Source of the DNA: Halanaerobiales bacterium
GTDB lineage: Bacteria; Bacillota; Halanaerobiia; Halanaerobiales; DTU029
Reading direction: 5' to 3'
Length of the DNA stretch: 33,529 bases
NCBI GenBank assembly: GCA_025451675.1
Contig: JANWJZ010000015.1
Location: 1 to 33,529, forward strand
Of the stretch, positions 1-33,529 are shown one piece after another (the stretch's first letter is position 1; the number at the start of each line of letters is the position of its first letter). The notes beneath the pieces are model-generated. The model was not told the DNA's origin, did no database searches, and saw only the letters and a list, made by a program, of their open reading frames with translations. A program made the position numbers and the translations under genes.

Positions 1-172
1 AGAAGCGGAAAAATATATGGAAGACGGGGAATTTGCTGAAGGTTCCATGCTTCCCAAGATTAAGGCTGCCCTGGCCTTTACAGGCTCAAAGGCAGGCAGA
101 AAGACCGTAATAACTTCTCTGGATAAAACAGTGGAAGCCCTGCAGGGTAAAACAGGAACCTGGATTATATAA
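1..172 (+). CDS. arcC: Carbamate kinase, C-terminal end (partial)
   Basis: The frame that opens at base 2 is read for 56 residues and ends in TAA at 170-172. It carries the characteristic end of carbamate kinase: a GSMLPKIKAA segment, then GRKTVITSL, then a short tail ending GKTGTWII. The enzyme interconverts carbamoyl phosphate and ADP with carbamate and ATP, usually as the last step of arginine or purine fermentation, in the cytoplasm. Only the C-terminal fifth is visible; the active-site N-terminal part lies outside the window. No terminator is evident between it and the next gene, 53 bases downstream. Confidence 0.9.
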   Translation, partial: EAEKYMEDGEFAEGSMLPKIKAALAFTGSKAGRKTVITSLDKTVEALQGKTGTWII

Positions 173-225
173 AAGCTGCCCGCACAGGTGAGTTTTAGCA
201 AAGAAATAAGGGGAGGATGGTATAA

Positions 226-1965
226 ATGACAGAGAATAATATGAATAAAAAAGACAACATTATAAGTGGCCCTGTAGCTCCCAGAGATCCGGTTGAAAAG
301 AGGAGCTGTATATACTTGATGGTGGATAGCGATATTGAAGCAGGCAGCCGTGGTGAAGGGAAACCTTCAGAGGAGATATATCTGGAAGGGCGGATAAGGA
401 ACGCGGCAGAATTTATAGGTGGTGTTACTGATAAACAAATCCTGGACCTGCTGGAGAGCTGTGAAGGATTCCATAAATTGGTCCACAGTATTGGAGTATC
501 AGTACAGGCGGCTGATGACAGTATTGAAGAAGTTAATTTTGTCTTACAGAACTGGGGAAAGACCAACAAGTATGAGAGCGGGACAACCTTGCGGGTTCCC
601 TGTCCTGCTAATGGAAGGGAAGTCATTATAAATCTCGCTGATTATGAATGGTCGCCGGATGATGATATCCTGGGCAAGTTTGCCTTTGAATTTGAACGGG
701 TGGGCCAGATGGCAAAAGCCACAGTCAAGTTTTATCTAAATGATGGTTATGAGGTACCGGAGTTAATTATTGACCCACCGGTTGATTTTGAGTCAGAAGG
801 ATATAATAAGATGATTGTCCGTTCATTATTGAATAGGGGTAACAACAGGAGACTGAAAAAGGCCATAGAAAAGGCCGAAAAAGGCGAAGATGTCACCATC
901 GCTTTTATAGGCGGCTCTATCACCCAGGGGGCAGGGGCCAAGCCGATAAATACAAACTGCTATGCCTACCAGGCTTACCTGAGATTTAAAGAGATGTTTG
1001 GCCGGAATGGTGGGGATAATATACATTATATTAAGGCCGGTGTAGGCGGTACCCCTTCACAATTGGGCATTATCCGTTATGAAAGGGATATTTTAAGGGA
1101 TGGCAAGGTTAAACCGGATATCGTTGTCGTGGAATTTGCGGTAAATGATGCAGGAGATGAGACAAAAGGGGTCTGTTATGAAAGCCTGGTTTTGAAGATT
1201 TTATCAGCAGAGAATAAACCAGCAGTCATCTTATTGTTCAGTGTCTTTGAAAATGACTGGAACCTGCAGGACAGGCTTGCCCCTGTGGGAGAGTATTATA
1301 ACCTGCCTATGGTCAGTATTAAGGATGCGGTGGTGGAGCAATTCCGCCTGACCAGGGAAGATGGTAATATTATCTCGAAAAGACAGTTTTTCTATGATAT
1401 TTATCATCCAACCAATGATGGACATAGAGTGATGGCTGATTGTCTGGCCTATCTCTTTGCTGAGACCAAGAAAGCCCCAGTGGATGAAGAGGATATCATA
1501 ATCGATAAGGAACCGTTAATCGGGAATTACTTTAAGGATATCCGTTTACTGGATAGAAAAACAAATACTCATGTTGCCGTTATAGATGAGGGTGGATTTA
1601 CAGAAACAGATAGGGATTTGCAGATGGTGGAGATGGATCTGGATTCTCATGGAACAGCCCAATTCCCCTATAACTGGATGCACACACCTTCATCTGGAAA
1701 TGAGAGCTTTAAGATGACTATCAGGAGTAAAGGCCTTATGTTGGTTTTCAAGGATTCAGGCAGCAGTGAATTTGGCAGGGCAGAGGTCTATGTAGACGGG
1801 GAACATGTGTTGACTGCTGATCCCCATATCGTCAACTGGACCCATTGTAATCCTGTCATCCTCTATCAGGAAGAAGAAGCAAGAGAACATACGATAGAGA
1901 TAAAGATGGCTCCCGGTGATGAAGACAAATGCTTCACCATCCTTGGTTTTGGCTATGTACTATAA
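226..1965 (+). CDS. SGNH/GDSL-type esterase with extra N-terminal domain, no signal peptide
   Basis: 579 residues. The SGNH hydrolase core spans about 190-415: block I IGGSITQGAG with Ser231 as nucleophile, block II AGVGGTPSQLG near 271-281, block III EFAVND with Asn307, and block V DIYHP with Asp391 and His394. Residues 430-579 form a conserved beta-rich tail also present in the next gene. Residues about 95-173 look like a small beta-sandwich, possibly carbohydrate-binding; this is inference. The family is usually esterases, often deacetylating polysaccharides; the substrate here is unknown. The N-terminus is polar with no signal peptide, so it should act in the cytoplasm unless exported another way. 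GGGAGG at 211-216, nine bases before ATG 226, supports the start. Confidence 0.85.
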   Translation: MTENNMNKKDNIISGPVAPRDPVEKRSCIYLMVDSDIEAGSRGEGKPSEEIYLEGRIRNAAEFIGGVTDKQILDLLESCEGFHKLVHSIGVSVQAADDSIEEVNFVLQNWGKTNKYESGTTLRVPCPANGREVIINLADYEWSPDDDILGKFAFEFERVGQMAKATVKFYLNDGYEVPELIIDPPVDFESEGYNKMIVRSLLNRGNNRRLKKAIEKAEKGEDVTIAFIGGSITQGAGAKPINTNCYAYQAYLRFKEMFGRNGGDNIHYIKAGVGGTPSQLGIIRYERDILRDGKVKPDIVVVEFAVNDAGDETKGVCYESLVLKILSAENKPAVILLFSVFENDWNLQDRLAPVGEYYNLPMVSIKDAVVEQFRLTREDGNIISKRQFFYDIYHPTNDGHRVMADCLAYLFAETKKAPVDEEDIIIDKEPLIGNYFKDIRLLDRKTNTHVAVIDEGGFTETDRDLQMVEMDLDSHGTAQFPYNWMHTPSSGNESFKMTIRSKGLMLVFKDSGSSEFGRAEVYVDGEHVLTADPHIVNWTHCNPVILYQEEEAREHTIEIKMAPGDEDKCFTILGFGYVL

Positions 1966-2023
1966 GGTGAAGTGTTTTTATAAGAGATGCCTGTAAAATT
2001 GTTAACACAAAAGGAGGAAATAG

Positions 2024-3298
2024 ATGAAAAAGTTTAGAACTGTGATTTTTTTGTTACTCATTATAATTATGCTAATAGGGCTTGTAAATACAGTTTATGC
2101 AGAAAATCCAGGGATAGATTTTGCCTCAGAAGAATACCGGGCCATGATTGCCAGGTCTTTATTGAGTACAGGTAATAATAGGAGGCTGAAAACAGCCATA
2201 GAGAAAGCAAAGAGAGGGGAGGATGTAACTATAGCCTATATAGGCGGTTCCATCACCCAGGGAGCCGGTGCCAGTCCTATTAATACTAATTGCTATGCCT
2301 ACCAATCTTATTTAAAATTTAAAGAGATGTTTGGGAAAGATGGTGGAGATAATATTCATTTTATCAAAGCCGGAGTTGGTGGTACCCCGTCCCAGTTAGG
2401 TGTTATCCGTTATGAACGGGATGTTTTAAGGGATGGTGCTGTTGAGCCGGATATCGTTATCGTGGAATTCGCTGTGAATGATGCTGATGATGAAACACGG
2501 GGAGTATCTTATGAGAGTCTGGTTTTAAAGATATTATCAGCAGAAAATAAACCGGCAGTCATCTTACTGTTCAGTGTATTCAAGAGTGACTGGAACCTGC
2601 AGGACAGGCTTGCCCCGATAGGCAGGCATTATGATCTGCCTATGGTCAGTATAAAAGACGCAGTGGTTAACCAGTTTTATTTGACGAAAGAAAAAGGTAA
2701 TGTAATCAGTAAAGAAGATTTCTTTGCCGACATCTATCATCCGTCAAATGCCGGCCACAGGATAATGGCTGACTGCCTGGCATATCTCTTTGCTGAAATA
2801 GATAAAGAAGAGATGGCTGAGGAAGATATCGTTCTTGATAAAAAGCCTCTTTATGGGGATGCTTTTAAAAATATCCGTTTACTGGATAGGACCACCAATA
2901 CCGAGGCAGCCATAATCGAGGAAGGAGGCTTCCGCCTGCGGGATTATGACCTCCAGAGAGTAGAAATGGACACCGATGCAATAGGAACACCCATGTTTCC
3001 AAATAACTGGATGCATAATATATATTCCGGTACCGGAAGTTTTAAGATGACCATAAAAAGCAGCAGTTTAATGCTTGTGTATAAGGATTCCGGCAGTGCT
3101 GATTTCGGTAAGGCGGAGATCTATGTAGATGGAAAATATGTGAAGACCGTTGATCCCCGCAAGATTAACTGGACCCACTGTAATGCTACCCTTTTGTATG
3201 AGGAAGAGGAAGCAAGGGAACATACCATAGAAATAAAGATGGCCCCTGGTGATGAATTTAAGAGCTTTACCATCCTGGGTTTTGGTTATACTTTATAA
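2024..3298 (+). CDS. Secreted SGNH/GDSL-type esterase, paralogue of the preceding gene
   Basis: 424 residues with a clear Sec signal peptide: basic start MKKFR, a hydrophobic stretch at about 7-22, and a likely cleavage after VYA at 24-26. Catalytic residues read as Ser76 (IGGSITQGAG), Asn152 (EFAVND), and Asp236/His239 (DIYHP). The alignment with the upstream protein runs almost without gaps from its residue 187 to its end, with high identity by eye, so the pair arose by tandem duplication. AAGGAGG at about 2012-2018 precedes ATG 2024. This copy lacks the N-terminal domain of its neighbour and is exported, which suggests the same chemistry carried out on polymer outside and on imported fragments inside. 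The substrate cannot be told from sequence. Confidence 0.87.
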   Translation: MKKFRTVIFLLLIIIMLIGLVNTVYAENPGIDFASEEYRAMIARSLLSTGNNRRLKTAIEKAKRGEDVTIAYIGGSITQGAGASPINTNCYAYQSYLKFKEMFGKDGGDNIHFIKAGVGGTPSQLGVIRYERDVLRDGAVEPDIVIVEFAVNDADDETRGVSYESLVLKILSAENKPAVILLFSVFKSDWNLQDRLAPIGRHYDLPMVSIKDAVVNQFYLTKEKGNVISKEDFFADIYHPSNAGHRIMADCLAYLFAEIDKEEMAEEDIVLDKKPLYGDAFKNIRLLDRTTNTEAAIIEEGGFRLRDYDLQRVEMDTDAIGTPMFPNNWMHNIYSGTGSFKMTIKSSSLMLVYKDSGSADFGKAEIYVDGKYVKTVDPRKINWTHCNATLLYEEEEAREHTIEIKMAPGDEFKSFTILGFGYTL

Positions 3299-3314
3299 AA
3301 AAGCAGAAATTTAT

Positions 3315-3385
3315 CTGTTTAAAAAGGAGATATTTCAAATATCGCTAATTATATAAATACATAATAATTACTTATGTTTAAACAG
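3315..3385. repeat. Nested inverted repeats between the esterase pair and the membrane protein
   Basis: CTGTTTAAA at 3315-3323 is repeated inverted as TTTAAACAG at 3377-3385. Inside lie a palindrome, GATATTT-C-AAATATC (3329-3343), and a hairpin, ACATAA/TTATGT (3359-3364 with 3372-3377). Together they could fold as a closed multi-branch structure. There is no U-tract, so it is not an ordinary terminator. The function is unknown; an operator, an RNA structure and chance in AT-rich DNA are all possible. Confidence 0.45.
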
Positions 3386-3424
3386 GCCATATACTGTCAA
3401 AATTAATAAAAGGGGGCATGACTT

Positions 3425-4144
3425 ATGTTAGCTAATCCTTGGCTTGTCAGAATCGGGGGAGGGTTGATCTGTGGTATAATAGCCTATCTGGTCTCCAGCC
3501 TGGTTGTAGCTAAAAAGGAGAAAAAATATTATTTGCGCAAGTTATATTCTGCCAATCAGGAGATCTTACAGACTGTTAGACCGATGATTGCCAAAGAAGA
3601 TTTATTCGATATAAATCTACTTCATTCCATCATTTCCTCAACAGCCAACAAATATAATGTAGATAAGGCAGATCTTTATAATATTCACTCTCTGATAGAT
3701 GATATCATTACAGATATCATGCAGTCACCTTTTTTAACCATGGAGCAGAAGGAACAATATTGCAAGAATTTAATGGATTTGAAGACAAAACGCGGTAAAA
3801 AAGACGCCCAGGAACCGGAAAAGCAGGTAATCATCTGTGATGGTGTTTCCGTGGATTATATCAGCCTGCTGGTAGCATTAATGAGTATATTGTTTTCCTT
3901 TTTCAGCATCTATATTTTCCAGCTTAACGATCTTGAGAAAGCAATGCTATTCGGTAATAGAATATTATTCCTGTTTATACTTATCGTTTTGTCTCTGATT
4001 CCCCTGTTCTTTGTTCAAATAATCGATAATATCAGGAAGATTAGAAGCAGAAATAAAGCTACAAATATCAAAGAGAAAATTGAAGAGAAAGTAATAGATA
4101 AAAAGGAAACAGAAAGTAAAGAAAGTGAGAACCTGGAAGGTTAG
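3425..4144 (+). CDS. Membrane protein of unknown function with three predicted transmembrane segments
   Basis: 239 residues; family not recognised. Hydrophobic segments lie at about 8-29, 144-166 and 178-199. Between the first and second is a polar, probably helical domain of about 110 residues; after the third comes a highly charged Lys/Glu-rich tail of 40 residues, likely coiled coil or disordered. GGGGG at about 3412-3416 precedes ATG 3425. The codon usage matches the neighbours, so recent transfer is not suggested. It stands alone, following a structured intergenic region and followed by a broken gene and a terminator, so context gives no function. Confidence 0.7.
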   Translation: MLANPWLVRIGGGLICGIIAYLVSSLVVAKKEKKYYLRKLYSANQEILQTVRPMIAKEDLFDINLLHSIISSTANKYNVDKADLYNIHSLIDDIITDIMQSPFLTMEQKEQYCKNLMDLKTKRGKKDAQEPEKQVIICDGVSVDYISLLVALMSILFSFFSIYIFQLNDLEKAMLFGNRILFLFILIVLSLIPLFFVQIIDNIRKIRSRNKATNIKEKIEEKVIDKKETESKESENLEG

Positions 4145-4176
4145 TAAAGTAAATATAGTAAAGCCAGAATTTTTAA

Positions 4177-4311
4177 GATGGAAGGGATTATAGGCCGGCA
4201 GCAAGTAAAGAAGAGGAAGTGGAATACCTGAAGGGGATTGCCAGGGCTCTGGAGGAGGTACTGGATATTGTAAAAGAACAGCTAAAAAAAATGGAAGAGG
4301 AAGATGATTAG
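4177..4311 (+). pseudogene. Fragment of a small coiled-coil gene (DUF5320-like tail), no start codon
   Basis: After an in-frame TAA at 4174-4176 an open frame runs to TAG 4309-4311. It encodes a typical acidic helical tail: RPAASKEEEVEYLKGIARA, then LEEVLDIVKEQLKKMEEEDD. The heptad-like Leu/Ile pattern and the PxSKEEE-type entry resemble the C-terminal coiled coil of small Gly/Met-rich DUF5320 proteins; that assignment is from memory and weak. There is no ATG at the 5' end and no ribosome binding site; the only internal starts are GTG 4219 and ATG 4291. It is most simply a decayed remnant whose N-terminal half is gone. Confidence 0.4.
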
Positions 4312-4375
4312 ATTCAGGATAATATCCTGGAGGCAGCCGGGATAAAATGGTTAAAGAAAAAGAATGCCATTATAG

Positions 4376-4408
4376 TACCAGGGAGAGAATCCCTGGTATT
4401 TTTGTTTT
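4376..4408 (+). terminator. Intrinsic terminator
   Basis: A perfect 9-bp stem, TACCAGGGA (4376-4384) with TCCCTGGTA (4390-4398), five-base loop, followed by TTTTTGTTTT. It separates the membrane-protein region from the lipid kinase gene. Confidence 0.88.
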
Positions 4409-4540
4409 AATACGATTGCAAAATTCCTTTATCTGTGTAGAATTTGCAGGAGAAATTGCAAATAAAGTAGAATTATAAAAAATACTGCTGATGATTTGCA
4501 GATAAATATAGTTAAAAAGAGGGAAAGGAACTGGTTGAAT

Positions 4541-5470
4541 ATGACACAGGGAATTATGGCAATTGTAAATCCTGTTTCTGCCAATGGGAAAACAGGGAAG
4601 AATTGGGCTGAGTATGAGAAGCATTTTCGGGAGGAAGGCATTGAACTGGAGGTCCGTTTTACCCAATACCCGGGTCATGCTACCGAACTGGCCAGGAAAG
4701 CTGTTGCCGAAGGTTATCGTAAAATTATGTCCGTAGGTGGAGATGGAACCACCAATGAGGTTATTAATGGACTCTATAGAGATGGAGAGTTACTGGCTGA
4801 AGATATAAAATTAATTATTTTTTCCCAGGGAACCGGTTGTGATTTCATCAGGTCTTTTGGTATTAGTAAAAAAATAGAAGATGTTGTAAACATAATCAGA
4901 AGTGAAAAAATAAAAAAGGTTGATGTTTGCCAGGCCTCTTTTAAAAATCATGCAGGGAATAGTGAGAGCAGGCTCTTTTTGAATGTGGCCGATACCGGTA
5001 TTGGTGCAGTAACAGCAAAACTGGTTAATGAGAGTTCTAAAATTTATGGTGGATTTTTATCTTACTTAATTGGAGTATTCAGGGCACTCTTTACCCATAA
5101 AAATAAAGCGATTAGGGTCATGATTGATGGTAAGGAAGAATATAATCAATATTTAAACAGTGTAATTATTGCCAACGGTAAGTATTTTGGCGGAGGAGTG
5201 ATGATTGCTCCTGAGGCCGAATTGGATAGCGGGGAATTTAATATAATTATATTAAAGGATTTCAGTAAGTTTGGTATAGTCTTTAATCTGGCCAAAGCCT
5301 ATAAGGGCACTCACTTAAGCCATCCACTGGTGGATTCCGTTAAAGGAAGGGAGATTTATATAGAATTGCTGGATGACGGCATGTATGAGCTGGAACTGGA
5401 TGGAGAACTGGTCGGTAGGTTGCCAGCCAGCTTTAGAATTCTGCAGGATAAATTGCCAATAATGGCCTGA
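4541..5470 (+). CDS. YegS/DgkB-type lipid (diacylglycerol) kinase family protein
   Basis: 309 residues from ATG 4541, the usual length for the family. The N-terminal nucleotide-binding half carries IVNPVSANGKTGK (8-20), the signature VGGDGTTNEV with GGDGT at 66-70, and GTGCDF (97-102). The C-terminal beta-rich half includes a GKYFGGGVMIAPEAELDSG segment. Members phosphorylate diacylglycerol or related lipids with ATP at the inner face of the membrane and feed lipid recycling. The frame is open upstream to ATG 4496, but that gives an unrelated basic leader; GGGAAAGGA at 4521-4529 sits 11 bases before ATG 4541 and fits it. TTG 4535 is a further option. The gene lies just upstream of the promoter for rapZ and may be monocistronic. 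Confidence 0.85.
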   Translation: MTQGIMAIVNPVSANGKTGKNWAEYEKHFREEGIELEVRFTQYPGHATELARKAVAEGYRKIMSVGGDGTTNEVINGLYRDGELLAEDIKLIIFSQGTGCDFIRSFGISKKIEDVVNIIRSEKIKKVDVCQASFKNHAGNSESRLFLNVADTGIGAVTAKLVNESSKIYGGFLSYLIGVFRALFTHKNKAIRVMIDGKEEYNQYLNSVIIANGKYFGGGVMIAPEAELDSGEFNIIILKDFSKFGIVFNLAKAYKGTHLSHPLVDSVKGREIYIELLDDGMYELELDGELVGRLPASFRILQDKLPIMA

Positions 5471-5479
5471 CCCTGCCAG

Positions 5480-5508
5480 TTTACATTCTCTTCCTGATAT
5501 TATACAAT
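5480..5508 (+). promoter_or_regulatory. Sigma-A-type promoter for rapZ-yvcK-whiA
   Basis: TTTACA (5480-5485), 17-base spacer, TACAAT (5503-5508), 35 bases before the rapZ start. Both boxes are one mismatch from consensus and the spacing is ideal. Confidence 0.6.
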
Positions 5509-5542
5509 GGTATTATAAGAATATAAGAGAGGGGTTCCCATT

Positions 5543-6394
5543 ATGGAATTTTTAATAATAACAGGGATGTCAGGTGCAGGTAAATCAGTAGCTCTGAACT
5601 TTTTTGAAGATATGGGTTATTTCTGTATTGATAATTTACCACCTGCCTTTATAAATAAATTTGCTGAATTATGCCTCCGTTCTGAATATGAAAAGATTGC
5701 CATTGTGACTGATATCAGGGGAGGCAAATTTTTTAATTCCCTTTTTGGGGAATTGGCTGAGCTGGAAAAGCTGGGCTTTAATTATGAGATCCTCTTTCTG
5801 GAGGCTTCTGATGAGACTCTGGTAAGGCGTTATAAAGAGACCAGAAGGAAACATCCCCTGGATGAAGAAGGCCGTATCCTTGATGCCATTCAGAAAGAGC
5901 GGACCATGCTGGAGGAAATCCGGGGAAAGGCAAATAAAATAATAGATACCTCCAAGATGGGCAGCAGGGATCTTTATAATGAATTAAGGCGGATTTACTC
6001 TTTCCATAAAGTTGGGAAAGAGAATCTATCCATTTCCATTATTTCCTTTGGTTATAAATACGGAATTCCCATGGATGCGGATCTGGTCTTTGATGTGAGA
6101 TTTTTGCCCAATCCCCATTATGTCAGTTCTCTTAAAGATCATACCGGGGAGGAAGAGATCGTGCAGGAATATATCATGAAATGGCCTTTGACCGCAAAAT
6201 TTTATAAGAAATTCTTTGATTTTATAGAGTTCCTCTTACCGGAATATGAAAAGGAAGGCAAGAGCCATTTGATGATTGCCATTGGTTGTACCGGTGGCAA
6301 ACATCGTTCAGTGACTACTGCCATTAAGCTAAGGGATTTTTTACTGCGTAAGGGTTACCGGGTTATTGTAGAACACAAGGATATTAATAAATAG
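5543..6394 (+). CDS. rapZ: RapZ/YvcJ-family nucleotide-binding protein
   Basis: 283 residues, the family length. The Walker A loop GMSGAGKS is at 8-15, followed by the typical GYFCIDNLPP (25-34). The C-terminal domain ends with the conserved GCTGGKHRSV (248-257). In Bacillus the orthologue YvcJ binds and hydrolyses GTP and ATP; in Escherichia coli RapZ is an RNase E adaptor that senses glucosamine-6-phosphate precursor demand. The Firmicute role is less defined. AGAGGGG at about 5528-5534 precedes ATG 5543. It is first in the conserved rapZ-yvcK-whiA operon, with 12 bases to yvcK. Confidence 0.95.
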   Translation: MEFLIITGMSGAGKSVALNFFEDMGYFCIDNLPPAFINKFAELCLRSEYEKIAIVTDIRGGKFFNSLFGELAELEKLGFNYEILFLEASDETLVRRYKETRRKHPLDEEGRILDAIQKERTMLEEIRGKANKIIDTSKMGSRDLYNELRRIYSFHKVGKENLSISIISFGYKYGIPMDADLVFDVRFLPNPHYVSSLKDHTGEEEIVQEYIMKWPLTAKFYKKFFDFIEFLLPEYEKEGKSHLMIAIGCTGGKHRSVTTAIKLRDFLLRKGYRVIVEHKDINK

Positions 6395-6406
6395 GACGGA
6401 TAGTCT

Positions 6407-7690
6407 ATGAAGATTGATTTTTCCAATAAAAAATGGTTATATCCAGGAATCGGCATAAAAAGATGGATATTGTTGTTGACTGTTTCACTGTTACTTATCA
6501 GTGCAGGTATCACTATTTTATTGGGTTATCAGATAATCAGTTATCTGGAAATTATGATAATCCGTTTTCTCTTTCCTTTTGTTGGTAATCTATCCTTTTT
6601 TATAGATCTTATTGTAGCCATTACCCTGATAATCCTGGGAATCTGGGGGATTTTTACCTCCATGAAGGGGGCCCTAAAGGGTTTTTACCAGCTGGAAGCT
6701 CATGAGTTTCTGGATAAGGCCTTTGAGAGAAAAATACTGGAGAAAGGCCCCCGCATTGTAGCCCTGGGGGGTGGGACTGGCCTGTCAAACCTTCTGCGGG
6801 GCCTGAAAAAATATACCAGCAATCTGACCGCAGTGGTAACAGTAGCTGATGATGGAGGTAGTTCCGGCAAATTGAGGGATGAACTGGGTATCTTACCACC
6901 TGGAGATATCCGGAATTGCCTGGTTGCCCTGGCGGATACAGAGCCATTAATGGAGGAGTTATTTCAATACCGCTTTAATTCAGGGGGAGACCTGGAGGGT
7001 CACAGTTTTGGTAATCTCTTTATTGCTTCTTTGACAGAGATACTGGGTGATTTTGAGGAGGCCATCAGGGAATCCAGTAAGGTTCTGGCCATCAGGGGTA
7101 AGGTATTGCCAGCGACCAATGAAGATATACGCCTTGGAGCAATTTACTCCGATAAAACAGTGTTATTGGGTGAGTCCATTATTCCTGAACAGAAGAAGAA
7201 GATTGACAGGGTATTTTTGCAACCTTCTTCCTGTAAACCTTCTCCTGAAGTTTTGAAAGCCATAGAAGAGGCAGAGATAATTGTGGTTGGGCCGGGCAGC
7301 TTATATACAAGTATAATACCCAATTTACTGGTAGGTAATATTGCTGATAAAATCAGGGAGAGTAAAGCAATCAGGATTTTTGTCTGTAATGTGATGACAC
7401 AGGCCGGTGAAACGACTGGTTATTCTGTCAGTGACCACATTAAGGCTATCTATAAACACACTGGCCCTGGATTATTTGATTATGTTGTTGTGAATAAGGA
7501 AGAGAGTTCCAGGGAATTAATAAAAAGATATAGGGAAGAAGGGGCTTTTCAGGTCGAGGTAGATAAAAGGAGAATAAAAGAGATGGGGATTAAGATTATT
7601 GAAGGAAATCTATTGTCCAGTGAAGGTTATATCAGGCATGATCCGGATGAACTGGCAAAAGTAATCCTGGGGGTAATGAAAGATAGGTGA
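6407..7690 (+). CDS. yvcK: YvcK/CofD-family protein, long form with N-terminal membrane anchor
   Basis: 427 residues. Residues 115-427 are the YvcK (CofD-like) domain: VALGGGTGLS (118-127), TVADDGGSSGKLR (145-157) and PPGDIRNCL (164-172) form the nucleotide-sugar pocket, and GPGSLYTSIIPNL is further on. Bacillus YvcK binds UDP-GlcNAc and is needed for growth on gluconeogenic carbon and normal cell-wall synthesis. Unlike the roughly 320-residue soluble Bacillus protein, this one starts with two hydrophobic segments at about 18-43 and 62-85, so the domain should be tethered to the cytoplasmic face of the inner membrane. The ribosome binding site is weak (GGACGGA at 6394-6400), suggesting coupling to rapZ. 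Confidence 0.93.
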   Translation: MKIDFSNKKWLYPGIGIKRWILLLTVSLLLISAGITILLGYQIISYLEIMIIRFLFPFVGNLSFFIDLIVAITLIILGIWGIFTSMKGALKGFYQLEAHEFLDKAFERKILEKGPRIVALGGGTGLSNLLRGLKKYTSNLTAVVTVADDGGSSGKLRDELGILPPGDIRNCLVALADTEPLMEELFQYRFNSGGDLEGHSFGNLFIASLTEILGDFEEAIRESSKVLAIRGKVLPATNEDIRLGAIYSDKTVLLGESIIPEQKKKIDRVFLQPSSCKPSPEVLKAIEEAEIIVVGPGSLYTSIIPNLLVGNIADKIRESKAIRIFVCNVMTQAGETTGYSVSDHIKAIYKHTGPGLFDYVVVNKEESSRELIKRYREEGAFQVEVDKRRIKEMGIKIIEGNLLSSEGYIRHDPDELAKVILGVMKDR

Positions 7691-7696
7691 TAGTGA

Positions 7697-8632
7697 TTGT
7701 CTTTTACCACTGATGTTAAACATGAACTGGTCAGAGTAAAGGGTGGGGAGATAGCGGAATTATCTGCCCTGATCAGGATGAACGGGACTATTCAAATAAT
7801 TAATAAGAATATTGCCTTAAATATAAAATTATCCATGGGAGATCTGGCCAGGAAGGTATATTCTATAATTAAAAAAATGTTTGATTTGCAGGTACAGATT
7901 ATTGTCCGGAAAAATTATCCCTTTGATCGCAAGCAGAATATTTATCATTTATTTTTACCTCCCCAACAGGGACTTGATGACTTTTTATACCGGCTTGGAT
8001 TTATTGATGAGGATAATAATATTATATTCCGGATTAAGGAGGAATTTTTCAGTAAAAGAACTTACCGCCAGGCCTATTTGCGGGGGGCTTTTTTAGGCGG
8101 GGGTTCAGTTAATAATCCGGCCAGGGAATATCATCTTGAATTCAGGTGTGAGTATGAGGGACTGGCCAGGGATTTACTGAAACTCCTTGCTACTTTTAAT
8201 CTGGAGGGACGTTTAACCAGGCATAATAAGAAACACATCGTCTATTTTAAAAATTATGAAGATATATCGACTATTTTGAATATAATCGGTGCCCACCGGG
8301 CCCTGCTGGAAATGGAAAATAAACATGTAGTGAAGAGTTTAAAGAATGATATTAATAGAAGGATAAATTTCGAGACTGCAAACATGGATAAGACCATTAC
8401 TGCCGCTCTGGAACAGTTGGAGGATATAGAGCTAATCGAGTCTGTCAGGGGTCTGGATTCCCTGCCGGTAAGTTTACGGGAGATAGCTCTTTTAAGGAAG
8501 GAGTATCCCTATGCCAGCCTGAAGGAGCTGGGTGAATTACTAACTCCAAAGATAAGCAAATCAGGTGTTAATCACCGGATGCGAAGGATAAAGAAGATTG
8601 CTGACGAAATTAGGAATAAAGGAAACGGATAA
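7697..8632 (+). CDS. whiA: WhiA DNA-binding regulator
   Basis: 311 residues, the normal length. The N-terminal half is the LAGLIDADG homing-endonuclease-like fold with AYLRGAFLGGGSVNNP at 126-141; the C-terminal part (about 220-308) is the WhiA helix-turn-helix domain, ending SGVNHRMRRIKKIADEI. WhiA controls sporulation septation in Streptomyces and affects cell division and chromosome segregation in Bacillus. The start is TTG 7697: AGGTGAT at 7685-7691 overlaps the yvcK stop and is correctly placed, and no ATG fits. It is six bases from yvcK, so translation is probably coupled. The Bacillus operon continues with crh; here the next gene is cggR and no HPr-like gene follows. Confidence 0.94.
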   Translation: MSFTTDVKHELVRVKGGEIAELSALIRMNGTIQIINKNIALNIKLSMGDLARKVYSIIKKMFDLQVQIIVRKNYPFDRKQNIYHLFLPPQQGLDDFLYRLGFIDEDNNIIFRIKEEFFSKRTYRQAYLRGAFLGGGSVNNPAREYHLEFRCEYEGLARDLLKLLATFNLEGRLTRHNKKHIVYFKNYEDISTILNIIGAHRALLEMENKHVVKSLKNDINRRINFETANMDKTITAALEQLEDIELIESVRGLDSLPVSLREIALLRKEYPYASLKELGELLTPKISKSGVNHRMRRIKKIADEIRNKGNG

Positions 8633-8700
8633 AGAAAAAATTTTTTTAAATATAATAAAAAATATAGAGGAATTTTTCCAGGTATATAGAATATAATAGA

Positions 8701-8729
8701 TTGGTAATAGGATAATAAATATATATTTT
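8701..8729 (+). promoter_or_regulatory. Candidate promoter of the cggR-glycolysis operon
   Basis: TTGGTA (8701-8706), 17-base spacer, TATTTT (8724-8729). The start site would fall near 8736, directly before the CggR-type operator, the arrangement known for Bacillus cggR-gapA. The surrounding DNA is very AT-rich, so other -10 choices exist. Confidence 0.45.
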
Positions 8730-8738
8730 TCTAAAGGG

Positions 8739-8775
8739 TGGGACATAATTGTTCTAACGGGATAAAAATGTTCCC
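8739..8775 (+). promoter_or_regulatory. CggR operator (two direct repeats)
   Basis: Two copies of GGGA(C/T)-N6-GTTC lie head to tail: GGGAC (8740-8744) with GTTC (8751-8754), and GGGAT (8759-8763) with GTTC (8770-8773). Their period is 19 bases. This matches the Bacillus CggR site, CGGGAC-N6-TGTC repeated with a period of about 20. It lies in the cggR leader upstream of the GTG start, so CggR should block its own operon, with relief by fructose-1,6-bisphosphate as known for the family. Confidence 0.72.
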
Positions 8776-8794
8776 ATCTACTGGAGGCGGGGCT

Positions 8795-9826
8795 GTGAGA
8801 TATCTTTTGAAGATTCAGGAGAAAATAGCGCCTGAACTAATATCTATTGTTGAAAATCGGTATACTATATTACGTAACATTTATTATTACCAGCCTATTG
8901 GCAGGAGGGCACTGGCAGAGAAAACCAATATCAGTGAAAGATTGGTTAGAAAAGAACTGGATTTTCTCTGTGGCAGAGGCCTGATAAAGGTATACCGTTC
9001 CGGTACAGTATTGACTGATCTGGGGTCAAAATTTCTACCTGAACTGGACAAATATATGAAGGAACTCAAAGGTATAAGGACCCTGGAAGAGCAGTTAAAG
9101 GGGTGCCTGGGTATAGAAGAAGTACATATTGTTTCCGGTGGATTGGAACCTTCCATTATCAATCAAGAGATTGGACGTTATACTGCCAGATTATTGCACA
9201 GGCTGCTTAAAGATGGCGATATACTGGCGGTTACCGGTGGAACGACCCTGGCCCAGGTGGCCAGTGCTATGCATGAAAATGACAGCCCCATGGATATTAT
9301 TGTAGTTCCAGGCCGGGGTGGGTTGGGTGAAGAAGTTGAAATTCAGGCCAATACTATAGCAGCTACCATTGCCAAAAAATTAGGTGGCCGTTATCATCTA
9401 CTGCATATACCTGATTCTATTCAGGAGGAGAATGTAGATATAATTATGGCGGAACCTTCAATTCAACGGGTTCTAAAGTTCCTGAAGAAGGCCAACATTT
9501 TGATACATGGTGTAGGTAGTGCTGAAATTATGGCTGCCCGGAGGGATATGTCTCCGGAAGAGATTCAGGAATTAAAGAATAGGGGAGCTGTAGCAGAAGC
9601 TCTGGGTTATTATTTTAACGAATCCGGTGAGATAGTTTATGTGACTACCAGTGTCGGGCTACATCTGGAGGATTTAAAGAATATAGAAAAAGTGATCGTA
9701 GTTGCCGGTGAGCCGGATAAAGCCAGAGCAATACTATCAGTTGTTTCACCGCTTTATCATAATATACTGGTTACAGATGAGTCAACAGCCAGAGAGATCT
9801 TGAATTTAAAGGGGGTGAGGCAATAA
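8795..9826 (+). CDS. cggR: Central glycolytic genes regulator CggR (SorC/DeoR-type repressor)
   Basis: 343 residues from GTG 8795, against 340 in Bacillus. Residues 35-66 form the winged-helix reader (GRRALAEKTNISERLVRKEL); residues 105-340 are the sugar-phosphate-binding domain with VTGGTTLAQVASAM. CggR represses the glycolytic operon and is released by fructose-1,6-bisphosphate. The frame is open upstream to GTG 8738, but that start would put the operator inside the coding region and has no ribosome site, whereas GGAGG (8783-8787) is seven bases from GTG 8795. It is the first gene of the operon with gap, pgk, tpiA, gpmI and eno. Confidence 0.93.
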   Translation: MRYLLKIQEKIAPELISIVENRYTILRNIYYYQPIGRRALAEKTNISERLVRKELDFLCGRGLIKVYRSGTVLTDLGSKFLPELDKYMKELKGIRTLEEQLKGCLGIEEVHIVSGGLEPSIINQEIGRYTARLLHRLLKDGDILAVTGGTTLAQVASAMHENDSPMDIIVVPGRGGLGEEVEIQANTIAATIAKKLGGRYHLLHIPDSIQEENVDIIMAEPSIQRVLKFLKKANILIHGVGSAEIMAARRDMSPEEIQELKNRGAVAEALGYYFNESGEIVYVTTSVGLHLEDLKNIEKVIVVAGEPDKARAILSVVSPLYHNILVTDESTAREILNLKGVRQ

Positions 9827-9882
9827 AATAATGTGTGGTGGATGTTTATTTTATAACTGATATAAATTTGGTATATTTTAAA

Positions 9883-9918
9883 CTGGTACATCTAATAAGG
9901 ATTATTAGCCTGTACCAG
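9883..9918 (+). promoter_or_regulatory. Strong hairpin upstream of gap, probable mRNA-processing or stabilising element
   Basis: Outer arms CTGGTACA (9883-9890) and TGTACCAG (9911-9918) and inner arms CTAATAA (9892-9898) and TTATTAG (9902-9908) close on a GGA loop, 15 pairs with a small bulge. The following bases are A-rich, not U-rich, so it is unlikely to terminate. In Bacillus the cggR-gapA mRNA is cleaved near here and a 5' hairpin protects the gapA part; this element sits in the right place. Confidence 0.65.
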
Positions 9919-9933
9919 GCTAAATAAAAATAA

Positions 9934-10968
<1,035 letters not shown>

Positions 10969-11006
10969 GAGTGCCATAAGCTGAGTTGCAAGTTATGGAT
11001 AAGTAT

Positions 11007-11047
11007 GGTAGAAATCAGGTTTCCCTTCCGGAGATCTGGTTTCTACC
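11007..11047 (+). promoter_or_regulatory. Hairpin between gap and pgk
   Basis: GGTAGAAATCAG (11007-11018) pairs with CTGGTTTCTACC (11036-11047), 12 pairs with one G-U. No U-tract follows. It could slow 3' decay of a gap mRNA or lower readthrough into pgk; its exact role cannot be told. Confidence 0.5.
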
Positions 11048-11091
11048 TGTTCTTATGAAAACAGGATAGATTAAACAATGGAGGTGTCACC

Positions 11092-12279
11092 ATGAGGAAA
11101 AAAACCTTGAAGGATTTTGATTTTAAAGGTAAAAAGGCCCTGGTCAGGGTTGATTTTAACGTACCCCTTGCTGATGGAAAGATAACAGATGATACCAGAA
11201 TCCAGGCTGCCCTGCCGACAATCCAGTATTTAATTAATGAGGGTGCCCGGGTTATTTTAATGTCACATCTGGGCAGGCCAAAAGGACAGGTTAATGATGC
11301 TTACCGGATGGATCCGGTTGCTCAGAGACTGGCAGAATTATTGAATAAGGAAGTTACTAAAGTTGATGATTGTATCGGGCCAGAGGTGGAGGAAGCCGTT
11401 AGTAAGATGAAAGATGGGGATGTACTGCTTCTGGAGAATACCCGTTTCTATAAAGAAGAGACAGATAATGATCCGGAATTTGCTAAGAAACTGGCCAGTA
11501 TCGCTGATGTATTTGTCAGTGATGCCTTTGGTACTGTCCACCGGGCTCATGCATCTACTGTAGGAGTTGCCCAATATTTACCTGCAGTGGCCGGCTTTTT
11601 ACTGCAGAAAGAACTGGAAGTCCTTGGGGAAGTAATAGAAAATCCAGAACATCCTTTTGTGGCAATAATGGGTGGAGCCAAGGTTTCTGATAAGATTGGT
11701 GTAATCCATAACCTGATGGATAAAGTAGATTATCTGCTGGTAGGTGGAGGTATAGCCAATACTTTCATTAGGGCAAAGGGCTATGAAACAGGTAAATCCC
11801 TGGTGGAAGAGGATAAACTGGATCTGGCCAAAGAATTATTGAAGGAAGCAGAGGAAAAGGGTGTGGAAATAGTCCTGCCCGTAGATATTGTGGTGGCAGA
11901 TGAATTCAGCAATGATGCCAACTTCAAAGAAGTGACAATTGATAATATCCCGGCTGATTGGGAGTCCCTGGATAGTGGCGGAACAAAGACCATTGAAAAG
12001 TATACTGAAATTATTAAAAAGGCAAAGACAGTTATCTGGAACGGCCCGATTGGTGTTTTCGAACTGGATAATTTCGCTAAAGGAACCTTTGCCATTGCCA
12101 GAGCCCTGGCAGAGAGTGATGCTAAGACCATTATTGGCGGTGGAGATTCAGCAGCAGCAGTCAAAAAAGCTGGCCTTGAAGATAAGATATACCATATTTC
12201 TACCGGTGGTGGAGCATCCCTGGAGTTCCTGGAAGGCAAAGCATTACCTGGTGTAGAAGCACTGGATGATTTAGAGTAA
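11092..12279 (+). CDS. pgk: Phosphoglycerate kinase
   Basis: 395 residues, a full-length enzyme. N-domain substrate motifs: RVDFNVPL (19-26), SHLGRPKG, and [10 protein letters not shown]-domain nucleotide motifs: [17 protein letters not shown] and GGGDSAAAV, ending [14 protein letters not shown]. It transfers phosphate from 1,3-bisphosphoglycerate to ADP. GGAGGTG (11080-11086) precedes ATG 11092. It is the third gene of the glycolytic operon, separated from gap by 123 bases that hold a stem-loop. Confidence 0.97.
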
Positions 12280-12297
12280 AGAGTATTATATTTTACA

Positions 12298-12324
12298 TTG
12301 AAAAAAATAAAATTCTGTTATAAT
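12298..12324 (+). promoter_or_regulatory. Internal promoter before tpiA (extended -10)
   Basis: TATAAT (12319-12324) preceded by TG at 12316-12317 forms a perfect extended -10. TTGAAA (12298-12303) sits 15 bases upstream, short of the ideal 17, which an extended -10 tolerates. It would allow tpiA-gpmI-eno to be expressed when CggR blocks the operon promoter, as needed in gluconeogenesis. Confidence 0.55.
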
Positions 12325-12359
12325 AAGATAGAAGCTTATAAGACTGGGAGGTGATTGGG

Positions 12360-13112
12360 GTGCGTAAACCACTTATTGCCGGTAACTGGAAGATGTACAA
12401 AACCATGAGTGAAGCAGAGGAATTAGTTAAAATATTGAAGGATAGGCTGGCCGGTATTGATGATGTCGAGATTGCCGTCTGTCCCCCTGCTGTTAACCTG
12501 GTTCCGGTTTATAATATAATTGCAGATAGTAATATTAAGCTGGGTGCCCAGAACATGTATTGGGAAGAGTCCGGTGCCTATACTGGCGAGATATCCGGCC
12601 CCATGCTGAAGGAAATTGGTGCTACATATGTTATAATAGGACATTCAGAACGCCGTGAATATTTCCAGGAAAGTGATGAGGATGTCAATAGAAAGGTTAA
12701 AGCAGCCTTCAAGTATGGGTTAAAACCAATTATCTGTGTTGGTGAAACCCTGGAAGAGCGGGAGGCTGGAAAGACCATGGATAAGGTTAAAGGCCAGATT
12801 AAGGCCGCTCTGGCTGGATTAAGTAAAGAGCAGATAGCAGAGACAGTTATAGCCTATGAGCCTATCTGGGCTATCGGTACTGGAAGGACTGCTACTGCAG
12901 AAGATGCCAATGAAGTTATTAAGGTAATTAGAGATCTGGTCAGGGAGGATTTTGCTGAGGCAGCGGATCAGATGCGAATTCAGTATGGCGGAAGTGTAAA
13001 ACCGTCAAATATTGAAGAACTGATGGCCCAGCCGGAGATCGATGGTGCTCTGGTAGGAGGGGCCAGCCTTGATGCAGAATCCTTTGTGCAGATAGTAGAA
13101 GGGGCAAGATAA
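12360..13112 (+). CDS. tpiA: Triosephosphate isomerase
   Basis: 250 residues from GTG 12360, the family length. Lys11 in AGNWKMYK, His95 in IIGHSERR and Glu167 in AYEPIWAIGTG are the catalytic residues, and GGSVKPSN and GALVGGASL close the phosphate site. It interconverts dihydroxyacetone phosphate and glyceraldehyde-3-phosphate. The frame is open to GTG 12351, but that codon lies within the ribosome site GGGAGGTGAT (12346-12355), so GTG 12360 is the start. Confidence 0.96.
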   Translation: MRKPLIAGNWKMYKTMSEAEELVKILKDRLAGIDDVEIAVCPPAVNLVPVYNIIADSNIKLGAQNMYWEESGAYTGEISGPMLKEIGATYVIIGHSERREYFQESDEDVNRKVKAAFKYGLKPIICVGETLEEREAGKTMDKVKGQIKAALAGLSKEQIAETVIAYEPIWAIGTGRTATAEDANEVIKVIRDLVREDFAEAADQMRIQYGGSVKPSNIEELMAQPEIDGALVGGASLDAESFVQIVEGAR

Positions 13113-13168
13113 GCGGCAGTTTATGGTAGTAGCAATGCTGCTTATATATAGAGAAAGGGGTGAAATAG

Positions 13169-16031
<2,863 letters not shown>

Positions 16032-16046
16032 ATCTATAAAGACCAG

Positions 16047-16076
16047 AAGGCCCAGGGTTTAACCCCTGGGCTTTTC
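16047..16076 (+). terminator. First terminator of the glycolytic operon
   Basis: GCCCAGGG (16050-16057) pairs with CCCTGGGC (16064-16071), loop TTTAAC, followed by TTTT. Confidence 0.88.
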
Positions 16077-16083
16077 CTTATCC

Positions 16084-16115
16084 AGCCCCTCTGCTTTAGG
16101 CTAGGGGCTTTTTTA
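16084..16115 (+). terminator. Second, tandem terminator of the glycolytic operon
   Basis: AGCCCCT (16084-16090) pairs with AGGGGCT (16103-16109), followed by a run of six T. The rest of the gap up to 16327 is AT-rich; no convincing promoter box pair for the secretin operon could be picked there. Confidence 0.82.
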
Positions 16116-16327
16116 TTTATTGAGAAAAAATTTTCACAAAAAATAGAAATTTAATTACATAATAAAAGAATTTATGTATTTTTACCGCCCTTTCTATAGA
16201 TAAGAGGGAAAGAAGTTACAATATAGTTATAATTATACTAATATCTGGTAATAATTATTTTTAGAATACTTTTAGGATGTCTGCCTATAATTTTTCTGTA
16301 GATGCTTTCTTCAGGAAGGAGATTGTT

Positions 16328-17494
16328 ATGAAACATACTGGAATTTACAGGCTGATAATGATTTTGATGTTTCTGCTGGTTATTTTCACCCTGGTGCAGG
16401 CTGAAGAAACTCCCACGGTGACTGCCATGTTTTATGAAACTGATCTGAGAGATGCAATACATGAATTATCCCTCCAGACCGGTATAAATATAATAGCCGA
16501 CCAGACAGTCAGCGGAATAATTACAGCTGATTTGAAAAATGAACCTCTCGAAAAGGCCCTCGCAATGATATTATCTTCCGGCGGGTATACCTTCAGGAAG
16601 ATAGAAGATTATTATTTAGTAGGTTTAGCGGACCCCAGGAATGTCAGTTTCAGCGAACTGAGTGAACTGGAGGTAATTTATCTGAAAAATATCACAGTCA
16701 GAGATGTTTTCAACCTTCTTCCCTCTTTTTTAAGTAATTATGTAAAAGGTGAAAGGGAGGGCAATATATTAACAATAAATGCTGCACCAAAGGATTTAGA
16801 GAGGATCAAGGAATTTATAAAGAGTATTGATACTCCCCGCAAACAGATTGAGATAAGGCTACTGGTAACCGAAGTAGATTCAAAAATTGTTAGTGAATTG
16901 GGAATCTCCTTTTTACAATTTGAGAGTGGAGAAGATGTAGAAAGAAGAATTGCCTACAATGCCAGAGATAAGCTTTTAAGTGTTGAAACAGATTTATATG
17001 GCTATCTGCTTACACAGCTGAAGGCAATGGAAGAAAAACAGCTGGCTTCTATAGAAGCAAACCCATACATACTTGTCAGTGACGGGGGAAGTGCCAGGTT
17101 TTTTATAGGTGAAGAACAGGTGCTTTTAATTCATAATGAGAGTTATGGCAGCACCAGGACAGAAGAAGTAAAGGTAGGAGTCGAATTAGAAGTTTATGCC
17201 AGAATAATCGGGGAGGACCAGGTTTATTTGGAATTATCCCCTGTTATAAGCCATTTTATTAATGATGTTAGCCCGGATTTACTCGTCAAGGAAAATTCAT
17301 TGACAACAACCTTGCAGATAAAAAATGGAGAAACCATTTGCCTGGCTGGAATGACCATTAAGAAGGATTCTGCCTCTACCAGAAAGGTGCCATTGCTGGG
17401 TGATATCCCATTAGTAAGGTGGTTATTTAGAAATGAAAATAAAGAAGAAAATGAAAGGGAATTACTGGTTTTTGTAACACCTATCATCAGGTAG
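16328..17494 (+). CDS. Short secretin (GspD/PilQ family outer-membrane channel)
   Basis: 388 residues from ATG 16328, which follows AGGAAGGAGAT (16313-16323). Signal peptide at 1-25, hydrophobic 8-23, cleavage likely after VQA. Residues 33-99 are an STN/N0-type domain (DAIHELSLQTGINIIAD), 112-170 an N1-type domain, and 175-388 the secretin core: EANPYILVSDGGSARFFIG, then LKNGETICLAGM-like IKNGETICLAGM, and the signature VPLLGDIPLVRWLF (354-367) near the end. Secretins form large ring channels in an outer membrane. This one is short, with a single N1 repeat and no pilotin-binding tail. No pilM, pilN, pilO, pilus ATPase or prepilin gene is near, unlike type IV pilus loci. It heads a run of exported-protein genes. 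Confidence 0.9.
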   Translation: MKHTGIYRLIMILMFLLVIFTLVQAEETPTVTAMFYETDLRDAIHELSLQTGINIIADQTVSGIITADLKNEPLEKALAMILSSGGYTFRKIEDYYLVGLADPRNVSFSELSELEVIYLKNITVRDVFNLLPSFLSNYVKGEREGNILTINAAPKDLERIKEFIKSIDTPRKQIEIRLLVTEVDSKIVSELGISFLQFESGEDVERRIAYNARDKLLSVETDLYGYLLTQLKAMEEKQLASIEANPYILVSDGGSARFFIGEEQVLLIHNESYGSTRTEEVKVGVELEVYARIIGEDQVYLELSPVISHFINDVSPDLLVKENSLTTTLQIKNGETICLAGMTIKKDSASTRKVPLLGDIPLVRWLFRNENKEENERELLVFVTPIIR

Positions 17495-17509
17495 GAGATG
17501 ATTATTTGC

Positions 17510-18775
17510 ATGAAGCGGATTAGACTGATTTTTTTGATCTTACTCTTCCTTTCTGTTTCCCTGATAATTAACGGGCAAAAGAAATCAGGAGATACAGCCA
17601 TTCCAAAAGATATAGCTATTGAGCTGCTTAAACCTGCCTGGGAAAGCATGAGTCGCCCGGCAGATTCGCCAATGATATTTTACCTGTTAAAGATGAAGGA
17701 ATTGTCCTGGCAAACAGTAAGGGAGCTGGAATATAAACTGGCCTGGGGGGATAAAGTTGAAGAAGAAGGAAGTCAGCTAATCGTTGATCAGGAATTAATC
17801 AGCAGTGTCTGGCCAGGTGTTCTGCTGGAACTGAAAAATAGCGGGAATGAATCGTTTATCAAAAATGAGTATAATTCCTGTCTGGTAACTATACCCGCTA
17901 AGGAAGGGACAATAAGCATTAATAATATTCTTATAGGTGATAAAAGCAGAGAATCTCCCGCTTATTTTCGGTTCTCCCTTACTCCCATAGATATATCCCT
18001 TAGTGATGAAAGTATATATACATACCTGAAACTTGAATATAAGGATAAGCCTGGCAATATGGCCAGTGTAGAAACCAGTGCCTGGTTTAACAGCACAGAA
18101 ACTGAACCTGTCGCTCTTTTAAAACTATACCAGGAAGGCGATAAAGAGAATCAGCACAGATATTTTGCCTTATTTATTGAGGCAAGGACTCTTTATCCGG
18201 AATTGCTTAAGGAAACAGCCTCTATTCTGGTCATGAACGATATTAAAGGAATTAATCAAATATTTTCATTGGAAAAGGAAAATGAGCCGGAAAACCAATT
18301 TGCCATTTATGCAGGTAGTAACGGTGGTGGTATAGAGTTTAACAGGAGTTATGGTGGGGAAAAAATAAAGCTTTCTCTCTTCAGTATTGATGGTACACCA
18401 GGTTATCAGCTTTTATTTGATAAAAATTTTTCAGTCAGTGATGAATTGTTTGCTTCAGTCCAGGTTCAAAAGAAGACTGAACCACATTTTATGTTGGGTC
18501 TGAAAGACAATATTAACTATACTTCAGATTTTAAATGGCAGCTTTCCTTTTATCCCCTGGTAATTGCCCTTGACGATAATAGAAGACTACAGCCAGTCAC
18601 AGAGATTTTATTATCCTATGAAGGAGAAGTCTTTGCAATAAGCTATCAAGGTATCCACCATAATGAGGAAATAAGCAATATTATAAAAATAAATTATGAA
18701 TTTACTCCCGTCATAGGCCTGTCGGTTATCTGGAAAAAGGAAGCCTGTTATCTAGGTTTGTTGTATAACAAATAA
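17510..18775 (+). CDS. Exported beta-rich protein of unknown function, possible outer-membrane barrel
   Basis: 421 residues; family not recognised. Signal peptide at about 1-23 (MKRIRLIFLI start). From about residue 255 to the end it is a series of short segments of alternating polar and hydrophobic residues joined by turns, such as FAIYAGSNGGGIEFNRSY, IKLSLFSIDGTPGYQLLF and TEILLSYEGEVFAISYQ, the look of a beta-barrel membrane domain; this is a visual judgement. The N-terminal half is mixed. AGGAG (17493-17497) overlaps the secretin stop and fits ATG 17510; the ATG at 17498 abuts it and is rejected. The close spacing implies co-translation with the secretin, and so a possible partner in the outer membrane. 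Confidence 0.65.
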   Translation: MKRIRLIFLILLFLSVSLIINGQKKSGDTAIPKDIAIELLKPAWESMSRPADSPMIFYLLKMKELSWQTVRELEYKLAWGDKVEEEGSQLIVDQELISSVWPGVLLELKNSGNESFIKNEYNSCLVTIPAKEGTISINNILIGDKSRESPAYFRFSLTPIDISLSDESIYTYLKLEYKDKPGNMASVETSAWFNSTETEPVALLKLYQEGDKENQHRYFALFIEARTLYPELLKETASILVMNDIKGINQIFSLEKENEPENQFAIYAGSNGGGIEFNRSYGGEKIKLSLFSIDGTPGYQLLFDKNFSVSDELFASVQVQKKTEPHFMLGLKDNINYTSDFKWQLSFYPLVIALDDNRRLQPVTEILLSYEGEVFAISYQGIHHNEEISNIIKINYEFTPVIGLSVIWKKEACYLGLLYNK

Positions 18776-18788
18776 TTTTATTAAGGAT

Positions 18789-19613
18789 GTGGTCTCACTG
18801 AAAAAGTGTTTACTCAATATTATTATACTTTTAGTATTTGCTGTAAATATAGTCAATGCAGGGGAGATTGATTTAGCTGATTACAGACACGGCTGGACCT
18901 ATGAAAATGATATCTGGCAGTTAAGTATATTTTACTCCAGGCCTGATGGCAGGGAGGCTTTATTAAGATTCAGGCTGAAAGAAGGTGTTGAAAAACATCA
19001 GGCTACTTACAGCCTATCTTCTGATAACAGGGATGTTCCGGAACTATTGGTGCAGGAGGCAGATAATTATAAGCCTTTTAAGAAAATTAATATAGGCCTG
19101 AGTTCCCGGCGGAGGGAAAGAATTATTGTTCTAAGATTTGCAGAAGATTTATCCTATGCCAGTGCCTATTATCCAGTAATTTTAAGACCGGACGGTAAAC
19201 CTGGGGTTAATCCGGTGATAAATCTGGAAATTTTTCATCCGGAACTGGCGGAATTATTTGTCCATAAAAAGAATATTCATTTTAATATCGACTATGGTCC
19301 AGGCAGATATGCGGAGGAAGAGTTTTTACTGGAAGTCCGGACTAACTTTAGCGGTTGGTCCTTAAGGGCATACCTGGATCTCCTGTCTATGGTACAGGAT
19401 GGTGTGAAGGAAACCCCAGCCATATCTATAGAGAAATTTCTAATTTCTGTTAATGGTTCAGAGGCAATACCCTTCAGGAAAGAAGGCATAAGTATCATTA
19501 CTGGAAACAGGGTTATGGAGGGAAGCTTTTTTATACAACTTTTTATGGATGTCAGTCTTTCTTTTAAGGCTGGAGAATATACAGGCGCTAAATTAATGTT
19601 TGCCCTGGAATGA
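18789..19613 (+). CDS. Exported protein with pilin/coat-like C-terminal region
   Basis: 274 residues if GTG 18789 is used. The hydrophobic signal sequence LLNIIILLVFAVNIVNA ends near residue 24. AAGGA at 18783-18787 touches GTG 18789 but is ten bases before CTG 18798, which would give a typical LKKCLLN- signal start; a CTG start is therefore likely. The body is beta-rich. The C-terminal half shows YGPGRYAEEEFLLEV, VRTNFSGWSL and the ending FKAGEYTGAKLMFALE, parallel to motifs in the next two genes (xGxYA, a TN-x-V segment, AG(E/D)Y near the end). It may be a two-domain, tip-like relative of them. Family not recognised. It is 13 bases from the upstream gene. Confidence 0.62.
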   Translation: MVSLKKCLLNIIILLVFAVNIVNAGEIDLADYRHGWTYENDIWQLSIFYSRPDGREALLRFRLKEGVEKHQATYSLSSDNRDVPELLVQEADNYKPFKKINIGLSSRRRERIIVLRFAEDLSYASAYYPVILRPDGKPGVNPVINLEIFHPELAELFVHKKNIHFNIDYGPGRYAEEEFLLEVRTNFSGWSLRAYLDLLSMVQDGVKETPAISIEKFLISVNGSEAIPFRKEGISIITGNRVMEGSFFIQLFMDVSLSFKAGEYTGAKLMFALE

Positions 19614-19620
19614 AATAAAA

Positions 19621-19683
19621 GGGAGGTGAGATATGACAGGCTGAAAGATATTTTCCGGGTTTGTAGGTGTGGAGAAGTCATAA
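19621..19683 (+). other. Strong ribosome binding site with a three-codon reading frame
   Basis: GGGAGGTGA (19621-19629) is followed by ATG ACA GGC TGA (19633-19644). Reading past the TGA the frame stays open for 12 more codons to TAA 19681-19683. No longer product is possible, so it is a leader mini-frame, a decayed gene start or chance. Confidence 0.35.
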
Positions 19684-19715
19684 GAAAAGAAAAATAAAAA
19701 AATGGAGGGAACTAT

Positions 19716-20231
19716 ATGAAGAGATTATTCTTTACTGTATTTGTTTTAAGTGTATTTTTAGCTGTCAGTGTTCTTTCCTTTGCTGCTGAGGGACGCCTGG
19801 GTAATATAAAGGCTGAAATTCCAGTAACAGCCTCTGTTGGCAAGTATGCAGAGATACTTGTCGGTGATACCGCTGTAAATCTGACCCTGATGGGAGCAGC
19901 AGGAGAGGTAGCCCGGGATGATGACAATATCTTTACAGTAGAATCTAACTGTCTGGTTGATTTATCCTTTAAAGCAGATGCCCTGACGAATGGCAGAGAT
20001 TTCATAGCAGTAGATTACGAATTATTTAAAGAAGGAAATCCAGATGCCCTGTTGAGCTATAGAACTGAAAGGGAGAATGGCGATGATGTTGTAATCAGGA
20101 ATGTACAGGATTATGTTGATGGTGTAGTCAGATATAATATTGCTGTTGCTGCTACACTGGGTAATATCTCTGACCAGTCAGCAGGAGAATATAGTTCTAC
20201 TATTTATTTAACAGTAGCTGCCGCAGAATAA
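19716..20231 (+). CDS. Exported pilin/coat-like subunit, paralogue of the next gene
   Basis: 171 residues. Signal peptide 1-23 ending SFA-A. The mature protein of about 148 residues is beta-rich: AEIPVTASVGKYAEILVG near the start, FTVESNCLVDLSFKADALT in the middle and AGEYSSTIYLTVAAAE at the end. The AGxY...LTV ending is the layout seen in several donor-strand or coat-type beta-sandwich subunits, such as spore-coat-U and DUF4402-like proteins, but no family can be named. It has a single cysteine in the mature part. GGAGGG (19704-19709) precedes ATG 19716. Size, export and the paralogue next door suggest a repeating surface subunit. Confidence 0.68.
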   Translation: MKRLFFTVFVLSVFLAVSVLSFAAEGRLGNIKAEIPVTASVGKYAEILVGDTAVNLTLMGAAGEVARDDDNIFTVESNCLVDLSFKADALTNGRDFIAVDYELFKEGNPDALLSYRTERENGDDVVIRNVQDYVDGVVRYNIAVAATLGNISDQSAGEYSSTIYLTVAAAE

Positions 20232-20250
20232 ATTTAAGGAGGTGTGAGGC

Positions 20251-20991
20251 TTGAAAAGATGTGCTATTCTTGCATCCCTGTTCCTGCTCCTTTTCTCTCT
20301 GCTGGCTTTCGCTAACAATCAAAGCATAGTGAATGAGATTCCGGTAAAAGCAGATGTAGGTCCCTACGCTGCTGTTATACCCCAGAAATTGATGTTTGAA
20401 ACCACAAAGGGATGCTGGTTGATACCCCTGGAAGATGAATGGTTTGAAGTGGAGCCGGAAATGAGCTTTGGCCATTTTTCCGGTAACCCTGATCAGAGAA
20501 GCCGTATACAGGATTCCAATTGTTTCCTGGTGGAAACAAATTGTGCGGTAAATATTATATTTGATGGTACACCATTGACTCACCTTGATGGCTCAACTAC
20601 ACTGCCTACAACCTATTGGGCCTTTAGGTCTCTCGGGGTCAATGATATACCGATTACTTTCCCCCGGTTCCCCCTTTTACCGCCATTTGTGCCATTACAG
20701 CTGATACCGGCACAGGAGATCGGATATTTTGGGGACAGTTCTGATATACCCAAGGGGCCGGATTTTGATATTAAGCCGGATTGGCTTGATTTAATCCTGG
20801 AAATTGTTACCGGGGTAATCTGGCCAACACCTGAGAAGGTGGAAAGCAGGCAGGTTTATACCGGTATCAATGAAAAAGGCGTATATGCCTTCCAGGTATT
20901 TGGTTTTGCAGGAGTGAGAGAAAATATCTCCGCTATGAAAGCAGGAGATTATGTCGGTGAAATAAGACTGACAGTTTCAGCAGAGTCCTGA
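20251..20991 (+). CDS. Exported pilin/coat-like subunit with a proline-rich insert
   Basis: 246 residues from TTG 20251 behind a near-perfect AAGGAGGTGTGA (20236-20247). Signal peptide 1-21 ending AFA. It aligns with the preceding protein: NEIPVKADVGPYAAVIPQ, FLVETNCAVNIIFDGTPLT and the C-terminal AGDYVGEIRLTVSAES all have direct counterparts. Between the second and third blocks it has an extra stretch of about 75 residues, proline-rich (PRFPLLPPFVPLQ) and with PDFDIKPDW. It is either a variant subunit or a cap or adaptor of the same structure. 19 bases separate it from the upstream paralogue. Confidence 0.67.
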   Translation: MKRCAILASLFLLLFSLLAFANNQSIVNEIPVKADVGPYAAVIPQKLMFETTKGCWLIPLEDEWFEVEPEMSFGHFSGNPDQRSRIQDSNCFLVETNCAVNIIFDGTPLTHLDGSTTLPTTYWAFRSLGVNDIPITFPRFPLLPPFVPLQLIPAQEIGYFGDSSDIPKGPDFDIKPDWLDLILEIVTGVIWPTPEKVESRQVYTGINEKGVYAFQVFGFAGVRENISAMKAGDYVGEIRLTVSAES

Positions 20992-21002
20992 TTGTTTAAT
21001 TG

Positions 21003-21027
21003 GGCTGCCGGAAATTTACCGGCAGCC
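21003..21027 (+). promoter_or_regulatory. GC-rich hairpin between the subunit genes and the chaperone-like gene
   Basis: A perfect 9-bp stem, GGCTGCCGG (21003-21011) with CCGGCAGCC (21019-21027), loop AAATTTA. Downstream is GCTTATTACTTATT, a weak U-run at best, so partial termination or 3' protection of the upstream mRNA is more likely than a full stop. Confidence 0.6.
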
Positions 21028-21070
21028 GCTTATTACTTATTATTGCTTATAATAAAGGGAGGGAAGACTT

Positions 21071-22603
21071 TTGCGTAGATTATTTGGGCATTTATCAGGT
21101 ATTATAATATTTTTTATTTTGATTATTATCTCCAGTTTTTCTGTAAAGGCGATTGGTGTACAACCCTTGACTATGGATTTTTCGATGAGCCCGGGAGAGT
21201 CAGAGGATTTCCAATTAATATTCAGCTCTTCCGGCATTGCGGAAAATGTTTCGATATCTATCTATCAGTGTTACCAGGATTATACCGGCATTCTGGGATA
21301 TAGAATAGCTGATCCGGAGTCTTTTCCAGAGATGAACTGGATAGAGTTAGAGAAAAATCGTGTACAGGTACCAGCTGGCGGGGAAGTATATTTGAATGGC
21401 AGGCTTAGGGTTCCTTTCGGTACCCGGCCCGGTTCCTATATTATTATATTAATGGTAGAACCGGAGCCTGGTAAAACAGGGGATGGAATCTCTTTAATGG
21501 TCAGATATGCGGTGCGCCTGATTGTGCGGGTTGATGGGCCAGCTCTACGGGAGAGGGGCAGGATAAATTTTATCCAGTTGGAAGAGGACGAAAATGGAGA
21601 ACAGGTGATTGTCGCTGCAGTTGAAAATACCTCGCAACTGGATTACCTGGCGGGAGTAGAGGTAAGCATCAGGGATGAAAACCGCAGCCTGGTTGAAAGA
21701 GTAATCCTGAGGACTATTTCTGCGGCCAGGAATAACCGGGATTTGACCAGACTGTACCCTGGTTCAAAGGTTTTATTTATTGGTAAACCGGAAAATTATC
21801 TATATCCTGGAAGCTATGAACTGAGGGCTATAATGAGCTATGGGGAAAGAGGTAAAGCCTCTTTTATTGAAAATATAAATATTTTGCCCGGCCAATTTAA
21901 GGAGCCGGCCAGGGTACAGAGTGGATATTGCAGCATAAAACCGGAAGTAATTAATGTGAAACTTGAACCTGGTCAGAGGATTACGGAAAGCATTGAAATC
22001 ACAAATATTTCCCGGGAAAGGGTTTATATAAAAACAGAACTGGTGGATATAGAGGAGGAATACGCTTATTCTCTTTTACCATGGTTGAGACTATATGCTG
22101 ATAGGAGCCTGGTTCTTTTGCCCCGTCAATCCCGGAAACTATTAAATATCCTGCAGCTGCCATTAAATATAGCAAAAGGGAGCTATTATGCCCTGGTGAA
22201 TATAAAGGTCTATCAGGATGAGAATATGATAAATCTCCTGGAAGAACAGATTGTGCCGGTTTGCTGTATTGTCGGTGAAGAGAACAGGATGGAAATAAAA
22301 ATAAATGGTTTTGAGTTTAATAATGGTGAGCAGGAGATTTTTCTGCCTGTAAAAAATATTGGGCAGGTTCATCTGAAACCCAGTATAAAATTGACTATAT
22401 TGAATAAAGAAGAGCAGCTTATGGAGGAAATAGAATTAGACTCCATGGATTTGATAGGAGGGCTTTTGTTCCCTGGTGAGGAGACTATATATAAAGGTAT
22501 CCTGAAGAAAAAGCTGGAAGAGGGAGAATACGATGTGTTAGTGGAGATCAGGAATGAAAATGCCAGTTTGGAAAGAGCCAATTACAGGATACTAATAGAA
22601 TAG
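21071..22603 (+). CDS. Exported protein with duplicated Ig-like/chaperone-like unit
   Basis: 510 residues from TTG 21071 behind GGGAGGGA (21057-21064). Signal peptide about 1-27. The protein is an internal duplication of a two-domain unit. Unit 1: MDFSMSPGESEDFQLIF, then RVQVPAGGEVYLNGRLRVP and PGSYIIILMVEP, then an Ig-like domain with VIVAAVENTS. Unit 2: VNVKLEPGQ-type VINVKLEPGQRITESIEI, then LVLLPRQSRKLLNILQLP and KGSYYALVNIKVY, then EQEIFLPVKNIGQVHLKPS. Each first domain has the order of PapD-like periplasmic chaperone N-domains and of DUF916-type host-interaction domains. It may chaperone or scaffold the subunits encoded just upstream. No usher gene is adjacent. Assignment to a fold is inference. 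Confidence 0.68.
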   Translation: MRRLFGHLSGIIIFFILIIISSFSVKAIGVQPLTMDFSMSPGESEDFQLIFSSSGIAENVSISIYQCYQDYTGILGYRIADPESFPEMNWIELEKNRVQVPAGGEVYLNGRLRVPFGTRPGSYIIILMVEPEPGKTGDGISLMVRYAVRLIVRVDGPALRERGRINFIQLEEDENGEQVIVAAVENTSQLDYLAGVEVSIRDENRSLVERVILRTISAARNNRDLTRLYPGSKVLFIGKPENYLYPGSYELRAIMSYGERGKASFIENINILPGQFKEPARVQSGYCSIKPEVINVKLEPGQRITESIEITNISRERVYIKTELVDIEEEYAYSLLPWLRLYADRSLVLLPRQSRKLLNILQLPLNIAKGSYYALVNIKVYQDENMINLLEEQIVPVCCIVGEENRMEIKINGFEFNNGEQEIFLPVKNIGQVHLKPSIKLTILNKEEQLMEEIELDSMDLIGGLLFPGEETIYKGILKKKLEEGEYDVLVEIRNENASLERANYRILIE

Positions 22604-22719
22604 GAAAGGCAAATAAGAGATCACCCTCTGGTAGAGAATTATGGTATTAATGAAGGGAAATAGATGTATTAAAAGAATATAGTAATAGGCTGTTTAATAT
22701 TAACAGGGAGGATGGGACA

Positions 22720-23859
22720 ATGCCTTCTGTTCTGGAGCTTTCATACCTGGGGAGTTTTTCCATTAAAATTAATGGACAGTCTGTTGAAACGGATAGCTGG
22801 AAATCGAAAAAAGCCTTAACATTATTGAAATATTTAGCTTTTCATTCAGGAAAAAAACTTTCCAGGGATTTTTTATTGGAGCTTTTCTGGCCAGGGGATT
22901 ATGAAATATATAATTTACATGTAGCAGTTTCCTATATTAGAGGGAGATTAAGGGAATATACCGGTAAAAGAAAGGAAAAATTCATCCATTACAGCCAGGG
23001 ATATTATTATTTTGATAAAGCTGTTATTAAAAATATCGATTGCCAGGAGCTGGAGGATTTATATCAGGAGGGGCTCCTTTTAGAAGGGAAGGAACCGGAA
23101 AAAGCCCTGGAAAAATATAAGGAGGCTCTGGTTCTTTATAAAGACCATTTCCTTGTTGATGATATTTATGAGGATTGGACCACAAGCATCCGTGAATATT
23201 ATCTGGAAATCTATGCCCGGCTGGTTATAAATGCCACTAAAATACTGGCCGAAAGAAATAATTATGAAGAGGCTATTGAATTATGCAAGAGGAGTTTAAA
23301 ATATCAACTTTATAATGAAGAAATTTACTATCTTCTGATAAGCCTCCTGATAGAGTCTGGCCGGATGCTTGAAGCAACCAGGTATTATCAGGAATATTCC
23401 AATATTATTGGCCAGGAGTTTGGCCTGGAACCTGAACAAAAATTTAATGTCCTTTTTGAAAGGGATAAAAAGTTTTTTTCTGCCGGTGGGCTGGATTATA
23501 GAAATTTCTCCACCGGGCCATTTTTCTGTAGCCGGGAGTTATTTCTTTTATTATATAAGTTAGCTTTAAAAAGGAGAAAAAGATATAAAGAGGATTTTTC
23601 CCTGATATATATTGAAATCGGTTCGAATTTACTCAGTGAGACAAAACAATATTTATTTCATCTCTGCCGCAATAAATTACGGGAGGGAGATATATTCTGT
23701 CTCTGGGATAAAAGAAGTATATTGCTGCTGCTCCATAAAACCAATGTAGAGGAATCTTTGAAAATTAGAGATAGGTTGATTGAAAATTTACCGGTTTTTA
23801 TGAAAGAAAAACTCCAGATCGAAGTAATTGATATAGAAAAGAAAAAGGAACTTTTGTAA
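22720..23859 (+). CDS. BTAD/SARP-type transcriptional activator with degenerate GGDEF-like C-terminus
   Basis: 379 residues. Residues 5-98 form the OmpR-like winged helix typical of SARP proteins (LGSFSIKINGQ, SKKALTLLKYLAFHSGK, LFWPGD, HVAVSYIRGRLRE). Residues 105-248 are the helical bacterial transcriptional activator domain with TPR-like pairs. Residues about 285-357 look like a GGDEF domain with a broken active site: FSLIYIEIG, LCRNKLREGDIFCLW, then DKRS where GGDEF would be, then ILLLLHKTNVEESLKIRDRL. It should bind DNA and could sense a ligand but cannot make c-di-GMP. GGGAGG (22706-22711) precedes ATG 22720. Lying downstream of the secretin locus in the same direction, it is the likely regulator of it. 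Confidence 0.85.
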   Translation: MPSVLELSYLGSFSIKINGQSVETDSWKSKKALTLLKYLAFHSGKKLSRDFLLELFWPGDYEIYNLHVAVSYIRGRLREYTGKRKEKFIHYSQGYYYFDKAVIKNIDCQELEDLYQEGLLLEGKEPEKALEKYKEALVLYKDHFLVDDIYEDWTTSIREYYLEIYARLVINATKILAERNNYEEAIELCKRSLKYQLYNEEIYYLLISLLIESGRMLEATRYYQEYSNIIGQEFGLEPEQKFNVLFERDKKFFSAGGLDYRNFSTGPFFCSRELFLLLYKLALKRRKRYKEDFSLIYIEIGSNLLSETKQYLFHLCRNKLREGDIFCLWDKRSILLLLHKTNVEESLKIRDRLIENLPVFMKEKLQIEVIDIEKKKELL

Positions 23860-23877
23860 ATAAAAATTCTTTGTTTG

Positions 23878-23906
23878 TTGTACTTTTTATTTTTATATGT
23901 TAAAAT
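23878..23906 (+). promoter_or_regulatory. Promoter of secG
   Basis: TTGTAC (23878-23883), 17-base spacer, TAAAAT (23901-23906), with TG at 23898-23899 giving an extended -10. The start would be near 23913, 46 bases before the secG start. Confidence 0.65.
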
Positions 23907-23958
23907 ATACTTGTCTGTAAGCTCGGTGTTAAAAGGTATAGTTCTGGAGGTGAACCAT

Positions 23959-24183
23959 GTGTTAGTATTACTTAAAGTAGTGCACTTGCTAGTAGCCCTG
24001 GGTGTTATTGCCGGTGTATTACTCCAATCCGGGAAAAGTGCAGGTTTGTCCGGCGCTATTGATGGTGGAGCAACCCATATTTTTGGAAAGAAGAAGGGGT
24101 TAGATGAAAAATTAGGCCGTTTTACCACAATCACGGCGATTCTTTTTATGATTACATCACTGGCCCTTGCTGTTTTTGCTTAG
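23959..24183 (+). CDS. secG: Protein-export membrane protein SecG
   Basis: 74 residues from GTG 23959, just after GGAGGTGA (23946-23953); the frame is open upstream but without a ribosome site. It has the SecG layout of two transmembrane segments (about 3-22 and 54-73) joined by a loop with [14 protein letters not shown] and a Gly/Lys-rich FGKKKG. It is the small subunit of the SecYEG translocon that aids protein export across the inner membrane. A strong promoter lies upstream and a terminator downstream, so it is transcribed alone. Confidence 0.95.
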
Positions 24184-24191
24184 GATATATG

Positions 24192-24224
24192 AACCCTCCA
24201 GGAGAATCTTCCTGGAGGGTTTTT
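24192..24224 (+). terminator. Terminator of secG
   Basis: A 12-bp stem, AACCCTCCAGGA (24192-24203) with TCCTGGAGGGTT (24210-24221), loop GAATCT, followed by TTT. Confidence 0.9.
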
Positions 24225-24250
24225 AAATAAATTGATGGGAGGTTTTATTA

Positions 24251-24802
24251 ATGACCAGAGATGAAGCTTATGCTCTTCTTAAGGAGAATTTACATAATAA
24301 AAATTTAATCAAACATTGCCTGGCAGTGGAAGCGGTGATGAGAAAACTGGCTGATTATTTTAGTGAAGATAGAGAAAAATGGGGATTGGCTGGCTTATTA
24401 CATGACATCGACTATGACCAGACGGCCAGTGAACCGGAAAAGCATAGCCTCCTGGGAGGAGAGATGCTGGAGGAAATAGGGCTTGATGAAGAGATAATCT
24501 ATGCAGTAAAGGCTCATAATGCTATCCACGGCCTGCCGCGGCTAAAGCTGATTGATAAGGCCTTATATGCCAGTGACCCATTGACAGGTTTGATTGTTGC
24601 TGCAGCCTTAATCCATCCGGATAAAAAGTTAAGTTCAATTGATACTGATTTTGTTTTAAACCGTTATGGCGAAAAATCCTTCGCCCGGGGTGCTGACCGG
24701 GATATCATTGCTTCCTGCAGCGAAATGGGATTGGAGCTGGAGGAGTTTATCAGTCTTTCTCTGGAAGCCATGCAGGAGATCAGCAAAGAACTGGGCCTCT
24801 AG
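24251..24802 (+). CDS. HD-domain (HDIG-type) metal-dependent phosphohydrolase family protein
   Basis: 183 residues. His22 (KHCLAVE), the LLHDIDYD motif with His51-Asp52, His65 and His89 (VKAHN) outline the HD metal site. Such proteins hydrolyse phosphate esters of nucleotides or nucleic acids; this small stand-alone subfamily, often found near rnr or secG, has no settled substrate. GGGAGG (24238-24243) precedes ATG 24251. The gene follows the secG terminator and is separated from rnr by 81 AT-rich bases, so it may or may not share a transcript with rnr. Confidence 0.85.
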   Translation: MTRDEAYALLKENLHNKNLIKHCLAVEAVMRKLADYFSEDREKWGLAGLLHDIDYDQTASEPEKHSLLGGEMLEEIGLDEEIIYAVKAHNAIHGLPRLKLIDKALYASDPLTGLIVAAALIHPDKKLSSIDTDFVLNRYGEKSFARGADRDIIASCSEMGLELEEFISLSLEAMQEISKELGL

Positions 24803-24883
24803 GGATAATAATAAGCTTAAATAGAGGAAATGCTATATTATAAAATAATATTTATTTTAATTTATTATAAAGGTGGTTAGATA

Positions 24884-27004
24884 ATGGGAGCGAAAGATAA
24901 ACTGCTGGATTTCATGAGGAATAAAGCCTATCGTCCCTTAACAGAAAAAGAATTAATGAGGGAATTTAATGTCCCCGGAGATCAAAGGGAATTGATGAGT
25001 AAATTATTGAAAGAACTGGTCAAAGAAGGAGCTATCTATAAAAGCAGTAGTGGGCGTTATAGTTTACCGGAGAAAATGGACCTTATTGTAGGAAGAATAG
25101 ATGGGAACCAGAGGGGATTTGGTTTTCTAATCCCGGAAGACCCGACCAGAGAAGACATCTTTATCGGCAGGGAAAACCTGAAAGGTGCCATGCATAATGA
25201 TAAGGTTATGGTCAGGTTATTGCCCAGGGGCAAAGGGAAAAGGCAGGAAGGGGAAGTCGTTAAAATCCTGGAAAGGGCTAATCAAAGGATTGTTGGTAAT
25301 TTTGAAAAGAGCAAATATTTTGGTTTTGTAGTTCCTGATAATAAACGCCTATTCTATGATATATTCATACCCAAGGAAGGTGTCAATGGAGCGAAACAGA
25401 ATCAGAAGGTTGTAGCCGAGATAGTCAGCTGGCCAGAAAAAAACAGGAATCCGGAAGGCAGGATTGTAGAGATCCTTGGCTATAAAGGAGCTCCTGGTGT
25501 TGATATAGAAGGTATAATCCGGCAGTTGGATTTACCCCGTGCTTTCCCGGAAGAGGTCGAAAGGGAACTGGAAATGATACCTGATGAGGTTCTGGAGGAA
25601 GAACTTACCGGCAGGAAGGATTTGCGGGATTTGCCCATGGTAACCATCGATGGCGAGGACGCCAAGGACCTGGATGATGCAGTATCCATTGAGGATCTGG
25701 GTGAGGGAAAAGTGCGTCTGGGTGTGCATATAGCAGATGTTTCCCATTATGTAAAAGAAGGAACAGCCCTGGATAAAGAAGCCCTGGAACGGGGAACCAG
25801 TATTTATCTGGTAGACAGGGTTATCCCCATGTTACCACCTAAATTATCCAACGGTATCTGTAGCCTTAATCCCGGGGAAGACCGCCTGGCTGTTTCCGTA
25901 TTTATTACCTATCAGCTGGAACCCTTCAAATTAATGGATTATGAGATTTCTACCTCTGTAATAAGGAGTAAATACCGGATGACCTATACAGAGGTAAAGG
26001 AAATCCTGGTTAACAATAATCAGGAATTGATCAATAAATATCAGGATTTTGTTCCCCAGTTGCAGCTAATGAATCAGCTGCGGGAAAAATTGAGGAAAGA
26101 GAGGTTTGAAAAGGGCAGCATTAACTTCCAGTTCCCGGAAGTAAGGGTTATTTTAGATGAACTGGGTAAGCCTGTAGAAATAAGGCTGGAGGAACACGGT
26201 ATTGCCGAACAACTGATTGAAGAATTCATGATAGCAGCTAACCGGGTTGTTTCTGAAGATATGAGCTGGAAGGGTATTCCCTTCATCTACCGGGTTCACG
26301 ATCAGCCTGACCTGGACCGCCTCCAGGAGTTCAATACCTTTATCCATAATTTTGGCTATTTCCTCAAGGGTATTCAAAATGAAGTCCACCCCAGGGCTTT
26401 ACAGAACTTACTGGAAGAGGTGGAAGGCAAGCCCGAAGAACGGATTATCAATACCCTATTATTAAGATCCATGAAAAAGGCAATTTATGCTCCTTCCAAT
26501 ATCGGCCATTTCGGCCTGGCCATAGATTATTATAGCCATTTTACTGCACCGATCAGGAGGTATCCGGATTTAATGATTCACCGGATTATCAAAGAATCTA
26601 TATCCAGAGGAATGCTTCCGGAAAAGAGAATTGCCCAGCTGGAAAAAACACTGCCTCATATCGCCGAGCACTGTTCACTGAGGGAAAGAAGGGCCATGGA
26701 AGCAGAGAGTGATTCTGTAGAGCTGAAAAAACTGGAATATATGCTGGATAAGATTGGCCAGGAATTTGATGGTATTATTAATGGTGTAACCAATTATGGT
26801 TTATTTATTGAACTTGAAAACACAGTAGAGGGATTAGTCAGTGTAGAAAATATGAAAGATGATTATTATATATTCAATGAAAAACAATATTGTCTTATTG
26901 GAGAGCATACAGGAAAGGTTTATCGCTTCGGGGATAAAGTTCGTGTTATAATTGATAATATTGATCTGGATGAAAGGGAGATTGATTTTCTCCTTGTAGA
27001 GTAA
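24884..27004 (+). CDS. rnr: Ribonuclease R
   Basis: 706 residues. Residues 1-65 form the winged-helix that marks RNase R; cold-shock OB folds follow at about 70-210 ([27 protein letters not shown]). The RNB catalytic domain carries [15 protein letters not shown] with the metal-binding aspartates at about 251-262, and [11 protein letters not shown] near its end. A C-terminal S1 domain ([17 protein letters not shown]) closes the protein. The Lys-rich tail seen in enterobacteria is missing, which is normal for Firmicutes. It degrades structured RNA 3' to 5' and cooperates with SmpB-tmRNA in removing faulty mRNAs; both partners follow directly. AAGGTGG precedes ATG 24884. Confidence 0.97.
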
Positions 27005-27021
27005 AATGGGGAGGTGCCAGG

Positions 27022-27489
27022 ATGACAAAGGATAATATCCGGGTTATTGCCAGAAATAAAAAAGCAAGACATGATTATCATATTGAGGAAACCTATGAAG
27101 CAGGAATAATACTTAAAGGGACGGAGATAAAATCCATTCGGGAAGGGAAGGTTAATTTAAAGGACAGTTTTGCCCTGGTGGAGGATGGCGAGGTTTTTCT
27201 TTATAATATGCATATCAGTCCCTATTCCCACGGTAACAGGGAAAACCATGATCCGGAAAGGAAACGGAAATTACTTTTAAATAAAAGTGAAATTAGAAAA
27301 CTTATCGGTAGGGCAGCCATGAAGGGGTATACACTGGTTCCTTTAAGTATTTATATAAAAAGGAACCTGGCCAAAATTGAATTAGCCCTTGCCAGAGGAA
27401 AGAAAGTCTGGGATAAGAGGGAGGATATTGCTAAAAGGACAGCTGAAAGGGAGATTGAGCGGGCTTTTAAAGATCGTCAGTTTTCCTGA
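27022..27489 (+). CDS. smpB: SsrA-binding protein SmpB
   Basis: 155 residues, full length. [18 protein letters not shown] opens the OB-fold, [19 protein letters not shown] and [18 protein letters not shown] are the family signatures, and the basic C-terminal helix [13 protein letters not shown] enters the ribosomal mRNA channel. It brings tmRNA to stalled ribosomes. GGGGAGGTG precedes ATG 27022, 17 bases after rnr. Its RNA partner ssrA starts 72 bases after its stop but has its own promoter. Confidence 0.97.
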
Positions 27490-27496
27490 GCAATTA

Positions 27497-27526
27497 TTGA
27501 CATCCAGGCCCGGTATAGGTTATAAT
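27497..27526 (+). promoter_or_regulatory. Consensus promoter of ssrA
   Basis: TTGACA (27497-27502), 18-base spacer, TATAAT (27521-27526): both boxes are perfect. The start would be near 27533, leaving a 5' leader of about 29 bases to be removed by RNase P. Confidence 0.85.
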
Positions 27527-27561
27527 ATTACTACAATCGGTTGGATTGTGTGAACCTATAC

Positions 27562-27914
27562 GGGGGTGTTATGGTTTCGCCTGTGTAGTAGATTGTTTCA
27601 GTAGCGGGTCGAGGACACCTTTCACTCGTTAAACACTGGTAACTAAAATTAAATGCAAACGATAACTACGCTTTAGCAGCTGCTTAAGACTGCTAACGCT
27701 TAACTGTTTCCTGTCTGCGGAGACAGTTAGGTGTCATAATCAGCAGACTACTATCTATCCGATGACTGTAGGATAGATGGGAAAATTTACAGTCTCGTGG
27801 TATAGGACCCTGTCTGTTGGGGACTATGCTACTAAATTAAAAAACAGACTACACCCGTAGAAGCTGGAACAAGAGCTATGCAGTACGCGGGTTCGAATCC
27901 CGCCACCTCCACCA
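27562..27914 (+). ncRNA. ssrA: tmRNA (10Sa RNA)
   Basis: 353 bases. The 5' end GGGGGTGTTATGGTTTCGC and the 3' end GGGTTCGAATCCCGCCACCTCCACCA-type T-arm and acceptor are diagnostic: GGGGGTG pairs with CACCTCC and the CCA (27912-27914) is encoded. The T-loop TTCGAATC lies at about 27892-27899. Pseudoknot-like repeats fill the middle. The tmRNA is charged with alanine, enters stalled ribosomes with SmpB, and supplies a degradation tag. It sits directly after smpB and ends before an intrinsic terminator. Confidence 0.96.
27655..27687 (+). other. tmRNA tag-peptide reading frame
   Basis: Resume codon GCA at 27655 starts ANDNYALAAA, ending TAA at 27685-27687. With the alanine carried on tmRNA the tag is AANDNYALAAA, close to the usual Firmicute tags; the ending LAAA is the protease signal. 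Confidence 0.9.
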
Positions 27915-27962
27915 TTCGTATCCACAATAAAATCCACAAAAAATATATCAAAGAATAAAATT

Positions 27963-27992
27963 ACCGCACTGAAAAAAACAGTGCGGTTTTTT
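27963..27992 (+). terminator. Terminator of ssrA
   Basis: ACCGCACTG (27963-27971) pairs with CAGTGCGGT (27979-27987), A-rich loop, followed by TTTTT. Confidence 0.92.
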
Positions 27993-28008
27993 ATTGTAAA
28001 ATAAATAT

Positions 28009-28038
28009 TTGGAGAAATGCATATTATAAAGATATGAT
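28009..28038 (+). promoter_or_regulatory. Candidate promoter of the L,D-transpeptidase gene
   Basis: TTGGAG (28009-28014), 18-base spacer, TATGAT (28033-28038). Plausible position after the ssrA terminator, but the boxes are imperfect. Confidence 0.35.
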
Positions 28039-28091
28039 TATTAAATATTATCAATATATACAGGAAGCAGAAAGTGCAGAGGGGAATTGGA

Positions 28092-28838
28092 ATGATTAAA
28101 AGTATTAATAGCTTACTAAAATATTCAATGCTTTTGGCTTTATTCTTTTTTCTATTTAACTCTGTTGTACTTTCTTATCCCTGTGCCTGCCAGGAAGAAG
28201 AGATAAATAACCAGGTTGAGCAAATAAAGATAGTTTCTCCAGGAAGGAAAAGGCCGCCTGGGGAAGTAAGTATAATAATAAATTTATATTCCCGTACACT
28301 GAGTATACTTTTTGATGGAAAAGTATATAAAACTTATCCCGTTACCATTGGAAAAAGGGAAACACCAACACCCGTAGGGGAATGGTTGATAGTAAATAAA
28401 TATCAACGGATTGACGGTGGCCCATTAGGCAGCCGGTGGATGGGATTAAATGTTCCCTGGGGTGTTTATGGGATACACGGGACAAATAGACCATCGCAGA
28501 TAGGGACAGCTGCCAGCCAGGGTTGTGTCAGGTTACACAATGAATATGTTGAGGAAATATTTGAATGGGTAGAGATCAATACTCCTGTAAAGATAATAGG
28601 ACCGGTACCGGAGGTGAAGATTGAAAAGAAATTAAGGATGGGCGATATAGGATATGATGTCATGGCTTTACAGGAACGATTGAGGGAGATGGGATTTTAT
28701 TCAGGTTATCTCAATTGCACCTATAATACTGAGCTGGAAGAGGCGGTTAAAGAATTGGAGGCCCAGTTTTCTTTGAAAGCAGATGGAATCTGTGATGAAA
28801 ATGTATATAAAATCCTGAATTTGAAATATAATTTTTAA
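28092..28838 (+). CDS. L,D-transpeptidase (YkuD) with peptidoglycan-binding domain
   Basis: 248 residues from ATG 28092, behind AGAGGGGA (28078-28085); GTG 28074 in frame lacks a ribosome site. Signal peptide or anchor at about 10-29; a CxC follows at 31-33. Residues 59-170 are the YkuD fold, with GIHGTNRPSQIGTAASQGCVR carrying His129 and catalytic Cys145 in the S-x-GC-V-R motif. Residues 182-246 are a PG_binding_1 domain (LRMGDIGYDVMALQERLREMG). It makes or remodels 3-3 cross-links in cell-wall peptidoglycan outside the inner membrane. In spore formers such enzymes often belong to the spore cortex or coat, and the neighbours here are spore genes. Confidence 0.92.
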   Translation: MIKSINSLLKYSMLLALFFFLFNSVVLSYPCACQEEEINNQVEQIKIVSPGRKRPPGEVSIIINLYSRTLSILFDGKVYKTYPVTIGKRETPTPVGEWLIVNKYQRIDGGPLGSRWMGLNVPWGVYGIHGTNRPSQIGTAASQGCVRLHNEYVEEIFEWVEINTPVKIIGPVPEVKIEKKLRMGDIGYDVMALQERLREMGFYSGYLNCTYNTELEEAVKELEAQFSLKADGICDENVYKILNLKYNF

Positions 28839-28893
28839 TTAAAGAAAAAATCAAGAAGAGCGTAATATATTTAAAAAATTAAGAAAAAAATGA

Positions 28894-28899
28894 TATAAT
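28894..28899 (+). promoter_or_regulatory. Candidate extended -10 upstream of the AAA ATPase gene
   Basis: TATAAT preceded by TGA at 28891-28893 forms an extended -10; TTAAAA (28871-28876) is a poor -35 at 17 bases. Confidence 0.4.
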
Positions 28900-28929
28900 A
28901 AATAAAAGTAATCTGGGGAGGGCTTGAAA

Positions 28930-30228
28930 TTGGAGGAGTCAAGAAAAACAATACAATCATGCTTTTCAGAATTAGAGAGATTGATTCTTTATAGAAATTT
29001 ACTGCAGGATAATATCTTAAGAAACATCAAAAATTTAATTTTCAGTGATTATGAAAACTGCAGAGGAAAAAGCAGTGTCTTTTTTCAAATTTGCCATGAA
29101 CTCTTTCGCGAAGCAGAAGAGAATGATTTTCAGGGGGATATACTGCAAAATTATATAATTAAGTTACTTGCTGTAGATGAGAATCCTTTTTCTCTCGGCA
29201 GTGAAAAATACGGGCTTTCCCATCTAAATCCAGCCTTATCTAGGGCTGCCATTCATGATTTGAAAATTTTGAAGGATGTATTGCAATTCAGCCTTGCAGA
29301 TATTGCTTTATTAATCGGTGAAAAATTCGATTTTGCAGGTGATTATAGTTCCAATAATAAAAAAGTCCATTGTCCTCTGGCTGAAAATTTCCCTGCTTTG
29401 AGACAGGTTTTTGTTGCAGGTAATGAGGAGGAAATCTTAGAAACACTGGCAGCTTATTATAATGCTGCTGGTTGTGGTATCTTCTGTCAGTATTCATCTT
29501 TCCGTTGGGACAGTCGGGCTGGTATTATGGGGGTTAATATAAATCAGCCTATTGATTTCAGTGATCTGATCGGTTATGAGAGGCAAAAGGAAAAACTGAT
29601 CGAAAATACTGAGGCTTTTCTGAATACCGGGAAAGCCAATAATGTGTTGTTATATGGAGATAGTGGCACCGGAAAATCTTCCTCAATAAAGGCTTTACTG
29701 AATAAATTTTATAATAGAGGATTAAGGTTGGTGGAGATTACAACTGATCAGATCAGATATCTTCCACTCTTATTGGACAGGCTGGCTAAAAGAGGCCTGC
29801 ATTTTATTGTTTTTATGGACGATCTCTCCTTTGAAGATTTTGAGACCGATTATAAATATCTAAAGGCTGTTATGGAAGGCGGAATAGAAGGAAAACCGGC
29901 CAATGTTCTCTTTTATGCCACTACCAACAGGAAGAATATTATTAAAGAAAAATGGGAGGATAGAAGAGATCTTTCCGATGTAAATCAGTATGATAGCCAA
30001 CAGGAAAAATTATCCCTTTCAGAACGCTTTGGTATAACCATTACTTTCCTCTCTCCTGATCAGGAGGAATATCTGGAAATAGTCAAAAGCCTGGCAGCCA
30101 GAAATAATCTTTTTATTCCAGAAGAAGTACTGGTAGAAAAGGCTTTGAAATGGGAGAAATGGCATCATGGACGTTCCGGCAGAACAGCAAAACAATTTAT
30201 CGATTATTTATCAGGTACAGGAGTATAG
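28930..30228 (+). CDS. DUF815-family AAA+ ATPase
   Basis: 432 residues. The N-terminal half (1-205) is helical and typical of DUF815 proteins. Residues 206-432 form the ATPase: IDFSDLIGYERQKEKL, Walker A GDSGTGKS at 243-250, Walker B HFIVFMDDLSFE at about 291-302, and sensor segment VLFYATTNRKNI. The conserved arginine-rich NQYDSQQEKLSLSERFG follows. The molecular function of this family is unknown. GGGGAGGG (28915-28922) is seven bases from TTG 28930 and only one from TTG 28924, so the second TTG is the start. It follows a cell-wall enzyme and precedes spore genes in the same direction. Confidence 0.88.
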   Translation: MEESRKTIQSCFSELERLILYRNLLQDNILRNIKNLIFSDYENCRGKSSVFFQICHELFREAEENDFQGDILQNYIIKLLAVDENPFSLGSEKYGLSHLNPALSRAAIHDLKILKDVLQFSLADIALLIGEKFDFAGDYSSNNKKVHCPLAENFPALRQVFVAGNEEEILETLAAYYNAAGCGIFCQYSSFRWDSRAGIMGVNINQPIDFSDLIGYERQKEKLIENTEAFLNTGKANNVLLYGDSGTGKSSSIKALLNKFYNRGLRLVEITTDQIRYLPLLLDRLAKRGLHFIVFMDDLSFEDFETDYKYLKAVMEGGIEGKPANVLFYATTNRKNIIKEKWEDRRDLSDVNQYDSQQEKLSLSERFGITITFLSPDQEEYLEIVKSLAARNNLFIPEEVLVEKALKWEKWHHGRSGRTAKQFIDYLSGTGV

Positions 30229-30257
30229 ATTTATATACCACTCTATCCAGATAGTAC

Positions 30258-30297
30258 TAGCATTAATCTTTTATAACTCCACATAATATTAATGCTA
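30258..30297 (+). promoter_or_regulatory. Inverted repeat and sigma-G-like boxes upstream of the SASP gene
   Basis: TAGCATTAAT (30258-30267) is repeated inverted as ATTAATGCTA (30288-30297). Within it, GCATT (30260-30264) and CATAATA (30282-30288), 17 bases apart, resemble forespore sigma-G boxes. A second small hairpin, CTATCC/GGATAG, follows at 30295-30310. Confidence 0.4.
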
Positions 30298-30337
30298 TCC
30301 TCAAGGATAGTAAAAAAATTATAAAGGAGTGACATTA

Positions 30338-30550
30338 ATGGGTCTGGGACAAAAAAGAAATACCCTGATTAATCCTCTGGCAGCTCAGGCAATGGAGAAG
30401 TTCAAGTATGAAGTGGCTAATGAACTTGGTATTCAGATTCCCCAGAGTGGCTATTATGGAAATATGACTACCCGTGATACAGGTGCTATTGGTGGACACA
30501 TGGTTAGAAAGATGATTGAAGCATACCAGAACTCTTTAGTTCAGCAATAA
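30338..30550 (+). CDS. Small acid-soluble spore protein, alpha/beta type
   Basis: 70 residues from ATG 30338, behind AAAGGAGTGA (30323-30332 region). Both family regions are present: KFKYEVANELGIQ, which contains the site cut by the germination protease GPR between Glu and Val, and TTRDTGAIGGHMVRKMIEAY, which binds DNA. SASPs coat forespore DNA, protect it from UV and heat and are degraded on germination. The in-frame ATG nine bases upstream lies in the ribosome site. An inverted repeat with sigma-G-like boxes lies upstream and a hairpin downstream, so it is likely monocistronic and forespore-expressed. Confidence 0.93.
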   Translation: MGLGQKRNTLINPLAAQAMEKFKYEVANELGIQIPQSGYYGNMTTRDTGAIGGHMVRKMIEAYQNSLVQQ

Positions 30551-30585
30551 TATAATATTATAGTTAATATTATCGTCTTCATTTA

Positions 30586-30613
30586 TAAGCCAGGATTTCA
30601 ATATCCTGGCTTA
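30586..30613 (+). terminator. Hairpin after the SASP gene, probable terminator
   Basis: TAAGCCAGGAT (30586-30596) pairs perfectly with ATCCTGGCTTA (30603-30613), loop TTCAAT. The following AATACTTT is a weak U-tract. Confidence 0.65.
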
Positions 30614-30730
30614 AATACTTTAAAGAACAGCTGTGATTAGCTTAATAAAAATTCCAGCAGTTATTTCTGTAACAAAGGCACTTTTTTTAACGTATCATAT
30701 AGAAAAGGTATAGTTTAAGGAGGTGAAAAT

Positions 30731-30952
30731 GTGGCTACAGACAATGCCAATTACACAGATACTAATGTAGGTAGTATTGAATTTCTTTTGTTTTTGATTT
30801 TAATACTATTGATCCTGGGAAATCAGAATACCTTTAATGCTTATTTCCAGTTATTTGACCAGGAGTTGAATAAGCTTAACCAGATTCTCGGCGCCTTCCA
30901 GTCAACAGCCAATGGTTTAAAGGGCGTTTTTGCCGGTAATAAAATAGAATAA
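30731..30952 (+). CDS. Small membrane protein of unknown function in the spore cluster
   Basis: 73 residues from GTG 30731, behind AAGGAGGTGA (about 30718-30727). Residues 16-31 form one very hydrophobic segment (IEFLLFLILILLILGN); the rest is a polar, Asn- and Gln-rich helix, FDQELNKLNQILGAFQST. The family was not recognised. The strong ribosome site, its own terminator and its place between an SASP gene and cotJ suggest a small spore or coat-layer membrane protein; that is inference from context only. Confidence 0.65.
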   Translation: MATDNANYTDTNVGSIEFLLFLILILLILGNQNTFNAYFQLFDQELNKLNQILGAFQSTANGLKGVFAGNKIE

Positions 30953-30963
30953 ATAAATATCCA

Positions 30964-30995
30964 TACCACAGCAAGAATGCTGTGGTAATATTTAT
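30964..30995 (+). terminator. Hairpin after the 73-residue gene, probable terminator
   Basis: TACCACAGCA (30964-30973) pairs with TGCTGTGGTA (30978-30987), loop AGAA, with ATATTTAT after it. Confidence 0.65.
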
Positions 30996-31026
30996 CTTAT
31001 GGAAAATAGAGGATTTGAGGAATAAT

Positions 31027-31057
31027 AAAAGAGCTATCAATGGAAGATAGCTCTTTT
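31027..31057. terminator. Bidirectional terminator between convergent spore genes
   Basis: AAAAGAGCTATC (31027-31038) pairs perfectly with GATAGCTCTTTT (31046-31057). The symmetrical A and T runs serve both the plus-strand 73-residue gene and the minus-strand cotJ operon. Confidence 0.85.
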
Positions 31058-31090
31058 TATATCCGTGGTATAATTTCAGGTAGTAGATTT

Positions 31091-31675
31091 TTAAAAGCAA
31101 GGATATTTATCCGGATGTTTTTCCTGAAAATCATATAATAAGTCCAGTATTTCCCCAAAGCGTTGGAAATGGATTATTTCTCTCTGCCGGAGAAAGGCCA
31201 GGGTATCTATAACAGCCGGATCATCTGTCATATCCAGTAAATATTCATAAACAGCCCGGGCTTTTTGTTCAGCGGCCAAATCCTCAGTAATTGAGGCGAT
31301 AGGATCTTCATGAGAAGCAAAAAAAGCACTCATGAATGGATTACCCGAAGAATCTTCAGGGAAATTGGCTCTTCCCCATTTGGCATAATGAGGAGCAAAC
31401 CTGGTCTGTTTTATTACATCAGCAGGTACTCCGGAAACCAGTTTATAGACAAGGGTGCCTATGATTTCAAAATGGGCTAACTCCTCTGTACCAATATTAT
31501 TTAAAGTAGCCTTTGCCTCTGGGATAGGCATTGTATACATCTGGGATAGGTATCTTAAAGAAGCAGATAACTCTCCATCAGGCCCGCCAAATTGTGTGAC
31601 TATTAAGGCGGCTAAATCAGGATCCTTCCTCGTTACATCGGCAGGAAACTCCAGAAATTTTTTATATTCCCACAT
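31091..31675 (-). CDS. cotJC: Spore coat protein CotJC (manganese-catalase family)
   Basis: 194 residues from the ATG whose first base is 31675, behind AAAGGAGG on the minus strand; an ATG 18 bases further out overlaps that site. It opens MWEYKKFLEFPADV, the family start. The di-metal ligands of Mn-catalases are in place: Glu35 (GELSASLRYL), Glu65 and His68 (GTEELAHFEI), Glu136 (EDLAAEQKA), and Glu166 with His169 (REIIHFQRF), so it may be an active catalase in the inner coat. Last gene of cotJA-cotJB-cotJC. Confidence 0.95.
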   Translation of the reverse strand: MWEYKKFLEFPADVTRKDPDLAALIVTQFGGPDGELSASLRYLSQMYTMPIPEAKATLNNIGTEELAHFEIIGTLVYKLVSGVPADVIKQTRFAPHYAKWGRANFPEDSSGNPFMSAFFASHEDPIASITEDLAAEQKARAVYEYLLDMTDDPAVIDTLAFLRQREIIHFQRFGEILDLLYDFQEKHPDKYPCF

Positions 31676-31689
31676 AATAATTCCTCCTT

Positions 31690-31968
31690 TCAACGCCTAT
31701 AATCGATTTCCCATGGCCAGGGATCATTGATCCATCGCCAGGGGAGTTCAGCATCAGGGTAATTGGAATATAGAGGTCCATAGTTTTTCTGATATTCATC
31801 CACCAATCTATGGTATCTTTCCGCATTTCTATTGTGCAGTTCCAACATTTCCTGAGAATCGGGATGAGTATTTAAAAACAGGACAGCCTCTACATTGACA
31901 AAATTATGGGCCATAATATCCTTCAATAAAGGCAGGTTGATATTATCAGGCCTTCTTCTTCCTGTCAT
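31690..31968 (-). CDS. cotJB: Spore coat protein CotJB
   Basis: 92 residues from the ATG at 31968, behind GGGAGGTG on the minus strand; an upstream in-frame ATG overlaps that site. VEAVLFLNTHPDSQEML and the aromatic ending ELPWRWINDPWPWEIDY are typical of CotJB. It is a small coat component needed with CotJA for coat assembly of CotJC in Bacillus. 14 bases separate it from cotJC. Confidence 0.93.
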   Translation of the reverse strand: MTGRRRPDNINLPLLKDIMAHNFVNVEAVLFLNTHPDSQEMLELHNRNAERYHRLVDEYQKNYGPLYSNYPDAELPWRWINDPWPWEIDYRR

Positions 31969-31985
31969 AATGACACCTCCCATAA

Positions 31986-32165
31986 TTAATAATAGCCCCG
32001 TCTACCTGGCCTGTATGGCATGTATAATTCCGGGAACAGTGTTCCTCTTCTTAAAGCTTCTGCCGGTGGATAACTATTTTTGAAGTGCTGCCAGGGGATG
32101 TAGGCATGGGCAAGTCTCATCCTTCTACCGGGTTCCGGCATTCGCTGGCTTTCTTTTTCTGGCAT
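31986..32165 (-). CDS. cotJA: Spore coat-associated protein CotJA
   Basis: 59 residues, read on the minus strand from ATG at 32165 to TAA at 31986. The core AYIPWQHFKNSYPPAEALRR (21-40) followed by GTLFPELYMPYRPGRRGYY is the CotJA signature. GGAGGAG on the minus strand precedes the start. It is the first gene of the operon, with 17 bases to cotJB. The upstream region to about 32280 is AT-rich; no sigma-E box pair could be chosen with confidence. Confidence 0.94.
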   Translation of the reverse strand: MPEKESQRMPEPGRRMRLAHAYIPWQHFKNSYPPAEALRRGTLFPELYMPYRPGRRGYY

Positions 32166-32286
32166 AATATCTCCTCCTTCTTTAATTGATCCTAATAATC
32201 AACAGGAGTATAATATATATTATTTTAATTTGTCTTTTTTTGTGAATTTATCTCTACCTATAATTCAAATATTTCAAAAAAATAAG

Positions 32287-32315
32287 TGGACAAATTTTGA
32301 TTAGAATGATATAAT
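32287..32315 (+). promoter_or_regulatory. Strong promoter of the riboswitch-sensor transcript
   Basis: TGGACA (32287-32292), 17-base spacer, TATAAT (32310-32315), with TGA at 32307-32309 giving an extended -10. The start would be near 32322, leaving a 5' leader of about 250 bases. Confidence 0.78.
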
Positions 32316-32369
32316 CACTTTGTTTATGGTAAAGAGGTGATGCGGATTTCAGAAAAATAAAAAAATATC

Positions 32370-32455
32370 TGAAAAAGGCAAAACCATTCGAAAGAAGGTG
32401 ACGCAAAGCTATGGGTCTAAGGACTTTTGTCTATGATTGCCAGGCTGCCAGAGAA
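32370..32455 (+). promoter_or_regulatory. c-di-GMP-I riboswitch aptamer (GEMM-I)
   Basis: The GEMM-I core is recognisable in order: GGCAAAACC (32377-32385), a GAAA-type tetraloop in TTCGAAAGAA, GTGACGCAAAGCTATGGGTC (about 32398-32417), the tetraloop-receptor region and ATTGCCAGGCTGCC (32436-32449). The class binds cyclic di-GMP and commonly controls motility, chemotaxis and surface genes. An A-rich hairpin (TTTCAGA/TCTGAAA, 32347-32374) precedes it. Confidence 0.9.
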
Positions 32456-32470
32456 TAGTCTATATACTAT

Positions 32471-32507
32471 CCTATGGCTTATTTGAGTTATAGGTTTTTT
32501 TGTTTTT
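32471..32507 (+). terminator. Riboswitch expression-platform terminator
   Basis: CCTATGGC (32471-32478) pairs with GTTATAGG (32487-32494), two G-U pairs, followed by TTTTTTTGTTTTT. It lies between the aptamer and the coding start, so c-di-GMP binding should change readthrough. The bases ATAGTCTATATACTAT just upstream could form a competing stem; the direction of control cannot be read with certainty. Confidence 0.8.
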
Positions 32508-32572
32508 AGCAGGAGTCACAGTAAAAAATTTAAGTAATAACAATAAATTAGGAAAGGAAGAGAAGCATTAAA

Positions 32573-33529
32573 ATGTTCAGGAAAATTTATTGGAAATTTT
32601 CAATTCCTATCTTACTAATTTTTCTTTTGGGCGCATTATCTATTGGTTTAAATGGATATTTTTCACAGAAAAATTATATCCTTAATTCTGTGGAAGAGGA
32701 AGCAAGACTAAAGATAGAAGAAATTATGCGAATGCTGGAAGATAAGATAGAGAGTGCCCGGGTAACAGAAGAGGCTGTAAATAGATATATGATTATGGTT
32801 GCAAAAGCTATTGCAGAGCATATGGCGGTGATTCCGGAAGAAGATTTTAATTTTACTTTAAGGAATCTGGCGAATAAATTGAACCTCCCGGAAATACATA
32901 TTACAGATGAAAAGGGAGTAGTTCAATGGAGTAATCAGGCCAGTATTATTGGGTTAAATTTTAATTCCAGTGAGCAGACAAAGCCTTTTCTGGATATATT
33001 GAGTAACAGGATAGATGCACTGGCCCTGGATGCCCGAGAAAGAGGTATAGATAAAAGGTTATTTAAATATGTTGGAGTTGCGAGGGTAGATAAAAAAGGT
33101 ATTGTCCAGATAGGAGTTGAACCAAAGACCCTGCAGGAATTATATGATCAAATTGATATAGTTGCATTAGCCCGGGCAGAAAAATATGGAAATAATGGTT
33201 ACGTATATGTAACAGATTTAAATGGAAAGATATTAAGCCATCCTGATCGTGATCTGGTGGGAACCAATATTGATAGTTATACCTGGGGGAAACAGATTCT
33301 TGAGCGGGAGAGCGGTAGTTTTACATATCTATATGAAGGCATAGAGTTACTAAATCATTTCAGGAAATACGGAGATTATATAATTAATGTAATATTACCT
33401 ACTGAAGAGTATATGACGCCTTTAAATACTTTGAAGACTACCTTTTTTACATCTTTAACAATTACTTTAATAGTTGTAACCGTAATTCTTTTAATTAATG
33501 TACGCCAGCTGGTAAAGCCGATACTAAAG
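32573..33529 (+). CDS. Cache-domain membrane sensor, probable methyl-accepting chemotaxis protein (partial)
   Basis: 319 residues are visible from ATG 32573; the gene runs off the window. A first membrane segment lies at about 9-28, then an extracytoplasmic region of about 250 residues with helical start (EEEARLKIEEIMRMLED) and Cache folds, marked by ITDEKGVVQWSN and the later GYVYVTDLNGKILSHPDRDL and VGTNI motifs. A second membrane segment is at about 290-309, then the start of a HAMP-like region (RQLVKPILK). The cytoplasmic domain is missing, so a chemoreceptor is likely but a GGDEF or kinase output cannot be excluded. GGAAAGG upstream is the ribosome site. It is controlled by the c-di-GMP riboswitch. 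Confidence 0.82.
   Translation, partial: MFRKIYWKFSIPILLIFLLGALSIGLNGYFSQKNYILNSVEEEARLKIEEIMRMLEDKIESARVTEEAVNRYMIMVAKAIAEHMAVIPEEDFNFTLRNLANKLNLPEIHITDEKGVVQWSNQASIIGLNFNSSEQTKPFLDILSNRIDALALDARERGIDKRLFKYVGVARVDKKGIVQIGVEPKTLQELYDQIDIVALARAEKYGNNGYVYVTDLNGKILSHPDRDLVGTNIDSYTWGKQILERESGSFTYLYEGIELLNHFRKYGDYIINVILPTEEYMTPLNTLKTTFFTSLTITLIVVTVILLINVRQLVKPILK

Follow-up and report, generated by a model that had tools for sequence, protein, structure and literature searches.

A secretin–chaperone gene cassette conserved in diderm relatives of Gram-positive bacteria suggests an unrecognised way to build surface fibres or coats

Introduction

Secretins are the pores of ATP-driven machines and of filamentous phages; their rings consist of many copies, and the filamentous phage secretin works without the platform of a type II secretion system (T2SS) or type IV pilus (T4P). 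PapD-type chaperones have ushers as their known partners, as in the chaperone-usher pairs FimC-FimD, CsuC-CsuD and CfaA-CfaC. In the WxL/WxLIP systems of monoderm Firmicutes, WxLIP is described as using its DUF916 domain to bind WxL, and insertion of a strand is predicted (PMC10599100). Passages of one paper describe two secretins in T2SS operons of Halothermothrix orenii and do not mention the cassette described below (PMC2626281), and those of a further paper mention PilQ only (PMC5007114). No description of the cassette was found in open-access papers, subscription papers lying mostly outside the coverage, nor was a fusion of a secretin domain with a 12-strand barrel met in that open-access literature, where the fusion was not queried by name.

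Here we describe a cassette in which a chaperone of pilus type and small exported subunits are encoded together with a secretin pore and an outer-membrane barrel derived from a secretin, suggesting an unrecognised way to build surface fibres or coats. A conserved chaperone–secretin pairing would, if true, be a new solution for moving fibre subunits across the outer membrane, and its hosts belong to lineages central to the diderm–monoderm question.

Results

Layout of the cassette

The window, that is, the whole stretch of 33,529 nucleotides analysed here (Halanaerobiales bacterium, assembly GCA_025451675.1, contig JANWJZ010000015.1), contains seven head-to-tail open reading frames flanked by enolase and SecG. 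All lie on the + strand, in the order 5'->3' secretin, B, S274, S171, S246, C510 and SARP regulator, as a previous sequence-only reading had described. The frames were called mechanically and several figures depend on them; start codons may be wrong.

16328-17494, + strand: short secretin, 388 aa; ATG with an AAGGAG-like site 5' of it; longest frame from 16277
17510-18775, + strand: B protein, 421 aa; longest frame 425 aa, from 17498
18789-19613, + strand: S274, exported subunit-like protein, 274 aa; C-terminal AGEY motif
19716-20231, + strand: S171, exported subunit-like protein, 171 aa; related to S246 by BLAST and alignment
20251-20991, + strand: S246, exported subunit-like protein, 246 aa; S171 family by BLAST and alignment
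21003-21027, + strand: strong hairpin that separates the subunit genes from C510, 9 pairs, 8 of them G-C; from a pattern scan
21071-22603, + strand: C510, Ig-type protein, tandem double chaperone-like, 510 aa; from an AF2 model and fold matches
22720-23859, + strand: SARP/BTAD-type regulator; BTAD 1.1e-13

The N-terminus of each of the first six proteins is strongly hydrophobic (the best mean over 12 residues is 2.87-3.52, and at most 2.10 from residue 41 on), which agrees, at the level of a hydrophobicity scan, with the Sec signals formerly assigned to them; the regulator has no such stretch (best mean 1.27). B, S274, S171, S246 and C510 of the window had no match above noise in Pfam and NCBIfam, and profile searches of PDB sequences with C, B and the S246/S171 family returned either nothing or three irrelevant weak matches.

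A short secretin without T4P or T2SS partners

The secretin consists of a signal sequence, N0/STN, one Secretin_N domain and a secretin core, whose gate region carries the motif VPLLGDIPLVRWLF (Pfam: PF00263 Secretin, 2.6e-34; STN, 2.6e-7; Secretin_N, 6.9e-7). Its core is homologous to that of the T4P and T2SS secretins, PilQ and GspD giving the best scores among the NCBIfam models, but both scores fall below the family cut-offs (153.5 bits versus 284.35 for PilQ and 130.3 versus 351.35 for GspD), and the cassette holds no ATPase, platform or pseudopilin gene. Four genes of this genome match PF00263: in addition to the window secretin, one on C48 (846 aa) stands among PilM, PilN and pilin-type genes, one on C63 (605 aa) among T2SSE, T2SSF and PilN genes, and the fourth, on C33, is the first gene of a second copy of the same cassette. 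The secretin is thus not the only PilQ of the genome, two of the three others residing in T4P-/T2SS-like clusters of their own. The reported lack of T4P or T2SS partner genes beside it also holds, T2SSE-type ATPases of this genome being found on C26 and C63 only, with none on C15 or C33. These ATPases and clusters, together with the PilQ and GspD scores, speak for a stripped-down T2SS/T4P relative, whose secretin would borrow an ATPase, an inner-membrane platform and pseudopilins encoded elsewhere to secrete the subunits. However, the clusters own secretins themselves, the chaperone-type C gene is tightly linked and dedicated to a cassette devoid of T4P/T2SS genes, and the cassette is patchily distributed, in contrast to secretins in general, at least one of which was found in 58/59 genomes of the class; we consider such borrowing improbable.

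In size and domain order the secretin resembles pIV of filamentous phages. The PHROG profile of M13 pIV (phrog_1012) matched residues 30-402 of the longer frame at 6.1e-44 and was covered from position 6 to 397 of 403, that is, the pIV-type domain order over its full length. A captured phage extrusion apparatus, in which a pIV-derived secretin extrudes a filament of small subunits, would explain this match as well as a secretin that is free of a platform, a trait of filamentous phages. Nevertheless, the cassette contains no other recognised phage morphogenesis gene: at E <=0.01, five of the six other cassette proteins had no PHROG match and the regulator had one weak match of unknown function, which rules out a prophage remnant. 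Moreover, the substrates would be chaperoned, Sec-exported proteins that seem Ig-like, and the cassette occurs in many genomes of the phylum. Capture of this kind is very unlikely in our judgement, whereas pIV-like descent could still hold for the remote origin of the secretin.

B is a secretin paralogue with no gate motif, fused to a 12-strand barrel

The label 'beta-barrel-like' given to B at first is right for its C-terminal half; the N-terminal half is a secretin-like domain. In the 425-aa frame, this domain spans residues ~57-242 and is followed by a 12-strand outer-membrane-type barrel (~265-424). Aligned with the secretin family by hhalign, 40 B sequences scored 95.1%, those shorter than 470 aa alone 88.9% (P 2.4e-6) and a first small B alignment 69.5%, with all controls (reversed secretin alignment, five column shuffles, C versus secretins) at or below 1.6%. 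A secretin HMM matched four B proteins of 521-567 aa at 1e-21 to 1e-40 and gave no match for three other long ones (499-543 aa; L135, L136 and L137), and Pfam found no Secretin domain and two STN domains in 24 B proteins, N0 being absent from most. The AF2 model of B (pLDDT 76.1, pTM 0.50) aligned with KdgM at Z 17.7 (rmsd 2.7, 154 residues, ~11% identity) and with the secretin domain of InvG at Z 10.2 (rmsd 6.0 over 129 residues); the best 50 proteins listed by plain Foldseek were all of barrel type. The hhalign and InvG results dispose of a plain beta-barrel. The C-terminal domain shares its modelled fold with the 12-strand porins KdgM and NanC, but the barrel of B is fused to a secretin-like domain and no functional relation is implied. 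The pattern VPxLGxIPxxxxxF, which we devised and take to mark the secretin gate region, occurs in 32/42 short secretins (one of the ten missed being cut by a contig end) versus 0/40 B proteins.

A secretin gene lies directly upstream of B in 51/56 rows, which stem from overlapping fetches and are not all independent. In the distant C–secretin pairs L143, L154, L156 and L160-L179, no B was detected, the only matches being weak ones to the secretins themselves, and G045, one of the 15 cassette-bearing genomes of the class, has no B; B is therefore not essential to this kind of system. It is hard to see how a secretin ring of many copies and the 12-strand barrel carried by every B would fit together in a single complex.

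C510 is modelled as two chaperone modules in tandem

The AF2 model of C510 (pLDDT 89.9) comprises two tandem two-domain modules (~26-282 and ~285-505), so that the 'double Ig-like chaperone-like' description was correct as to the Ig/chaperone-type fold and counted too few domains. Module 1 aligned best with the solved WxLIP structure 9i1y (Z 18.2 by VIA-align) and with WxLIP bound to a long WxL (17.9), and at Z 12.0 with CfaA; module 2 aligned with FimC, SfaE, Caf1M and YadV at Z 12-14 (YadV, 5ghu, 13.6), its matches to PapD-type chaperones as a whole ranging over Z 11-14. The structural comparisons cover only chains ranked by Foldseek, and a family missing there is no evidence. Ig-like domains are a common fold, and eukaryotic CEP192 and axoneme chains (PapD-like, ASH) reached Z 12-13, the same range as FimC; in plain Foldseek with the C model, eukaryotic axoneme proteins ranked above WxLIP. 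Sequence identity to FimC-type chaperones is ~10%. As a similarity of fold, the first module is modelled as WxLIP-like and the second as PapD-family-like.

The best conserved windows of C are residues 145-153 and 121-129, which correspond in the model to the strand closing the first domain and to the one before it. The fragments L069 and L070 were omitted from an alignment of C proteins. The strand RYAVRLIVRV (residues 145-154) ends a conserved hairpin of module 1. The most conserved stretch of C falls where WxLIP/PapD-type chaperones donate a strand.

Comparison with WxL and chaperone-usher systems

The closeness of module 1 to WxLIP suggests a further reading, a diderm counterpart of the WxL/WxLIP system, in which C510 would not be a transfer chaperone and would instead hold Ig-like surface proteins as a stable scaffold at the surface or in the periplasm; the secretin would do no more than let these proteins out (type II-like, for folded proteins), with no polymer. 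The top VIA-align matches favour it, as does the predicted strand insertion between WxLIP and WxL (PMC10599100), and at E <=0.1 Pfam found WxLIP_PGBD in 14/29 and WxLIP_HBD in 4/29 C proteins, inside module 1 and in the WxLIP order (PGBD, then HBD) where both matched. WxLIP domains were matched in 6/10 C homologues, all six below the gathering scores, and not in C510 of the window. Unlike WxLIP, C510 lacks a transmembrane helix at its C-terminus, both by sequence and in the model; it ends in a strand (E498-509), with no strongly hydrophobic stretch past the signal. Furthermore, the WxL domain PF13731 was detected in a Lactococcus lactis control and in 0/59 genomes of the class, which rules out membership in the WxL system, and no WxL domain appeared among the matches listed for 64 subunits (25 of 30 families). 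The hosts are diderm, and the dedicated pair of secretin and secretin-barrel protein speaks for a role in passage. Overall, we regard the scaffold as unlikely.

With the chaperone-usher systems the cassette shares the PapD-type fold of its C models, small exported subunits whose putative last strand is conserved and which gave a few DUF4402 and SCPU matches, and the absence of an ATPase gene. In contrast to those systems, it has a secretin and a secretin-barrel protein in place of an usher, and its chaperone is made of two tandem modules. The usher domain PF00577 was detected in the E. coli control and in none of the 59 class genomes, which rules out classical chaperone-usher membership and bears out the contrast drawn in the initial reading.

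Exported subunits with a common C-terminus

The three subunit-like proteins end in KAGEYTGAKLMFALE, SAGEYSSTIYLTVAAAE and KAGDYVGEIRLTVSAES, all bearing the AG(E/D)Y ending previously pointed out. At least one protein with the ending motif is encoded within 6 kb of C in 35/39 C loci, the remaining four having none, versus 2/72 control proteins of 120-400 aa located >6 kb from C in the same loci; the ending thus exceeds chance, with a pattern that was written after inspection of the C-terminal ends. Subunit sequences are highly diverse across loci. Pfam matches of 64 subunits span 30 families, most of them unrelated; those to DUF4402 (2/64), SCPU (1/64) and PapG_C (1/64) all lie below or near noise; the best match, to DUF4402, belongs to a relative of S171 (L056:8649-9125; 4.3e-5, 24.6 bits, cut-off 25.2). 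The subunit alignment takes in 64 of the 69 subunit-like proteins (omitting L041:7697-8518, L044:3681-4085, L057:3040-3873, L066:5485-6462 and L067:7837-8847). The subunits appear to be Ig-like, with a putative conserved last strand AGxYxGxIxLTV. S274, the largest of the three, has homologues in the G001, G002 and G005 cassettes and is a possible tip or adhesin subunit.

The cassette is conserved across the class and phylum

A short secretin was found within 4.6 kb of C, on the same strand, in 36/40 long-C loci from 30 genomes (C of at least 400 aa; 40 of 44 rows counted). The exceptions are L037, L131 and L138, whose short contigs (4.5-9.7 kb) may stop before the gene, and L153, a distant C next to a 1248-aa protein. 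The secretin is also adjacent in 19/20 loci fetched for distant C similarity, which were picked from weaker C matches with frames of at least 500 aa, leaving out G135:C62, G059:C139 and most short C frames (~250-350 aa); across genomes, at most three C candidates per genome were scored. In L156, the secretin beside C was seen with a better secretin profile and a search of all frames. No secretin adjoins two long distant C genes (L153 and L170) or the short or fragmentary C matches L034, L152 and L155, and L035 has no C match by profile. Neither secretin nor B was found in 7/30 named loci (L044, L050, L051, L057, L065, L069 and L070), on contigs of 3-10 kb.

Within the class, 15/59 genomes carry this secretin subfamily (at least 273 bits; next best 209), and a C match of at least 118 bits (next genome 84) picks out exactly this set of 15; in one genus (g13) the cassette is present in only 2/12 genomes. 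Two gene orders occur, Sec-B-(SARP)-subunits-C and subunits-C-Sec-B. This variable order and the great diversity of the subunits would suit a chance or co-regulated mosaic of unrelated surface genes that form no joint machine, but the same-strand linkage at both ranges of similarity and the coinciding genome sets make a mosaic highly improbable. Conservation of the neighbours in relatives, on which the sequence-only reading had staked its proposal, thus extends through class and phylum: the cassette is conserved in diderm relatives of Gram-positive bacteria.

Discussion

The secretin is not the sole PilQ of its genome and its neighbours are conserved with it; an export or assembly route of a different kind across the outer membrane, as proposed at the outset, therefore fits what is known from genes and models. 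We consider it reasonably probable that this route is a chaperone–secretin pathway assembling Ig-like subunits on the outer surface. This reading starts from computed observations, namely conserved linkage, B–secretin homology, the WxLIP/PapD-type modelled fold of C, a common subunit C-terminus, no classical usher detected and a cassette free of T4P/T2SS genes; strand donation, docking, export and a polymer would be its further elements. As their hydrophobic N-termini suggest, the subunits, C510, the secretin and B would be taken to the periplasm by Sec, where C510 would capture the subunits, the conserved strand of module 1 (145-154) being donated to them beside their last strand. Loaded C510 would then dock on the N-domains of the secretin channel. 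The short secretin and B may build this channel or lie at its flanks, and B, itself without a gate motif, would contribute a permanent 12-strand barrel serving as an anchor or platform in the outer membrane. The subunits would be passed on, probably polymerising via strand exchange, and the fibre or coat would exit through the secretin pore without an ATPase, like chaperone-usher assembly.

More tentatively, the chaperone–secretin pathway may form a distinct class that is widespread in this diderm, Firmicutes-related phylum, with the usher replaced by a secretin and a tandem chaperone linking PapD and WxLIP; some members of the phylum would also have turned a secretin duplicate into a gate-less, barrel-bearing component. 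If true, the tandem chaperone would bridge diderm PapD chaperones and monoderm WxLIP proteins, and the idea that WxL systems are what is left of a route for assembly at the outer membrane would become testable.

The last gene encodes a SARP-type regulator, as already recognised from its sequence (BTAD as above, with Trans_reg_C also matched in Pfam). In 15/39 loci a SARP-like gene shares the strand of C and lies no more than 6 kb from it, and the protein is likely a local regulator. The hairpin at 21003-21027 is a possible attenuator or stability element, which would hold subunit mRNA above chaperone mRNA.

Gene neighbourhood of the cassette

The window is one contig (C15) of a source genome of 2.03 Mb in 90 contigs, and its close relatives are Halanaerobiaceae/Halothermothrix MAGs, in which the Ig-type chaperone-like protein C510 is 77% and 66% identical. 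The cassette is arranged as follows:

5' of the cassette, + strand: glycolytic run of a CggR-like regulator and GAPDH, then PGK, TPI, PGM and enolase (the last four named from sequence)
Between the glycolytic run and the secretin: terminator-like hairpins (hairpin scan)
16328-17494, + strand: short secretin
17510-18775, + strand: B, the 421-aa protein
After B, up to 23859, + strand: the subunit-like S274, S171 and S246, then C510 and the SARP regulator, in that order
3' of the SARP gene: SecG, HD-type protein, RNase R and SmpB (named from sequence)

Two compared genomes (G001 and G002) carry the cassette at the equivalent genomic place, with proteins 58-90% identical to those of the window. 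A strong, GC-rich hairpin of nine pairs (21003-21027) lies between S246 and C510, that is, between the subunit genes and the chaperone gene; it is possibly an attenuator, as would be expected if subunits are to be made in large amounts and the chaperone in small ones. The C-terminal part of the SARP protein (23467-23859) resembles by eye a degenerate GGDEF domain, and the NCBIfam diguanylate cyclase match is weak (0.0058).

The secretin is distinct from the pilus secretin

The source genome contains four PF00263 genes, located on contigs C48, C63 and C33 and in the window, which contradicts the possibility that the short secretin is the genome's only PilQ: the C48 gene sits with PilM, PilN and pilin-type genes, and the C63 gene with T2SSE, T2SSF and PilN genes. 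T2SSE-type ATPases are encoded only on contigs C26 and C63. The window secretin scores under the curated cut-offs of both PilQ and GspD and aligns over its full length with the M13 pIV family (6.1e-44). It is not the pilus secretin. Five named cassette-bearing genomes have 2 to 6 PF00263 matches each.

The C33 gene (391 aa) is the first of a second cassette copy, Sec391-B446-S293-S168-C505 (C33 188-5730), which is divergent from that of the window (secretin 47% and C 30% identical), so that the source genome may make two surface structures.

Conservation of the chaperone-secretin pair

With C510 as the bait, homologues were found at 30 named loci, including those of Halanaerobium kushneri, H. 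saccharolyticum MSL 17.2, Halanaerobacter jeridensis, Halothermothrix sp. and a Limnochordia MAG. Matches to C of any strength occurred in 20 of 59 genomes of the class and in 56 of 398 genomes drawn from the phylum, where 15 genomes outside the class had matches of at least 300 bits. The gene order was either Sec-B-(SARP)-subunits-C or subunits-C-Sec-B.

The sequence-only reading depended on the neighbours being conserved together, and they are. Among C genes of at least 400 aa, a short secretin lies on the same strand within 4.6 kb in 36 of 40 loci (30 genomes); three of the remaining loci are short contigs and one has a distant C. Within the class, an identical set of 15 of the 59 genomes carries the secretin subfamily (at least 273 bits; next best 209) and C (at least 118 bits; next genome 84). 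The secretin is directly upstream of B in 51 of 56 B entries; four of the other five start at a contig end, and the fifth, from the Limnochordia MAG, has an interrupted secretin. B was found in 17 class genomes, namely 14 of the 15 with secretin and C (G045 has no B) and three more (G008, G011, G019) in which it sits at the end of a contig; in G008 and G019 that end cuts off the adjacent secretin. Only 2 of 12 genomes of genus g13 have the cassette, which therefore seems to be gained or lost as one unit.

Loci with no more than distant similarity to C had a secretin of ~360-530 aa directly adjoining C in 19 of 20 cases, and among further long, distant C genes a secretin stands beside L143, L150, L151, L154 and L156, and none beside L153. 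The C-secretin pair is therefore spread more widely than the B-containing cassette. No secretin was found beside the short or fragmentary C matches L034, L152 and L155.

In the Limnochordia MAG (L068, 1284-4146) the secretin is split between two frames, an assembly fault or a real interruption, and B is full length with its N-domains. In G012 (L033, 4337-7968) the cassette appears decayed, with B and C each split in two frames and the secretin intact.

Comparison with known systems

Neither the PF00577 usher nor the PF13731 WxL domain was detected in the 59 class genomes, the cassette contains no T4P/T2SS genes and no phage partner genes were recognised in it; it therefore fails one tested defining feature of every known system considered. 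The nearest in working would be the chaperone-usher system, in which the usher holds the place that the secretin would occupy here. A search of open-access papers yielded no description of such a cassette, nor is one given in the passages found of the Halothermothrix orenii genome paper (PMC2626281) or in those of papers on diderm Firmicutes and secretion systems (PMC5007114, PMC4793230, PMC6668835, PMC7549365).

What the sequence-only reading had observed is confirmed, and its interpretation, a possible secretin-dependent surface or secretion system, is supported within the limits of computation. Three points are new: the wide spread of the chaperone-secretin pairing, the secretin origin of B, and the tandem WxLIP/PapD-like model of C510. 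The mechanism that goes beyond these points is inferred, with somewhat better than even confidence.

Secretin origin of B

Comparison of profiles built from 40 B proteins and 59 short secretins gave a probability of 95.1% (P 3.1e-8), up from 69.5% with earlier, smaller alignments, and 88.9% (P 2.4e-6, 197 columns) when only B proteins shorter than 470 aa were used; the controls (reversed, five column-shuffled, and C) reached at most 1.6%. The secretin HMM matched four B proteins of 521-567 aa (L056, L068, L139, L140; 1e-21 to 1e-40), mostly in their N-terminal domains. In two shorter B proteins it matched the beginning of the core (1.7e-5 and 1.8e-4), and three other long B proteins gave no match. 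Pfam STN scored 27.9 bits in the B of L068 and 29.3 in that of L056, against a cut-off of 28.4. The gate-region pattern was present in 0 of 40 B proteins versus 32 of 42 secretins.

In the AF2 model of B (pLDDT 76.1, pTM 0.50), residues 265-424 form 12 strands (pLDDT mostly 83-94) that superpose on porins of the KdgM/NanC type over 154 residues, with Z 17.7 and rmsd 2.7. Residues 57-242 align structurally with the secretin domain of InvG (129 residues at 16% identity, Z 10.2, rmsd 6.0). The best 50 matches of a plain Foldseek search were all barrel-type proteins. B is a remodelled secretin, an origin that is new for the 421-aa protein.

The tandem chaperone model of C510 and the subunits

The AF2 model of C510 (pLDDT 89.9) comprises two modules. 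Residues 26-282 superpose on the solved Enterococcus faecium WxLIP (Z 18.2, rmsd 5.6 over 240 residues). The second module, residues 285-505, superposes on the usher-pathway chaperones YadV (Z 13.6), SfaE (12.9), FimC (12.6), Caf1M (12.4), CsuC (11.8) and PapD (11.2). Eukaryotic PapD-like (ASH) and axoneme chains fall in the same Z range as these chaperones, and axoneme proteins ranked first in plain Foldseek. Of 29 C proteins, 14 match WxLIP_PGBD (best 9.8e-6) and four match WxLIP_HBD (best 4.4e-5). Ten homologues checked singly showed PGBD in six (~residues 35-123) and HBD in two of those six (~147-271). The two domains follow each other as in WxLIP, and every match lies under its gathering score.

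The best conserved windows among the 29 sequences, 145-153 (RYAVRLIVR) and 121-129, correspond in the model to strands 146-154 and 121-131, which close the first domain as its final and penultimate strands, the position that the F1-G1 donor hairpin holds in PapD-type chaperones. Module 2 is less conserved than module 1 (1.93 versus 2.41 bits per residue). The strand donation proposed for C510 has a precedent in PMC10599100, which reports the prediction that WxL takes up a strand of DUF916. By its model, C510 would be a tandem chaperone, WxLIP-like and then PapD-like, which is a new point.

S171 is homologous to S246, and across 64 subunit-like proteins a central Asn and the Tyr of the AGxYxGxIxxTV end are nearly invariant. 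Most of these proteins had no match in the family search; an S171 relative in L056 matches DUF4402 (4.3e-5), and a protein of L055 matches SCPU (0.0067) and DUF4402 (0.012), both of them subunit families of the usher-pathway type.

C-like Ig proteins beside large proteins

Several loci hold a C-like Ig protein, 492 aa long in L153 and ~266-271 aa at the others, together with an adjacent or nearby protein of 856-1248 aa that has CarboxypepD_reg or SdrD_B domains:

L058 12948-16812 (Halanaerobium kushneri): C-like Ig protein and large protein
L035 6874-10761: C-like Ig protein and large protein
L153 3096-8344: C-like Ig protein and large protein
L155 3258-7690: C-like Ig protein and large protein

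None of these large proteins in the class matches PF00577; at L029, L035 and L058 the large protein may be a partner of usher-like type that has yet to be described, and in H. kushneri it comes after the secretin cassette, with both on one strand.
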